Below, piece by piece: positions 1 through 64,000 of a stretch of DNA of 64,000 bases (its first letter is position 1; each line of letters starts with the position of its first letter). The notes under the pieces are model-generated. The model was not told the DNA's origin, made no database searches, and worked only from the letters and a program-made list of their open reading frames with translations. Source of the DNA: Pedobacter namyangjuensis (lineage in GTDB: Bacteria; Bacteroidota; Bacteroidia; Sphingobacteriales; Sphingobacteriaceae). The stretch lies in NCBI RefSeq assembly GCF_003313325.1, contig NZ_QMHQ01000001.1, forward strand, positions 1,426,001 to 1,490,000, in the 5' to 3' direction. A program made the translations under genes and the position numbers.

Positions 1-1660
1 CACCTTGTTTGCTTCTATCGTTGCTTATATTTATAGCAGGATAATCCATCACAGAACCTTGCAAACCAATTTTACGCGTGATTTTAGTGTCATTCATTTC
101 TTTCGGACTTAACATTTGACTAGCCTTCATATTGTGGTTTAGGCCAAGTGTATGTCCCATTTCGTGCATAATTAAATAATACAAGAACTGTTTGTGCATT
201 TCTTTAACTGAAGCTGCTCTTTCTTTTTCGGGAGCATCTGCATCTAAAGCTTCAATTGCTGTAAGTCCGGCTTGATATTGCATGCTTAACTCTTGCGCTA
301 ACATACAAGTAGCGGCGTGGTTTTTACTATGGTTGTGCATTTGTGGTGTAGTTGCTACTATTGGGTTTTCCCAAGGAAGAGCCAAGCTAGTTGCATTACC
401 ACCATTGTAAAGCTCGTCTAAAACTGCAACCCCCGCACCAGATTTCCATTCAACTGTAATGTCGGCGCCAAGAATCTGACCTGTTAAAGGATTGAAGAAA
501 CTTGGACCGATTGCGCCGTAAGATGGATATGCTGAAGACACCCATCTAATTACATTATAAGATACATCTGCCGGATCCCATTTTGCATCATCAGGCATCT
601 GTTTCATAACAACAGCATTTTTAAAACCAGCTTTTTCAAAAGCTTCATTCCATTTCTCTCCAGATTCTTTTATGATACTGCGGTATTCTAGCGGAGTTGT
701 ATTCTCGATCCAAAAAGTAATTGGCTCTACTGGTTCGCTAAGTTTTGCAGATGGGTTTTTCTTTTCGAGGTTCCAACGACTTATAAAATCTTTATACGGA
801 GTGGCCGAGGTTGAGGTAAGGTCATCTACTTCGGCACCGAAATATCCTACTCTCGGATCATCTCTACGTGCACGGAAATTATTTGTAGGTACTTCTAAAA
901 ACGAGTGCTGTATTTTAACTCTTACGTAGCGTGCGTCTGTAATATCTTTTCCGCCACCATTCATTGGCATTGGGTTATCATAGGCTAAGTTAACAACAAC
1001 ATCGGTGTTTTTTGGAAATGATCTTACCGTCTCATATCTAGATTTGCCAGCATTAAGACTTCCTAAAACAAACATTGCTCCTGGTGGCATTCCCGGCGGA
1101 GTTGCAGGTTTAACGGGGTCTAACTTGTCGCTTAGAAAAAGACCATCTACATTAATAAGATAGCCGTCTTTATCTTCTACAGTAAATTTTTCGCTAAATA
1201 CTACCGCATCAGATACGTCTACATTGGCCGATTTGCTAACAGCATTATTTTTATCATAATAGAAATTTGTGTTCTTCTCTAAAAACTCTATTTTATCGTC
1301 AACTTTCTTTATGTGAAAAAGCATGGTAGACCTAATCATGTTCTGGTTAAGAAACAAAGTTGTTGGCCCACCCATAGAAAAGCTTTGGTAAATATAGTCT
1401 TTGCCAAGTTGGTTCTTACTTATGTACATCTGTAAGCTGCCTGTTGTGGTATCTCGATATAGCTTAAATAAACCATCGATTTGCTTACTAGCCTTAATCT
1501 TATCGGCTAAGGTAGTTTTAGCAGGCGTTGCTTTTTTAATAGAATCGATTACTGCTTTTTTAACAGAATCAACTACAGAAACCGGCTTTTTCTTTTCTTG
1601 AGCCAGTGCTCCCGTTGCTAACACTAGCGAAAGGGAGAATAGAACGAGTCGTTTGGTCAT
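1..1660 (-). CDS. Zinc-dependent metalloprotease, 3' end cut by window edge
   Basis: A secreted zinc protease, reading from an ATG at 1660 to the left edge without a stop, so only about 553 N-terminal residues are visible. The first 21 residues form a signal peptide ending LATGALAQ. Near residues 495-510 lies HEMGHTLGLNHN, which fits the extended HExxHxxGxxH zinc motif of metzincins. The overall wording matches the large Bacteroidota family annotated zinc-dependent metalloprotease with DUF5117/DUF5118 regions, usually about 800 residues. It is probably periplasmic or outer-membrane associated; substrates are unknown. It lies 81 nt downstream of the small membrane-protein gene on the same strand. 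No Shine-Dalgarno sequence precedes the start. Confidence 0.88.
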   Translation of the reverse strand, partial: MTKRLVLFSLSLVLATGALAQEKKKPVSVVDSVKKAVIDSIKKATPAKTTLADKIKASKQIDGLFKLYRDTTTGSLQMYISKNQLGKDYIYQSFSMGGPTTLFLNQNMIRSTMLFHIKKVDDKIEFLEKNTNFYYDKNNAVSKSANVDVSDAVVFSEKFTVEDKDGYLINVDGLFLSDKLDPVKPATPPGMPPGAMFVLGSLNAGKSRYETVRSFPKNTDVVVNLAYDNPMPMNGGGKDITDARYVRVKIQHSFLEVPTNNFRARRDDPRVGYFGAEVDDLTSTSATPYKDFISRWNLEKKNPSAKLSEPVEPITFWIENTTPLEYRSIIKESGEKWNEAFEKAGFKNAVVMKQMPDDAKWDPADVSYNVIRWVSSAYPSYGAIGPSFFNPLTGQILGADITVEWKSGAGVAVLDELYNGGNATSLALPWENPIVATTPQMHNHSKNHAATCMLAQELSMQYQAGLTAIEALDADAPEKERAASVKEMHKQFLYYLIMHEMGHTLGLNHNMKASQMLSPKEMNDTKITRKIGLQGSVMDYPAINISNDRSKQG

Positions 1661-1741
1661 GATTGATTAAATTTTACTAAAAATAGAAAAATTTAATCAT
1701 AACTAGTTGCGAATAAAACTATTGAAAATCTAACAGTTATT

Positions 1742-2128
1742 TTATGGCATTGGTTCCTTCATCATAACGATGCTATCTACCACGTAAACGCTAAAGCCAC
1801 GCCAAGGTAACGTGTTTTTGTATTCTTTATAATGCAATTCGAAGGTCTTTCCGCTGTTAGCCATCATTTTTTGTGCAACTGCCTCATTAGAAACCGAAAA
1901 TTCAAATTCATTTGATTGTAATGTCCCAGTTTGTCTTGATCTTACCCCAGTTTGAATAAGCTTGCCCTCATACGTTTTAAAAAGGTATCCTTTTTTAACG
2001 ATGTAATTTAGTTCGCCGGCTTTAACGCCCTCCCCAAAAACAAAATAGTAACGGTAATAAACGAATATGCCAACTATAATAAATAATATGATCGCAATAA
2101 TTGTGGTAACTTTTTTTCCAGTTGTCAT
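1742..2128 (-). CDS. Small membrane-anchored protein of unknown function
   Basis: 128 residues. A hydrophobic segment at about residues 8-25 follows a short basic start, so it is a signal anchor or single membrane helix with the remaining roughly 100 residues outside. I recall similar short proteins as a conserved Bacteroidota hypothetical family, but I cannot assign a function. It sits upstream of the zinc protease on the same strand and is divergent from rpsU. The C-terminal part is mixed polar and aromatic with no catalytic motif I recognise. Confidence 0.75.
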   Translation of the reverse strand: MTTGKKVTTIIAIILFIIVGIFVYYRYYFVFGEGVKAGELNYIVKKGYLFKTYEGKLIQTGVRSRQTGTLQSNEFEFSVSNEAVAQKMMANSGKTFELHYKEYKNTLPWRGFSVYVVDSIVMMKEPMP

Positions 2129-2265
2129 AGTATGTTTTTAAGGTATTTAAATGTAGGGAAAGAAAATTTAATTCCGAAAATAAATAGTTTTAACTAAACT
2201 GAAATTGCGTGTATAATGTTTGAATAGCTGATTTTAAATATGAGAAAAAAATATTTTGTTAAAGC

Positions 2266-2296
2266 TTTCTAATTATCAATTAATTATCTACATTTG
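2266..2296 (+). promoter_or_regulatory. Candidate rpsU promoter
   Basis: TTTC at 2266-2269, 19 bp, then TACATTTG at 2289-2296. This fits the Bacteroidetes primary-sigma consensus (TTTG, about 19 bp, TAnnTTTG) with one mismatch in the -33 box. Transcription would start near 2303, giving an rpsU leader of about 47 nt. Confidence 0.6.
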
Positions 2297-2328
2297 CAAC
2301 CCCGAATACTAGGGAATTAAAAAACATT

Positions 2329-2338
2329 GAGAGGAGGT
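2329..2338 (+). promoter_or_regulatory. Extended Shine-Dalgarno sequence of rpsU
   Basis: GAGAGGAGGT ends 11 nt before the rpsU ATG. AGGAGGT (2332-2338) is fully complementary to the usual 16S 3' tail. Such a site is exceptional here: almost no other gene in the window has one. Confidence 0.85.
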
Positions 2339-2349
2339 ATTTCTACGTT

Positions 2350-2544
2350 ATGATTATAATTAACATTAAAGACGGCGAATCATTAGATAAAGCGTTAAAA
2401 CGTTTCAAGAAAAAGTTTGAAAAAACTGGTGTATTGAGAGAACTACGTAGTCGTCAGGCATACGAGAAAAAATCTGTTGCTCGTCGTACAGAAATTAAAC
2501 ACGCTGTATACATTCAGAACATGCACCAAGAAGGAACGCTTTAG
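2350..2544 (+). CDS. rpsU: 30S ribosomal protein bS21
   Basis: 64 residues, normal length for bS21, lysine/arginine rich. It belongs to the 30S platform beside the 3' end of 16S rRNA. In Flavobacterium johnsoniae bS21, with bS18 and bS6, holds the anti-Shine-Dalgarno sequence away from mRNA. I recall Tyr54 of bS21 as one contact, and a Tyr is at position 54 here. The gene has its own candidate promoter, a strong SD and its own terminator, so it is a one-gene unit. The SD suggests autoregulation: ribosomes lacking bS21 have a free anti-SD and would translate this mRNA best. That regulatory reading is inference. Confidence 0.97.
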   Translation: MIIINIKDGESLDKALKRFKKKFEKTGVLRELRSRQAYEKKSVARRTEIKHAVYIQNMHQEGTL

Positions 2545-2566
2545 TTCTAATTGGCTAACATATAAA

Positions 2567-2601
2567 AACGTCTCGATCTTTTGGTCGGGACGTTTTTTTT
2601 T
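2567..2601 (+). terminator. rpsU terminator
   Basis: Ten-bp stem (2567-2576 with 2585-2594, one G-T pair), 8-nt loop, then a run of T to 2601. It separates rpsU from xerC. Confidence 0.9.
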
Positions 2602-2661
2602 GAAAAAAATATTTGCTCGTATTATTTTTTGTATATTCACTTAACGTGATACACCTTGTCT

Positions 2662-3546
2662 ATGTCAATAAATAGTTTCTTAATTTTTCTTCAGCACGAA
2701 AAACGATACTCTAATCATACTGTGGTTTCTTACGAGCAAGATTTGCAAAGGTTCGAAGTATTTTTGAATGAAAATTTTGAATTAGGTTTGTTAGATGCTA
2801 AGGCTGTGCATGTACGGAGCTTCCTGGCTTCGTTAATTGAAGAAAATCTTTCGGAAAGTACTGTGGGCAGGAAAATATCCGCCTTGCGTAGTTTTTATAA
2901 ACATGCCATCACAACAGAACTAAGGGCAGATAGTCCAATGGCACTTATCAAATCTCCCAAAATTCCTAAAAAACTCCCTGTATTTGTAGAAGATGCAAAA
3001 ATGGATTTCCTGTTAGATAACGATGATTATTTCTCGTTAGATTTTTCTGGTAGAAGAGATAAATTAATTATAGAAATTTTATTTGGAACGGGTGTACGTT
3101 TAGCAGAGCTGATGGGCTTGAAAGAAAACGATATCGATTTTTATCAGGGAACGATTAAGGTTTTGGGCAAGCGCAACAAAGAACGTATTATACCACTGCA
3201 TGCCGAACTTGTTACGCAAATAAAAAATTACATAAATTTAAAATTATCGCAGGATTTTGATAACAAAAACGCTACCTTAATCGTTACCAATACAGGAACT
3301 CCTGCTTATAGTAAACTAATTTATAGGGTTGTAAATAGCTATTTAACGCATGTTTCTACCCAAAGCAAAAAAAGTCCGCACGTTTTACGGCATTCTTTTG
3401 CTACCAGTTTGCTCAATAGGGGAGCCGATTTAAATGCAATTAAAGAACTATTGGGTCATGCTAGTTTAGCTGCCACGCAGGTTTATACGCATAATTCAAT
3501 AGAACGTCTAAAATCTATATATAAACAAGCCCATCCAAAGGCATAA
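2662..3546 (+). CDS. xerC: Tyrosine recombinase XerC-like
   Basis: 294 residues from the ATG at 2662; a TTG two codons upstream is possible but less likely. An N-terminal SAM-like core-binding domain (about 1-90) precedes the catalytic domain (about 105-290). All expected catalytic residues are visible: Arg146, Lys170, His240-x-x-Arg243, His266 and nucleophile Tyr275. Length and wording fit the housekeeping recombinase that resolves chromosome dimers at dif, not a phage integrase. The rpsU-xerC-hpf order ahead of the tRNA-tuf block looks like a core Bacteroidota arrangement. hpf follows after 13 nt and is probably co-transcribed. Confidence 0.95.
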   Translation: MSINSFLIFLQHEKRYSNHTVVSYEQDLQRFEVFLNENFELGLLDAKAVHVRSFLASLIEENLSESTVGRKISALRSFYKHAITTELRADSPMALIKSPKIPKKLPVFVEDAKMDFLLDNDDYFSLDFSGRRDKLIIEILFGTGVRLAELMGLKENDIDFYQGTIKVLGKRNKERIIPLHAELVTQIKNYINLKLSQDFDNKNATLIVTNTGTPAYSKLIYRVVNSYLTHVSTQSKKSPHVLRHSFATSLLNRGADLNAIKELLGHASLAATQVYTHNSIERLKSIYKQAHPKA

Positions 3547-3548
3547 AA

Positions 3549-3555
3549 AAGGAGG
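3549..3555 (+). promoter_or_regulatory. Shine-Dalgarno sequence of hpf
   Basis: AAGGAGG lies in the 13-nt gap between the xerC stop and the hpf ATG, 4 nt before the start. With rpsU this is one of only two clear SDs seen in the window. Confidence 0.8.
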
Positions 3556-3559
3556 AAAA

Positions 3560-3907
3560 ATGAAAATTAGAGTACAGTCAATCCATTTCAATGCAGACAA
3601 AAAGTTATTAGATTTCATTCAGAAGAAAGTAGATAAGTTAGATCAGTTTTTTGATCAGATAATAGGTGGGGAGGTTTACTTGAAGTTAGAGAATGTAGAA
3701 GACGAAGAGAATAAAATATCTGAAATAAAGTTAATGGTTCCGGGCATGACATTGTTTGCAAAAGAGCAATGTAAATCTTTTGAAGAGGCCACGGATTTAG
3801 CAATTGAGTCTTTAAGGAAGCAAATTACAAAACACAAAGATAAAACACGTGCAAAATTAAGCGAACACAAGGCAATTTTAAATGCAGATGAAGTAGCTGA
3901 TTATTAA
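3560..3907 (+). CDS. hpf: Ribosome hibernation promoting factor, short form
   Basis: 115 residues, matching the single-domain HPF/YfiA (RaiA) fold and lacking the C-terminal dimerisation domain of long HPF. The family binds the 30S A/P-site region and inactivates ribosomes in stationary phase or stress. The start MKIRVQSIHF and the basic C-terminal helix (KHKDKTRAK) are typical. It is 13 nt downstream of xerC, with a strong SD in the gap, and is followed by its own terminator. The SD suggests its translation responds to whether the anti-SD is accessible; this is inference. Confidence 0.93.
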   Translation: MKIRVQSIHFNADKKLLDFIQKKVDKLDQFFDQIIGGEVYLKLENVEDEENKISEIKLMVPGMTLFAKEQCKSFEEATDLAIESLRKQITKHKDKTRAKLSEHKAILNADEVADY

Positions 3908-3930
3908 GCTAGTAATTACGTAATTATTTT

Positions 3931-3970
3931 AAAAAGTTTGGCAAAAATTAAATTGCCAAACTTTTTTTTT
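3931..3970 (+). terminator. hpf terminator
   Basis: Perfect 11-bp stem (3934-3944 with 3953-3963), 8-nt A/T loop, T-run to 3970, with A-run on the other side. Confidence 0.92.
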
Positions 3971-3979
3971 AAAATATAT

Positions 3980-4009
3980 TTTGCACAAAGATTTATTTGT
4001 GTAGATTTG
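3980..4009 (+). promoter_or_regulatory. Consensus promoter for the tRNA-tuf operon
   Basis: TTTG at 3980-3983, 18 bp, TAGATTTG at 4002-4009: a full match to the Bacteroidetes -33/-7 consensus, just after the hpf terminator. A second -7 match, TATATTTG at 4107-4114, has only a weak -33 partner and lies 26 nt before the first tRNA. Confidence 0.75.
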
Positions 4010-4139
4010 CATTCCATTTCGGAAAGGGCGTTAGTTCTTAAGAAAAGGAAAGTTCTGTGAAAAGAGAAAAAAGTTAAATTAAATTATATAAAAGCACAAT
4101 TTTTTATATATTTGCGCCACATTTAACAAAACATAAAAA

Positions 4140-4212
<73 letters not shown>

Positions 4213-4250
4213 CTTTTTATTTTATGGCTACTAAGTTTTAGAATAAAAGC

Positions 4251-4333
4251 GGGGAGATTCCAGAGCGGCCAAATGGGACAGACTGTAACTCTGTTATCGC
4301 AAGATTTCGAAGGTTCGAATCCTTCTCTCCCCA
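4251..4333 (+). tRNA. tRNA-Tyr(GUA)
   Basis: 83 nt class II tRNA with a long variable arm. Acceptor GGGGAGA/TCTCCCC, discriminator A, anticodon loop CTGTAAC (anticodon GTA), T loop TTCGAAT. Confidence 0.97.
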
Positions 4334-4414
4334 CAAATGATTTTAGATTTTAAATGCAGGTTTTAGGTTGAAGTTTAAGCTAAACTCGTAAGTTTAAAAG
4401 TGGCAAATCAAAAA

Positions 4415-4487
4415 GCGGAAGTAGCTCAGTTGGTAGAGCGATAGCCTTCCAAGCTATAGGTCGCGAGTTCGAACCTCGTCTTCCGCT
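4415..4487 (+). tRNA. tRNA-Gly(UCC)
   Basis: 73 nt. Acceptor GCGGAAG/CTTCCGC, discriminator T, anticodon stem ATAGC/GCTAT with loop CTTCCAA (anticodon TCC). The spacer to the next tRNA holds a 10-bp imperfect stem (4495-4504 with 4542-4551), possibly a processing signal. Confidence 0.97.
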
Positions 4488-4562
4488 CTTGGAAGTTCAT
4501 TAGTAATTTGGTTCGCTTAGAAAGCCCAAAAGAACAGATGAACTAATGAGCTAAATGAATAA

Positions 4563-4634
<72 letters not shown>

Positions 4635-4756
4635 CAAAAAGAAAACAAACTTTGTTAAATCTGTTTTAAACAGAAAGAGCAAGGTTTTTTGTATTGAAAA
4701 TTGTATCAAAACAATAAATAAATAAAAAAAGTTAACCTACTAATAAGTATAAAAAC

Positions 4757-5944
4757 ATGGCAAAAGAAAAGTTTGACCGCAGCAAGCCGCACTTAAACAT
4801 CGGCACAATCGGTCACGTTGACCACGGTAAAACAACCTTAACAGCAGCAATTACAAAATGTTTAGCTGATGCTGGTTTATCTGAGGCACGTTCATTCGAA
4901 TCAATTGACTCTGCTCCAGAGGAAAAAGAAAGAGGTATCACAATTAACACGGCTCACGTTGAGTATTCAACAGCTAACCGTCACTATGCACACGTTGACT
5001 GTCCAGGTCACGCGGATTACGTGAAAAACATGGTTACTGGTGCGGCTCAAATGGACGGTGCAATCATTGTTGTTGCTGCTACAGATGGTCCAATGCCACA
5101 AACTCGTGAGCACATTCTATTGGCTCGTCAGGTAGGTGTACCTTCATTAGTTGTATTCATGAACAAAGTGGATATGGTTGATGATCCAGAATTATTAGAA
5201 TTAGTTGAAATGGAAGTTCGTGAATTATTATCTTTCTACGAATTCCCAGGTGATGATATTCCTGTAATCCAAGGTTCTGCATTAGGTGGATTAAACGGCG
5301 ATCCGAAATGGGTTGGTAAAATCATGGAATTAATGGAAGCTGTAGATAACTACATTCCAATCCCTCCACGTTTAACTGATCTTCCATTCTTAATGCCTGT
5401 TGAAGATGTATTCTCGATCACTGGTCGTGGTACTGTAGCAACTGGTCGTATCGAGCGTGGTCAAATCAACTCTGGAGATCCAGTTGAGATCCTAGGTATG
5501 GGTGCTGAGAACTTAAAATCTACAGTAACTGGTGTTGAGATGTTCCGTAAGATCCTTGATTATGGTGAAGCTGGTGATAACGTAGGTTTATTGTTACGTG
5601 GTATTGAGAAAACTGATATCCGTCGTGGTATGGTAATCTGTAAACCAGGTTCGGTAACTCCTCACACAGATTTCAAAGCTGAGATCTATGTATTATCAAA
5701 AGCAGAAGGTGGACGTCACACTCCATTCTTTAACAAATACCGTCCTCAATTCTATTTCCGTACTACAGACGTAACTGGTGAAATTTCACTAGCTGAAGGT
5801 ACTGAGATGGTAATGCCAGGTGATAACGTTACAATTTCTGTGAAATTGATCAACGCAATCGCAATGGAAAAAGGTCTACGTTTCGCTATCCGTGAAGGTG
5901 GTAGAACAGTAGGTGCTGGTCAGGTAACTGAAATCGTAGCTTAA
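4757..5944 (+). CDS. tuf: Elongation factor Tu
   Basis: 395 residues, full length. The GTPase P-loop GHVDHGKT is at residues 19-26, followed by the DCPGH switch II and NKVD guanine-specificity motifs, then beta-barrel domains 2 and 3. It delivers aminoacyl-tRNA to the ribosome as a GTP complex. The four tRNA genes directly upstream suggest co-transcription, because I found no clear promoter between 4634 and 4757. Codon use is strongly biased, as expected for a very highly expressed gene. No SD precedes the ATG. A perfect terminator follows. Confidence 0.99.
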
Positions 5945-5962
5945 TTTTAAGCTTCAAATATT

Positions 5963-5992
5963 AAAAGAGCTAGTTTAGGCTAGCTCTTTTTT
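5963..5992 (+). terminator. tuf terminator
   Basis: Perfect 11-bp stem (5963-5973 with 5980-5990), 6-nt loop, ending in a T-run to 5992, only 4 nt before tRNA-Trp. With no obvious promoter between, trnW-secE-nusG probably relies on partial readthrough. Confidence 0.88.
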
Positions 5993-5996
5993 ATAC

Positions 5997-6067
5997 ACGG
6001 GAATAGTTCAATGGTAGAATAGAGGTCTCCAAAACCTTTGATCAGGGTTCGAATCCTTGTTCCCGTG
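5997..6067 (+). tRNA. tRNA-Trp(CCA)
   Basis: 71 nt. Acceptor ACGGGAA/TTCCCGT with discriminator G as usual for Trp, anticodon loop CTCCAAA (anticodon CCA), T stem CAGGG/CCTTG with loop TTCGAAT. Placed directly before secE. Confidence 0.95.
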
Positions 6068-6158
6068 CTTAAACTCTAATGATAGGATGACTGGATGTTT
6101 AAATGGGTGATTAAACTCGTTCATCATTCATGATTTAACCATTCAAATTTTTATAAAT

Positions 6159-6353
6159 ATGGCTAGCGTAGTTCAATTTATTAAGGAATCATACGAAGAA
6201 ATGACTCAGAAGGTTACTTGGCCTACTTGGGGCGAGTTACAGAACTCTGCAATATTGGTTTTAGTAGCATCTGCAATTATTTCTTTAGTGGTGTTGGGAA
6301 TGGATAAAGGCTCTAACTATATCCTTGATACTTTTTACAAATCTATTAACTAG
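6159..6353 (+). CDS. secE: Preprotein translocase subunit SecE
   Basis: 64 residues, the short single-helix form. A cytoplasmic amphipathic segment with the conserved TWPTWGEL motif precedes one membrane helix at about 28-50. SecE clamps SecY in the SecYEG protein-export channel. It sits in its classical place directly before nusG (9 nt gap). The 90-nt gap from tRNA-Trp holds a degenerate partial hairpin made of ATGATT/GGATG-like words. Confidence 0.96.
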   Translation: MASVVQFIKESYEEMTQKVTWPTWGELQNSAILVLVASAIISLVVLGMDKGSNYILDTFYKSIN

Positions 6354-6362
6354 TATACTATA

Positions 6363-6902
6363 ATGAGCGAATTAAAGTGGTATGTTGTTAGAGCTGTAAG
6401 CGGTAAAGAGAAAAAAGTAAAACAGTATATTGATGCAGAAATTAGCCGTTTAGGTTTTTCGCATTTGGTACCTCAGGTTTTAATACCGATGGAAAAATAT
6501 TACCAAATGAAAGACGGAAAGAAAATTGCTAAAGAGCGTAACTATTACCCTGGTTATGTGTTAATCGAGGCAACTTTAGACGGCGAGTTAGAGCATATTA
6601 TTAAAGGTATAAACAGTGTAATTGGTTTCTTAGGTGATAAAGCTGGAAATCCAATACCGATGCGCCAAGCAGAGGTTAACCGTATCTTGGGCAAGGTTGA
6701 CGAGATGAGCCAACAAGCAGAAACAATGAACATTGCTTACTATGTTGGCGAAAACATCAAAGTTATGGACGGTCCATTTAATGGTTTTACCGGCGTAATT
6801 GAAGAGGTTAACGAAGAAAAGAAAAAGCTTAAAGTTATGGTTAAGATTTTCGGTAGAAAAACACCACTTGAGCTTAACTACATGCAAGTAGAAAAAGAAT
6901 AG
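6363..6902 (+). CDS. nusG: Transcription elongation/antitermination factor NusG
   Basis: 179 residues: NGN domain (about 1-115, starting KWYVVRAVSGKEKKV) and a C-terminal KOW domain (GENIKVMDGPFNGFTGVI at about 127-144). NusG binds the RNA polymerase clamp and can link it to Rho or to ribosomal protein S10. It follows secE closely and is ended by a hairpin that also carries a promoter-like sequence. Confidence 0.98.
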   Translation: MSELKWYVVRAVSGKEKKVKQYIDAEISRLGFSHLVPQVLIPMEKYYQMKDGKKIAKERNYYPGYVLIEATLDGELEHIIKGINSVIGFLGDKAGNPIPMRQAEVNRILGKVDEMSQQAETMNIAYYVGENIKVMDGPFNGFTGVIEEVNEEKKKLKVMVKIFGRKTPLELNYMQVEKE

Positions 6903-6922
6903 AATTTATTTTACAAAATATA

Positions 6923-6953
6923 TTTGAGGACTGCAAGATTATTCATATCTTTG
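6923..6953 (+). promoter_or_regulatory. Promoter for rplKAJL embedded in the nusG terminator
   Basis: TTTG at 6923-6926, exactly 19 bp, TATCTTTG at 6946-6953. The -7 box lies in the 3' arm of the nusG terminator hairpin and the 5' arm fills the spacer. Start would be near 6960, giving a leader of about 140 nt for rplK. Confidence 0.72.
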
Positions 6954-6964
6954 CAGTCCTTTTG
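6927..6964 (+). terminator. nusG terminator
   Basis: Arms 6927-6939 and 6947-6960 pair over 9 bp (AGGACTGCA/TGCAGTCCT) plus 4 bp beyond a one-base bulge, followed by TTTT. Moderate strength. Confidence 0.78.
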
Positions 6965-7099
6965 GTTTATGCGTATGCGTAATGTGTTAAAAGAGACCTA
7001 GTTTCAATTTATGCATTCCATTCTCCTATCTTAAAGGAAAACAAAATGTTACATGCTTCCAATATTTAACATTGAGTATTACAATTAACAAATCAGAAA

Positions 7100-7543
7100 A
7101 TGGCAAAAGAAGTCGGTGCACTTGTTAAGTTACAGATCAAAGGCGGAGCTGCAAACCCATCACCACCAGTAGGACCTGCATTAGGTGCTAAAGGTGTTAA
7201 CATCATGGAGTTTTGTAAACAATTCAATGCTCGTACCCAAGATAAGCCAGGTAAAGTATTACCAGTTGTGATTACTGTATATGTGGACAAGTCTTTCGAA
7301 TTCATCATCAAAACCCCTCCGGTTGCTATCCAATTATTGGAAGCTACTAAATTGCAGAGTGGTTCTGCTGAGCCCAACCGTAAGAAAGTTGGTTCGGTGA
7401 CTTGGGATCAAGTTAAGTCAATTGCTGAAGATAAGATGACTGATTTAAATGCATTCACTATCGAATCTGCTATGAAAATGGTAGCAGGTACAGCACGTAG
7501 TATGGGTATCACTGTTAGCGGTGATGCACCTTGGACAAATTAA
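7100..7543 (+). CDS. rplK: 50S ribosomal protein uL11
   Basis: 147 residues, normal length. The proline-rich N-terminal segment ([11 protein letters not shown], about 19-29) and the C-terminal rRNA-binding domain are present. uL11 forms the GTPase-associated centre with 23S rRNA and the stalk. It is first in the rplKAJL group, 23 nt upstream of rplA. No SD precedes it. Confidence 0.99.
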
Positions 7544-7566
7544 TTAACAAAAAACAGTTTACAACA

Positions 7567-8265
7567 GTGGCGAAATTAACAAAAAATCAAAAACTGGCAC
7601 ACGCTAAACTAGAATTCGGCAAATCGTATTCTTTAAAGGATGCGGCTGCTTTGGTAAAAGAGATTACTACAACTAAATTTGATGCATCGGTTGATATCGA
7701 TGTAAGTTTAGGCGTAGATCCACGTAAAGCCAATCAAATGGTACGTGGTATAGCTACTTTACCTCACGGAACAGGTAAAACTGTACGTGTTTTAGTTCTT
7801 TGTACTCCTGATAAGGAAGAAGAGGCTAAAGCAGCAGGAGCTGACTTTGTAGGTTTAGACGAGTATGTGTCTAAGATTGAAGGTGGTTGGACAGATGTTG
7901 ACATTATTATCACTACTCCTGCTTGTATGGCAAAAGTAGGTAAACTGGGCCGCGTTTTAGGTCCACGTAACCTTATGCCAAACCCAAAATCAGGTACAGT
8001 AACTAACGAAGTTGGTAAAGCTGTAACTGACGTAAAAGGCGGAAAGATTGATTTTAAAGTTGACAAAACTGGTATCATCCATGCTTCAATAGGAAAAGTA
8101 TCATTCTCAGCAGAGAAAATATATGAAAACGCGTTGGAAGTACTTCAAACGATTTCAAAATTAAAACCTTCTGCTGCAAAAGGAACTTATTTTAAAAGCA
8201 TTCACGTGTCTTCTACTATGAGTCCTGGAATTGCAATCGAAACTAAATCAGTAGCGGGGATCTAA
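7567..8265 (+). CDS. rplA: 50S ribosomal protein uL1
   Basis: 232 residues from a GTG at 7567, giving [15 protein letters not shown], which fits the family N-terminus. An ATG 36 nt upstream in the same frame would overlap rplK and add 12 unrelated residues, so I reject it. The family motif [19 protein letters not shown] is present. uL1 forms the mobile L1 stalk and in many bacteria represses its own operon; a repressor site was not identified here. rplJ starts 2 nt after the stop. Confidence 0.97.
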
Positions 8266-8267
8266 TT

Positions 8268-8789
8268 ATGAACAGAGAAGAAAAACAAGAAGTAGTTTTA
8301 GCTCTACAAGAGAAAATGCAAGAGTATGGCAATTTTTATATTGCTGATACCTCAGGCTTATCTGTTGAGAAAGTAAATAACATCCGTCGCAAATGTTTCG
8401 AGAGCGGTATCGAAATGAAAGTTGCTAAAAATACATTAATCAAAATTGCGATTGATGGCTTGGAAGGCGATTCATCAGAGATATTCCCAGCATTAAAAGG
8501 TCAATCGGCTTTATTATTTTCTAAAGTAGGTAATGGTCCAGCTAAGCTGATCAAAGCCTTAAGAAAAGGTAAAGAAGAGAAACCACAGCTTAAAGCAGCT
8601 TATATCGATTCAGCAATATTTGTTGGTGATAACCACTTAGATTCATTAGTAAGTCTTAAATCAAGAGAAGAACTTATTGGCGAAATTATTGGTCTATTAC
8701 AATCTCCAGCGAAAAACGTTGTTTCGGCATTACAGTCTGGCGGTAACAAAATCGCAGGTATTGTTAAAACACTACAAGAAAGAGGTTAA
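8268..8789 (+). CDS. rplJ: 50S ribosomal protein uL10
   Basis: 173 residues with the usual N-terminal rRNA-binding domain (NFYIADTSGLSVEKVNNIR, KVAKNTLIK) and the C-terminal helix that carries bL12 dimers. It begins 2 nt after rplA, consistent with translational coupling. A short stem, CGAAC/GTTCG (8790-8794 with 8802-8806), follows the stop in the 64-nt gap before rplL. Confidence 0.98.
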   Translation: MNREEKQEVVLALQEKMQEYGNFYIADTSGLSVEKVNNIRRKCFESGIEMKVAKNTLIKIAIDGLEGDSSEIFPALKGQSALLFSKVGNGPAKLIKALRKGKEEKPQLKAAYIDSAIFVGDNHLDSLVSLKSREELIGEIIGLLQSPAKNVVSALQSGGNKIAGIVKTLQERG

Positions 8790-8853
8790 CGAACACCTTA
8801 AGTTCGCAATTAAACAAAAATATTTTTACGTAAATTTTTAAAATCTTAATAAA

Positions 8854-9231
8854 ATGGCAGATTTAAAATCGTTTGCTGAGCAATTAGTAAACTTAACAGT
8901 TAAAGAAGTTAACGAATTAGCTCAAATCTTAAAAGATGAGTATGGTATCGAGCCAGCTGCTGCTGCAGTTGCTGTTGCAGGTCCTGCTGCTGGTGGCGAC
9001 GCTCCTGTAGCTGAAGAAAAATCTACTTTCGATGTAATCTTGAAAGAAGCTGGTGGTCAGAAATTAGCAGTTGTAAAACTTGTTAAAGACTTAACTGGTT
9101 TAGGTTTGAAAGAAGCTAAAGACTTAGTTGATGGTGCACCAAAAGAATTAAAAGCTGGTGTTGCTAAAGACGAAGCAGAGGCTTTGAAAAAACAATTAGA
9201 AGAAGCTGGAGCAGTAGTTGAGATTAAGTAA
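8854..9231 (+). CDS. rplL: 50S ribosomal protein bL12 (L7/L12)
   Basis: 125 residues: N-terminal dimerisation helices, an Ala/Pro/Gly-rich hinge (about 36-54) and the factor-binding C-terminal domain (KTFDV-like start through VEIK). It forms the ribosomal stalk that recruits elongation factors. It is ended by an attenuator-like hairpin before rpoB. Confidence 0.98.
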
Positions 9232-9262
9232 TCACTTAATTTAGCTAAGCTAAAAATGTATT

Positions 9263-9291
9263 AGACACCGACTGAAAATGTTGGTGTCTTT
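9263..9291 (+). terminator. rplL-rpoB attenuator-like hairpin
   Basis: Ten-bp stem (9263-9272 with 9280-9289, one G-T pair) and a 7-nt loop, followed by only TTTA-type sequence. The weak T-tract suggests partial termination, lowering rpoBC relative to the stalk proteins. Enterobacteria have an attenuator at the same place. Confidence 0.65.
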
Positions 9292-9304
9292 ACCTGTTTA
9301 TAAA

Positions 9305-9352
9305 CATTTCATCTTGTTTGGTTGATGAAATGAATCGAGGCAAACCAAGCAA
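9305..9352 (+). promoter_or_regulatory. Structured rpoB leader: hairpin with loop complementary to downstream segment
   Basis: CATTTCATC (9305-9313) pairs perfectly with GATGAAATG (9324-9332). The 10-nt loop TTGTTTGGTT (9314-9323) is complementary along its whole length to AACCAAGCAA (9343-9352), with one G-T pair. Using only TTGGTT/AACCAA gives a geometrically easy H-type pseudoknot; using all 10 bp gives an alternative hairpin. It ends 35 nt before the TTG start. A cis-regulatory role is inferred. Confidence 0.55.
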
Positions 9353-9387
9353 ATAGTTTATTCTTAAACTAAATTAAATTTAGTCCC

Positions 9388-12300
9388 TTGGCAAATAAAG
9401 TCGTAGACCAAAGAGTAAATTTTGCACGTAGTAAGCACATCATAGATTATCCAGATTTTTTGGATGTGCAGTTGCAATCATTTAGAGAATTTTTTCAGAT
9501 AGAAACCACTTCAGATAACCGTCATACAGAAGGTTTGTTTAAAGTATTTGCTGAAAACTTTCCAATCACTGATTCTAGAAACATATTCGTTTTAGAATTT
9601 TTAGATTATTTTATTGACCCACCACGTTATGACATTCCAGAATGTATAGACCGTGGGTTAACTTACAGCGTTCCGTTAAAAGCAAAGCTTAAGCTTTCTT
9701 GTAATGATGCGGAACACGAGGATTTTGAAACGATTATTCAAGATGTATACTTAGGAACCATTCCATATATGACTCCTAAAGGTACGTTTGTGATAAACGG
9801 TGCAGAGCGTGTAATTGTTTCTCAGTTACATAGATCTCCGGGTGTGTTCTTCGGCCAAAGCCGCCACACTAATGGTACAAAATTGTATTCTGCTCGTGTT
9901 ATTCCTTTCAAAGGTTCTTGGATTGAGTTTGCTACAGACGTTAATAACGTAATGTATGCTTACATCGACCGTAAGAAAAAATTCCCGGTAACCACACTTT
10001 TACGTGCAATTGGTTACGATTCTGATAAAGACATTCTTGAATTGTTTGATCTTGCTGATGAAGTAAAAGTTAGCAAATCTGGTTTAAAGAAATACATCGG
10101 ACGTAAGCTGGCTGCAAGAGTTTTAAGAAAATGGGTTGAAGATTTTGTAGACGAGGATACAGGTGAAGTAGTTTCTATAGATCGTAACGAAGTTATCTTA
10201 GATAGGGATACCGTTCTTGAAGACGACCATATTGATATGATCATCGATGCAGGTGTTAAAACTATTATCTTATCTAAAGATGATGGTGCATCTCAAGCTG
10301 ATTATACTATTATATACAACACTTTACAAAAAGATACTTCAAACTCTGAAAAAGAGGCTGTGGAAAACATCTATCGTGCTTTGCGTAATGCAGAACCACC
10401 TGATGAGGAAACTGCAAGAGGTATCATCGAACGTTTATTCTTCTCAGACAAACGTTATGACTTAGGTGATGTTGGTAGATACCGTATCAACCGTAAGTTA
10501 AAAATGGATACGCCTGATGATGTTAAAGTTTTAACTAAAGCAGATATCATCGCGATCGTTAAATATTTGATCAAATTAATCAACTCTAAAGAAGAGGTGG
10601 ATGATATTGATCACTTGTCGAACCGTCGTGTTCGTACCGTAGGTGAGCAATTGTATGCGCAGTTTGGTGTAGGTTTAGCTCGTATGGCTAGAACAATCCG
10701 CGAGCGTATGAACATTCGCGATAACGAGGTGTTTACACCAACAGATTTGATTAATGCCCGTACTTTATCGTCGGTTATTAACTCATTCTTTGGTACTAAC
10801 CAGTTATCGCAGTTTATGGATCAAACCAATCCATTAGCAGAGATTACACACAAACGTCGTTTGTCAGCATTAGGCCCAGGTGGTTTATCACGTGAGCGTG
10901 CTGGTTTCGAGGTTCGTGACGTTCACTATACTCACTATGGTCGTTTATGTACCATTGAAACACCAGAGGGACCAAACATCGGTTTGATTTCATCACTATG
11001 TGTACACGCTAAAATTAACAATTTAGGTTTCATCGAAACTCCTTATAAAATTGTTGAAAATGGTGTGGTTGCCATGGATAAAGATGTAATTTATTTATCG
11101 GCAGAAGATGAGGATGGTAAAACCATAGCTCAAGCTAATGCTGAGTACGATGATAAAGGTAACTTTACTACTGCTCGTGTTAAAGCACGTTACGAGGGTG
11201 ACTTCCCGATTATTGAGCCTGAGAAATTAGACTTGATGGATATTGCTCCTAACCAAATTACCTCAATCGCGGCTTCATTGATTCCTTTCTTGGAACATGA
11301 TGATGCGAACAGGGCTTTGATGGGATCGAACATGCAACGTCAAGCAGTGCCATTGCTACGTCCTGAAGCTCCAATTGTTGGTACAGGTTTAGAAGGTCGC
11401 GTTGCACGTGACTCGAGAACGTTGATCAATGCAGAAGGCGATGGTGTAGTAGAATACGTAGATGCTAACGAAATCACTATTAAATACGTACGTAACGATG
11501 GAGATCGTTTAGTATCGTTTGAAGGTGATAGCAAAACTTATAGATTAACTAAGTTCAAAAAAACCAACCAGAACACTTGTATCAACTTAAAGCCAATTGT
11601 TAAAAAAGGCGAAAAAGTTACTAAAGGACAAGTTTTATGTGAAGGTTACGCAACTGAAAATGGTGAATTGGCATTAGGAAGAAACTTGAAAGTTGCTTTC
11701 ATGCCTTGGCAAGGATATAACTTTGAGGATGCGATTGTTATTAACGAGCGTATTGTTAGAGATGATATTTTTACCTCTTTACACATTGAAGAATTTGAAT
11801 TAGAAGTACGTGATACAAAACGTGGCGAAGAGGAGTTAACTCCAGATATCCCTAACGTTTCTGAAGAAGCTACTAAAGATTTAGATGAAAACGGTATTAT
11901 CCGCGTTGGTGCTGAAGTTAAAGAAGGCGATATCCTTATTGGTAAAATTACACCAAAAGGCGAGTCTGATCCTTCTCCGGAAGAGAAATTACTTCGTGCA
12001 ATTTTCGGCGATAAAGCTGGTGATGTTAAAGATGCATCGTTAAAAACTCCACCTTCAATTAAAGGTGTGGTAATTGATACTAAATTATTCTCTAGAGCTA
12101 AGAAAACTACTAAAGCAGAAGAAAAATCGGCTATTGAGAAATTAGATAAGAGATATAATTTAGCTACAGAGAACCTTAAAAACGAATTAGTTGATAAACT
12201 ATTCCAAATTGTTAACGGTAAAACATCACAAGGTGTGTTTAACGTATACAAGGAAATGTTAATTGCTAAAGGAGCTAAGTTTACACAAAAGATATTGGCA

Positions 12301-13194
12301 GACCTAGAGTATGCGCATATCAATCCGTACAAATGGACAACTGACGATGATAAAAATGATCAAATCAAATTGTTGTTACACAACTATGGCATTCGTGTAA
12401 ACGAAGAATTAGGTGCTTACAAACGCGATAAGTTTGCGATTAGTGTTGGTGACGAGTTGCCATCAGGAATTGTTCAAATGGCGAAAGTTTATGTAGCTAA
12501 AAAACGTAAATTAAAAGTAGGTGATAAGATGGCGGGTCGTCACGGTAATAAGGGTATTGTTGCTCGTATTGTACGTGATGAAGATATGCCGTTCTTAGAA
12601 GACGGAACACCTGTTGATATCGTGTTGAACCCTCTGGGTGTACCATCACGTATGAACTTGGGCCAGATCTACGAAACTGTATTGGCTTGGGCTGGTAAGG
12701 AATTAGGCGTTAAATTTGCAACTCCAATTTTTGACGGTGCTAAATCTGATGAGGTTGAAGAGTGGATTGCTAAAGCAGGTGTACCAGCTTCTGGTAGAAC
12801 TTACTTACACAATGGTTTAACGGGTGAGAAATTTGATCAGCCGACAACAGTAGGTATTATTTATATGCTTAAACTGGGTCACATGGTTGATGATAAGATG
12901 CACGCTCGTTCTATCGGACCATACTCATTAATTACACAACAACCATTGGGTGGTAAAGCTCAATTCGGTGGTCAGCGTTTTGGTGAGATGGAGGTTTGGG
13001 CTTTAGAGGCATTCGGTGCAGCTAATATCCTTCAAGAAATCTTAACAGTTAAATCTGATGATGTTATTGGAAGAGCTAAAACCTACGAAGCCATTGTTAA
13101 AGGTGAAAACCTACCAACTCCAGGTGTACCAGAATCGTTTAACGTATTGGTACATGAGTTACGCGGCTTAGGTTTAGATATTACGTTAGATTAA
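9388..13194 (+). CDS. rpoB: RNA polymerase beta subunit
   Basis: 1268 residues. The start is TTG at 9388, giving [10 protein letters not shown]. An in-frame TAA lies at 9370-9372 and the next in-frame ATG is more than 350 nt downstream, inside conserved sequence, so TTG is the credible start. The rifampicin-pocket region ([13 protein letters not shown] to [15 protein letters not shown]) is at about 470-510 and the active-site [12 protein letters not shown] motif at about 1045-1056. It forms the catalytic core with RpoC, alpha and omega. It follows the stalk genes through an attenuator-like hairpin and a possible pseudoknot. Confidence 0.99.
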
Positions 13195-13213
13195 CTAGGG
13201 TAGAAGGTATAAA

Positions 13214-13253
13214 GGTAGAAGGTTGAGGGTTTTAGAAACCCAAACCTTCCACC
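13214..13253. repeat. Imperfect hairpin element in the rpoB-rpoC gap
   Basis: GGGTTT/AAACCC around a TAG loop, then GAAGGTT/AACCTTC, then GGT/ACC, with small internal mismatches. GGTTGAGGGT can instead pair with ACCCTCAGCC further on (about 13258-13270). The 16-mer starting at 13219 recurs exactly at 44283-44298. Confidence 0.7.
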
Positions 13254-13287
13254 TTTTCACCCTCAGCCTTTAACCTTATAAAAGCAT

Positions 13288-16200
13288 ATGTCTTACAAAA
13301 AGGATAATAAATTAAAAAGCAATTTCACCTCGATAACCATTAGTTTATCGTCTCCAGAAACTATTTTGGAACGCTCTAGCGGTGAGGTGTTAAAACCTGA
13401 GACTATCAATTATCGTACATACAAACCTGAACGTGACGGTTTGTTTTGCGAGCGTATTTTTGGTCCGGTAAAAGATTACGAATGCCACTGTGGTAAATAC
13501 AAACGTATCCGTTATAAAGGTATTGTTTGTGATCGTTGTGGTGTTGAGGTAACTGAGAAAAAAGTACGTAGAGAGCGTATGGGACACATCAACTTGGTGG
13601 TTCCTGTAGCGCATATCTGGTATTTCCGTTCTTTACCCAACAAAATCGGATACCTTTTAGGTTTACCTACCAAAAAATTAGATTTGATTATCTACTACGA
13701 ACGTTATGTAGTTATTCAAGCTGGTTTAATGGAAGAACAAGGAATCAATTATATGGATTTCTTGACCGAAGAAGAGTATTTAGATATTTTAGATAAGTTA
13801 CCTAAAGAAAACCAATATTTAGACGATAAGGACCCTAATAAATTTGTTGCCAAAATGGGAGCAGAGGCGTTGGAAGACTTATTAAAACGTATTGATTTAG
13901 ATACTTTATCTTACAATTTACGTCACCAAGCTGCTAACGAAACTTCTCAGCAACGTAAAAATGAAGCGTTAAAACGTCTTCAGGTTGTAGAAGCTTTCCG
14001 TGGTGCTAAAACACGTATTGAGAATAACCCAGAATGGATGATTATTAAGATCGTTCCGGTTATTCCACCAGAATTACGTCCATTAGTGCCTCTAGAGGGT
14101 GGTCGTTTTGCAACTTCAGATTTGAACGATTTATATCGTCGTGTAATTATCCGTAACAACCGTTTAAAACGTTTGATCGAGATTAAAGCACCAGAAGTTA
14201 TTTTACGTAACGAAAAACGTATGTTGCAGGAAGCTGTAGATTCGTTGTTCGATAACTCACGTAAAGTAAATGCTGTTAAAACTGAAGGTAACAGAGCATT
14301 AAAATCTTTATCAGATATTTTAAAAGGTAAACAAGGTCGTTTCCGTCAAAACTTACTAGGTAAACGTGTAGATTATTCTGCTCGTTCGGTAATTGTTGTA
14401 GGACCAAACCTTAAATTGCATGAGTGCGGTTTACCAAAAGATATGGCCGCCGAGCTTTTCAAACCGTTCATTATTCGTAAGATGATTGAAAGAGGTGTGG
14501 TAAAGACGGTAAAATCTGCTAAGAAAATTGTTGATAGAAAAGATCCGTTAGTTTGGGACATTCTTGAAAACGTATTGAAAGGACACCCAGTGTTACTTAA
14601 CCGTGCACCAACGTTGCACAGATTGGGTATTCAGTCTTTCCAACCTAAATTAGTAGAAGGAAAAGCTATACAATTACACCCATTAGTTTGTACCGCATTT
14701 AACGCGGATTTTGATGGTGACCAGATGGCGGTGCATTTACCTTTGGGACATGCTGCAATTTTGGAAGCCCAAGTTTTAATGCTTGCTGCACACAATATCT
14801 TAAACCCTGCTAACGGTACGCCAATTACTGTACCTTCTCAGGATATGGTTTTGGGTCTTTACTATATTACTAAAGGCCGTAGAACTGATGATAGTCGTGT
14901 TGTAAAAGGTCAAGATCAATCATTCTATTCTCCAGAAGAGGTAATTATTGCTTACAACGAGAAGAAAATTGATTTACACGCTTTTATTAAGGTAAAAGTA
15001 AATGTAAAACAAGAAGATGGTACAATCGTAAATAAATTAACTGAAACTACTGTTGGTAGAGTATTATTCAACCAAATGGTTCCAGAAGAAGTTGGTTATA
15101 TCAACGAGCTATTAACTAAAAAATCTTTAAGAGATATTATTGGTGAAGTTGTTAAAATGACTGGTATGGCTCGTTCTGCTAGATTCTTAGATGATATCAA
15201 GGAATTAGGCTTTAAAATGGCTTTCCAAGGTGGATTGTCGTTTAACCTACAGGACGTTAATATTCCAGTTGAGAAACATACTTTACTTGAGCAGGCAGCT
15301 AACGAAGTTGATGAGGTAAGAAACAACTATAACATGGGTTTCATTACCAACAACGAACGTTACAACCAAATTATCGATATCTGGACACGTATTAACAACC
15401 GTTTAACAACGTTTGTAATGAACCAATTATCGTCAGATAATCAAGGTTTTAACTCTGTTTACATGATGCTTGATTCTGGAGCCCGTGGTTCTAAGGAGCA
15501 GATTCGTCAGTTAGCAGGTATGCGTGGTTTGATGGCTAAGCCTCAAAAATCTGGTTCTGGTGGTGAGATTATCGAAAACCCGATTCTATCTAACTTTAAA
15601 GAAGGATTATCGGTATTAGAGTACTTTATCTCTACTCACGGTGCTCGTAAAGGTTTGGCGGATACGGCGTTAAAAACGGCGGATGCGGGTTACTTAACTC
15701 GTCGTTTGCATGACGTAGCACAAGATATGATTGTTAATGCTGTTGATTGTGGTACCTTAAGAGGTATGTATACAACTGCATTAAAAGATCAAGAAGATAT
15801 TGTTGAACCATTATACGAACGTATTTTAGGGCGTATTTCACTTCACGATGTTTTCAATCCTTTAGATGGAAAATTATTAGTTTCTGCAGGTCAGGATATC
15901 GACGAAGATATTGCAAAAGCTATTGAAGAATCTCCAATTGAAGGTGTAGAAATTCGTTCGGTATTAACTTGCGAGAACAAACGTGGTGTATGTGCATTAT
16001 GTTATGGTCGTAACTTAGCTTCTGGTAAACGTGTTCAAAAAGGTGAGGCTGTTGGAGTAATTGCTGCGCAGTCAATCGGTGAGCCGGGTACACAGTTAAC
16101 GTTACGTACGTTCCACGTGGGTGGTACCGCATCTAACATTGCCAACGAATCGCAAATTAATGCAAAATTCGATGGTGTTATCGAATTTGAGAACTTACGT

Positions 16201-17574
16201 ACGGTAGAAACTCAAACTGAGGAAGGTAAAACCGATATCGTTTTGGGTCGTTCAGGTGAGTTTAAAATTACTGAGCCAGGAACCGGAAAAGTTATTGTAA
16301 CCAATAACATCCCTTATGGTGCATTCTTATTCGTAAAAGAAGGAGATAAAGTATCTAAAGGCGATAAAATTTGTTCATGGGATCCATACAACGCAGTTAT
16401 CATCTCAGAATTCGCAGGTAAAATCGAATTTGATGCAATTGTTGAAGGTGTAACATACCGCGAAGAGTCTGATGAGCAAACTGGTCACCGTGAAAAAGTA
16501 ATTATCGATACTCGTGATAAAACTAAAAACCCATCAATTAGGGTTTTAGATAAAAAAGGAGAATTGATTAGAGCTTACAACATCCCGGTAGGAGCGCACA
16601 TTGCAATTGATGAGGGTGATGCAATTCAAACTGGTCAAATCTTAGTTAAAATTCCTCGTGCAACAGGAAAAACTCGAGATATTACGGGTGGTTTACCACG
16701 TGTAACCGAGTTATTCGAAGCACGTAACCCATCTAACCCTGCTGTTGTAACAGAGATTGATGGTGTGGTAACTTTAGGTGGCGTTAAACGTGGTAACCGC
16801 GAAATGACGATCGAATCTAAAGATGGAGAAGTTAAGAAATACCTAGTGCCATTGTCTAAACACATTTTGGTACAAGATAATGACTTCGTGAAAGCGGGTA
16901 TGCCATTATCTGATGGATCTATTTCTCCAGCCGATATTTTAGCAATTAAAGGTCCTGCGGCGGTACAAGAATACTTAGTAAATGGTATCCAAGAGGTTTA
17001 TCGTTTACAAGGGGTGAAAATCAACGATAAACACTTCGAAGTTATTGTACACCAAATGATGCAGAAAGTACACATCGAAGATCCAGGAGATACCAGTTTC
17101 TTAGAAAACAACTCTGTAGATAGATGGGACTTTATGGTAGAGAACGACGAGATCTACGACAAGAAAGTTGTTGTTGATAGCGGTGATTCGGAAACTGTAA
17201 AACCAGGTATGATTCTTTCTTTACGTAAATTAAGGGACGAAAATTCTCAATTGAAACGTAAAGACTTGAAACAAATTGAAGTTCGTGATGCTCAACCAGC
17301 AACAGCGAGTTCAATTCTACAAGGTATTACCAGAGCTTCATTGGGTACTAAGTCATTTATCTCTGCAGCGTCATTCCAAGAAACTACAAAAGTATTGAAT
17401 GAGGCAGCAATTGCAGGTAAACGTGACCATATGTTAGGCTTGAAAGAAAACGTTATCGTTGGTCACTTGATTCCATCAGGTACCGGTGTACGTGGCTACG
17501 AGCGTATCATTGTAGGTTCTCAAGAAGAATACGATAAATTATTAGCTTCTAAAGAAGACGAAGTTGAAGCTTAA
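13288..17574 (+). CDS. rpoC: RNA polymerase beta' subunit
   Basis: 1428 residues from ATG. The N-terminal zinc ribbon ([13 protein letters not shown]...CDRC) is near 68-88. The catalytic magnesium-binding NADFDGDQM begins at residue 472. A second zinc site lies near 895-915 ([15 protein letters not shown]). The jaw and C-terminal clamp regions are complete. It is the last gene of the block and ends at a strong bidirectional terminator. The 93-nt gap from rpoB carries an imperfect hairpin of the degenerate-word type. Confidence 0.99.
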
Positions 17575-17591
17575 GCTAAGCTTTTCTACTC

Positions 17592-17625
17592 AAAAAGTCC
17601 CTCGACGAAAGTTGAGGGACTTTTT
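17592..17625 (+). terminator. Bidirectional terminator, rpoC and PEGA gene
   Basis: Fifteen-bp stem (17592-17606 with 17611-17625, one G-T pair) capped by a GAAA tetraloop, A-run on one side and T-run on the other; it serves the convergent rpoC and PEGA genes. Confidence 0.95.
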
Positions 17626-17627
17626 GT

Positions 17628-18689
17628 TTAAAGCGTATTATTGGCGGAAAATGTCATTTCTAGTTGATTAGCCTTATAACCGCCGGTTTTTATTATTACA
17701 ACACTCGGCGCTCCAGGAACTTTTATTGTGACACCGCTTTTATGAAGCGTAAAATGTTTTGGGTCAATTTTTTGTTTAAATGTGTTTATTATCGTAGCTA
17801 ATTCTTGATCAATGTCTGCTTCAACTTTAGATGTTAGTGGGCGAGTGACAAGATATATTAATTTGCCGTTTTTAAATGATGCGACGCTAGCACCTGTTTT
17901 AAGATCTCTTATTCCTAAGTCAATATAAAAATTTCGGTCTTTTCTATACTGTTTAGACATCAGTTTTGCGATAGCATCACTTCGCTTTGCAAAGTCGCCT
18001 TCGCTAATTCCTGGTATAAAATGGTATGTGTTGCAAAAATCTTTAACAAAGGCAATTTGGCTTTTTAATAAGTTTTCTTCAGCAACTCTATCCGCCAAGG
18101 TGTTTCTCTCAGTAAATTCACCACTTAACATATTAATAAAAAGACTAGTGGTGTTATCTCCAATAATTTCAATATTCTTGGTAATGATTTTATCGTTAAA
18201 TTTAAATGAGATTTGATATTTACCCTCCGGTAAATCATTCGCTGTCCATTGGTCTTTGCTTTTGCTCATATCCTTTACGCCATCCACTTTGGGTATTGTA
18301 ATCTTGATTTGTATTGGGAGCGATTGAATGATAAGTTTACCAGTTTTTATACTTACTGTTTTCCCAGTTTCAGCAACATTACCTTCCTCACTAATAGACA
18401 CCACCTGTTTTTTAAAAGGTTTAACGTCATAAGATAATACCTCTCCACCTTTTACTTGAATATGTTCTTCGAAAGGCAGATAACCTTCCTTCACAATCGT
18501 GATAAGATGTTTTCCAGCGGTTACTTTTTCAATAATGAGCCCTTTTAACTCGATGGTTGTTTTGCCTTTAAAATTGTTATCTAAGTAAACGAATAAATTT
18601 GGTTCTCCATTTACTTGGATATAAGCATTTTGGGTAAATGCTGCAGTAAATGATACGAAAAATAGAAATAAGGTAAAAACTGATTTCAT
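17628..18689 (-). CDS. Secreted PEGA-domain protein
   Basis: 353 residues with an N-terminal signal peptide ending AAFTQ. The first 90 residues read as a PEGA-type beta domain (NFKGKTTIELKGL, AGKHLITIVKEGYLPFEEHI). A second related stretch may lie near 125-180 (LPEGKYQISFKFNDK). The rest is unassigned. PEGA domains are found on surface or periplasmic proteins and probably bind polymer or protein. It is convergent with rpoC and divergent from the DUF3467 gene. Confidence 0.72.
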   Translation of the reverse strand: MKSVFTLFLFFVSFTAAFTQNAYIQVNGEPNLFVYLDNNFKGKTTIELKGLIIEKVTAGKHLITIVKEGYLPFEEHIQVKGGEVLSYDVKPFKKQVVSISEEGNVAETGKTVSIKTGKLIIQSLPIQIKITIPKVDGVKDMSKSKDQWTANDLPEGKYQISFKFNDKIITKNIEIIGDNTTSLFINMLSGEFTERNTLADRVAEENLLKSQIAFVKDFCNTYHFIPGISEGDFAKRSDAIAKLMSKQYRKDRNFYIDLGIRDLKTGASVASFKNGKLIYLVTRPLTSKVEADIDQELATIINTFKQKIDPKHFTLHKSGVTIKVPGAPSVVIIKTGGYKANQLEMTFSANNTL

Positions 18690-18838
18690 GATAGTTAGGG
18701 TTTTTAACGAAGATAATCATAAATTTAAAATTGGTTAATAGCTATAATTGAGTATTTTTAGCTGTTAAATTTAAATTCATCAAGAAGTATATTTCAATAG
18801 CGTCATATATTAATCGGTAAAAAAACATCCTAGTCCTC

Positions 18839-19153
18839 ATGGAAAACGAACAAAACGAAAATCAAATAAACATAGAACTATCCGAAGAAATAGCCGAGGG
18901 AATTTTTTCTAACTTAGCTATTATTACCCATTCAAATACAGAGTTCGTATTAGATTTTATTAGAGTAATGCCGGGCGTACCGAAAGCTAAGGTTAAATCT
19001 AGAATTATTTTAACACCAGAGCATGCAAAACGTTTATTGCTAGCTATGCAAGATAATGTAGAAAAATTTGAGGCAATAAACGGTAAGATAAAAACCCAAA
19101 ATGAAAATTCTGGTTTCCCATTAAATTTTGGTGGACCAACTGCTCAAGCCTAG
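18839..19153 (+). CDS. DUF3467 protein
   Basis: 104 residues, acidic N-terminus then the conserved DUF3467 core (YSNLAIITHSN-like segment, EFVLDFIRVMPG, ILTPEHAKRLLLAMQDN). There is no signal peptide or membrane segment, so it is cytoplasmic. I recall the family being near RNA polymerase genes in Bacteroidota; its biochemical role is unknown. No SD precedes it. Confidence 0.85.
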   Translation: MENEQNENQINIELSEEIAEGIFSNLAIITHSNTEFVLDFIRVMPGVPKAKVKSRIILTPEHAKRLLLAMQDNVEKFEAINGKIKTQNENSGFPLNFGGPTAQA

Positions 19154-19167
19154 TGAGTTAAAAGTCG

Positions 19168-19209
19168 TAAGTTAAAAGTTATAAGTCTGGGTGCTAAACT
19201 TTTAACTTA
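19168..19209. terminator. Hairpin between DUF3467 and miaA
   Basis: Perfect 12-bp inverted repeat (19168-19179 with 19198-19209). The right arm lies in the last codons of miaA. The left flank repeats the same AAGTTAAAAGT-like word. Could act as a terminator for both convergent genes. Confidence 0.6.
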
Positions 19210-20108
19210 TTGTCAATTAAATTGACGATTTCTTCAAGTTCATTTGGCTCAAACCAAACCGTCTCCGGATCTCTTCTAAACCAAGTTAGTTGCCTTTTGG
19301 CGAATCTGCGAGTATTTTGTTTAATCATCGCAACTGCGTCTGCTAGCTCTGTTTTTCCGTCTAGATAATCGAAAATTTCAGCGTAGCCCACTGTATTTAG
19401 TGCGTTGTATTTACGGTAGGGCATTAGCGATTTAACTTCATCTAATAAACCCGCTTCCATCATCAAATCTACGCGGTGATTTATCCTATCGTATAATATT
19501 GCTCGATCGGTATTAAGGCCGATTTTAACAATTTTGAAAGGGCGTTCTTTTTTTTTCGCCGTTAAAAAAGAGCTTAGCTTTTTTCCAGTTGAAAGCACAA
19601 CTTCAAGCCCTCTTATCATTCTTTGCGGATTCGACTGATCGACCTTTTCGTAATATTCTGGGTCTAACTCCAGAAGCTGAGATTTTATAGCCCCTATGCC
19701 ATCGTTTGCGAGCTTCTGATTAAGCTGCTCCCGTATGTTTAGGTCGATCTCTGGTAAATCATCTAAGCCCTTGCAAACGGCATCAATATAAAGTCCAGAG
19801 CCACCAACCATAATTAATTGATCGTGTATGGTGAACAAGCTTTCCATTAACTTCAGCGATTGAACTTCAAAATCGCCAGTACTCAAGAGCGTTTCAACGC
19901 TATGGGAATTAATAAAATGGTGAGGGGCGGAAGCGAGTTCTTCTGCAGATGGTTTGGCAGTTCCGATATGCATCTCTTTGAAGAATTGTCTAGAATCTGC
20001 AGATATTATTTCAGTTTGGTAAAACTGCGCCAACTGTATAGCTAACGCGGTTTTGCCAATTGCTGTAGGGCCAACTACTACTATAAGTGTTTTTTGTGGT
20101 AGTGCCAT
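19194..20108 (-). CDS. miaA: tRNA dimethylallyltransferase
   Basis: 304 residues. P-loop GPTAIGKT at 13-20, followed by the family motifs SADSRQFFKEM and the tRNA-binding region ending in AKRQLTWFRRD. MiaA adds dimethylallyl to A37 of tRNAs that read UNN codons. It is the last gene of a minus-strand group also containing tsaC and cca. The last codons (NKLKV) overlap an AAGTTAAAAGT inverted repeat, so the extreme C-terminus may have been set by the repeat. Confidence 0.97.
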   Translation of the reverse strand: MALPQKTLIVVVGPTAIGKTALAIQLAQFYQTEIISADSRQFFKEMHIGTAKPSAEELASAPHHFINSHSVETLLSTGDFEVQSLKLMESLFTIHDQLIMVGGSGLYIDAVCKGLDDLPEIDLNIREQLNQKLANDGIGAIKSQLLELDPEYYEKVDQSNPQRMIRGLEVVLSTGKKLSSFLTAKKKERPFKIVKIGLNTDRAILYDRINHRVDLMMEAGLLDEVKSLMPYRKYNALNTVGYAEIFDYLDGKTELADAVAMIKQNTRRFAKRQLTWFRRDPETVWFEPNELEEIVNLIDNKLKV

Positions 20109-20153
20109 CGTATTTTAAATAGGAATTAGAATTTTTGGTTAAACGGGCAACGA

Positions 20154-20801
20154 CTAATAATCTTCCTCTTTTTCACTTCCGTAGTCATCGGCGTAATCAT
20201 CATCTCCGTCGCCAAATTCATTCTCTTCGTCTTCTTCCTCTTCGCTATTTTCTTCAGGATTAATTCCACTGCCGCCCATTGCTTCAAGCTCGTCGGTATC
20301 CTCAGGTACAAAATCCATTTCATTTAAAAAATCAAATTCACTCGATGCAACTGTTGCAGCTGCAGCAAAGGCACCAATGTTATTTTGGTCGATTATTTTT
20401 GGAGCTTCTCCCGTACTTTTTACCAAGAATGGATATTCAATATTCGGATCGTTCTCTAAAATAATTTTAATAAGCTCTACGTGGAAATCAAAAGGACGCT
20501 CGAAATTATATATGTAGTAGAATTTCTGATGCGGATCTTCGATAAAACTACTCAATTTTGCATTTTCCATTAAAGTAACGCCATTATCTATTTTACGTTG
20601 ATTTGGTAAAATGGCAATCTCATCGCCTTTAATCCAATTATCTGTGCTAACATAAAATGATGATGGTTTTTCGGCATTGTATCCGGTAGAGCGGTGTATT
20701 GCTCTGTGCAAATCTTCAAACGTTTGGTTAGTCTTTATGTCGATTTCTCTAACGATGTCATCGAAATCTTCAAAAGAAATTCTAAATCTATAAATTGCCA
20801 T
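20154..20801 (-). CDS. Plasmid pRiA4b ORF-3-like protein with acidic tail
   Basis: 215 residues. Residues 1-115 match the pRiA4b ORF-3 / IS1096 passenger (TnpR-like) fold: YRFRISFEDFDDIVREI, FEDLHRAIHRSTGY and a YIYNFERPFDFHVEL block. The last 60 residues are extremely acidic, with runs of Glu, Asp and Tyr. No transposase or terminal inverted repeats are nearby, so this is a resident gene despite the family name. Its function is unknown. It lies between cca and miaA on the same strand, 60 nt from cca and 45 nt from miaA. Confidence 0.85.
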   Translation of the reverse strand: MAIYRFRISFEDFDDIVREIDIKTNQTFEDLHRAIHRSTGYNAEKPSSFYVSTDNWIKGDEIAILPNQRKIDNGVTLMENAKLSSFIEDPHQKFYYIYNFERPFDFHVELIKIILENDPNIEYPFLVKSTGEAPKIIDQNNIGAFAAAATVASSEFDFLNEMDFVPEDTDELEAMGGSGINPEENSEEEEDEENEFGDGDDDYADDYGSEKEEDY

Positions 20802-20861
20802 TTCGCTGTTCTGTTTCTAGCTGTAAAATTAAGAAATAAATATAAATTTTTGTGATAGGGT

Positions 20862-22316
20862 CTATTTTGAAACTTGATTTAAGCCTAATTGTTTGGCTTT
20901 CTCCAACATAAAATTAAAAGCACTCTCATAATTGTTAGGTATTTCGCCTTCCAATATCGCTTCGCGAATAGCATTTTTTAAAATGCCAACTTCTTTGCCT
21001 GCAGTTAGGCCAAATGCCTCCATAATATCATTTCCACCAATAGGTGGTTGCCAATTACGTAACTGATCGCGTTCTTCAACATCTTTTAATTTTTGTTTTA
21101 CAAGCTCGAAGTTGTTGCGGTATTTTTTTACTTTGTACTCATTTTTGGTAGTAATATCTGCATTGCAAAGTAGCATCAATGCTTCAATTTCTTCACCTGC
21201 TTCAAAGAGTAATCGTCGCACGGCTGAATCTGTAACTTGTTCTTGAGCTAAAACGATTGGCCTCAAATGCAACTGGACTAACTTTTGTACAAATTTCATT
21301 TTCTCGTTTAAAGGAAGTTTTAAATAAGAAAAAATTTGAGGTACCATTCTCGCACCACGATCTTCGTGCCCGTGAAAGGTCCAGCCATGGCCTTCTTCAA
21401 AACGTTTGGTTGCAGGTTTTGCAATATCATGCAAAATGGCCGCCCAACGTAGCCATAAATCTTCTGTAGTTTCGCAAATGTTATCTAGAACCTGTAAAGT
21501 GTGGTAAAAGTTATCTTTGTGCGCTCTTCCTTTTATAATATCAACCCCAAATAAATTAGCCATTTGCGGAAATATCAAATGCAGCAATCCCGTATCGAAA
21601 AGATAATTAAAACCTATAGAAGGTTTTTTCGATAAGATAATTTTGTTCAGCTCGTCTGTGATACGTTCTTTTGAGACGATGCTGATTCGCTCTTTCTGGC
21701 TTTTGATCGCGTTAAGTGCTTCTTCATCTATGCTAAAATTCAATTGCGTAGCAAAGCGTATGGCCCTCATCATTCTCAGAGGGTCATCAGAAAAAGTTAT
21801 TAACGGATCTAGCGGTGTACGAATTAGTTGTTTTTCTAAATCGGCAATGCCGTTGAAAGGATCTAACAACTCGCCGTAATTCGACGGATTTAAAGAAATT
21901 GCGAAAGCATTAATCGTAAAATCCCTACGTTGCTGATCATCAGCCAAGGTGCCATTTTCTACAATTGGTTTGCGTGAATTTGACCGATAAGATTCTTTTC
22001 TTGCACCAACAAACTCAATTTCCAAATCGTTGTATTTAAGCATCGCGGTGCCAAAACTTTTAAATATGGCAACCTTTGTCCTTAATTTTTCTCCCACTTT
22101 TTCGGCAAAGCCGATGCCATTACCTAAAACTACAACATCAATATCTTTAGATGGTCTCTGTAAAAAAATATCGCGAACAAATCCACCAATAACATAAGCT
22201 TCTGTTTTAGTCTGACTAGCGATTTCTGCTAAGACTTTAAATATCGGATTTTGTAGATATACCCCTAGATCCCCAAAGGGGAACTTTTTACTTTCATTGT
22301 TTAAGTCTGATTGCAT
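20862..22316 (-). CDS. cca: CCA tRNA nucleotidyltransferase with HD domain
   Basis: 484 residues. The polymerase head has [12 protein letters not shown] and the catalytic DID of [10 protein letters not shown] (about 40-62), then the RNA-binding region [15 protein letters not shown]. An HD phosphohydrolase domain follows ([16 protein letters not shown]), as in the HDIG-CCA form. The enzyme adds or repairs the 3' CCA of tRNAs, consistent with the tRNA genes in this window lacking encoded CCA. It is in the minus-strand tRNA-maturation group. Confidence 0.96.
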
Positions 22317-22406
22317 AAAGAGGTATTTTTTGTGTCGCGAAATTAATAAAAACTATTGAGGCTTCTTTGAAGTTGTGATGAATAATGCCCCTTTAGAAGT
22401 TGCGGA

Positions 22407-22970
22407 TTACTTTCTAATAAATTCGAATTGGCCAGATGGGCCTAGTTTTACAATAGTTGATGGCGTTTTTGGGGTGTTAATTTCTTGTTCCCAATTTACC
22501 ACATAATCAACTGATGAAATTATTTCAGGGTCTATGTCGTCAAAAAACTGCGGAGTTGGCTGTCCACTTATATTAGCTGATGTTGATACAATAGGCTTAC
22601 GGAAGCGTTGCAAAAGTTGCTGACAAAAATCGTGCTTTACAATTCTAATTCCAACACTTCCATCGCTATTGATTACATTTTTGGCTAAATTTTTAGCGCC
22701 AGAAAAAACAATTGTCATTGGCTTTTCTGCATATTCAATTAGTTGGTAGGCAACCTCAGGTATCTCATTAACATAACTTTGCAACTTGTTGTCGGTATCT
22801 AAAAGGATAATTAGACTTTTATCGGCACCCCTGCCTTTTATCTCATTTACTTTCGCAACCGCAACTTCATTGGTGGCATCGCAACCCAATCCCCAAACCG
22901 TATCGGTAGGATAAAGAATTACACCACCATTTTTAAGTACTTCTAACGCTTTGTTTATTTCTTCTCTCAT
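22407..22970 (-). CDS. tsaC: L-threonylcarbamoyladenylate synthase (Sua5/YrdC/TsaC family)
   Basis: 187 residues from the ATG at 22970 (MREEINKALEVL); a longer frame adds 14 unrelated residues. The YrdC core is complete: GGVILYPTDTVWGLGCDA, KGRGADKSLIILL and STSANISGQPTP. It makes threonylcarbamoyl-AMP for t6A37 of ANN-decoding tRNAs. It is upstream of cca by 90 nt on the same strand. Confidence 0.95.
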   Translation of the reverse strand: MREEINKALEVLKNGGVILYPTDTVWGLGCDATNEVAVAKVNEIKGRGADKSLIILLDTDNKLQSYVNEIPEVAYQLIEYAEKPMTIVFSGAKNLAKNVINSDGSVGIRIVKHDFCQQLLQRFRKPIVSTSANISGQPTPQFFDDIDPEIISSVDYVVNWEQEINTPKTPSTIVKLGPSGQFEFIRK

Positions 22971-23157
22971 TATTCCAAATTTAATGTTTTGTTGTTGATA
23001 CTTAAAGAACAAAGATTTTTTGCTGTGGCAATTGCGAATATTTTTTCGTTACAATAATTTGTATAATGTTGTTTTTTCGTAATATGTTAGCACTAAGCGC
23101 TCTATCTAAAAACCATAATGCATTAAATTCGTTTCTTTATTAATAACACAACTGTAA

Positions 23158-23180
23158 AAAATACAGCTTAGCTGTATTTT
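23158..23180. other. Palindrome upstream of the DUF4136 gene
   Basis: AAAATACAGC and GCTGTATTTT flank a TTA loop, a perfect 10-bp inverted repeat in the 265-bp gap between divergent tsaC and the DUF4136 gene. It could be an operator or a weak terminator; nothing else was recognised in the gap. Confidence 0.45.
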
Positions 23181-23235
23181 AAGGATCAAATTGACTATAT
23201 TTAAACTGGTTAGCCAAATATAATTTACACACGAT

Positions 23236-23793
23236 ATGAAAACATTTAAAAAAATTTTATTGCTGTTTACGATAGGGATAGCATTAATGGGTTGTTCTAC
23301 TTTAAGAACATCATCAGACTACGACAAAAATGTCGATTTAAGCGCTTTTAAAACGTATAATTTTTACGACAAAGGTTTAGAAAAATTGAGATTAAACAAT
23401 CTGGACAAACGGAGATTAATGGCTGCTGTAGAAAGTGAAATGAACGCTAAAGGGTTTACAAAGGTAGACAAACCAGACATGCTAGTTAATTTGGTTGTCG
23501 TAGCCAGAGAAAGACAAGATATTTATGGCGGTGGAATGTACGGCGGTTGGGGCTGGGGCTGGGGAGGCTGGGGCAACCCATTTTGGGGTGGTCCGAACTA
23601 CATTAACCAATACAGCGAAGGAACATTTATTATTGATTTCTTAGATCCTGCTAAGAAAATTTTGTTTTGGCATGGTAGAGGAGCTGGTTTCAATTTAGAC
23701 AGCTTTAGCAAACGAGAAGAAAGAATGCAAGAGGGTGTAAAAGAAATTTTAGCCCAATATCCGTCGATTGGAGTAACTGCTGCTACCAAGTAG
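23236..23793 (+). CDS. DUF4136 lipoprotein
   Basis: 185 residues. A type II signal peptide ends with lipobox LMGC, placing the lipidated Cys at 20. The DUF4136 pattern is seen (DFSAFKTYNFYD-like segment, LDKRRLMAAVESEMNAKGF, KPDMLVNLVV). A striking Gly/Trp/Tyr-rich insert (GGGMYGGWGWGWGGWG) lies at about 97-115. Probably an outer-membrane or periplasmic lipoprotein; role unknown. Confidence 0.87.
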   Translation: MKTFKKILLLFTIGIALMGCSTLRTSSDYDKNVDLSAFKTYNFYDKGLEKLRLNNLDKRRLMAAVESEMNAKGFTKVDKPDMLVNLVVVARERQDIYGGGMYGGWGWGWGGWGNPFWGGPNYINQYSEGTFIIDFLDPAKKILFWHGRGAGFNLDSFSKREERMQEGVKEILAQYPSIGVTAATK

Positions 23794-23814
23794 AAAATAA
23801 TTAATAATTAAAAA

Positions 23815-23848
23815 GCCGGAAGTTCAAATATGAGCTTCCGGCGTTTTT
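23815..23848 (+). terminator. Bidirectional terminator, DUF4136 and dapD
   Basis: Twelve-bp stem (23815-23826 with 23831-23842, one G-T pair), loop AATA, T-run after and A-run before; lies between convergent genes. Confidence 0.93.
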
Positions 23849-23864
23849 ATGCTATTTGTGCTGA

Positions 23865-24683
23865 TTAAACAGCAACATTATTTTCTCTAAGCGCATCGTT
23901 TAAAGAGGTTTTTTTGTCTGTTGATTCTTTTCTCTTGCCAATAATTAGGGCACAAGGTACTTGGAAATCTCCAGCAGGGAATGATTTAGTATAAGAACCA
24001 GGAATTACAACAGAACGAGCCGGAACAATACCTTTGTATTCAACAGGGGTTTCACCGGTTACATCGATAATTTTTGTAGACGCTGTTAGAACAACATTTG
24101 CACCTAGCACAGCTTCTTTTTCTACTTTAACACCTTCTACCACAATGGCTCTCGAACCTAAAAAGCAATCATCTTCTATAATCACCGGAGATGCTTGTAT
24201 TGGTTCTAAAACACCACCAATACCTACGCCACCACTTAAGTGTACTCTCTTGCCAATTTGCGCACAAGAACCAACCGTAGCCCAAGTATCCACCATTGTA
24301 CCTTCGTCTACGTAAGCACCAATGTTAACGTATGATGGCATCATGATTACGCCTTTTGCAAGGTAGGCACCGTAACGAGCACTAGCCATTGGTACAACGC
24401 GTACGCCAGTTTCGTGGTAATCAGTTTTTAATTCCATTTTATCATGATATACAAACGGGCCAACTTTAATTTCCTTCATCTGTTTAATCGGGAAATATAA
24501 AATCACGGCTTTCTTAATCCATTCGTTAATTCCCCAAGAATTTAAAACTGGTTCTGCTACGCGTAACTCGCCTTTATCTAATCTTAAAATTACAGCTTCA
24601 ATAGCTTCGCAATAGTTAGTATATGCCAATAGAGATCTATCTTCCCAAGCGGCTTCTACAAGTTTCTTTAAATCTGATATCAT
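23865..24683 (-). CDS. dapD: Tetrahydrodipicolinate N-succinyltransferase
   Basis: 272 residues. An N-terminal helical domain is followed by a left-handed beta helix of hexapeptide repeats (GAYVDEGTMVDTWATVG, CAQIGKRVHLSGGVGIGG). The enzyme succinylates tetrahydrodipicolinate in the succinylase branch of lysine and meso-diaminopimelate synthesis, so it feeds peptidoglycan. It is a single gene, divergent from the Hsp15-like gene. Confidence 0.97.
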   Translation of the reverse strand: MISDLKKLVEAAWEDRSLLAYTNYCEAIEAVILRLDKGELRVAEPVLNSWGINEWIKKAVILYFPIKQMKEIKVGPFVYHDKMELKTDYHETGVRVVPMASARYGAYLAKGVIMMPSYVNIGAYVDEGTMVDTWATVGSCAQIGKRVHLSGGVGIGGVLEPIQASPVIIEDDCFLGSRAIVVEGVKVEKEAVLGANVVLTASTKIIDVTGETPVEYKGIVPARSVVIPGSYTKSFPAGDFQVPCALIIGKRKESTDKKTSLNDALRENNVAV

Positions 24684-24749
24684 GTCTTATTAATTTTTTA
24701 CAAAATAAATCAATTTTATGTATTAGGCGTTGTATTTTTGATTTTTATA

Positions 24750-25148
24750 ATGGAAAACGAGAAATTAAGGATTGATAAATACCTTTGGGCAATTAGACTT
24801 TTTAAAACCAGGAGTCTAGCTACCGATGCTTGCAAAGCTGGCAGGGTAAAATTAAACGGACAAAACTTAAAACCATCTGCAATTGTAAAAATAGGCGACG
24901 TGTATCAGGTATCTAAAGGAATTGAGAAGAAAATTATTGAGGTTGTTGATTTTTCCTATAACAGAACCGAAGCTAAAATTGCAGTTACCAAATACAAAGA
25001 TTTAACTCCTGTTGAAGATACACATGCTTTTAAATCTGTTTTTCATGCACCAACCTTGAAACGTGATAGAGGTGCCGGCAGACCAACCAAAAAAGACCGG
25101 CGAGAAACCGATGATCTTTTGGATGGAATGTTTGAAGAGGAGGTATAA
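24750..25148 (+). CDS. S4-domain RNA-binding protein, Hsp15-like
   Basis: 132 residues from the ATG at 24750; an upstream TTG would add four residues. The S4 RNA-binding domain occupies about 4-65 (LRIDKYLWAIRLFKTRSLATDACKAG in pieces, GRVKLNGQ). The basic C-terminal tail (APTLKRDRGAGRPTKKDRR) is typical of HslR/Hsp15, which in E. coli rescues 50S subunits carrying nascent chains. Role here is inferred from family. Confidence 0.9.
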   Translation: MENEKLRIDKYLWAIRLFKTRSLATDACKAGRVKLNGQNLKPSAIVKIGDVYQVSKGIEKKIIEVVDFSYNRTEAKIAVTKYKDLTPVEDTHAFKSVFHAPTLKRDRGAGRPTKKDRRETDDLLDGMFEEEV

Positions 25149-25185
25149 AGCTCAAAACAGAAAATATAACTCGTATTTCGTGCAA

Positions 25186-25216
25186 ATCAGCTTTAAGCCT
25201 CGGACTTTAAGCTGAT
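25186..25216. terminator. Weak hairpin at the 3' end of the EcsC gene
   Basis: ATCAGCTT (25186-25193) pairs with AAGCTGAT (25209-25216), inside the last codons and stop of the EcsC gene and downstream of the Hsp15-like gene. No good T-tract, so terminator function is uncertain. Confidence 0.35.
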
Positions 25217-25927
25217 GTTTCTCATTCTATATGCCATCATAGCCGTTTTACCTAGCTTTTTTATTAGTTGATAATTAGCTACGGCGCCAACGGCAGCGCC
25301 AATTACGGGAAGTAATTGCGCCATCTTTGCTATATCTATATAATCCCTATACTCTTGCTGAAAAGTTTGCCAATCAAATTGTTCTGCAGTTCCAGGTAAT
25401 ACAATTAGTTTCTGATCCCAATTTTGCATTTGCTTAAATGTTCTCTGCGTGCCAACCTTACTCGAAAAAGCTAGCTGAAAAATATGTAAAATGTATAGTC
25501 TTTCACGGTAATCTCTTACATCAAATCCGTAAAGAGAAGCTATATCAAAAAGCATTTTTATTTTTATGCCAATAAGGATGGGAAAATCAGCCATGCTCAT
25601 TAAAAATCCACCGGCTCCAGTAATACCACCTTCGGCAGCGCCAGTTTTACTGTAACTTTCTATTTTGGCCTTTACTAAGGCCTCTCTGTGCATAAAGCTA
25701 AAAGAATCATCCGGCATGGCCGATGTAGTATAAGTAGAGCCAAATAACACCGCTTTTACCATTTGCTTTATGGTAGCAGTAATAGCCTTATGTACTTTTG
25801 TTGGGATATAACTGTTAATTTTATTCTGAATTTTGGTAGTGAAATTATCCATCATAGACGGATTTTTCATTAACTCCATCTGCCAGAATTCAAATTCGTA
25901 TGCTATTTGTTTTTCGTAGTTATCCAT
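25193..25927 (-). CDS. EcsC family protein
   Basis: 244 residues. Matches the EcsC family through a Gly/Ala-rich core (GAAEGGITGAGGFLMSMADF, ILIGIKIKMLFDIASLYGFD in pieces) and a C-terminal Gly/Ala-rich segment (LPVIGAAVGAVANYQLI). Hydrophobic stretches suggest membrane association. EcsC in Bacillus belongs to an ABC-transporter-linked operon, but no transporter is adjacent here, so function is open. Confidence 0.85.
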   Translation of the reverse strand: MDNYEKQIAYEFEFWQMELMKNPSMMDNFTTKIQNKINSYIPTKVHKAITATIKQMVKAVLFGSTYTTSAMPDDSFSFMHREALVKAKIESYSKTGAAEGGITGAGGFLMSMADFPILIGIKIKMLFDIASLYGFDVRDYRERLYILHIFQLAFSSKVGTQRTFKQMQNWDQKLIVLPGTAEQFDWQTFQQEYRDYIDIAKMAQLLPVIGAAVGAVANYQLIKKLGKTAMMAYRMRNISLKSEA

Positions 25928-26007
25928 AGGTTGTTTTAAGCTTTGTAATCTTCAAAAATCATTCCGTTGCAACTTAGCATTCAATTTATTAAATTTGTTA
26001 ATAAAAA

Positions 26008-26039
26008 TTTGAAATACAGATAATTAAACTATATATTTA
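26008..26039 (+). promoter_or_regulatory. Promoter of the large TlpA-like gene
   Basis: TTTG at 26008-26011, 20 bp, TATATTTA at 26032-26039, one mismatch from consensus. Transcription would start about 20 nt before the ATG. Confidence 0.6.
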
Positions 26040-26067
26040 GTTCATCTAACACTTAAACTTCCCTTTA

Positions 26068-27981
26068 ATGAAAAAACTCACCCTCGCCATTGCCTTAAGT
26101 TTAGGCCTCGGTACGTCTTATGCGCAAACTCTAAAATTTTCTAACCCAACACCAGAGGCAGGTAAACCACTGTCTTTCGAATATAATGCAGCAGGTGGCA
26201 AGCTTGAAAAATTGTCGGATGTAAAATGCGTTGCACAAACCTTTGTCAACAACAAGCAAAAGACTATTAATATTCCTTTAGAAAAAAACGGAACTGTATA
26301 CAAAGGTACTTTTACACCTGTAGACAGTACAGCAATTGCGGTAATTGTACTTAGTGCCGATGGTACGAAGGATGAAAACCCGAACGGGTATTATACGTTG
26401 TTCTATGAAAAAGGCAAGCCTACTGCAATGGCTTATTATTGGGAGGCAATGTACTACAATGGGATGGGTACAGCTTTTGCGGGAATAAAAGCAGATAAAC
26501 CTAAGGCTATTTTGTCTTACGATAAGGCTTTTAAAACAGATCCGGCTTTAAAATCTAAGTATTTAGTAAATTATTTAGGCTTACATTTCGGTGTAGATCC
26601 GCAAGCAGGAGAGCCGATGATAGATAAAGAAATTGCATCTATCGAAAAAATCAAAGCTCCAAAAGAAACAGACTTAACTAAAATGGCTGGTTTATACAGC
26701 GTTTCTAAAAGAAGAGCTAAAGCAGATTCGGTTTATGCAGTAGTTAAAAAAACTTTCCCGACAGGAACTTACGCTTACGGACAGGCTGCTAACGAGATTT
26801 ATTCGGAGAAAGATGCAGTGCAGAAAGAAGCAAAGCTAAATGCTTTAATTACTAATTTTAAACTTGATTTAAGCAAACCAGCTGATTTAGCAAAAGTTTC
26901 GAACATTTATGGTAATGTTGCTACGGCGTTTGGCGCAGCTAAAAACAATGCTAAGTTTGAAGAGTATACTAACAAGGTTGAAAGTAAAATGACAAGAGCA
27001 AGCTTATATAATACTTTTGCTTGGGCAGCTGCAGAGAAAAAGGAAAATTTAGAATTTGCCGCTAATATTTCTAAAAAATCTTTGGGTTTGTTAGAAGAAG
27101 CTAAAAGCGAAAAAGCACCGGAATACTATGCGTCGCAAGAAGATTATATAAAAGGATTAAATAGGTCTTCGGCGATGTATATTGATACTTATGCAACTTT
27201 ACTTGGTCATTTAGGGAAAAACGAGGAAGCCTTGAAATTACAAGAAGATGCGGTTGTAAAAAACGAATATGCTGACGCTAGCATGAACGCAAAATATGTT
27301 AATTTTTTAGCGTTAAACAAGCAATTTGATAAAGTGGTAAGCTTTGGCGAACGTTTTGTAAAAGACGGTCAAGGTACCGACCAGATGAAAGCCGATTTAA
27401 AGTTAGCTTATAAAGGAACACAACCTTTTGATGCTTATTATGCAGAATTAGAGAAAGAAGCTTTAGCTAAAGAAAGAGCTAAATTTTTAAAAGAAATGAT
27501 TAATACGCCAGCGCCTAAGTTCACTTTGGCAAATTTGCAAGGCGAGAATGTTTCTTTAGAAAGTTTGAAAGGTAAAGTAGTTATTGTTGATTACTGGGCT
27601 ACATGGTGCGGACCATGTATCGCATCTTTTCCGGGGATGCAAAAAGCGGTAGATAAATACAAAACTGATCCAAACGTAGTTTTTCTTTTTGTTAATACTT
27701 GGCAAACAGAAGCTAATAGGGATAAAGTTGTTAGAGATTATTTAGCTACAACACCATACACTTTTAATGTCCTTTTTGATACTCCAAACAAACAGGACCC
27801 AAGTAAATTTGATGTTATTGAGCAGTATAAAGTAGAAGGTATTCCAACTAAGTTTATTTTAGATGGAAAAGGTAATATCAGATTCAAAAAAGTTGGATTT
27901 GGCGGTAGTGCAGATGGAACTGTTAAGGAACTTGATATGATGATTGCCTTGGCGAAAGACGGACAGGAAGCAAGCAAATAA
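26068..27981 (+). CDS. Large periplasmic thioredoxin-like protein (TlpA family)
   Basis: 637 residues. Signal peptide ends SYAQ at residue 20. A beta-rich region (about 21-120) is followed by an alpha-helical, TPR-like middle (about 120-465) and a C-terminal AhpC/TSA-TlpA thioredoxin domain from about 480. The redox motif WCGPC has cysteines at 514 and 517, with a cis-Pro in GIPTKF. The family reduces or isomerises exported thiols, or transfers electrons in the periplasm. The helical middle may bind partners; that is inferred from pattern only. Confidence 0.9.
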   Translation: MKKLTLAIALSLGLGTSYAQTLKFSNPTPEAGKPLSFEYNAAGGKLEKLSDVKCVAQTFVNNKQKTINIPLEKNGTVYKGTFTPVDSTAIAVIVLSADGTKDENPNGYYTLFYEKGKPTAMAYYWEAMYYNGMGTAFAGIKADKPKAILSYDKAFKTDPALKSKYLVNYLGLHFGVDPQAGEPMIDKEIASIEKIKAPKETDLTKMAGLYSVSKRRAKADSVYAVVKKTFPTGTYAYGQAANEIYSEKDAVQKEAKLNALITNFKLDLSKPADLAKVSNIYGNVATAFGAAKNNAKFEEYTNKVESKMTRASLYNTFAWAAAEKKENLEFAANISKKSLGLLEEAKSEKAPEYYASQEDYIKGLNRSSAMYIDTYATLLGHLGKNEEALKLQEDAVVKNEYADASMNAKYVNFLALNKQFDKVVSFGERFVKDGQGTDQMKADLKLAYKGTQPFDAYYAELEKEALAKERAKFLKEMINTPAPKFTLANLQGENVSLESLKGKVVIVDYWATWCGPCIASFPGMQKAVDKYKTDPNVVFLFVNTWQTEANRDKVVRDYLATTPYTFNVLFDTPNKQDPSKFDVIEQYKVEGIPTKFILDGKGNIRFKKVGFGGSADGTVKELDMMIALAKDGQEASK

Positions 27982-27999
27982 AAAAGCACAAATGAATAT

Positions 28000-28035
28000 A
28001 AAGGCCGGTCGCGATTATGCGATCGGCCTTTTTTT
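28000..28035 (+). terminator. Terminator after the TlpA-like gene
   Basis: Thirteen-bp stem (28000-28012 with 28019-28031, one G-T pair), 6-nt loop, T-run to 28035. It overlaps the 3' end of the convergent guanine deaminase gene. Confidence 0.93.
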
Positions 28036-28504
28036 ATGGTTTGATTGCTTGCTGTTGCCAAAGCTTAAAAGCTTTTTGAGCCTCATCTCTAAGCAGTTGT
28101 TTAAAAATTATTTTTCTTTCTTTAATAGGTTTGGCAATTTCCTCGTAAATAAAAGAGTCATCGAAAGCCGCGTTTGCCGCGTCATCTTTGGTGTTGGCAT
28201 AATATACCGTGCTGATGTTGCTCCAATATAACGCTGCTAGGCACATGGGGCAAGGCTCGCAACTGGTATAAATTACTGCACCGGTTAGGTCGAATGTCTT
28301 AAGTTTTTTGCAAGCCATTCTAATGGCTGCAACCTCTGCGTGTGCAGTTGGGTCGTTAGTGGCGTGTACTTTGTTGGCGCTTTTTGCAATTACCTTGCCA
28401 TTTAATACTACAACTGCGCCAAAAGGCGTACCGTGATTTATGGCAACGTTTTTTAGCGATAAATCAATCGCCATGCGCATGAACGTTTCGTGTTGTTTAT
28501 CCAT
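28034..28504 (-). CDS. guaD: Guanine deaminase, GuaD type
   Basis: 156 residues from the ATG at 28504. Cytidine-deaminase-fold zinc motif: His55-Ala-Glu57 and Cys85-Pro-Met-Cys88. The C-terminal block FDDSFIYEEIAKP closely resembles Bacillus GuaD, also 156 residues, rather than TadA, so I prefer guanine to xanthine deamination over tRNA adenosine deamination. Convergent with the TlpA-like gene and separated from ompH by a terminator. Confidence 0.85.
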   Translation of the reverse strand: MDKQHETFMRMAIDLSLKNVAINHGTPFGAVVVLNGKVIAKSANKVHATNDPTAHAEVAAIRMACKKLKTFDLTGAVIYTSCEPCPMCLAALYWSNISTVYYANTKDDAANAAFDDSFIYEEIAKPIKERKIIFKQLLRDEAQKAFKLWQQQAIKP

Positions 28505-28521
28505 AAAAAATTTAAGCACAA

Positions 28522-28553
28522 AAAAAATGCCTCGAATTTTCGAGGCATTTTTT
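28522..28553 (-). terminator. Terminator after the OmpH gene
   Basis: Near-perfect stem AAAAAATGCCTCG with CGAGGCATTTTTT around AATTTT; read on the minus strand it ends in a T-run and lies just past the OmpH stop. Confidence 0.93.
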
Positions 28554-28567
28554 GTAGTAATAATCGA

Positions 28568-29170
28568 TTACTTTTTATCTTTTGTATAAGCTTCGTTTAA
28601 GCCTTTTAAAACTTCACTTGTAACATCTAAGCTTTCGTCTGCAAATAATATAGCGCTATTACCTTTAGCATAGGTTAGAACCATTTTATACCCTTTTGTT
28701 TTAGCGTATCCTTTTAGGTAATCGGCAACTTTGTTGTAAAGTGCTTCTTGCTCTTTTGCTTGCTCGTTTTGTAAAGCAGCGCCAGCGTTTTGTTGGTAAG
28801 CTTGTAATTCTTGTTGTTTACGAGCTAAACGTTGCTCTGTAGCTGCTCTTTGGTCGGCTGCTAAAGTTCCTTGTTGTTGTTGGTATTGTTGCACCTCACG
28901 CTGAAAAGCCTGTTGTTTAGAAACTAGATCGCCTTCGGCAGCTTTGCCTTTAGTTTCCATTTTAACTTTAAGGTCTTTAAAGTACTCGTATTTAGTTAGT
29001 AACGAATCAGAGTTAACGTAAACAATTTTATCTGTTGCAGTTACCGCAGCGGTTTCGCTTTTTGTTGTGTTTGTTTCGGTTTTTGCATCCTTGCCACCAC
29101 AAGCAGTTAATGCAGTTGCTATAGCTACAGCAGTTGCAATGCTGCTTAGTTTTTTGGTTGAAATATTCAT
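28568..29170 (-). CDS. OmpH/Skp-family lipoprotein
   Basis: 200 residues. A lipoprotein signal peptide ends LTAC, with Cys24 as the lipid site. The body matches Skp/OmpH: KIVYVNSDSLLTKYEYFKD, then a long Gln-rich coiled coil (about 80-150) and a C-terminal KMVLTYAKGNSAILF segment. Skp chaperones outer-membrane proteins; lipidation is a variant that would tether it to a membrane. Divergent from gyrB. Confidence 0.9.
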   Translation of the reverse strand: MNISTKKLSSIATAVAIATALTACGGKDAKTETNTTKSETAAVTATDKIVYVNSDSLLTKYEYFKDLKVKMETKGKAAEGDLVSKQQAFQREVQQYQQQQGTLAADQRAATEQRLARKQQELQAYQQNAGAALQNEQAKEQEALYNKVADYLKGYAKTKGYKMVLTYAKGNSAILFADESLDVTSEVLKGLNEAYTKDKK

Positions 29171-29258
29171 GCTTAATTATTAAATTTTAGCAAATATAAA
29201 AATCAAAACGGACTATCCTAAAAAACGAGTTTTTTTAATGATTTTAACACTCAAATAG

Positions 29259-29267
29259 TTATCCACA
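29259..29267 (+). promoter_or_regulatory. Consensus DnaA box upstream of gyrB
   Basis: TTATCCACA, a perfect match to the DnaA-box consensus, 58 nt before the gyrB ATG and upstream of a possible -7 box (TATTTTTG at 29294-29301, no good -33). Only one copy seen. Confidence 0.5.
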
Positions 29268-29277
29268 TCTACCTTAA

Positions 29278-31284
<2,007 letters not shown>

Positions 31285-31311
31285 CCCCTGAATCTTTTAA
31301 TAAGATAATAT

Positions 31312-31343
31312 AAGCCCTTCAAGTTATTCTTGGAGGGCTTTTT
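31312..31343 (+). terminator. gyrB terminator
   Basis: Twelve-bp stem (31312-31323 with 31329-31340, one G-T pair), loop TTATT, T-run. Confidence 0.92.
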
Positions 31344-31620
31344 GTTTGCTTTTACTGTAGGCCGTCATGCTCAAACTGAAGGGCGTCGTAATGCTTTTGT
31401 TAATCGCAGTATACAACATATATATTCGGCACTAGATAGATACCACAAACAGGGTTCATTTAAACCAGGTTTGGATAGCATAGTTTTTGCAGGATAGTAG
31501 CACTGAATTTTGTGCAATAGCCCCGACAGCAACGAGCAGGAGCGAAGCGACTAAAGTGAATGGCGGGAGTAACATCAATTATAACAGTATTTTGCGCTTC
31601 GAATAATAAAATTGAAGCAT
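31344..31620. repeat. Intergenic region with dispersed-repeat fragments
   Basis: No gene seen. About 31365-31400 resembles common bacterial GTCATGCT/CTGAAGG repeats. 31514-31572 is a minus-orientation copy of the GC-rich dispersed family (GCAATAGCCCCGACAGC..., GGCGGGAGTAAC). The rest is AT-rich with no recognised feature. Confidence 0.5.
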
Positions 31621-31655
31621 AAAAAAGCCCCTTTCAGCTATGTTTGAAAGAGGCC
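31621..31655 (-). terminator. Bestrophin-gene terminator
   Basis: Stem GCCCCTTTCA with TGAAAGAGGC; the single mismatch becomes a G-U pair in minus-strand RNA, and a T-run follows on that strand. Confidence 0.85.
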
Positions 31656-31677
31656 TATATTTGGTTAGCGTTATTAA

Positions 31678-32604
31678 TTACAAGATGTAGTAAGAGCCAA
31701 TGCCCTCTTTTTCTACTTGAGGCATATCTTCGTATAATTTATTGTCATCTAACATTTGGCATAAATCTCTCTCAATTGTTCTGCAGATAGTAGTTGTTGG
31801 TGTATCTGTAGGTTTGTTTTCGAAAGGATCTTGCAAGTGAACAGCCATTTTCTCTACTAATAGGAAAAATGCGGCAATGGCAACAACCAGCGGAATTTCC
31901 ATATAACCGAAAAACTCTATTAAACCAAATGGCAACAAAACAATAAATAAATGGATAGACATACTGATGTATTTGCTGTAAGTAACCGGAAAAACGGTGT
32001 TTTTGATACGCTCGCATCCGCCCATGTGGTTACATAATGCCGTTAGGGTTTTGTTAAGCTCTACCTGTTGATATTGATTTATCCAGCCTTCATGCAATGC
32101 TTTCTTAAGATCCATTGCATGCAACTCTAACAAAGCTACGGTAACATTACGCTGATTTTTAACAAAATCCAACTCGTCTTTATCCAAATACCTCTCTAGC
32201 CCTTTATAAGAAGAAAAACCTCTTAGTCCTTGACTGAGCGCATTGCACCATGCAATTTGTCTTTTAATAAATTTACTTTTAAATCGTTCTACCTCTTGTA
32301 ATTGGTACGGATTCTCTACAAAAGATATGATTTGTCGGCCCAATGTTCTCGAATCGTTTACAATGGCGCCCCAAATAATTCTTGCTTCCCACCACCTATC
32401 ATAAGCTTGGTTAGATCTAAACGCTAATAAAAGCGAGATTACTGTACCCAACAATGCGGGAACGGCGATTGGAATAGAAATTCTGGTAACATGAAAGTTT
32501 TGGTAAAGTATAACGATACCGACCGAGTAGGCTACTACAAATAGCAATTCGGTTTTAATCTTTCCAAAAATATAGGTGAGCGGAATATTATTTCGTAACA
32601 GCAT
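31678..32604 (-). CDS. Bestrophin-family anion channel
   Basis: 308 residues. Matches the bacterial bestrophin/UPF0187 (YneE) family: hydrophobic N-terminal helices, the conserved SLLLAFRSNQAYDRWWEAR segment and late helices near 215-250 (LFIVLLPFGLIEFFGYMEIPL in part). These proteins form pentameric anion channels in the inner membrane. The preceding Usp-like gene is 29 nt upstream on the same strand, so the two are likely co-transcribed. Confidence 0.93.
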   Translation of the reverse strand: MLLRNNIPLTYIFGKIKTELLFVVAYSVGIVILYQNFHVTRISIPIAVPALLGTVISLLLAFRSNQAYDRWWEARIIWGAIVNDSRTLGRQIISFVENPYQLQEVERFKSKFIKRQIAWCNALSQGLRGFSSYKGLERYLDKDELDFVKNQRNVTVALLELHAMDLKKALHEGWINQYQQVELNKTLTALCNHMGGCERIKNTVFPVTYSKYISMSIHLFIVLLPFGLIEFFGYMEIPLVVAIAAFFLLVEKMAVHLQDPFENKPTDTPTTTICRTIERDLCQMLDDNKLYEDMPQVEKEGIGSYYIL

Positions 32605-32633
32605 AAAAATTAGGTAAATGGTTAATAACTAAA

Positions 32634-33131
32634 CTAGGCGCTTAAAACTTTTTCTCCCTCAACAGGCATTTTGGTTTCAAACAATTTCTCTTCGCTAGAG
32701 AACTCGTTAATGTCAACTTCAAACACTTCGCAACCGCAACGTTTGGTTAAAGTGTTCGGGTTTATACTGTATTTGTTAATTGCTTTAAAATTATACTCTT
32801 TTGGGTAAGCTATACAGGTGGCATTACATCCGTCTATAAAATTTTTAAAAGCCGCTACAGTACTTCCGTAAAAGTATTCTACACCAATAAATTTTATGTG
32901 GTTTGGATATTTCTTTTTGTAAGCTTCCGCTTGTGCGTAAAACTCATCACTTATGTTTTCGTAATCTTTACTACGGCGACTTAACATTAACATATCTGTA
33001 ATAGAATCAGATAATTTGAAGGCGTGCATAAAAATAATACCTATATCCTGAGGCTTATTTGTAACTACTAATGAATCGATAATTTTAAGGCTTTCTACAT
33101 TAAAGTCTGTTGGCACTAATACGGTTTTCAT
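32634..33131 (-). CDS. Universal-stress-protein-like protein
   Basis: 165 residues, cytoplasmic. The start MKTVLVPTDFNVESLKII matches the beta1-Asp-loop of the Usp fold, but the usual C-terminal GxxG-9x-GS/T ATP-binding motif is missing, replaced by a Cys-containing segment (TKRCGCEVFEVD). It is therefore a divergent Usp relative, probably not binding ATP in the standard way. Likely operon with bestrophin. Confidence 0.7.
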   Translation of the reverse strand: MKTVLVPTDFNVESLKIIDSLVVTNKPQDIGIIFMHAFKLSDSITDMLMLSRRSKDYENISDEFYAQAEAYKKKYPNHIKFIGVEYFYGSTVAAFKNFIDGCNATCIAYPKEYNFKAINKYSINPNTLTKRCGCEVFEVDINEFSSEEKLFETKMPVEGEKVLSA

Positions 33132-33475
33132 AGCTCTTCTTGTTTAATTAATGATTAAATTATTTATACAAGTTTACGAGCGAGATATTATAGCGAAATA
33201 AGAGCGAGATTAGAACCGCATTAGAATTTCAGATAAATAGAATTTTGTTGGCAAAAATAGAGCTGAGAATAGCTTAACTGGAATGAAAATCAAATTTAAA
33301 AAAGTTTTTTGAAAATGAAAGTCGGCATTTTATAGTTTCTTCAGTCCTGCTTTTGCCTATAGTCCTCGTTCGTTCCTCAATCGGGCTATTTGGCGCAATC
33401 AGGTTTAAAAACTTTGTATTTTGCTACTATCGCAGGTTTTAACTACAAGCTTTTTGCCCTTAATCTAAATGGTTG
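33132..33475. repeat. Intergenic region with a dispersed-repeat copy
   Basis: 344 bp without a gene. 33341-33408 (GTCCTGCTTTTGCC ... GGGCTATTTGGCGC ... ATCAGGTTTA) is a plus-orientation copy of the GC-rich dispersed family also seen at 36272, 47462 and 54949. The flanks are AT-rich; nothing else recognised. Confidence 0.55.
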
Positions 33476-34825
33476 CTATTTTACCGGGAGTATTACTTTT
33501 ATTTCGGTTCCAATTAACTCTTTAGAACTTATGCCAATGCTACCGCGATGTAAGCGGATAATATTTAAGGATAAGGGAAGTCCGACGCCATAGCCTTTAA
33601 AGTCTGCAGTATTAGATGCACGGTAAAAAGGTTCGAAAATATGTTGTACATCGCTTTGCGGAATACCAATACCTTGATCTTTAACGGCAATGGAAAGCAT
33701 ATTTTGTTTGCTCTCTAAAGTTACCTTTACCGGCTTGTTATTAGAGTATTTGCAGGCATTGCTTACAATATTGGTTATAGCAAGCTTTAGTAAGTTTTTG
33801 TTTGCCTTTAAGGTAATTTGATCTTCATCTTCGGGTAGCTGGCTAAAATCAATTTCAATTTTACTTTCTGGGTGAACTTGGTTTACCGTTCCCTGGATTT
33901 CCCAAATTAACTCGTCGATACGAACTTGCTCCCAAGGTTGGTTTTTGCCATTAAAACCAGACTGTGCCAACCCAAGTAAGCTGGTTAAAATATGCTCCAG
34001 TCTGTCAGATTCGTCTTTAATTTTACTTAAAGCTCTTTTTTGCATTTCTGGGTTTGCAGATGCTTTTATGGCTAATTCTACCTCGCCACTTATAATGGTC
34101 AATGGCGTTCGCAACTCGTGAGAGGCGTTGCTGATAAAATTATTCTGCGTTTCGAATGCGGTCTCCAATCGATTAAGCATGTTGTTAAAAGTTTGTGAAA
34201 GTTGAGACATTTCATCGCTTCCCGGAACTTCCAATCGTAAGTGTAAATTTTCTGCCTTAATCTTTTTTACGCTTTTAATGATATTTCGCAAAGGCTCTAA
34301 CATATAGTTAGAAAATTTCCATCCTACTATAAAAGACAAAACGATAGAGAATACAAAGCCGGCAATCAAAATTTTCTGTAAATCTTTTAGTTCTCTAAAA
34401 CCAAAGGGATCATTGGCAGAAACGATAATGAAATAGTCTTGATTGTTGGCACGCACAAATTTTCCAGCATAAAAATGATTTTCTTTTCTGTACCTAGCGA
34501 TTTTGCCACTATTAATGCGTTCAAAAAAATCATCGGGCAGATGTACGTCTAAGACAGGTTTTTTGTTGTCTTTTTTTGCTATTACATACTCTTTTTCATC
34601 TGGCAGCCGTTCCAAGTATTGGTTACGAACCTTTGCATAAACGTTATCGCTTTTATCGTCAGACAGTCTAATTTCTGCAGCAAGGTTAACTCTCGCCTCC
34701 AAACGTTTGTAAAAATCTTCAAAAGCAAATTCATTGCTAAAATACCACACAAATCCGCTTAACAACGAGATAATAACCGCTGATAAAATGGCAAAAAGTA
34801 AGGTGATTTTTTTAGCAATGTTCAT
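33476..34825 (-). CDS. Sensor histidine kinase
   Basis: 449 residues. Membrane helices at about 7-29 and 152-172 flank a roughly 120-residue extracytoplasmic sensor region. HAMP follows (173-225), then HisKA with phospho-His236 (SHELRTPLT) and HATPase_c with N, G1 (DQGIGIP), F (FEPFYRA) and G2 (GYGVGLPLS) boxes. It overlaps its response-regulator gene by one nucleotide (stop/start TGATG-type arrangement), so the pair is coupled. Stimulus unknown. Confidence 0.96.
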   Translation of the reverse strand: MNIAKKITLLFAILSAVIISLLSGFVWYFSNEFAFEDFYKRLEARVNLAAEIRLSDDKSDNVYAKVRNQYLERLPDEKEYVIAKKDNKKPVLDVHLPDDFFERINSGKIARYRKENHFYAGKFVRANNQDYFIIVSANDPFGFRELKDLQKILIAGFVFSIVLSFIVGWKFSNYMLEPLRNIIKSVKKIKAENLHLRLEVPGSDEMSQLSQTFNNMLNRLETAFETQNNFISNASHELRTPLTIISGEVELAIKASANPEMQKRALSKIKDESDRLEHILTSLLGLAQSGFNGKNQPWEQVRIDELIWEIQGTVNQVHPESKIEIDFSQLPEDEDQITLKANKNLLKLAITNIVSNACKYSNNKPVKVTLESKQNMLSIAVKDQGIGIPQSDVQHIFEPFYRASNTADFKGYGVGLPLSLNIIRLHRGSIGISSKELIGTEIKVILPVK

Positions 34826-35502
34826 TAAGCATCTTTTAAAACGTAGCCTAAACCAATGGCTGTATGTATAAGTTTAGACGAGCCGGGCCTGTCAATCTTT
34901 TTTCGCAAGTAGTTTACATAAACATCAACTACGTTTGTGCCTAGATTAAAGTCTATATCCCAAACATTCTCTAAAATATCAATTCTCGATAAAATTTTAG
35001 CTTTATTCTTTGCCATGAACTCTAACAAACGATATTCGGTTGCCGTTAACGTAATTTCGCGTTTGCCACGTTTTACGGTTTTTGCAGTTAAATTTATATA
35101 CAAATCGGCTATGCTAATTACTTGGTCGTTTAAGATAATGCCATTGTAGCGCCTTAAGAGCATTCTTATGCGTGCAAAAAGCTCAGCAAATTTAAATGGT
35201 TTAATTAAATAGTCGTCTGCTCCATTATCTAGCCCGTTAACCACATTTTCTGTAGTGCCTAAAGCTGTAAGCATAATAATTGGCGTAGTCGGCTTTTCTT
35301 TTTTAATTATTTTGCAAAGTTCCAATCCATTTATTCCGGGTAGCATGATGTCTAAAATAATCAAGTCGAACTGGTTTTCTTTTGCCATTTTTTCGCCGAT
35401 TAAACCATCGGGTGCAACGCTTACGTTAAAACCTTCTTCACTTAAACCCCTCGAAATTACCGATACCACATTTGGCTCATCTTCAACTAGCAATAAATTC
35501 AT
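34825..35502 (-). CDS. OmpR-family response regulator
   Basis: 225 residues. Receiver domain (1-120) with acidic pocket ED at 7-8, phospho-acceptor Asp51 in LIILDIMLPG and Lys near 101 (DDYLIKPF), then a winged-helix DNA-binding domain (LTATEYRLLEFMAKN, TVVDVYVNYLRKKID-like). It acts with the downstream sensor kinase. Targets are not evident. Confidence 0.96.
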   Translation of the reverse strand: MNLLLVEDEPNVVSVISRGLSEEGFNVSVAPDGLIGEKMAKENQFDLIILDIMLPGINGLELCKIIKKEKPTTPIIMLTALGTTENVVNGLDNGADDYLIKPFKFAELFARIRMLLRRYNGIILNDQVISIADLYINLTAKTVKRGKREITLTATEYRLLEFMAKNKAKILSRIDILENVWDIDFNLGTNVVDVYVNYLRKKIDRPGSSKLIHTAIGLGYVLKDA

Positions 35503-35604
35503 TGATGCAAATATTCTTAAAATTTGATAAAGATTAACAGCTTAATTAGCAAAATGTTAGAATTTCTGCGCTATTTTAACACAAATTAAACATATCACAA
35601 GCAT

Positions 35605-35641
35605 AAAAAACAAAACCCCGCCTTGTTAGGCAGGGTTTTGT
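35605..35641 (-). terminator. Terminator after the SRPBCC gene
   Basis: CAAAACCCCGCC and GGCAGGGTTTTG around TTGTTA; the mismatch is a G-U pair on the minus strand. T-run on that strand. Confidence 0.87.
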
Positions 35642-35655
35642 TTCTATATACCAGA

Positions 35656-36192
35656 TTATTTTCCAGCTTCAGATTTTTCTTTTAGAAATTTTAGGCCATC
35701 TTCAAAATCTTTTCCAATCATACTGTCCATACTCACAAAAACGCCCATCCATTTGCTAATGATATTATTTTCTCCAGAAATTGTCCAGGTAACTTTATTT
35801 CCGTCTCCAGTTGGTGAAATTTCAAATTTTGTATCCGCTATGCTTTCCCAAGGCTCTAAAAATTTCATTTCTATATCAACTAATTTGTTGGCTTCTACAC
35901 TTCTTATTTTCATTTGCCCGCTTCCGGTTTCTTTACCTTTCCAAGTGTAGGTATGCCCGGGCTTGCCAACCGACCCGGTAATAGTTGTTTTGGCAGTTGG
36001 TTCCATTTTAGACCACGGATTCCATTTGTAAAACTCATTTAGGTTCGCAATATTGTTGTAAACGACGCTATCTGGCGCATTAATGGTTACAGAACGGCTA
36101 GCCGAATAGGTTTTTGGCAAAAACATGCCACCTACTAAAATTATAACCGCTAAAGCCACGATTGTAAATCCGAATACTTTTAAAAATTTCAT
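35656..36192 (-). CDS. SRPBCC (START-like) membrane-anchored protein
   Basis: 178 residues. An N-terminal membrane anchor (about 5-25) precedes a polyketide cyclase/SRPBCC ligand-binding fold (YSASRSVTINAPDSVVYNNI, FYKWNPWSKMEP, GDGNKVTWTISGENN). It probably binds a hydrophobic ligand at the outer face of the inner membrane; ligand unknown. Single gene with its own terminator. Confidence 0.85.
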   Translation of the reverse strand: MKFLKVFGFTIVALAVIILVGGMFLPKTYSASRSVTINAPDSVVYNNIANLNEFYKWNPWSKMEPTAKTTITGSVGKPGHTYTWKGKETGSGQMKIRSVEANKLVDIEMKFLEPWESIADTKFEISPTGDGNKVTWTISGENNIISKWMGVFVSMDSMIGKDFEDGLKFLKEKSEAGK

Positions 36193-36374
36193 AATAGTTT
36201 GTTTGGTTTATTAAATTTAAACATAAACGTTTTAAAACTAAAATTTTCGAAAAGCAAGTTAATGCAATAGTCAGCGTTCGTCCCGCTTTACTTACAGCCA
36301 CAAGAAAAATGTGGCTTTCATGCAATCGGGTTTAGCTTACAAATACCGGTGCAACTATGTTTTGTCTGCTGTTG
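36193..36374. repeat. Intergenic dispersed-repeat copy
   Basis: 36272-36334 resembles the GC-rich dispersed family (GTCCCGCTTTACTTACAGCC, AATCGGGTTTA). It includes an internal GCCACAA/TTGTGGC-like inverted repeat around AAAAATG. Confidence 0.5.
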
Positions 36375-37037
36375 CTAATTTGGTTTAGCAGGTGCGCCTT
36401 TAAGGTTTAGGTCTTTCAACGCAATTCTAACATCACGCATAAAACCAACACCAGGATCTGTTTTTTGTGTCTTGTAGTTTGGATTTGTTTCCTTCCAAAG
36501 CAGATCTTTTTTGAAAAGGTTGTGCTCGTAATGGCCAATTAAATGGGTGATTGGAAATTTCTTAGCCAAATGTCTAACAAGTAATTCGTTTGCTTTCAGC
36601 TGTGCTTTAGTTAAGGGATAATCTGCACTACCTACATTCTCTACACCAATTGCACAATAGTTTAAGCCAATAACGTGGCGGGCAAAAACGGTATCGGGCA
36701 ATAATTGGTAAACTGTTCCATCTCTATCAATTAGGTAATGTGCCGATACGTTTAGGTTACTAGCGTTTGCGAGGTTTTGTCGCCCATCTAACGTAGATTT
36801 GTTAAATGTATGAAATGTGCTCATAAAACTCTTTGAGGCTGTCCAATGCAGTACAACCATTTGAGGTTTAATGGTGGCTTCTTTTTGTATAAGTCCGTGT
36901 CTGTTTTTTAAGTATTCTAAAGAAAGTTTTTTTCTGGTATCATCAAACAAAATAGGTTTCTGCACAATTTTTAATTCTTGCGCAAAAGAAATAGAAGTGA
37001 GCAAAACTAAAACTGTAATATTAAAAAAAGCTTTCAT
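36375..37037 (-). CDS. N-acetylmuramoyl-L-alanine amidase (Amidase_2)
   Basis: 220 residues with a signal peptide ending ISFAQ. The Amidase_2 fold is seen: zinc ligand His in MVVLHWTAS, the NVSAHYLIDRDGTVYQLLPD block, IGVENVG and the HLIGHYEH motif. It would cleave the bond between muramic acid and L-Ala in peptidoglycan in the periplasm. It is 5 nt downstream of the retropepsin-like gene, so they are co-transcribed. Confidence 0.93.
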   Translation of the reverse strand: MKAFFNITVLVLLTSISFAQELKIVQKPILFDDTRKKLSLEYLKNRHGLIQKEATIKPQMVVLHWTASKSFMSTFHTFNKSTLDGRQNLANASNLNVSAHYLIDRDGTVYQLLPDTVFARHVIGLNYCAIGVENVGSADYPLTKAQLKANELLVRHLAKKFPITHLIGHYEHNLFKKDLLWKETNPNYKTQKTDPGVGFMRDVRIALKDLNLKGAPAKPN

Positions 37038-37042
37038 AATAC

Positions 37043-37465
37043 TTATTTGTATAAACGTAATATCCTCTTCTCGTAATCAATTTTTGCTTTGTACTTCATT
37101 AAAATATCGCCACCAATAATAGCTGCAATAGGCGGATGACCAAGCATTAAATACGTATCGGTTACACTTTGCAAATCAAGTGCAACTGCCGGATAATCCT
37201 TTAGTTTTAATTTGCCTACATTTAGCTTTGGTATTACACCTTGTAAAGTTGTAGAAGTACTAAAAATGGTGGCAGCTTGCGCTTCTTCGCTAACGGTTAT
37301 GTCGCTAATGTGCTTTTCCATAAGTCCTTTGTCAAATACAGAACGAGAAGCGCCAGTGTCTAAAACCGCAAAATGGGTTTCGCCAAAAACAACAATTTCC
37401 ACCAAAAGGTGGAAACCGTCATCTTGTAAATTAATAAGTTCCAAAGGAACTGTTATTGTTCGCAT
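37043..37465 (-). CDS. Retropepsin-like aspartic protease-fold protein
   Basis: 140 residues from the ATG at 37465 (MRTITVPLELI). The single aspartic-protease motif AVLDTGASRSVF appears near residue 35. One such half-domain would act as a dimer, as in retroviral proteases. No signal peptide, so cytoplasmic. Substrate unknown. Followed after 5 nt by a periplasmic amidase gene. Confidence 0.83.
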   Translation of the reverse strand: MRTITVPLELINLQDDGFHLLVEIVVFGETHFAVLDTGASRSVFDKGLMEKHISDITVSEEAQAATIFSTSTTLQGVIPKLNVGKLKLKDYPAVALDLQSVTDTYLMLGHPPIAAIIGGDILMKYKAKIDYEKRILRLYK

Positions 37466-37539
37466 ATAGTATTCTGGCCACCAGAGCAAAGTAAAAAATC
37501 TAAAAGTAGATTCCTCGTTTTTTTGATGACAAATTATGT

Positions 37540-38478
37540 TTATACCAATTTCATTTCGGCCAATACACTATTCATGTTGCGTACAGCATCGGCACTTTTG
37601 TTAAACGCAGCTTGTTCTTCCTCGTTTAGTTTATAGTCGATAATTTTTTCCCAACCATCTTTTCCAACAATTACCGGAACGCCCAAACAAATATCATTCT
37701 GGCCGTATTCGCCATCTAAGGCTACACAGCAAGTAAAGAGTTTTTTCTCATCACGAACAATAGATTCTACCAATGCTGCACCTGCAGCACCTGGAGCATA
37801 CCAGGCAGATGTGCCTAATAATCCGGTTAAAGTGGCGCCGCCAACCATGGTGTCGGCTGCAACTTTTGCTAAAGTAGCTTCATCCAAAAGTTCGCTAACC
37901 GGCAAACTTTGGTAAGTAGCATAACGCGTCAACGGAATCATGGTAGTATCACCATGACCGCCAATTACAAAACCTTGCAAATCGTTTGAGTTGCAACCTA
38001 AAGCAACACTCAAATAATATTTAAAACGAGCACTGTCTAAGGTGCCGCCCATTCCAATAATTCTATTTTTTGGTAAGCCTAAAGATTTCAATGCCAAATA
38101 GGTCATGGTATCCATAGGATTGCTAATTACAATAATAATTGCATCTGGAGAATACTTAAGAATATTTTCTGCTACACCTTTTACAATTCCTGCATTAATT
38201 CCAATTAACTCTTCACGAGTCATCCCCGGTTTACGTGGCAAACCAGAAGTAATTACAGCAACTGCAGAACCAGCGGTTTGACTATAATCGTTTGTTACGC
38301 CTTTAATTTTTGTATCGAAACCTAACAAGGTAGCAGTTTGCATCATATCTATGGCTTTACCTTCGGCAAAACCTTCCTTAATATCTAGCAACACTAATTC
38401 TTCGGCTAATTCTTTTCTAGCAATGTTATCGGCACAAGTTGCGCCAACAGCGCCAGCACCTACTACAGTTATTTTCAT
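37540..38478 (-). CDS. mdh: Malate dehydrogenase
   Basis: 312 residues, LDH-like malate dehydrogenase. NAD-binding GAGAVGATCADNIA at about 7-20, Asp at the end of beta2 (LLDIKEG), substrate-binding Arg in GLPRKPGMTREEL and catalytic His in GGHGDTTMIP. Oxidises malate to oxaloacetate in the citric acid cycle. Single gene on the minus strand. Confidence 0.97.
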   Translation of the reverse strand: MKITVVGAGAVGATCADNIARKELAEELVLLDIKEGFAEGKAIDMMQTATLLGFDTKIKGVTNDYSQTAGSAVAVITSGLPRKPGMTREELIGINAGIVKGVAENILKYSPDAIIIVISNPMDTMTYLALKSLGLPKNRIIGMGGTLDSARFKYYLSVALGCNSNDLQGFVIGGHGDTTMIPLTRYATYQSLPVSELLDEATLAKVAADTMVGGATLTGLLGTSAWYAPGAAGAALVESIVRDEKKLFTCCVALDGEYGQNDICLGVPVIVGKDGWEKIIDYKLNEEEQAAFNKSADAVRNMNSVLAEMKLV

Positions 38479-38625
38479 ATTATAGACAATTTAAATTTGG
38501 TTCAAGAAATTGTTTTCATGCCCAAGATATAGAATTGCATTAGTTTACCCAAATGATGCGCAAATTAATTAGGGCTTATGATAATTTATTTACAAAGCAT
38601 TGAACGGTGCCCACCATATTGAACC

Positions 38626-39093
38626 TCACTTTATCGGCACCCATATTTCTTCTTCCGAATCAGGAGAATTGTTCTTGTATTTTTCTCCTAAAATTTCAAA
38701 ATGTGGGCGGTTGTCTATTTCATAACCTGAATTTGGTAGCCACGAACCGAAAATGAATTGAAAAGTTTTATAGCCTTCGCTGGGCGAACCTTTGTGTAGA
38801 AATACTGCGTACTTACCCTCTGGTAATAAAAAAGTTTGCATTTCTTTCGGGATATTATCAAAATCTTCCACTTCTGCTAAAGCCCATTTTGTAAAATGCG
38901 AACTTAAATTGCTATGATCATGATTTTGCAGATAAACCTGCAGGGAAAATAACATAGTATTTAACGCATTAATTTCCTTTCTTCTAGGCATAAAACTACG
39001 CCACAATTCCATGGTTCTATCTTCTGCTAGAGACATTTCTAAACGCAGACCAATTAATTTTTTAGAAGAAATATTTTGTATACGAAGGAACAT
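38626..39093 (-). CDS. GyrI-like small-molecule binding protein
   Basis: 155 residues. Matches the GyrI-like/AraC effector-binding fold (KKLIGLRLEMSL at the start, LPEGKYAVFLHKG, FQFIFGSWLPNSGYEIDNRPHFEI in part) without a DNA-binding domain. Stand-alone versions bind or hydrolyse small molecules. Role here unknown. Confidence 0.88.
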   Translation of the reverse strand: MFLRIQNISSKKLIGLRLEMSLAEDRTMELWRSFMPRRKEINALNTMLFSLQVYLQNHDHSNLSSHFTKWALAEVEDFDNIPKEMQTFLLPEGKYAVFLHKGSPSEGYKTFQFIFGSWLPNSGYEIDNRPHFEILGEKYKNNSPDSEEEIWVPIK

Positions 39094-39159
39094 TTTTAAT
39101 TTTTTTCGAAGATATAAACTGCAAGCTAAAATTGTTGCAAAGGTTTAAGTAAAATAAGC

Positions 39160-39330
39160 CTGATTGCAGGGAAAAGCTCCCGATTTTTCATCGGGACTTG
39201 CACCGAAAAGCAGGACATAATAAACCGAAAAGCTTTTGTATTTGCCTTGCTGAATATTTTAGGCAAGAGATTTCGTAGGAAATTGCTTCGCCTAGCTCGC
39301 AATGATGCGATAGGGCAGATGTTGATAATT
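39160..39330. repeat. Dispersed-repeat cluster upstream of dnaE
   Basis: 39170-39225 holds CTCCCGATTTTTCATCGGGA-type hairpin sequence and a minus-orientation copy of the GTCCTGC...AATCAGG family. 39265-39315 contains the reverse complement of the common CATTGCGAGC...GAAGCAAT bacterial repeat. The dnaE frame is open through this region but is not coding there. Confidence 0.6.
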
Positions 39331-39387
39331 CACAGACAAATCCACATCAAAATTTCTTTATTTTTGATTTCCAACATTTCCCCAACT

Positions 39388-42300
39388 ATGTATTTAATTT
39401 TTGATACCGAGACCACTGGTTTACCACGTAATTTTAATGCGCCGATTACCGATACCGATAACTGGCCGCGTTGTATACAAATTGCTTGGCAACTGCATGA
39501 CGAGATGGGTAACTTGATTGAACATCAGGATTATCTGGTTAAGCCAGAGGGATTTAATATTCCTTATGATGCAGAGCGAATTCACGGAATATCTACAGAG
39601 TTGGCCATGGAAAAAGGGGAGGCTTTGGCTAATGTAGTTGAGAAATTTAATAATGCTTTAAGCAAAGCCAAGTTTGTAGTTGGGCAAAATATTGGTTTCG
39701 ACCTTAACATTATGGGATGCGAATTTCATAGATTAGGTGTTGAAAGTCCGATGGCAAGCATGCCAATTTTAGATACTTGTACCGAAGTAACTGCCGATTT
39801 GGTAAAGATTCCGGGTGGTAGAGGTGGACGTTTCAAATTGCCGAATCTTACCGAATTGCATCAATACCTTTTTGGTGTTCCATTTGCCGAAGCGCACAAT
39901 GCAACAGCCGATGTGGAGGCCACTACTAAATGTTTTTTAGAATTGATTAAACGAGAAGTTTTTAAAAAAGAAGAACTTTTAGTTGATACCGATTATTTCC
40001 TTCGCTTTAAAGAATTTAATACCAGTGGTTTCGGCCCATTTGGTATAGAACACGTTAATTTAAAGTCGGCATCTGACGAGATTAGAAAACGCGATGCCAG
40101 TACGAGCGGAAGTGGTATTTCTAAACAAACGCTTGCTGGCAATAAAGCCGAGTTGGCTAATGCGAATTTTATTCATTTGCATAACCATACACAGTTTTCT
40201 GTTTTACAAAGCACCATTAGTGTACCCGATTTGGTTAAAGCAGCCGCTGCACAAAAAATGCCGGCAGTTGCAATGACAGATCATGCAAATATGATGGGTG
40301 CTTTTCACTTTGTGAGCAATGCAATAAAGCATAACAAAGATGCTAAAGCTAAAAACGAAGCTTCTATTGCTGCGGGTGAGGAGCCGAAAGCTCAAATTGT
40401 AAAGCCTATAGTTGGTGTAGAGTTTTTTGTATGTGAGAACCATTTAGATAAAACCAGAAAAGACGACGGATACCAGGTTGTATTATTGGCCAAAAACAAA
40501 AGAGGCTATCATAATTTGGCTAAAATGTCATCTATCGCTTATACAAAAGGTTTTTATTACGTGCCACGTATAGATAAAAATGTAATTGAGCAATACAAAA
40601 GCGATATTATAGTTTTATCTGGGAACCTTTATGGCGAGATACCGAGTAAGCTCTTAAACTTGGGCGAGAAGCAAGCTGAAGAGGCTTTGCTATATTGGAA
40701 AGAGCAGTTTGGCGAAGACTTTTATATTGAAGTAATGCGCCACGGGCAGGAAAACGAAGACCGCGTAAATAAAGACTTAATTGCATTAGCTAACAAGCAC
40801 GAGGTTAAGTTAGTAGCCAGCAATAACACCTATTATATTAACAAAAAGGATGCTAATGCGCACGATATCTTGCTTTGCGTTAAGGATGCTGAAAAGCAGG
40901 CGACGCCTATAGGTCGTGGTCGTGGTTACCGTTATGGTTTGCCAAACCAAGAGTATTATTTTAAGTCGGCAGAGGAAATGAAAAGCCTTTTTGCCGATTT
41001 GCCAGAAGCGATTTTAAATACAGAGGAAATTGCCGATAAAATAGAGGCTTACGAGCTTGCTCGCGAAGTTTTGCTACCTAAATTTGGTATTCCGGATGAA
41101 TTTTTAGTAGAAGAAGATAACGCCGACGGGGGTAAACGCGGAGAGAATAAGTTTTTACGTCATTTAACTTACGAAGGCGCTAAAAAGCGATACGGAGAAT
41201 TAACCGAAGACGTAATTGAGCGTTTGGATTTTGAGTTGGCTACCATAGAGAAAACAGGTTATCCCGGTTATTTTTTGATTGTGCAGGATTTTATTGCCGA
41301 AGCCAGAAGAAGAGATGTTTCTGTGGGTCCGGGTCGTGGTTCTGCTGCGGGTTCTGTAGTGGCGTACTGCTTGTGGATTACGAACATCGATCCAATGAAG
41401 TACGATTTGCTATTTGAGCGTTTCCTTAATCCAGACCGTGTTTCAATGCCCGATATCGATATCGATTTTGATGACGAGGGCCGTGGCCGTGTAATGGAAT
41501 ATGTAATTGATAAATACGGTTCCAGTCAGGTGGCGCAAATTATCACCTATGGTACCATGGCAGCTAAATCTTCAATTAGAGATACGGCCAGAGTTTTAGA
41601 TTTGCCGCTTTTTGAAGCTGATAAAATTGCTAAGCTGATTCCAAACATGAAGTTGGCGAAAATATTCAACCTGGATGAAAAGGCTTTAAAAGCTGGCATG
41701 CGTCCAGATGAGTATGAGCGTGTGGTAGAATTGAAGAATCTATCAACCGCAAAAAACCTGAGCGCTGAAACCATTGAGCAGGCTATCATTTTAGAAGGCT
41801 CATTACGTAATACCGGTATTCATGCTTGTGGTGTAATTATAACGCCAGATGATATAACCAATTTCGTTCCGGTATCGGTTGCTAAAGATTCAGACCTTTA
41901 CGTTACCCAGTTTGATAACTCGGTAGTTGAAAGTGCAGGTTTGTTGAAGATGGACTTTTTAGGTTTGAAAACCTTAACCTTAATTAAGGATACCGTTAAA
42001 CTGGTTAAGAAAAGACACGGTATAGATTTAGATCCAGACAGCTTCCCGATTGATGATTTAAAAACCTACGAGCTTTTTCAACGTGGCGAAACAGTGGGTA
42101 TTTTCCAATACGAGAGTCCGGGTATGCAAAAGTACATGAAGGAGCTTAAACCTACGGTTTTTGGAGATTTAATTGCCATGAATGCACTTTATCGCCCAGG
42201 TCCAATCGCTTATATTCCGAGTTTCGTAAAAAGGAAAAATGGCGAAGAGGAGATTACTTACGATTTGGAGGCTTGCGAAGATTTACTGAAAGAAACGTAC

Positions 42301-43821
42301 GGAATTACCGTTTACCAAGAACAGGTAATGCTTTTGTCGCAGAAACTGGCAGATTTTACCAAAGGTGAGGCCGATGTTTTGCGTAAGGCAATGGGTAAAA
42401 AACAGCGTGATGTACTAGACAAAATGAAGCCAAAGTTTATAAAACAGGCTGCAGAAAAAGGTCATGATGAGAAAGTTTTAGAGAAAATTTGGAAGGATTG
42501 GGAAGCTTTTGCGGAATACGCATTTAACAAGTCTCACTCTACCTGTTATGCATGGATTGCCTATCAAACTGCTTATTTAAAGGCAAACTATCCGGCAGAA
42601 TATATGGCTGCCGTGCTTTCCAATAACATGAGTGATATTAAACAGGTGGCTTTCTTTATGGAAGAATGCCGACAAATGGGCGTTACCGTACTTGGCCCAG
42701 ACGTAAACGAATCTGATTTAAAGTTCTCTGTAAATGCCAAAGGCGAAGTTCGTTTCGGTATGTCGGCGGTTAAGGGTGTGGGAGAAAAAGCAGTAGAAAG
42801 TATTATAGAAGAGCGAAAATTAAATGGCCCATATCCTTCTGTTTTCGAGTTTGCTAAGCGGTCTAATACCAGGATTGTAAACAAAAAAGCTTACGAAAGT
42901 TTTGTTTATAGCGGTGCTTTTGATGCTTATGGCTTTCACAGAGCGCAATATTTTTATATTGGCCCTAATGATAAAATGAACGGTATAGAAAAGCTAATTA
43001 AATATGCCAACGATTTTCAGAATAACCAGAATTCTGCACAAGAGTCGCTATTTGGCGGTTCCAAGGCCGATTTAATTTTAGAACCAAGCTTTCCAGTATC
43101 TCCAGAATGGGGATTGATTGACCGTTTAAAATACGAAAAAGATGCCATTGGTATTTTCTTGTCGGGTCACCCTTTAGATGATTACAGGTTTGAGTTAACC
43201 AACTTCTGCCAGCATTCTGTTAAACACCTTTCTATTGTAAATAAAATTCGCAGTGGCGATACTAATGAAGAGGTATTGGCCGATTTCGAATCCCTTAAAA
43301 ATAGAGATCTGGTAGTTGGGGGCTTAGTAGTCTTGGCATCGCAACGCATCACAAAAACAGGTAAGCCTTTTGGTACGTTTGTTTTTGAAGATTACGACGA
43401 CAGTTGTGAGATAGCTTTATTTGGTGACGACTTCTTAAAGTTTAAACAGTTTTTAACCGAAGGCTATTTTCTGCAAATTAGAGGTAGGGTAGGCGAGCGT
43501 TTTAGAAAAGAAGGCGATTGGGAGTTTAAGGTTACATCTATAGATTTGCTGTCAGAATTGCGTGATAAGCTGACGAAATGTATTACCATACAAGTTCCTA
43601 TTGAAGAGGTAAACACAGAGTTTATGCAAAAAATAGATATGATTCTGCAAGAGAATAAAGAGAATAGCGAACGCCATAATTGTAAACTTAACTTTGCAGT
43701 TTACGATAAGGCTCAGAATATTATGTTAGAGATGCCTTCAAAATCACTTCGCATTAATCCTAACAATCAATTTCTAGAACAATTAACAAAGTTGAATGTT
43801 GTAAATTATAAGCTTAACTAA
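39388..43821 (+). CDS. dnaE: DNA polymerase III alpha subunit with fused 3'-5' exonuclease
   Basis: 1477 residues from the ATG at 39388; upstream in-frame sequence is intergenic repeat. The N-terminal DnaQ-like DEDDh exonuclease (about 1-190) has FDTETTGLP, GQNIGFDLN and HNATADVEAT. A PHP domain starts near 259 (FIHLHNHTQFS). The polymerase core has GPGRGSAAGS and catalytic PDIDIDFDD at about 687. Helix-hairpin-helix and OB-fold regions (VGGLVVLASQRIT near 1307) follow. This replicase carries its own proofreading domain, unlike E. coli DnaE, which uses a separate DnaQ. Confidence 0.97.
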   Translation: MYLIFDTETTGLPRNFNAPITDTDNWPRCIQIAWQLHDEMGNLIEHQDYLVKPEGFNIPYDAERIHGISTELAMEKGEALANVVEKFNNALSKAKFVVGQNIGFDLNIMGCEFHRLGVESPMASMPILDTCTEVTADLVKIPGGRGGRFKLPNLTELHQYLFGVPFAEAHNATADVEATTKCFLELIKREVFKKEELLVDTDYFLRFKEFNTSGFGPFGIEHVNLKSASDEIRKRDASTSGSGISKQTLAGNKAELANANFIHLHNHTQFSVLQSTISVPDLVKAAAAQKMPAVAMTDHANMMGAFHFVSNAIKHNKDAKAKNEASIAAGEEPKAQIVKPIVGVEFFVCENHLDKTRKDDGYQVVLLAKNKRGYHNLAKMSSIAYTKGFYYVPRIDKNVIEQYKSDIIVLSGNLYGEIPSKLLNLGEKQAEEALLYWKEQFGEDFYIEVMRHGQENEDRVNKDLIALANKHEVKLVASNNTYYINKKDANAHDILLCVKDAEKQATPIGRGRGYRYGLPNQEYYFKSAEEMKSLFADLPEAILNTEEIADKIEAYELAREVLLPKFGIPDEFLVEEDNADGGKRGENKFLRHLTYEGAKKRYGELTEDVIERLDFELATIEKTGYPGYFLIVQDFIAEARRRDVSVGPGRGSAAGSVVAYCLWITNIDPMKYDLLFERFLNPDRVSMPDIDIDFDDEGRGRVMEYVIDKYGSSQVAQIITYGTMAAKSSIRDTARVLDLPLFEADKIAKLIPNMKLAKIFNLDEKALKAGMRPDEYERVVELKNLSTAKNLSAETIEQAIILEGSLRNTGIHACGVIITPDDITNFVPVSVAKDSDLYVTQFDNSVVESAGLLKMDFLGLKTLTLIKDTVKLVKKRHGIDLDPDSFPIDDLKTYELFQRGETVGIFQYESPGMQKYMKELKPTVFGDLIAMNALYRPGPIAYIPSFVKRKNGEEEITYDLEACEDLLKETYGITVYQEQVMLLSQKLADFTKGEADVLRKAMGKKQRDVLDKMKPKFIKQAAEKGHDEKVLEKIWKDWEAFAEYAFNKSHSTCYAWIAYQTAYLKANYPAEYMAAVLSNNMSDIKQVAFFMEECRQMGVTVLGPDVNESDLKFSVNAKGEVRFGMSAVKGVGEKAVESIIEERKLNGPYPSVFEFAKRSNTRIVNKKAYESFVYSGAFDAYGFHRAQYFYIGPNDKMNGIEKLIKYANDFQNNQNSAQESLFGGSKADLILEPSFPVSPEWGLIDRLKYEKDAIGIFLSGHPLDDYRFELTNFCQHSVKHLSIVNKIRSGDTNEEVLADFESLKNRDLVVGGLVVLASQRITKTGKPFGTFVFEDYDDSCEIALFGDDFLKFKQFLTEGYFLQIRGRVGERFRKEGDWEFKVTSIDLLSELRDKLTKCITIQVPIEEVNTEFMQKIDMILQENKENSERHNCKLNFAVYDKAQNIMLEMPSKSLRINPNNQFLEQLTKLNVVNYKLN

Positions 43822-43886
43822 GCTCAGAACTAAACGGATAATGCTTCAAACTTTGCGCTTTCGGCACTAGTCTTTTAGCATTAAAT

Positions 43887-43899
43887 TGTCAAATTGACA
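43887..43899. promoter_or_regulatory. Palindrome upstream of the trxA promoter
   Basis: TGTCAA-A-TTGACA, a perfect 6+6 inverted repeat 7 nt upstream of the -33 box. Placement suggests an activator or repressor site; no regulator identified. Confidence 0.35.
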
Positions 43900-43906
43900 G
43901 CGCTTG

Positions 43907-43937
43907 TTTGGTGGCATTACTATTGATTATATATTTG
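43907..43937 (+). promoter_or_regulatory. Consensus promoter of trxA
   Basis: TTTG at 43907-43910, exactly 19 bp, TATATTTG at 43930-43937. Full match to the Bacteroidetes consensus; start near 43944, 18 nt before the ATG. Confidence 0.82.
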
Positions 43938-43961
43938 TAAATAAAATTAAAAAATAAAATT

Positions 43962-44279
43962 ATGGCTTTAGAAATAACAGACGCAAACTTCGAGGAGCTT
44001 GTGTTAAAATCAGATAAACCGGTATTGGTAGATTTTTGGGCAGAATGGTGTGGTCCATGCCGTATGGTTGGTCCAGTAGTAGACGAAATATCTAAAGAAT
44101 ACGAAGGAAAAGCATTAGTTGGTAAAGTAAATGTTGATAACAACCCGCAGATTTCTACGCAGTTTGGTATCCGTAACATTCCTGCTTTATTGTACTTCAA
44201 AAATGGCGAGGTTGTAGATAAACAAGTTGGTGCAGTACCAAAGTCTATCTTAGCTGGTAAATTAGATGCACAATTGTAA
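43962..44279 (+). CDS. trxA: Thioredoxin
   Basis: 105 residues, classical cytoplasmic thioredoxin. Active site WCGPC with cysteines 30 and 33, cis-Pro in NIPALLYF. General dithiol reductant for ribonucleotide reductase, peroxiredoxins and others; the Bcp peroxidase at 55.2 kb is a plausible client. Own consensus promoter, short leader without SD, and terminator. Confidence 0.97.
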
Positions 44280-44353
44280 AATAAGGTTGAGGGTTTTAAG
44301 GCAGAAGGTTTAGTTAAACTCAAGTCTAATAACTTTTCATCACTAATATATTT

Positions 44354-44386
44354 AAATCCGAACTCATTTGAGTTCGGATTTTTTTT
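44354..44386 (+). terminator. trxA terminator
   Basis: Perfect 12-bp stem (44354-44365 with 44370-44381), loop ATTT, T-run to 44386. The preceding gap holds the 16-mer at 44283-44298 shared with the rpoB-rpoC gap. Confidence 0.95.
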
Positions 44387-44434
44387 AGCCAACAATTTTT
44401 CGTTTTTTTAAGGAAGAAAATTATTCCTCAAAAA

Positions 44435-45637
44435 ATGTCAAATCATAAAAATTTAAAAACGTTAGTTGCTGGTTTTTGCATAAGCTCGCTAAGCATTGCT
44501 AGCGTTTTAGCGCAATCAGTAGAAACTCGCCAGCCAAGCGCAGATTTTAGTCCGGCTTTTGCTGGCCAAACCAGAATTAAGGCGATTAAAACGAAAACAC
44601 CGTTGAATGTTACGGTTATTAATAGCAAGTTAGAAAACCCTTGGGCAATATCTGTTTTGCCTAACGGCGGATTTTTAATTACACAAAAATACGGCACTAT
44701 GGTAACGCTTTCGGCCAAAGGCACATTAGAAACTACCATTAAAGGTTTGCCAAAAGTAGATCCTGCAGGCCAGGGCGGTTTGTTAGATGTAACACTATCG
44801 CCAGATTTTGCTAAAAGCAATTTAATCTATTGGGCGTATTCTGAGCCAACAAATAATGGCTCTGTTTTGGCCATAGCCAAAGGAAAGTTGTCGGCAAATA
44901 AAACAGCTATAGAAAACCAAACTATTATTTATAGAGCAACGCCAGCACACACGGGTAAATTGCAGTACGGTTCTCGAATCATTTTTGATAAAAGCGGAAA
45001 TCTATTTGTAAGCACTGGAGAACGTTCTGACAAAGAGATTAGAATGCAAGCGCAACAGTTAAACTCGGCTTTGGGTAAAATTTTACATTTAACTCCTGCT
45101 GGTAAACCGGTTGCAAACGGTCCCTTTGCTAAAACTGCTAATGCACGACCAGAAGTTTATGCCTACGGTTTGCGTAATCCAGACGGATTGGCAATTAATC
45201 CAACCACGGGAGAATTATGGGAGGCAGAATTTGGTCCGAAGGGTGGCGATGAAATTAACATCATTAAACCAGGTAAAAATTATGGTTGGCCAATTATCAC
45301 CTATGGTGTAGAGTATAGTGGTAAAAAAGTAGGCGATGGCATAACGCAAAAAGACGGAATGACACAGCCAATTTATTATTGGAATCCTAGCATCTCTCCG
45401 GGTACAATGGCATTTTACAACAGTAGTGTTATTGCAGAGTGGAAAGGCAATTTATTTATTGGCGCACTAGGCGGTTCGCATATTAGCCGTTTAACTATTA
45501 GCAATAATAAAATTACTGGCGAAGAAAGATTGTTGGCCGATAAAAACGAGCGTTTTAGAGATTTAGCGCAGGGAAAAGACGGTGCACTTTACGCGGTTAC
45601 CGACGGAGGCAATTTGTACAAAATCGCTAAGAAGTAA
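44435..45637 (+). CDS. PQQ-type aldose sugar dehydrogenase (GSDH family)
   Basis: 400 residues with a signal peptide ending SVLAQS. The six-bladed propeller of the soluble glucose/sorbosone dehydrogenase family is indicated by LENPWAISVLPNGGFLITQK in part, GQGGLLDVTLSPDFA, YGLRNPDGLAINP and WEAEFGPKGGDEINI. E. coli YliI is a known relative oxidising aldoses with PQQ in the periplasm. Substrate here is not certain, and no PQQ synthesis genes are in the window. Confidence 0.92.
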   Translation: MSNHKNLKTLVAGFCISSLSIASVLAQSVETRQPSADFSPAFAGQTRIKAIKTKTPLNVTVINSKLENPWAISVLPNGGFLITQKYGTMVTLSAKGTLETTIKGLPKVDPAGQGGLLDVTLSPDFAKSNLIYWAYSEPTNNGSVLAIAKGKLSANKTAIENQTIIYRATPAHTGKLQYGSRIIFDKSGNLFVSTGERSDKEIRMQAQQLNSALGKILHLTPAGKPVANGPFAKTANARPEVYAYGLRNPDGLAINPTTGELWEAEFGPKGGDEINIIKPGKNYGWPIITYGVEYSGKKVGDGITQKDGMTQPIYYWNPSISPGTMAFYNSSVIAEWKGNLFIGALGGSHISRLTISNNKITGEERLLADKNERFRDLAQGKDGALYAVTDGGNLYKIAKK

Positions 45638-45656
45638 TTCTGTATGCTAAAAAAGA

Positions 45657-45710
45657 TGTCATCCTGAGCCTGTCGAAGGATTATTAGAGTCTTCGACAAG
45701 CTTAGACTGA
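45657..45710. repeat. REP-like hairpin
   Basis: CTGAGCCTGTCGAAG (45664-45678) is nearly self-complementary to CTTCGACAAGCTTAG (45691-45705). This matches a very common dispersed bacterial repeat; no REP transposase gene is in the window. Confidence 0.7.
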
Positions 45711-45826
45711 CCAACATTTATTTCAATATCGGTTGGTAACTTATCAATGGATTTTTTTATTTGAAAAGCAATTGTAGTGCTCGTCGGTTTCGAAAGCCCT
45801 GCTAACCGCTTTACTCCATTTCATTC

Positions 45827-46480
45827 CGTGCTCGCTAATATCAGGTTTAAAGAACAAGAGATAGTGCGATGAGCAAAACCTTACTTAAGCTCTGACAAAA
45901 TTCTATGCAGTTTGCTAGGACTGTGTCAAAGCTTATTGTTAAAATCAGTATTCATAAAAAAAAAGGTTCGCATTTTGCGAACCTTTTTTTTTATTTATGA
46001 TGTTGGCGGGACGCCAACATATGAACACTCCTACGTTGGCGTCCCCGCCAAGGTTTAACTTAATGGTATTGCGTGCTCGCTAATATCAGATTTAAAGAAC
46101 AAGAGATAGTGTAATGAGCAAATTCTTGCTTAAGCTTTGACAAAAAGCTATACAGTTTGCTAGGATTGTGTCAAAGTTTATTGTTAAAATCAGTATTCAT
46201 AAAAAAAAAAGGTTCGCATTTTGCGAACTTTTTTTTATTTATGATGTTGGCGGGGACGCCAACATATGAACACTCCTACGTTGGCGTCCCCGCCAACGTT
46301 TAACTTAATGGTATTGCGTGCTTGCGAATATCAGGTTTAAAGAACAAGAGCTAGTGTAATGAGCAAAACCTTACTTAAGCTTTGACAAAATTCTATGCAG
46401 TTTGCTAGGATTGTGTCAAAGCTTATTGTTAAAATCAGTATTCATAACAAAAAAGGTTCGCATTTTGCGAACCTTTTTTG
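45827..46480. repeat. 245-bp tandem repeat array, 2.7 copies
   Basis: Copies start at 45827, 46072 and 46317, spaced exactly 245 bp, with a few differences between them; the third stops after about 164 bp. Each unit holds a perfect AAAGGTTCGCA/TGCGAACCTTT hairpin with A- and T-runs (a bidirectional terminator). In the two full copies this is followed by two 18-bp arms, GTTGGCGGGGACGCCAAC and its reverse complement, 16 nt apart; one base is missing in the first arm of copy 1. The 45638-46543 gap has no gene. Confidence 0.95.
46246..46297. repeat. REP/BIME-like inverted repeat inside the tandem array
   Basis: Best-preserved example: arms 46246-46263 and 46280-46297 are perfect 18-bp reverse complements, and each arm is itself a short palindrome, so several hairpins or a cruciform are possible. 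The copy at 46002-46052 is the slightly decayed version. Confidence 0.9.
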
Positions 46481-46543
46481 TTTTAACATCTCGTTATTGC
46501 TAATTAAATTAAGCAATCTGTGTAGTTATTGCTGGCCTTAAAA

Positions 46544-47338
46544 CTATTTTGTTTTTAGTTGATCTAAAATTCCCGGATTGAAGATCATTAAATAGGCAAA
46601 ATAGAAAAAGGTGAGCATTATTATGAAACCTATAAAAATCACACAATTTAACATTAACGTTAATACAGCCCTGCCTAAAACACTTGTAAAATCTTGCTGT
46701 TTATAAAATTCTCTGAAAAACCATACTGAAACAACCGGTATTATTAATATGGATAAACCACTTATAAGAATAAAAGTTGATGTGTCATTTTTAAACAAGT
46801 ATAGAATCGGATAAAGTAAAACTATACAGAAAATATTGTAAAGTGAAAGTATGTAAGAATTTATTACAATGTGTTCATAGTAATTTTGCCCCCAGTTAGA
46901 AAAAGCTATTTTACTGCTCAGCGCAATTATTGGGAGCATTAACAAATATAAAAACGTTGTATAGCTTGATACGAATGGCATAATATTATTCATTAATGGT
47001 AAGCTATTCGGCTGTTGTGCCATCGATTCTATCATAATACGTTCCATTTTCAGGCCCTTGTATGCTAAAAATGTAGAGATACTCGAAAGCACAAAAACCA
47101 ATAATAGTGGTTTGTAATGGTTAACGCGATTTCCATCAATATAATCTTTGGCAGTTTTTCCAGGGTTTTTAATGAGGTTTTTAACCGAATATAGAAAACC
47201 TTTGTTAGTATGTAGCAATGTGTATTGCACTTCATCAAGCACATATTTTCTGTCTATCCTTTTATATTTTTTTTGTCCGCAGTTACTGCAGAAATTAGCC
47301 GTAATTGGATTGGAGCAGTTAGAGCAGATATTATCCAT
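46544..47338 (-). CDS. DUF3667 membrane protein with zinc ribbon
   Basis: 264 residues. The N-terminus has a CxxC...CxxC zinc ribbon (CSNCSNPITANFCSNCGQKK), followed by the DUF3667 block (YTLLHTNKGFLYSVKNLIKNPGKT in part, DYIDGNRVNHYKPL). Four to five hydrophobic segments between about 75 and 255 make it an integral membrane protein with a cytoplasmic ribbon. Function unknown. Confidence 0.9.
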   Translation of the reverse strand: MDNICSNCSNPITANFCSNCGQKKYKRIDRKYVLDEVQYTLLHTNKGFLYSVKNLIKNPGKTAKDYIDGNRVNHYKPLLLVFVLSSISTFLAYKGLKMERIMIESMAQQPNSLPLMNNIMPFVSSYTTFLYLLMLPIIALSSKIAFSNWGQNYYEHIVINSYILSLYNIFCIVLLYPILYLFKNDTSTFILISGLSILIIPVVSVWFFREFYKQQDFTSVLGRAVLTLMLNCVIFIGFIIMLTFFYFAYLMIFNPGILDQLKTK

Positions 47339-47418
47339 TTTTAATGAAAGATGTTTTTAAAATATTTGTGCACTAAATTAGAATTATCATTGGTAGGAAA
47401 ACAATTTTTTTGCAAAAG

Positions 47419-47454
47419 AAAGGCTTGTGCATTTTGCTAAACGCACAAGCCTTT
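47419..47454 (-). terminator. Terminator after the DUF3078 gene
   Basis: Perfect 12-bp stem AAAGGCTTGTGC/GCACAAGCCTTT with a 12-nt loop; on the minus strand followed by T-rich sequence. Confidence 0.8.
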
Positions 47455-47461
47455 AAATTTT

Positions 47462-47531
47462 AAACCCGATAGGAGTGAGCATCCCGATTCGATATTTATC
47501 GAATCGGGATAAGACGGATAGCGGGGCTGAA
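47462..47531. repeat. Dispersed GC-rich repeat copy (minus orientation)
   Basis: AACCCGATAGGAGTGAGCAT..., then a perfect ATCCCGATTCGA/TCGAATCGGGAT hairpin (47481-47510), then GGATAGCGGGGCT. The reverse complement shares the CCCGCTAT...ATCGGGTTTA ends with the copy at 54949. Confidence 0.7.
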
Positions 47532-47568
47532 ATTGCCGAAGAGTACAGCTTTACCTTTTCAAATAAAA

Positions 47569-48504
47569 TTAATACTTGCCAAACTTGTAGGTTAAACCAA
47601 CGCCCAAAGTTTCTTTTAACTGCAGTTTTCCGATTTGGTTATCGTCATAAAATAAATCTGCCGTTATTTGGGTGGTGATAAACTTGTTCACTTTCATGTC
47701 TAATATTGCAGCGTAAGCAAGTACCAAGTTTTGAGGATCTTTTAAATAATTGCTGAAAACGCCAAAACGATTATCCAGCATTATATTTTCCATCAACTTT
47801 GTTTTGTAGCGTCCGCCTACATAAGCACCAAGTTGATAAACAAAACTCTCGCCTGGTTTTACCCCAAAAGCGTCAGTCAAAATGCCATCGTTGTCTGGAT
47901 CAAAAACCGCTTGGTCAGCTACAAAAGTAAAGCGTGATGTTAGCGGATGAATACTCAGCTGGAAATTGTCGTTAGGAATATAATCTACTCCCAAACCAGC
48001 CGTAACATAACCCGGAGCAAAGAAATTAGACAAATAACCCTGGTCTGGTTTGCTGTAATTGTAGCCTTTGGCAAACTGCGTTTTTAGATTTAAAGCAGCA
48101 GCTGCAAACCAATTGCTACTATTAATTTGGTAGCCATACTTTGAGGTTAAATCTATTAAATCTTCTACTTTGGTGGTTTGGCTATTTTGTTCTGACCTTA
48201 AACCGTAACCCATTAAAACTCTGTTCTCCCAAAGGTTTTTGCCTCTTTTAAGGTTAAACTCGTAATCTGTTCTGGCAGTTAATGCAACTGAGTTAATGCC
48301 ACCGGCAACCCAATTAGAAAACGCAGCTTGATTAAGTAGAACTGAATTTGTTCCTCGCACGGTCCAGCCTTCTTGTTTTTTGGCGGTGTCTAACTTGCTC
48401 AGCATTTTATTGCTTTCGGTATCAACTTTGCCGCCTTTAACTGTTTGTGCAACACTGTAAAAACTTATCAGGGATGATATAGCTAATAAATAGTGTTTTT
48501 TCAT
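47569..48504 (-). CDS. DUF3078 protein, probable outer-membrane or periplasmic
   Basis: 311 residues from the ATG at 48504 (MKKHYLLAISS); a longer frame would run into the divergent gene's start. Signal peptide ends YSVAQ. The DUF3078 pattern is clear: EGWTVRGTNSVLLNQAAFSNWVAGG in part, then alternating amphipathic strands with Asn/Tyr/Trp and a C-terminus VGLTYKFGKY, ending in an aromatic as in outer-membrane beta barrels. Function unknown. Confidence 0.88.
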   Translation of the reverse strand: MKKHYLLAISSLISFYSVAQTVKGGKVDTESNKMLSKLDTAKKQEGWTVRGTNSVLLNQAAFSNWVAGGINSVALTARTDYEFNLKRGKNLWENRVLMGYGLRSEQNSQTTKVEDLIDLTSKYGYQINSSNWFAAAALNLKTQFAKGYNYSKPDQGYLSNFFAPGYVTAGLGVDYIPNDNFQLSIHPLTSRFTFVADQAVFDPDNDGILTDAFGVKPGESFVYQLGAYVGGRYKTKLMENIMLDNRFGVFSNYLKDPQNLVLAYAAILDMKVNKFITTQITADLFYDDNQIGKLQLKETLGVGLTYKFGKY

Positions 48505-48553
48505 GATTTTTTGAAATTTCGGCAAATTTAATGAAACTTTATTAGCTTTACGT

Positions 48554-49474
48554 ATGCAAGAAATCAACTATCAGCATCAAGGCAGTTTTGGCAATTTAGA
48601 GTTGCTGGCCAAGCAGGTAGTTGAGGGTTTTATTACCGGTTTGCACAAAAGTCCGTTTCACGGGTTTTCGGTAGAGTTTGCTGAGCATCGCCTATACAAT
48701 ACCGGTGATAGCGTTAAAAATATAGATTGGAAGCTTTTTGCGAAGACAGATAAGTTGTTTAGCAAACGTTACGAAGAGGAAACCAACTTGCGTTGCCAGT
48801 TTCTGATCGATACCTCATCTTCCATGTATTTTCCGAAAGATGATTACAATAAATTAACGTTTGCCGTGCAAAGTACAGCCTGTTTGGTGCATTTGTTAAA
48901 AAAGCAAAGAGACGCTTTTGGCTTAAGTTTATTTACCGATAAATTGAACTTGAATACTTCGGCAAAATCTACCGGTACGCATCAGAAGTTTATATTTGCG
49001 CAACTTGATCAGGTTTTAAAAAGCCCTAAGCTGAATTTGCAAACAGATTTGCCAAGCGCCTTACACCAGGTTTCGGAGTTAATACACAAACGTAGCTTAG
49101 TTATCGTGTTTAGTGATATGCTTCAAACAGTGCATGATGAAAATCGCATTGCGGCTTTATTTGCATCATTACAGCACCTTAAATTTAATAAACACGAAGT
49201 TGTACTTTTTAATGTGACTGATAAACAGAAAGAAGTAGACTTTAATTTCGAAAATAGGCCGTATGAGTTTGTGGATATGGAAACTGGTGCGGTGCTAAAA
49301 GCACACACTTCGCGTGTTAAAGATGCTTATCTACAACAAATTAATTCTTATCGCGAGCAATTGGCATTAAAATGCGCACAATATAAAATAGACATGATAG
49401 ATGCGGATATTAACGCCGGTTTCGAAACAGTGTTACAAGCCTACTTAATTAAGCGTCAAAAAATGAATGCTTAA
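48554..49474 (+). CDS. DUF58 / von Willebrand A-like protein
   Basis: 306 residues. The DUF58 signature is present (EFAEHRLYNTGDSVKNIDWKLFAKTD in pieces; YNTGDSVKNIDW) followed by a VWA-like domain with DTSSSM (metal-ion-dependent adhesion site) at about 93-98. DUF58 proteins usually act with a MoxR AAA+ ATPase; none is adjacent. The gene starts 49 nt from the divergent DUF3078 gene and its stop overlaps the stop of the convergent GNAT gene. Confidence 0.9.
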   Translation: MQEINYQHQGSFGNLELLAKQVVEGFITGLHKSPFHGFSVEFAEHRLYNTGDSVKNIDWKLFAKTDKLFSKRYEEETNLRCQFLIDTSSSMYFPKDDYNKLTFAVQSTACLVHLLKKQRDAFGLSLFTDKLNLNTSAKSTGTHQKFIFAQLDQVLKSPKLNLQTDLPSALHQVSELIHKRSLVIVFSDMLQTVHDENRIAALFASLQHLKFNKHEVVLFNVTDKQKEVDFNFENRPYEFVDMETGAVLKAHTSRVKDAYLQQINSYREQLALKCAQYKIDMIDADINAGFETVLQAYLIKRQKMNA

Positions 49475-49752
49475 AATAGCACGTCTTGCAGTTCTGCATT
49501 TCTATCAAAAACAGATTTTGCAAACGGGCATAGCGGCATAATCTTTAGTTTATTTTCTCTCGCATATTCTACCGCTTTTAAAACAAGTTGCTTACCCACG
49601 TTTTTTCCTTTAAAAGCGGGATCAACGTCGGTATGGTCGATAATAAATTTATCGGCGCCAGCCCAAGTGTAAGTAATGTGTCCGGCCTCTGCTCCGTTTT
49701 CTGTAGCTTTGAAAGTTCCTCTTTTGTCTTCGTTTTGTTGGGTGATTTCCAT
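49471..49752 (-). CDS. Small GNAT-family acetyltransferase (YjdJ-like)
   Basis: 93 residues, the minimal GNAT form. HTDVDPAFKGKNVGKQLV carries the acetyl-CoA loop (a variant of Q/RxxGxG/A), followed by CPFAKSVFDRN typical of the YidJ/YjdJ-like group. Substrate unknown. It begins 10 nt after the aminotransferase stop, so the two are an operon. Its stop codon overlaps that of the convergent DUF58 gene. Confidence 0.88.
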   Translation of the reverse strand: MEITQQNEDKRGTFKATENGAEAGHITYTWAGADKFIIDHTDVDPAFKGKNVGKQLVLKAVEYARENKLKIMPLCPFAKSVFDRNAELQDVLF

Positions 49753-49762
49753 GATGATTGGT

Positions 49763-50956
49763 TTAAGAATTGGTTATTAGGCTGATGTTTTTTAGAATGA
49801 TTTCGCAAGAAGTTTTAATTTCATCTTTAGTAATAATTAATGGCGGTGCAATACGCATAGAATTGCTGCAATGCAAAAACCAATCGCTAATTAAACCATC
49901 TTCAATACAAGCGTCTATTATTGCTTTGTTGGTTTCAAAATCTTCAAATTCTATTGCAAGCATTAAGCCTTTGCCTCTAATTTCTTTAATTGCCGGATGA
50001 ATTAACAACGATCTAAATAAATCGCCTTTGGCTTCAACATCATCAACTATGTTTTCGTTTAATAATGTATTTAAAGTTGCTAAACCTGCAGCACAGCAAA
50101 CCGGGTGACCGCCAAAAGTAGTCATGTGACCCAAAATAGGGCTGTGTGATAATACCGACATGATTTCTGCAGAGCTGATGAATGCGCCAATTGGCATGCC
50201 ACCTCCAATGCCCTTGGCCAGTAACAAAACATCTGGTATGATGTTGTAATGCTCAAAAGCAAACATTTTTCCGCTTCTGCCAAAGCCAGATTGGATTTCA
50301 TCGAATATGAGTAAAGTTCCTGTCTTTTTACATCTAGCTCTTAAAGCTACCATATAATTTTGATCGGCTACTCTTATTCCTGCTTCGCCTTGTATAGGTT
50401 CTATAAAAACTGCCGCGGTATCTAACGTTATTTTGCTTAACTCAGCTATGCTGTTATGGTTGATGAAAGATACGTTTGGTAAAAATGGACCATAACCAGC
50501 CGAATAAAAATCGCTTTCCATTAAACTCTCTGCACCTTGTGTACTGCCGTGATAAGCATTCTTGCAGGCGATAAAGCCTTTTCTGCCAGTATATCGCTTT
50601 GCTAATTTCATAGCGCCTTCTACCGCTTCTGTACCAGAATTTACAAAATAAGTACAGTTTAAACTTTCTGGTAAAACCGATGCTAGCGCTTCGGCAAAAT
50701 TTACCTGTGGAGTTTGTACAAACTCGCCGTAAACCATTAGGTGCATATAAGTTTCGGCCTGTTTTTTTACCGCTTCTACAACTGTAGGATGACAATGCCC
50801 AATATTACTGACGCCAATACCTGCAATTAAATCGATGTACTTTTTACCCTCGGTGTTGTACATGTAAATGCCTTGAGCTTTTACAAATTCTAATAAAAGT
50901 GGTGTGGGAGAGGTTTGGGCATTATGTTTTAAAAATAGTTGACGTTGTGTTAGCAT
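49763..50956 (-). CDS. Class III aminotransferase
   Basis: 397 residues from the ATG at 50956 (MLTQRQLFLKHN); the longer frame adds 23 unrelated residues. PLP fold type I: NSGTEAVEGAMKLAKRYTGR, FIEPIQGEAGI, FDEIQSGFGRSG and the PLP lysine in LLLAKGIGGGMPIGAF. It resembles acetylornithine/ornithine-type transaminases; the substrate cannot be fixed because no arginine genes are nearby. Downstream GNAT in the same unit. Confidence 0.92.
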   Translation of the reverse strand: MLTQRQLFLKHNAQTSPTPLLLEFVKAQGIYMYNTEGKKYIDLIAGIGVSNIGHCHPTVVEAVKKQAETYMHLMVYGEFVQTPQVNFAEALASVLPESLNCTYFVNSGTEAVEGAMKLAKRYTGRKGFIACKNAYHGSTQGAESLMESDFYSAGYGPFLPNVSFINHNSIAELSKITLDTAAVFIEPIQGEAGIRVADQNYMVALRARCKKTGTLLIFDEIQSGFGRSGKMFAFEHYNIIPDVLLLAKGIGGGMPIGAFISSAEIMSVLSHSPILGHMTTFGGHPVCCAAGLATLNTLLNENIVDDVEAKGDLFRSLLIHPAIKEIRGKGLMLAIEFEDFETNKAIIDACIEDGLISDWFLHCSNSMRIAPPLIITKDEIKTSCEIILKNISLITNS

Positions 50957-51002
50957 GGTACAAAAATACGGGTTTTCGCAAGTATAAATTTCTAGATTTT
51001 GT

Positions 51003-51043
51003 AAATAAAAAAATCCCGTATGCAAACATTACACACGGGATTT
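51003..51043 (-). terminator. Terminator after the sigma operon
   Basis: AAATCCCGTATG (51011-51022) with CACACGGGATTT (51032-51043); the odd pair is G-U on the minus strand. T-run on that strand. Lies beyond the Spy-like gene stop. Confidence 0.88.
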
Positions 51044-51063
51044 AAAAATTAATTATTATTTAA

Positions 51064-51510
51064 TTATTGTTTGTTTGGTCCACCTCTAAAACGAGATAAC
51101 AATTCTTTTTTAAACGCTTCCTGTGCTCTGTAAAATTTGCCAACCACTTTAATAGGTAAGCTAGATTTAAATTTAGCGTAGTACTTTTTTTCTATGTTTA
51201 AGTCCTTCTGTCTGAAATCGAAATCATTTAAAATAAGCGATTGTATTTCGGTATCGCTCAAATCATCAATTTCGGTTACTTTTCTAAAACTAATCATCTG
51301 CTCCCTTCGCGAAGCCCTTAATGCATTTTGTTCTTTTTGATAAGCGTTGTACAAAGGCCAAAAGACCTTAGCCTCGTCGGCCGACAAATCTAGTTTTTGG
51401 GTAAAGAATGCAACTTTTGCTGCCTCTATTTTTTCATCTCCTCCGCGTGGCCCTTGTGCAAAGCTAAGTGCCGGCATTAACATAAATAGTGCAATAATTA
51501 ATTGTTTCAT
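51064..51510 (-). CDS. Spy/CpxP-like periplasmic protein
   Basis: 148 residues with a signal peptide ending LSFAQ. The mature part is helical and charged (QKLDLSADEAKVFWPLYNAYQ in part), resembling the LTxxQ-type Spy/CpxP periplasmic sensors or chaperones; relatives in Bacteroidota are annotated as sensor of ECF-type sigma factor. It starts 1 nt after the membrane-protein stop and is third in the sigma operon. A role in sensing envelope stress is inferred. Confidence 0.78.
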   Translation of the reverse strand: MKQLIIALFMLMPALSFAQGPRGGDEKIEAAKVAFFTQKLDLSADEAKVFWPLYNAYQKEQNALRASRREQMISFRKVTEIDDLSDTEIQSLILNDFDFRQKDLNIEKKYYAKFKSSLPIKVVGKFYRAQEAFKKELLSRFRGGPNKQ

Positions 51511-51511
51511 T

Positions 51512-52126
51512 TTATAAATTGGTAGATATATCGTTGGATGTGTAATTCTCTAATATGTAGCTTTCCATCTCGGCGTTAGATAAGTTAGAAGCTGTTTGAG
51601 TTTCGTTTAAATGCTCGATAATTACGTTTTCGTCAATGTCATACAGCATTTGCTCGCTTACCAACTCTGCGCTGCGTTCTAGTTTTAAGTTATTCTGCTG
51701 ATTTAAATACAAACCGGTTGCAGCTAAAATAATAAAACAAGCAGCAGACGCATACTTCATAAAATCTGAACCCCAAAGACGGCGAACTTTAGTTTTAGGC
51801 TTGTCTGATATGGTTTTACTTAAAATAGCAGCATTTAATTTCTCAAAATAATTGTCGGGTGTTGTAAAAGCTGTTTCTCTATTGGCGAAACTATCAACAG
51901 TAATTCTACTTTGTATAGCTGAGGTTAAATCTTCGAAATATCCGGTAGGTACACTAAAACCTAAATCTTCTTTTTCGGCTAAACCATTTAAAAAAATAAC
52001 GGATTCGACCTGCGATGGAAAATGCTTAAAATAATCATCTGGCACACTAAAAGGCGTGGTTCTAGGTAAGCTGGCCAGGTAAGGTGCTTCCAATTCCCAC
52101 TCCATATTTTCTTCTCTCTTATTCAT
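51512..52126 (-). CDS. Single-pass membrane protein with three FxxPxxYF repeats, candidate anti-sigma factor
   Basis: 204 residues from the ATG at 52126; a GTG one codon upstream is also possible. Three repeats, FSVPDDYF at 26, FSVPTGYF at 57 and FTTPDNYF at 87, are spaced 31 and 30 residues apart in the N-terminal region, followed by a basic stretch (KTKVRRLWG) and one membrane helix at about 124-141. A short acidic C-terminal part follows. The positive-inside rule puts the repeats in the cytoplasm. It lacks the HxxxCxxC zinc anti-sigma motif. It lies between an ECF sigma gene and a Spy-like gene. Confidence 0.8.
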   Translation of the reverse strand: MNKREENMEWELEAPYLASLPRTTPFSVPDDYFKHFPSQVESVIFLNGLAEKEDLGFSVPTGYFEDLTSAIQSRITVDSFANRETAFTTPDNYFEKLNAAILSKTISDKPKTKVRRLWGSDFMKYASAACFIILAATGLYLNQQNNLKLERSAELVSEQMLYDIDENVIIEHLNETQTASNLSNAEMESYILENYTSNDISTNL

Positions 52127-52166
52127 CACGTATTATTGATGTATTTTAATGCAAAAGGTTTAATAG

Positions 52167-52718
52167 CTAATCGTTATTTATTAAAATACTTTCAATTTTT
52201 TTAACTGCGATATGAAACGAAGCTTTTAATGCGCCTACAGATGTGCCCAAAACTTCAGATATTTCATCATATTTCATATCATCAAAATATTTCATGTTAA
52301 AGATGATGCGCTGTTTTTCTGGCAAGGTTAGAATTGCCTCCTGTAATTTGCGTTGTGCTTTATCGCCATCAAAGTAAGAAGAAGACGCCAAACTATCTGC
52401 CAGCTCGGAGCTTACATCATCCAAAGAAATGTTGTTTTTTAGTTTTTTCTTGTTTAGGAAAGTGATGGATTCGTTAGTCGCTATGCGATAAATCCAAGTG
52501 TATAGCTGAGAGTCGCTACGGAAGTTAGCCAGGTTTTTCCAAACTTTAACAAAAGTTTCCTGAACCAGGTCATCGGCATCATCATGGTCTATCACCAATC
52601 TGCGTACATGCCAATATATTTTCTGCTGATATTTAGTTATAAGTAAGTTGAACGCTTCGTTTCGAGTTTTCTCGATACCAAACTTCTGCAATATTTCTGC
52701 GTCTTCAACTTGTTTCAT
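52167..52718 (-). CDS. ECF-type RNA polymerase sigma factor
   Basis: 183 residues with region 2 (DDADDLVQETFVKVWKNLANF, TWIYRIATN) and region 4 (LPEKQRIIFNMKYFDDMKYDEISEVLG) only, as in ECF sigma factors. It is the first gene of a three-gene unit with a membrane protein 40 nt downstream and a Spy-like protein. Likely directs RNA polymerase to an envelope-related regulon. Confidence 0.96.
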   Translation of the reverse strand: MKQVEDAEILQKFGIEKTRNEAFNLLITKYQQKIYWHVRRLVIDHDDADDLVQETFVKVWKNLANFRSDSQLYTWIYRIATNESITFLNKKKLKNNISLDDVSSELADSLASSSYFDGDKAQRKLQEAILTLPEKQRIIFNMKYFDDMKYDEISEVLGTSVGALKASFHIAVKKIESILINND

Positions 52719-52729
52719 TCTTTTTTTAG

Positions 52730-52800
52730 ATAGGAGATACGAGATTTGAGATGTGAGATTAGACCTATTGTCTCAAATCTCACATCTATTTTCTCATATC
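52730..52800. repeat. Degenerate GAGAT-word inverted repeat
   Basis: Purine-rich GAGATTTGAGATGTGAGA-like words on the left are followed by complementary TCTCAAATCTCACATCT on the right, able to pair in more than one register. Related sequence fills 53762-53917. Confidence 0.7.
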
Positions 52801-52804
52801 TATT

Positions 52805-53761
52805 TTATTTTTTTCTCGCAATAACCTTTTGAGCTGCGGCAACAATATCAGCTGGATCTAATTTGTATTTAGTCATTAACTGATCTGGTGTAGCACTTTC
52901 GCCGAAGCTATCATTTACCGCAACAAATTCTTGTGGTGCAAGATATTCTGTTGTAAGTAAACGAGCAACGCTTTCGCCTAAACCACCAAATTTATTGTGC
53001 TCTTCGCAAGTTACCACGCAACCTGTTTTCTTAACAGACTTTAAGATAGCTTCGTCATCTAAAGGTTTAATGGTATGTATATTTATAATTTCTGCATCGA
53101 TACCTAACTCTGCTAATTTTTCACCAGCTTCAATCGCTCTCCAAACCATGTGGCCTGTAGCTAAAATTGTAACATCCGTTCCCTCGTTTACCATCCAGGC
53201 TTTACCTATTTCAAATTTTTGATCTTCTGGTGTAAACACTGGAATTACTGGGCGACCGAAACGTAAGTAAACTGGACCCTCGTAATCCATAATTGCCAAT
53301 GTTGCTGCCTTAGTCTGGTTATAATCGCAAGGATTAATAACTACCATTCCTGGCAACATTTTCATTAAACCGATATCTTCTAAAATTTGGTGTGTTGCAC
53401 CATCTTCGCCCAAAGTTAAGCCAGCGTGAGATGCACAAATTTTAACGTTTTTGCCAGAATAAGCTATAGATTGGCGAATTTGATCGTAAACTCTTCCTGT
53501 AGAGAAGTTTGCAAAAGTACCTGTAAATGGAATTTTACCGCCAATAGTTAAACCAGCAGCAATACCCATCATATTTGCTTCGGCAATACCAACTTGTACA
53601 AAACGCTCAGGAAAATCTTTAATAAAAGCATCCATTTTTAAAGAGCCAACCAAATCGGCACAAAGTGCTACAACATTCTCGTTGCGTTTGCCTGCTTCAT
53701 GTAATCCAGCTCCAAAACCAGAACGTGTATCTTTTTTTTCTGTATACGTGTATTTCTTCAT
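52805..53761 (-). CDS. Transketolase, C-terminal subunit
   Basis: 318 residues covering the pyrimidine-binding (Pyr) and C-terminal domains of transketolase: DLVGSLKMDAFIKDFPERFVQVGIAEANM in part, then THQILEDIGLMKMLPGM. It needs the separate N-terminal subunit encoded upstream to bind thiamine diphosphate. Works in the non-oxidative pentose phosphate pathway or a related sugar pathway. A 156-bp gap with degenerate repeat separates the two genes. Confidence 0.93.
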   Translation of the reverse strand: MKKYTYTEKKDTRSGFGAGLHEAGKRNENVVALCADLVGSLKMDAFIKDFPERFVQVGIAEANMMGIAAGLTIGGKIPFTGTFANFSTGRVYDQIRQSIAYSGKNVKICASHAGLTLGEDGATHQILEDIGLMKMLPGMVVINPCDYNQTKAATLAIMDYEGPVYLRFGRPVIPVFTPEDQKFEIGKAWMVNEGTDVTILATGHMVWRAIEAGEKLAELGIDAEIINIHTIKPLDDEAILKSVKKTGCVVTCEEHNKFGGLGESVARLLTTEYLAPQEFVAVNDSFGESATPDQLMTKYKLDPADIVAAAQKVIARKK

Positions 53762-53917
53762 TTTTTTTGAGATGTGAGATAGGAGAATTGAGATTGGAGC
53801 TGGAGTATCTTACGTCCATTCGTTATCTATTTCCTCAAATCTTTTTGTTATTAATGTTTGCGCTGAGATATTGAGTGTTGTAAAGCCCAAACCTCATATC
53901 TATTTTCTCCAATCTGA
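53762..53917. repeat. Degenerate-word repeat between the transketolase subunit genes
   Basis: GAGATGTGAGATAGGAGAATTGAGATTGGAG-like sequence on the left and CTCATATCTATTTTCTCCAATCT on the right form a long imperfect hairpin in the middle of what should be an operon. Confidence 0.65.
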
Positions 53918-54763
53918 TTAGTAATCGCCGGCAGTTTCCTTAATTTGGTCTAAAGCAGTTTTCAATTGCTCATCGCTCGGTGCAGAACCATGCCATTTGT
54001 GCGTGCCAACCATAAAATCTACTCCGTAGCCCATTTGTGTGCTCATTAAGTTTAAAATCGGTTTGCCCTTACCGGTTAACGATTTAGCATAATGCAAAGC
54101 TTTGGTAATTTCGCCCATATCATTCCCATCCGAAGTAATTACATGCCATCCGAAAGCTTCAAATTTAGCTTGAAGATTTTCTAACGATAACACTTTTTCT
54201 GTAGGACCATCAATTTGTTGACCGTTGTAATCTACGCTCGCAATTAAATTATCCACTTTGTGAAAAGGCGCAAACATTAAAGCTTCCCAGTTCTGACCTT
54301 CCTGTAGTTCGCCATCGCCCATTAATGTGTAAATTAAACCTTTATCGCCATCAATTTTTTTAGCCAATGCAGCACCAATTGCCACAGATAAACCCTGCCC
54401 CAAAGAACCAGATGCGATACGTACGCCCGGTAAACCTTCGTGCGTTGTTGGGTGGCCTTGCAATCTTGAGTCTAATTTTCTGAAAGTTGCTAATTCACTT
54501 ACGTCGAAATAACCAGATCTGGCCAAAACGCTGTACCAAACTGGTGAAATATGGCCATTAGAAAGGAAGAATAAATCTTCGCCTTCGCCTTTCATCGTAA
54601 ATTCTGGATTGTGATTTAATACTTCAAAGTAAAGTGCGGTAAAAAAATCTGCACATCCTAAAGATGCCCCTGGGTGTCCAGACTGAACAGCGTGTACCAT
54701 CCTCAAACAATCTCTTCTTACCTGCGAAGCAATATCTTCTAATTCGCTAATTGTATGTTTCAT
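53918..54763 (-). CDS. Transketolase, N-terminal subunit
   Basis: 281 residues from the ATG at 54763 (MKHTISELEDIA); the longer frame adds 12 residues. It carries the thiamine-diphosphate PP domain: HPGASLGCADFFTALYF, GSLGQGLSVAIGAALA and MGDGELQEGQNWEA. The start of the pathway-specific pair with the C-terminal subunit; the split form is common in bacteria. Confidence 0.93.
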   Translation of the reverse strand: MKHTISELEDIASQVRRDCLRMVHAVQSGHPGASLGCADFFTALYFEVLNHNPEFTMKGEGEDLFFLSNGHISPVWYSVLARSGYFDVSELATFRKLDSRLQGHPTTHEGLPGVRIASGSLGQGLSVAIGAALAKKIDGDKGLIYTLMGDGELQEGQNWEALMFAPFHKVDNLIASVDYNGQQIDGPTEKVLSLENLQAKFEAFGWHVITSDGNDMGEITKALHYAKSLTGKGKPILNLMSTQMGYGVDFMVGTHKWHGSAPSDEQLKTALDQIKETAGDY

Positions 54764-55214
54764 TTTATTAATATTGTTGTTTATAGTCGCTAACGACAAA
54801 TAAGTTTAAAATCACCCTTAAATTAGATTTTAATTTAAAGGCAAGGTAATTATAAAAATTAAGCTAACTAACAAACGAGGCTAAAATTTTACATGTTTTT
54901 AGTGTTAACTTTGTTAGAAAATTATCGTGGTTGCTCTGTCGGCAAATACAGTCCCGCTATTGCTCATAGCCCTTTCCGCCAGGGCGGATGCGGGGCTATT
55001 TAGCGCTATCGGGTTTATGCACAAAAGATAATGCAATAAACCAATAGCGCTTTTTTCGTTCCTGTCTTCGCCTACTTATCCTTTGTTAAACTGCGACCCA
55101 TTTATTTCACGCTGATTTTCGCAGACCTTTCTGTTATTTTAAACCGCAATTTTAATCTTAGTTGATCTGCGAGCCTTTTCTGCGCTATCTGCGGGCTATT
55201 TTAATGATAAAAAA
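54764..55214. repeat. Intergenic region with dispersed repeats
   Basis: 450 bp with no gene. 54949-55017 is a GC-rich dispersed-family copy (GTCCCGCTATTGCTCATAGCC, an internal CCGCC AGG GCGG hairpin, GGGGCTATTTAGCGC, ATCGGGTTTA). About 55100-55200 contains repeated CTGCG-type words (TTTCGCAGACC, TCTGCGAGCC, TCTGCGCTATCTGCG) of another degenerate family. Confidence 0.65.
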
Positions 55215-55676
55215 TTATTTTAATAATTCTAAAACCTGCGCTGTTGGTGCTTTGGTATCTACTTTAGAAATAACATGGGCAATGTTTCCCTCTTCATCAA
55301 TAATAAAAGTAGTACGATTGGTACCCATGTATTTTTTACCGTACATGTTTTTTTCTCCCCACACGCCATAAGCTTCTACAATATTTTTATCCGTATCAGC
55401 CAATAAGGTAAAAGGTAAATCGTATTTTGTTATAAACTTCTGATGAGATTTTTCATCGTCTACACTAACACCTAAAACCTCGATGCCTTCTTTTTTTAAA
55501 CCTTGGTAATTATCCCTAAAATCGCATGCCTCGGCCGTGCAACCTGGTGTACTGTCTTTTGGGTAAAAGTATAATACTACCTTCTTTCCTTTAAACTGTG
55601 CTAAAGAAACTTCATTTCCATTTTGGTCTTTTGATGTAAACGCTGGGGCTTTATCGCCGGCTTTAGGTATATTCAT
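55215..55676 (-). CDS. bcp: Thioredoxin-dependent thiol peroxidase (Bcp/PrxQ)
   Basis: 153 residues. Peroxiredoxin Q type with peroxidatic Cys46 and resolving Cys51 ([11 protein letters not shown]), matching the E. coli Bcp pair at 45 and 50. Reduces hydrogen peroxide and organic peroxides using thioredoxin. Single gene. Confidence 0.95.
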
Positions 55677-55749
55677 ATTGTTTATTTTAAAATTGTTTTA
55701 TGGTGGATTAATTGCTAACAATCTAGCGATTGATCCTACAATGGTAGCT

Positions 55750-57507
55750 TTATCTAGAAAAGTCTATTGAATAACGTTTTACATTGTCTTTCATATCCGT
55801 AACTACCAACTCAAATTTATGGTTTCCAGGTGTAGTCCTTTCGTCAAAGTTGTGCCAAAGGCTAGCGGTTTTTGTGTCAAATTCCATTAATATCCATTTG
55901 CCATCAATATAACCATTAAAGCTTTTTATTCCCGATAGGTTATCGCTAATTCTAAAACTCATTTTACTTAAACCAGCCATGTTTTTGCCATTGGCAATGT
56001 TAACCGGGACAATGTTCGGTGCAATTGTATCTATCGCGATAAAGAAACTGCCAAAATTTCTTGGGTTTGCCTTAACATAACCGTTTTCAAAACTTCCGCC
56101 TTGCGAGGAGCGATTTGCATTAACAATTAGCGCTTTTGACTGATGTTTGGCCAAAAGTGTACTATCTGCTTTTATAGAAATTTCAAAACCTACGTGTAAC
56201 GGCGTTAAATTATTATGAATTTGATGCATGGCCGAGTAAGCATTTCCTTGCGGTTTTGGCAACCGTTTGTAGATAAAATTCAAATCGTTATACAAAGTTC
56301 CTTTTGGTAAAACTATTTTAACCTCATCATTAACCAGTTCATTTAGTTTGTTGTAAGCGAAGGTTACGCCACTTGGCGCACTCGGCGTGTTAATTACAGC
56401 TTTGCTGTCTGCCTGTACTTTAAATGCAATCGTACTTTTATTGCCAGATGCATCGGTTATAATGTAGTTAACATCGTGCAGTTTCCCATCGTCAAAAGTT
56501 ATGCGACCATTGTTAACCAAGTTACTGTAAATCTGCAATGGGTTTCCGGGGTCTACAAAACTTTTCTGAATGCTCCGCTTTAAATTTAACAAAGCCGGAT
56601 AATCTACATGAGAATTAATTGCCTTGCTATTGGCGAAACTAAATCGCTCTAAGGCCGAAGTATAAACGATTTTACCGTCTAGCTTTAGCTCTATAGAATA
56701 AACACCATTTAATCCAGATTGTCCACTATGTCTATCGGTAGCCACAATCCCAAAACCAACTTCGCCACTTAAATTAATGGTAGTAACTTTATTTAAACTA
56801 TAATTGCCATTTGAGCCAATTACCTGAAAATATTGCTTTGGTGTAAATTCGTTAAATGGTTTGCTATTTAGTCTATAAACATACATAGACGAAATAACAG
56901 GTGGAATATTGTCTGGAATTTGGATTCCTAACAATTGTGGGTTAATAGTTGCCTCTGTTTTAGTATCTCTAAGTTCGAAATGTAAATGTGGGCCACCAGA
57001 ACTTCCTGTGTTGCCAGAATATGCAATGACATCGCCTTTTCTTACGGGAATGAAATCTGCGTTAGGGAATTCGTCAATTTCGTAAGATTTTTTTTGATAT
57101 TGGATTTTTTTTACCTCTTGCGCAATTTTAGGGTTGAACCTAGCTAAGTGACCATAAACAGAAGTATAACCGTTTGGATGATTGATATACAAAGCCAAAC
57201 CGAAACCACTATTTTGCACACGCAACCTTGAAATATAACCATCAGCTGTTGCGTAGACCGGAAAACCAGTACGTTGGTTAGTTCTAAAATCCACACCAGA
57301 ATGAAAGTGGTTAGATCTTAACTCGCCAAAAGAACCAGCCAAAGCAGGTGGTTTGATATCCAAAGGTTGTATAAAATCCGTTAAGGGATAGTTGTTGGAA
57401 CTAAAAATTTGCTGAGCATCCGCCTCGATGGCGAAAATTAGAGCAAAAAATAAAAGATAGCGGAATTTAGGCCTTAATTGGCCATAAGTATTTTCTTTAC
57501 TAAACAT
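55750..57507 (-). CDS. M23-family peptidase, secreted
   Basis: 585 residues. Signal peptide-like start (LLFFALIFAIEADAQ). The LytM/M23 domain lies early, about 60-185: HFHSGVDFRT (zinc ligands His and Asp), YGHLARF and GGPHLHFELRD (HxH). The remaining 380 residues are beta-rich repeats resembling Ig-like modules. It would cut peptide cross-links in peptidoglycan, or act as an activator if inactive. It begins 5 nt after the FAH gene, so they share a transcript. Confidence 0.93.
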   Translation of the reverse strand: MFSKENTYGQLRPKFRYLLFFALIFAIEADAQQIFSSNNYPLTDFIQPLDIKPPALAGSFGELRSNHFHSGVDFRTNQRTGFPVYATADGYISRLRVQNSGFGLALYINHPNGYTSVYGHLARFNPKIAQEVKKIQYQKKSYEIDEFPNADFIPVRKGDVIAYSGNTGSSGGPHLHFELRDTKTEATINPQLLGIQIPDNIPPVISSMYVYRLNSKPFNEFTPKQYFQVIGSNGNYSLNKVTTINLSGEVGFGIVATDRHSGQSGLNGVYSIELKLDGKIVYTSALERFSFANSKAINSHVDYPALLNLKRSIQKSFVDPGNPLQIYSNLVNNGRITFDDGKLHDVNYIITDASGNKSTIAFKVQADSKAVINTPSAPSGVTFAYNKLNELVNDEVKIVLPKGTLYNDLNFIYKRLPKPQGNAYSAMHQIHNNLTPLHVGFEISIKADSTLLAKHQSKALIVNANRSSQGGSFENGYVKANPRNFGSFFIAIDTIAPNIVPVNIANGKNMAGLSKMSFRISDNLSGIKSFNGYIDGKWILMEFDTKTASLWHNFDERTTPGNHKFELVVTDMKDNVKRYSIDFSR

Positions 57508-57512
57508 TGAGC

Positions 57513-58124
57513 TTATTTAACGTTGAAGTTTAATAATTGTTTGCCTTCTAGCCATGCTTCTAAATGGTCGCCGGTATTTACCTTTCCAACACCTTCTGGT
57601 GTGCCGGTAAAAATTAAGTCGCCTTTTTTTAGCGTAATGTACTGAGATACGAAAGCAATTATCTTTTCAAACGAAAATAGGAGGTTCGAAGTATGTCCGT
57701 TTTGGCGGGTTTCTTTGTTAATCTGCAACTCGAACTGCAATTGATACATGTCTGCAAAATCTGCCTTTGGCAAAAAGTTGCTTACAACCGCCGAGTTGTC
57801 AAATGCTTTTGCAAGTTCCCAAGGTAAACCTTTTTCTTTGTGTTCGCTTTGTATATCCCTGGCAGTAAAATCTATGCCTAAACCAATTTCATCGTAATAA
57901 TTGTGCGCAAATTTTTCGGCGATGTGCTTGCCTTCTTTGCAAACTTTTAGTACAACTTCCAGCTCGTAATGTATATCCGAAGAAAAATCTGGAATATAAA
58001 AAGGTTTGTTGTCTTTTAAAACAGCTGTATCTGGTTTTAAAAATATAATAGGTTTAGATGGAACCTCGTTATTAAGTTCTTTAGCATGCGCAGCATAGTT
58101 GCGACCGATGGCAATTATCTTCAT
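57513..58124 (-). CDS. Fumarylacetoacetate hydrolase family protein
   Basis: 203 residues, the short YcgM-like form. IGRNYAAHAKELNNEVP start, divalent-metal ligands in HYELEVVL and the FTARDIQSEHKEKGLPWELAKAFD block in pieces, and FTGTPEGVGKV. Relatives act as acylpyruvases or oxaloacetate decarboxylases. Exact substrate unknown. Same strand as the M23 gene, 5 nt upstream of it. Confidence 0.93.
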   Translation of the reverse strand: MKIIAIGRNYAAHAKELNNEVPSKPIIFLKPDTAVLKDNKPFYIPDFSSDIHYELEVVLKVCKEGKHIAEKFAHNYYDEIGLGIDFTARDIQSEHKEKGLPWELAKAFDNSAVVSNFLPKADFADMYQLQFELQINKETRQNGHTSNLLFSFEKIIAFVSQYITLKKGDLIFTGTPEGVGKVNTGDHLEAWLEGKQLLNFNVK

Positions 58125-58154
58125 AGAAGCAAAAATAACAATCTAAAGGGTAAA

Positions 58155-58664
58155 TTATAATACCGAGATACGTTTAACAATCAATTCTCCGCCAGCCGAA
58201 ATTCGGAGAAAATAAATTCCGGTATTAAGCTTGTTAGGGATTGTGTACGTTTTTGTTTGCTCTCCAGCTGGCGAACGCTCGTTTGCCAAAACAGCCACGT
58301 CGTTACCAAGCAAGTCGGTGATTTTTACAGAAAAAGAAGTTTCCTTATCTAAGCGTAAACTTATATTTACTTGCTCGTTAACCGGATTTGGATATACTTT
58401 TAAAACAGATAATATTTTACCCGTTTTATTGGTTATGGTTGTGCCAGCGGGAGTGTTGCTTAAAGTTCCGTATCTAATAGATGGCTTATAGGGTGTGATA
58501 TTGGCATTTATTTGCGGAACCCTACTTACAACCTTAGGTTTCGGCTTGTAGGTTATCTTGCTCGTGTCAATCTTTTGTGCAAAAACAGAATTGCTCAGCA
58601 AAGCAACCATGCATAATGTGCATAGTAAACTCCATGAGAACGCTATTTTCGACTTCAAATTCAT
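58155..58664 (-). CDS. Small T9SS-sorted protein
   Basis: 169 residues from the ATG at 58664 (MNLKSKIAF). Signal peptide ends NSVFAQ. The last 85 residues are a type A T9SS C-terminal sorting domain (VYPNPVNEQVNISL, LNTGIYFLRI, GELIVKRISVL). Only about 55 low-complexity residues lie between, rich in Lys, Pro, Thr. The type IX system would export it through the outer membrane; with almost no cargo domain, its role is unclear. Confidence 0.88.
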   Translation of the reverse strand: MNLKSKIAFSWSLLCTLCMVALLSNSVFAQKIDTSKITYKPKPKVVSRVPQINANITPYKPSIRYGTLSNTPAGTTITNKTGKILSVLKVYPNPVNEQVNISLRLDKETSFSVKITDLLGNDVAVLANERSPAGEQTKTYTIPNKLNTGIYFLRISAGGELIVKRISVL

Positions 58665-58860
58665 CTTTAGGTGTGGCAAAAATATAAATAATTAAATAAA
58701 GAAATCAAACTATTTCTGCATTAAACTATTTTTTAACACAATTTAACACCCTTAATTTTTGTTCATTTTATGCAGATTTGCATTGTATTTTTTTTGTAAA
58801 AATATTAATCGGCATAATCGTAAATAATTAGTTAATTTTGCGCCACATAATTTTATAGCA

Positions 58861-60822
58861 GTGTCACAACATAAAAATGTAAATGCCCTAACCGCGGGCG
58901 GCGTTCTAGTTAGTTTAGGTATAGTTTTTGGAGATATTGGTACTTCTCCGTTATACACTTTAAAGGCAATTTTTAAGGCTGTTGTAGACGCAAAGCAAAC
59001 GATAAACCCCGATTTAGTATTGGGTGCACTTTCGTGTATAATTTGGACGCTTACCTTACAAACTACAATTAAGTACGTAATTATAACCCTAAGAGCCGAT
59101 AACAAAGGTGAAGGAGGGATTTTTTCTTTGTACTCGTTAGTAAGGAAAAAGGCAAAATGGTTGGTTATACCCGCAATAATTGGGGGAGCTGCATTACTTG
59201 CCGATGGTATGATAACACCAAGCATAACGGTAACATCTGCCATAGAGGGTCTGAAACTTAAATTTCCCGACGTACAGGTTTTGCCTATTGTAATTAGCAT
59301 TATTGCGCTGTTATTTATCATCCAACAGTTTGGAACCAATTTGGTAGGGAAACTTTTTGGACCTATTATGTTTATTTGGTTTGCTGTATTAGGCATAACT
59401 GGCTTTGTGCAAATTTTACACGATCCATCTATTTTTAAGGCGCTAAACCCATATTACGCAGTACATTTATTGATAACAAACCCTGGAGCATTAATAATTC
59501 TAGGTGGCGTTTTTCTATGTACTACTGGAGCCGAGGCGCTTTACAGTGACTTAGGACACTGTGGTAGAAACAACATCAGAATCAGCTGGATTTTTGTAAA
59601 ACTGATGTTGATCTTGAACTATTTAGGTCAGGGTGTTTGGGTATTAAAACACACCAATTACGATCCGCACAATGAGTTGTTGAATCCATTCTTTCAACTA
59701 GTGCCAGAAGATATGGTGCTTTACCTTGTTATTTTGGCTACAACTGCTGCGGTTATAGCATCGCAAGCTATGATTTCTGGGTCTTTCACCCTAATCTCAG
59801 AAGCAGTTCGTTTAAACCTTTGGCCTAAAGTGCGCATTCATTATCCAAGTGTACAAAAAGGACAACTTTATGTGCCCTCTATCAATTGGCTGCTATGTGT
59901 GGGCTGTATTATTATCGTTTTGATATTCCAGGAATCTGGAAAAATGGAGGGCGCTTACGGACTGGCAATCAACCTAACGTTTTTAATGACAACGGTTTTA
60001 GTTGCCGTTTACATGTTGCGTAAGAAATTTCCAAAGTACCTAATTATAATTTTTGTATCTGTATATACAGTTATAGAGCTATCGTTTTTAATTGGTAACA
60101 TGGCCAAATTTGTACATGGCGGTTGGGTTACCTTGTTAATCAGTTGTGTCCTGCTAAGTGTAATGTGGAGTTGGTACAATGCTCGAAAAATCAAAAATCG
60201 ATTTGTAAAATATGTAGAAATTGAAGATTACTACACCATTTTAAACGAGTTGAGTAATGATATAAGTGTGCCTAAATTTTCTTCTCAGCTAGTTTATTTA
60301 ACCAGCGCAAACTTTAAAACTGAGATCGAATCTAAAATCATTTATTCTATTATACAAAAGGAACCAAAACGTGCAGATGTATATTGGCTGGTTCACGTAG
60401 ATGTTATGGATGAGCCTTATACCATGGATTACAAAGTTGAGTTTCTAATTCCTGGAAAGTTGATTCGTATCGATTTTAAGCTAGGTTTTAGAGTAGAGCA
60501 ACGCGTTAATTTATTGTATCGTAAAGTGGTAGAAGAATTGGTTAAAAATGGCGAAGTTGATATCACTAGTCAGTATACCTCGCTAAACAAACATAAAATT
60601 GCCGGCGATTTTAGATTTGTATTGCTAGAAAAACATCTTTCGAAGTTTACGAACTTAAGCTTCTACGAACGAACTATTATGGATTATTACTTTGTGCTAA
60701 AACGTCTAAGTTTATCAGAGGTAAGCAGTTTTGGTCTTGATTCTAGTTATGTTGATGTAGAAAAGGTTCCGTTAATATTTGTAACACCAGACGAAATTGA
60801 ACTAAACCGCTTGTCGGTATAA
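58861..60822 (+). CDS. kup: KUP-family potassium uptake protein
   Basis: 653 residues from GTG at 58861 (MSQHKNVNALTAGG). The Kup signature GIVFGDIGTSPLYTLKAIF is at about 21-39. Twelve or so membrane helices occupy 15-440, then a cytoplasmic C-terminal domain of about 200 residues. Proton-linked potassium import in the inner membrane. A -7 match TAATTTTG (58833-58840) precedes a TGCGCCACAT stretch also seen before the tRNA cluster. Confidence 0.95.
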   Translation: MSQHKNVNALTAGGVLVSLGIVFGDIGTSPLYTLKAIFKAVVDAKQTINPDLVLGALSCIIWTLTLQTTIKYVIITLRADNKGEGGIFSLYSLVRKKAKWLVIPAIIGGAALLADGMITPSITVTSAIEGLKLKFPDVQVLPIVISIIALLFIIQQFGTNLVGKLFGPIMFIWFAVLGITGFVQILHDPSIFKALNPYYAVHLLITNPGALIILGGVFLCTTGAEALYSDLGHCGRNNIRISWIFVKLMLILNYLGQGVWVLKHTNYDPHNELLNPFFQLVPEDMVLYLVILATTAAVIASQAMISGSFTLISEAVRLNLWPKVRIHYPSVQKGQLYVPSINWLLCVGCIIIVLIFQESGKMEGAYGLAINLTFLMTTVLVAVYMLRKKFPKYLIIIFVSVYTVIELSFLIGNMAKFVHGGWVTLLISCVLLSVMWSWYNARKIKNRFVKYVEIEDYYTILNELSNDISVPKFSSQLVYLTSANFKTEIESKIIYSIIQKEPKRADVYWLVHVDVMDEPYTMDYKVEFLIPGKLIRIDFKLGFRVEQRVNLLYRKVVEELVKNGEVDITSQYTSLNKHKIAGDFRFVLLEKHLSKFTNLSFYERTIMDYYFVLKRLSLSEVSSFGLDSSYVDVEKVPLIFVTPDEIELNRLSV

Positions 60823-60826
60823 CGCG

Positions 60827-60854
60827 AAAAATCCAGCCGTAAGCTGGATTTTTT
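60827..60854 (+). terminator. Bidirectional terminator, kup and serine hydrolase
   Basis: Perfect 11-bp stem (60827-60837 with 60843-60853), loop CGTAA, A- and T-runs on the two sides. Confidence 0.94.
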
Positions 60855-60929
60855 CTTTTATTGAAAGTATAAGTAATCGTTTTAGGTAGGCGAGGCCGAC
60901 CGTTAGGCGTAGAGTTTGTAAGTTTCGAG

Positions 60930-62342
60930 TTAGATACTCGTTCCAGATCCAATTACTTGACCATTCTCTAGCATTTCCATTTTCATTTTGCCGTTGTCTA
61001 ACTTTGTGAACTTTAAAATGCCATCTGCACCACCTTGTCGAATACCTTTGTACTCATTACCAGAGATAGGGAAGAACCTCATGTCCCATTTTGCACTACT
61101 GGTGTTATAAAATAAATGACCTTCTTTGTAAGTAATGATATGTTTCTCTTTACTATCTTGTTCATCAGCGTAAGTTCCTGCAAACTTTGTCATCTCGTTT
61201 TCGGCTTGTAAAACTTTTGGTTTAAACTCTAAGGTAATTGGCTGATTATCTAAAATTTCATTGATGTTTTTAAACGGGTAGGTGCCCAAGTTAAAGTTCT
61301 CTAAAATAATGATGGACCTGTCCTTAATCACATTTTGATAAATAAACGAAGTATAACCATCCCAACTTCCGGTATGACCGAAAGAAAATTTATCCTGTTT
61401 TTTTGATACATCAAAACCGTATCCATAGGCAATGCTTTTACCTTTAGAAGTTTGCGTAACTTCAGTCATCTCATCGAATTCTTTTTGGGTTAATAAAGAA
61501 TTTGTTCTAAGCGAAATAATCCATTTAAAAAGATCTTCAACACTCGAATTAACTTTAGCATGGCCAACTACTCCGTCCATGTTATAAACCAATTTATCAT
61601 CGTAAGCCGGGTCTTCTGATACCACTTTGTTAAAACTATTGTTAGCCCAAACATAGCCAGTGGCATAGTTTTTTATTTTTTTTGGCGTTTCTCTTCTGTT
61701 ATAAACAAAAGTAGATTGCATATTTAATGGCTTGAATATATGTTGCGATAAAAACTCGGCATAAGTTTTACCGGAAACCCTTTCTATAATACTTGCCAAA
61801 ACTGCGTAGTTAGTGTTGCTGTACTGGTGCCGGCTTTTGGGTTCAAACATTAAAGTATCTTTTCGTTTTGCGTAGAAATTAATAACATCTGCATTTGTAG
61901 CGATTTTTGTTTGGTCCCAATCTTTTTGCATGTCAAACATAAAACTTGGCAAACCACTGGTGTGCCTTAAAAGATCCTGGATAGTAACCTTATCCCAAAA
62001 ATTCAGTTCCGGTAAATATTTGGATATTTTATCATCGTAATTAAGTTTTCCTTGTCTTTTAAGCAATACGATTGCTGTTGCCGTAAATTGTTTGGAACAC
62101 GATGCAAGTTCAAATATAGTACTTGGGTTATTTAGCTCTTTGCTTTGCTCATTGCTAAACCCATAACCTTTTTTCAAAATAATTTTTCCCTTGTCTGCAA
62201 TAATTACGCTTCCGTTAAATTGATTTTGACTGGTTAAAACTGTAAATACACTATCTAATTTTTTAGTTTGTTTTATGCTTTGGGCAGGACATAGCTCTGC
62301 CGTTATCGCTATCATGTAAGCGACAAAAAGTAATTTTTTCAT
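60930..62342 (-). CDS. Serine hydrolase, class C beta-lactamase fold
   Basis: 470 residues with a signal peptide ending LCPAQ. SxxK motif is Ser81-Cys-Ser-Lys84, YSN follows near 166 and GHTGS supplies the KTG-equivalent (HTG). A C-terminal lipocalin-like beta region (about 370-470) is common in such esterase/DD-peptidase relatives. Could be a peptidase or esterase; not necessarily a beta-lactamase. It is 28 nt downstream of the TlpA gene, likely co-transcribed. Confidence 0.92.
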   Translation of the reverse strand: MKKLLFVAYMIAITAELCPAQSIKQTKKLDSVFTVLTSQNQFNGSVIIADKGKIILKKGYGFSNEQSKELNNPSTIFELASCSKQFTATAIVLLKRQGKLNYDDKISKYLPELNFWDKVTIQDLLRHTSGLPSFMFDMQKDWDQTKIATNADVINFYAKRKDTLMFEPKSRHQYSNTNYAVLASIIERVSGKTYAEFLSQHIFKPLNMQSTFVYNRRETPKKIKNYATGYVWANNSFNKVVSEDPAYDDKLVYNMDGVVGHAKVNSSVEDLFKWIISLRTNSLLTQKEFDEMTEVTQTSKGKSIAYGYGFDVSKKQDKFSFGHTGSWDGYTSFIYQNVIKDRSIIILENFNLGTYPFKNINEILDNQPITLEFKPKVLQAENEMTKFAGTYADEQDSKEKHIITYKEGHLFYNTSSAKWDMRFFPISGNEYKGIRQGGADGILKFTKLDNGKMKMEMLENGQVIGSGTSI

Positions 62343-62370
62343 GAAAGTATGGTTGTCTTTTTTTAAGGAT

Positions 62371-63087
62371 TTAGATTAGCTTGTTTAATTTTTCAGCTAA
62401 AGAGATCATCTGTGTTTCGTAAGATTGTTTGTTTTCTGCAGAAGGTAATGCACCTTCTATAAATTGTATTTTTTGGTTCCTATCCAATAAGAAAGACTTG
62501 GGGAAGCCACTTATTCCGAGGGAGTCGATCAGCTTTTTCTCATCCACAATGTGAATAAAATTGAAGTTATGCTTAGTTAGAAAATATGAGACTTTTTTAT
62601 CATCATCAAACGTAATGGAAACGAAATTAACACTATCTCGGTATTTCTCCTTAAGCTCGTTTAGTGCCGTTAGCTCTTCAATACAAGGGATGCAGTTGGT
62701 AAACCAAAAATTGATAAACGTAGGTTTTTCTAGATTGATCTTTTCAGCCGTACTCTTGTTCATGAAGTTCAAATCCTTAAATTTAAATGCTGAACCTACT
62801 AATTTATCCAGCAACAATTTTTCAGCAAGCATGTCTTTGGTTAAAAAATCCCACTTGAATTTGTACTTAATGCTATCATTTGTTTCTGCTACAAGCTCCA
62901 ATTTCTCGTAAAGTTGGTAACCTGCACCATAGTTTGTTCTGGCATTGGCTAGCGATGTAATTTTACCTTTCTCATACACCTCTTCGCTAAGAATTTTGCC
63001 GTTAGGGGCTATGTAAACCTTAGTTTGTGCGAAACCATTGGATGATAAAAGCAATAAGCCTGCTACCAGAATTTTTTTTATGCCCAT
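62371..63087 (-). CDS. TlpA-like disulfide reductase
   Basis: 238 residues with a signal peptide ending SNGFAQ. The thioredoxin fold begins near 105; the active site is Cys132-Ile-Pro-Cys135 (NFWFTNCIPCIEEL). The first 80 mature residues are an unassigned beta/alpha region. Periplasmic redox protein; upstream of the serine hydrolase on the same strand. Confidence 0.9.
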   Translation of the reverse strand: MGIKKILVAGLLLLSSNGFAQTKVYIAPNGKILSEEVYEKGKITSLANARTNYGAGYQLYEKLELVAETNDSIKYKFKWDFLTKDMLAEKLLLDKLVGSAFKFKDLNFMNKSTAEKINLEKPTFINFWFTNCIPCIEELTALNELKEKYRDSVNFVSITFDDDKKVSYFLTKHNFNFIHIVDEKKLIDSLGISGFPKSFLLDRNQKIQFIEGALPSAENKQSYETQMISLAEKLNKLI

Positions 63088-63168
63088 GCTTATTTGTCGT
63101 TAAAATTGTTCATCATATGTATTATTTTTAGGCTTTTTTTTGCAGATAAGCAATTGATGACTTTAAGA

Positions 63169-64000
63169 TTATTGATGTCTCAGATATACGTTATTGTTAA
63201 TTGATTTGAAAATCATATTAATCCCTCCGCCATTTAATTTGCCTTTAATCTTTTCGCCCTCATTATAAGAATAGCCGAAAGTTAAAGTTTGACTAAGATT
63301 GTTATTTATCTGATTGCCAATACTTTTGTTAATGTTTGTAGTTCCACCCGTCGAACCGGTAATTGTGGTTGTGGTGGTTGTAGTGGTTGCGATTGGTTTG
63401 TTGATAGTTTTTTCTGCTTCGGTTTTTTCTACCGCTATTGCAAATTCTTTTGCGGCGTAAAGTTTGCCATAGTTAGTTGCCAGCTCAATATCTCCTTTGG
63501 TAGTTGTTAACAGTTTAACATCCACATAATCGTATATAGAAATGATTGAAATCGGACCCTTTATCTCACTCGTAAAAACGGCGTCTACAGATCCATTTAT
63601 TGAATTAATGTTCATTGGACCCAAGTTGTTTTCTAACCTAATTTTATTGTAGCGGGTAGAAACTTCAATTTCGCCGTTGATATTTTTAATGGTAACATCA
63701 TCGTAATATTGCATGCTGTTATTGTTAAAGGATACTTTCATGCCTTTCGGAACTTTGATGGTAAGCCTATCTGAATTATTGCTATAAATGTTATTTACAA
63801 TTATATCCTGACCATTTTCTTTAACGTTGATTCCAATTCCTGTGTTGTCTGTAAATCCAGAACCGGCAATGGCTACTAAACCTTTTGCTCTTTGATCTAC
63901 CTCCTCGGCAGGAGTATTTTTACTTGAAAAAATGATTTCTTTTCCGTCATAGCCTTCAACAACTATTCCGTTCAAATTTAATTTTAAATGACCAGTAGAC
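63169..64000 (-). CDS. DUF4097-like beta-helical protein, N-terminus cut by window edge
   Basis: The frame is open to the right edge, so the start and signal peptide lie outside; about 277 residues are visible. The repeated VDVKLLTTTKGDIELATNYGKL and INGEIEVSTRYNKI patterns are those of DUF4097/DUF2807-type repeats. A Thr-rich run (about nine Thr) and GSTGG linker lie near residues 205-220. Probably an exported adhesive or sensor-linked protein; function unknown. It is 81 nt upstream of the TlpA gene on the same strand. Confidence 0.75.
   Translation of the reverse strand, partial: STGHLKLNLNGIVVEGYDGKEIIFSSKNTPAEEVDQRAKGLVAIAGSGFTDNTGIGINVKENGQDIIVNNIYSNNSDRLTIKVPKGMKVSFNNNSMQYYDDVTIKNINGEIEVSTRYNKIRLENNLGPMNINSINGSVDAVFTSEIKGPISIISIYDYVDVKLLTTTKGDIELATNYGKLYAAKEFAIAVEKTEAEKTINKPIATTTTTTTTITGSTGGTTNINKSIGNQINNNLSQTLTFGYSYNEGEKIKGKLNGGGINMIFKSINNNVYLRHQ

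Follow-up and report, generated by a model that had tools for sequence, protein, structure and literature searches.

An extended Shine-Dalgarno sequence before rpsU in Pedobacter namyangjuensis, a probable case of bS21 autoregulation, and a conserved ordinary Shine-Dalgarno sequence before hpf

bS21 autoregulation in Flavobacterium johnsoniae

In Flavobacterium johnsoniae, ribosomes that lack bS21 favor the mRNA of rpsU, the gene for bS21, which amounts to autoregulation (McNutt et al. 2023, PMC9976891; see also PMC8710568, a second paper of the McNutt group, and PMC10783764). The original proposal was made by Jha et al., as related in PMC9976891. The demonstration described there is both genetic and biochemical, and it used Shine-Dalgarno (SD) reporters, depletion of bS21, and the Y54A and delta-C mutants of bS21, both of which derepress reporters with a strong SD. 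When a strong SD was placed in the tuf leader, GFP went down somewhat in the wild type and went up upon mutation or depletion of bS21. A reporter with AGGAGGU also responded when bS21 was mutated or depleted, though more weakly than the extended signal of rpsU, and a reporter with the weak AGGA did not. Tyr54 of bS21 stacks on A1534 of the 16S rRNA (PMC9976891).

The published circuit, of which the pocket, the derepression, and the selectivity were shown in F. johnsoniae, is as follows. In a complete 30S subunit of the Bacteroidia, the 3' tail of the 16S rRNA sits in a pocket formed by bS21, bS18, and bS6, so that SDs are used poorly. In a 30S subunit without bS21, the tail is exposed and rpsU is translated preferentially via its extended SD. 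Renewed bS21 then shuts off the preference for rpsU.

The criteria given in PMC9976891 are that the rpsU leader pairs with 16S nucleotides 1532–1544 more strongly than −13 kcal/mol and that this pairing is the strongest among the ribosomal protein genes; by these criteria, the rpsU SD is strongest, and below −13 kcal/mol, in nearly all Sphingobacteriales. As the circuit is already described in that paper, with nearly all Sphingobacteriales included, autoregulation of rpsU is not a new proposal here. What we add is a further case, from a window of 64,000 nucleotides of the Pedobacter namyangjuensis genome, and a survey of 150 genomes.

The rpsU locus and its extended Shine-Dalgarno sequence

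The features of the locus are collected in Table 1. The product of rpsU matches the S21 family model with 62.4 bits (cut-off 28.95), and the initial annotation had both its coordinates and Tyr54 right. We found one 16S rRNA gene in the genome, with the 3' end ...GGAAUACCUCCUUUCU. The SD of rpsU, GAGAGGAGGTAT, forms an uninterrupted 12-pair duplex with AUACCUCCUUUCU in this tail, including one G.U pair, with an energy of −18.8 kcal/mol by ViennaRNA duplexfold. This bears out the initial reading of AGGAGGT with flanking matches before this gene. By eye, up to three more pairs toward helix 45 are possible. The energy is well beyond the −13 kcal/mol used for rpsU pairing in PMC9976891, where the energies came from free_scan rather than duplexfold. 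The GGAGG ends 12 nt before the ATG.

Table 1. Features of the rpsU–hpf region (positions in the window)
Feature	Position	Strand	Details
TACATTTG, −7-type promoter match TAnnTTTG	2289..2296	+	motif match
Extended SD of rpsU, GAGAGGAGGTAT	2329..2340	+	12 contiguous pairs with the genome's own 16S 3' tail
rpsU, bS21, 64 aa, Tyr54	2350..2544	+	ATG start; TIGR00030 S21 match
Intrinsic terminator after rpsU, hairpin and T-run	2564..2600	+	−20.6 kcal/mol for 2562–2602
XerC/XerD-type tyrosine recombinase	2656..3546	+	closest TIGR02224, below its cut-off
Ordinary SD of hpf, AAGGAGG	3549..3555	+	−12.2 kcal/mol; 4 nt between GGAGG and ATG
hpf/raiA, short ribosome hibernation-promoting factor, 115 aa	3560..3907	+	TIGR00741, 55 bits, cut-off 40.9

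Of all 127,976 13-mers of the window, counting both strands, the rpsU site pairs most strongly with the 16S tail. We also searched the genome (4.33 Mb, 97% complete, 29 contigs) for the 12-pair pattern GRRRGGRGGTRT and found four matches. As a reversed control pattern gave five, the count alone is not an excess. Only the rpsU copy lies at a start codon. One of the other three lies antisense to the 16S gene and a second antisense to a reading frame that resembles a recombinase; the third is intergenic, some 180 bases from the nearest gene start and oriented away from it. We rejected all three as signals of further genes with an extended SD, as no ORF of at least 50–60 amino acids begins at any of them.

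Upstream of the SD is a match to TAnnTTTG, which we take to be the −7 promoter element of the Bacteroidota. A promoter at this position would give rpsU a leader of roughly 45–50 nt. This element, together with a strong terminator hairpin after the gene, makes it probable that rpsU has a transcript of its own. In 149 of 150 genomes of the order, the 120 bases before rpsU contain TAnnTTTG, and a TTG at the −33 distance from it was found in only 49 of the 150. We found no firm sign of a structured leader that masks the SD: the leader folds at −3 to −11 kcal/mol, and the fold shifts with the ends that are chosen. A search of positions 1600–4800 for Rfam families found tRNAs only, and none at rpsU.

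Across the order, rpsU was matched in 150 of 151 genomes (our genome included), and the sole exception (G110) is an assembly in about 620 contigs. When all 150 leaders are paired against the anti-SD of the window's own genome, the energy is −14.6 kcal/mol or stronger in every one of them and −17 or stronger in 146. Every 16S tail among the matches listed contains CCUCC (at least 111 of the 151 genomes matched the pattern). Tyr54 is found in 150/150 genomes, our own included, with our own bS21 aligned to 7jil, the F. johnsoniae structure. In sequence alignments to the same structure, residues 5–87 of the 87 of bS18 and residues 1–107 of the 120 of bS6 can be aligned.

Two features of the survey, like the rarity of the −33 TTG, count against bS21 autoregulation at rpsU. 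First, the GGAGG (or its variant) ends 9–15 nt before the start codon, with a mode of 12, in these 150 genomes. Such spacings exceed the classical optimum, so the efficiency of initiation at rpsU is not certain. Second, in four genomes of one genus (g9) there is a mismatch within the helix, and the energies are −14.6 to −14.9 kcal/mol. We looked for a matching change in the anti-SD of these genomes, as their SDs contain T (AGGTGG), and found none: CCUCC is unchanged in G068, G079, and G117, the three with a 16S match (G125 had no match). Given the mismatch despite an unchanged anti-SD in those three, a fully paired helix is not needed. AGGTGG or GGGTGG is the form of the rpsU SD at loci L020, L026, L031, and L038, and also at the loci L318, L321, and L323 from named species.

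SDs are otherwise scarce. As the initial annotation stated, tuf, secE, rplK, and rplL have none (duplex energies at their starts of −1.7, +0.2, −2.2, and −0.8 kcal/mol). Its broader statement, that nearly every other start lacks an SD, holds for the window except for hpf and needs qualifying for some ribosomal protein genes elsewhere in the genome. Specifically, among 59 greedily called ORFs of the window (spurious ones included), only hpf scored at or below −11 kcal/mol; rpsU was scored apart from this list, in which a longer spurious ORF had displaced it. When we sampled 400 kb of the genome (20 stretches, first ATGs), 3 of 308 ORFs reached −11 or below, as compared with 2 of 308 for a mock upstream region, and none reached −13. 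Finally, rpsU has the strongest SD of the 33 ribosomal protein genes that we examined. (Most of these were named from their reading frames and order; rpsU, rpsR, and rpsF were identified by family models.) The runner-up is rplX, which at −12.6 kcal/mol is weaker by 6.2 kcal/mol, followed by rplE (−12.5), rpsR (−12.3), rplW (−12.0), and rplF (−11.9, with −10.3 in its mock region), and the remaining genes are at −8.5 or weaker. The five ordinary SDs are a known class. At their loci in this genome (L155/L156 and L157), all five genes are downstream cistrons. Within the window, AAGAGGAGGTATA (−16.0 kcal/mol) lies at 25135–25147, at the extreme 3' end of the reading frame 24738–25148, and no start codon is found there.

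We considered two other explanations for the rpsU signal. It could be an effect of chance or composition, given that the window has other SD-like strings of −14 to −16 kcal/mol at places that are not start codons. However, the rpsU site ranks above all of them, energies of −11 or below are hardly more frequent at sampled genes than in the mock region and −13 is never reached, and the SD is present in 150 of 150 genomes. As the signal is conserved, we regard chance as refuted and give it practically no weight. Alternatively, the extended SD could serve to drive initiation strongly and constitutively at a small gene with high expression, with no feedback. This would suit a gene that seems to stand alone between a promoter-like motif and a terminator, and feedback is proposed here by analogy. 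But tuf, rplL, and rplK are expected to be very highly expressed and have no SD in this genome, and the strong SD in the tuf leader of F. johnsoniae somewhat lowered GFP in the wild type and raised it upon mutation or depletion of bS21 (PMC9976891). So, we consider constitutive initiation very unlikely. By analogy with F. johnsoniae, rpsU is instead, with high probability, an instance of the published bS21 autoregulation in a Pedobacter-type genome, and we infer that the circuit runs in P. namyangjuensis. The proposal in the initial annotation that ribosomes without bS21 would favor this mRNA is thus supported by the experiments in F. johnsoniae, as described in PMC9976891, and by the sequence features tested here.

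An ordinary Shine-Dalgarno sequence before hpf

Besides rpsU, the only strong SD that we found at a start site in the window precedes hpf, two genes downstream, and had been missed in the initial annotation. It lies just beyond the stop codon of the xerC-type gene and is therefore free of coding constraint. We found no SD for the xerC-type gene itself (the ATG at 2662 may be its true start) or for G000 C23, another hpf-like gene in this genome. Among the best 80 of a longer list, the named close relatives of this hpf are from Pedobacter species, the best with 97% identity. Four tRNA genes (Thr, Tyr, Gly, Thr) lie at 4140–4635, between hpf and tuf.

The hpf SD is conserved in the order. We searched 101 loci (30 rpsU loci, L004–L033, and 71 loci, L162–L232) and found hpf in 79. 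These come from 78 genomes, as L026 and L191 belong to the same one, out of the 150 in the order that match PF02482. (Of the other 22 loci, 21 are rpsU loci with no hpf detected, and one, L232, is the distant paralogue.) The energy is −9 kcal/mol or below in 77 of the 79 and −10 or below in 75; −9 was reached in 0 of 79 mock regions and at 0 of 39 xerC starts. The exceptions in the order, counting the named loci below as well, are L164 and L316 (−3.0, apparently one genome), L325 (−4.7), and L219 (−8.8). Similarly, 78 of 80 named hpf loci (the best 80 of a longer list) are at −9 or below, as compared with 0/80 mock regions and 1/79 xerC starts. The named loci overlap the order loci in species, so we deduplicated the two sets for a joint count, which gave 83 distinct upstream sequences: 77 contain GGAGG, and the other six have GGGGG (one), GGAG (three), or no SD (two). 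The A-rich positions flanking the GGAGG are also conserved, and those 8 or more bases upstream of it are variable; an A-rich start context is described in PMC9976891 as a feature of SD-independent initiation in the class. The SD also persists where hpf is remote from rpsU: in the 20 loci taken from genus g2, the two genes are on different contigs or at least tens of kilobases apart, and all 20 keep the SD at −12.2 kcal/mol.

The hpf SD does not resemble that of rpsU closely. Most of the order loci have the same −12.2 kcal/mol as ours, and only 3 of the 79 (L163, L181, and L214) have an SD stronger than −13. The distance from GGAGG to ATG is 4–5 nt in 75 of the 79 order loci, versus the longer spacing at rpsU, which suggests that the two helices differ in geometry.

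In other families of the class, the hpf SD reaches −10 kcal/mol in 10 of 29 loci and −9 in 11 of 29, as scored without regard to the anti-SDs of the hosts (controls: mock 0/29, xerC 1/24). These 29 were not drawn at random: they scored best among the 59 other genomes that we sampled. Of the 10 loci, seven have an rpsU with no SD, two have an rpsU with a moderate one (−8.8 and −9.3), and one does not include rpsU. (The named locus L272 starts inside rpsU, which makes its rpsU energy an artefact; that energy was left out.) Conversely, L338 has −18.0 at rpsU and −4.0 at hpf, and L355 has −14.9 and −2.5. The two SDs are therefore not tied together. Among the matches listed in our literature search (titles and the starts of abstracts), we found no prior report of an hpf SD in Bacteroidota, and none of the names hpf, raiA, and yfiA occurs in the main text of PMC9976891. 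The conserved ordinary SD at hpf is a modest new observation.

What might the hpf SD do? One explanation is that the SDs of hpf, rplX, rplE, rplW, rplF, and rpsR merely aid local re-initiation at downstream cistrons and have no link to bS21; we give this about an even chance. All six genes are downstream cistrons, and the xerC stop codon lies 12–18 nt before hpf in 77 of the 79 order loci. Also, in the 400-kb sample, 3 of 85 downstream cistrons (gap of at most 40 nt) have an SD of −10 kcal/mol or below, as compared with 0 of 228 other genes (4/85 and 2/228 at −9). On the other hand, being downstream is not sufficient, as 82 of those 85 have no SD at −10, and several loci of the class have a gap of 3–12 nt and no hpf SD. 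Against pure coupling, all six of the order and named loci with the xerC stop 86–119 nt upstream retain the SD (L032, L314, L315, L319, L320, and L324, of which L032 and L315 are alike in gap and leader and could come from one species). At L164/L316, where the SD is absent, the gap is 32 nt.

Alternatively, hpf could be a second target of ribosomes with a free anti-SD, which is possible but unproven. As the AGGAGGU reporter is responsive in F. johnsoniae (PMC9976891), even an SD that is strong but not extended can register a free anti-SD. More broadly, ribosomes with a freed anti-SD might act as the switch of a small regulon in the Sphingobacteriales and here and there among other Bacteroidia: if 30S subunits lost bS21 (or bS18), both rpsU and hpf would rise, with rpsR included. 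The rise of rpsU would be repair, and the rise of hpf would bring ribosome hibernation and protection. We hold this regulon to be doubtful. Since the hpf SD is kept in lineages whose rpsU has no SD, hpf may also read the state of the ribosome independently. On present evidence, local initiation inside the operon is more likely than a link to bS21, because the hpf SD is not extended, is short-spaced, and belongs to a downstream cistron, and because the ribosomal protein genes with ordinary SDs are likewise downstream. If the hpf SD is functional in the other sense, it would tie ribosome hibernation to ribosome completeness via the same anti-SD switch, and whether specialized ribosomes without bS21 translate more than one mRNA becomes a directly testable question.

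Comparison with the F. johnsoniae system

The rpsU gene of P. namyangjuensis shares with that of F. johnsoniae, as described in PMC9976891, an extended SD below −13 kcal/mol, Tyr54 in its product, a CCUCC anti-SD, and an SD-poor genome, and in both rpsU is apparently a stand-alone gene. The predicted leader of roughly 45–50 nt is longer here than the 25 nt in F. johnsoniae. Another difference is that, in this genome, at least rplX, rplE, rplW, rplF, rpsR, and hpf have ordinary SDs. Five of these agree with Jha et al. and the wider Bacteroidia survey, both as related in PMC9976891, which give rpsR, rplE, rplF, rplW, and rplX with similar energies (−12 to −13 kcal/mol). Unlike the SD-bearing set described there, hpf is not a ribosomal protein gene.
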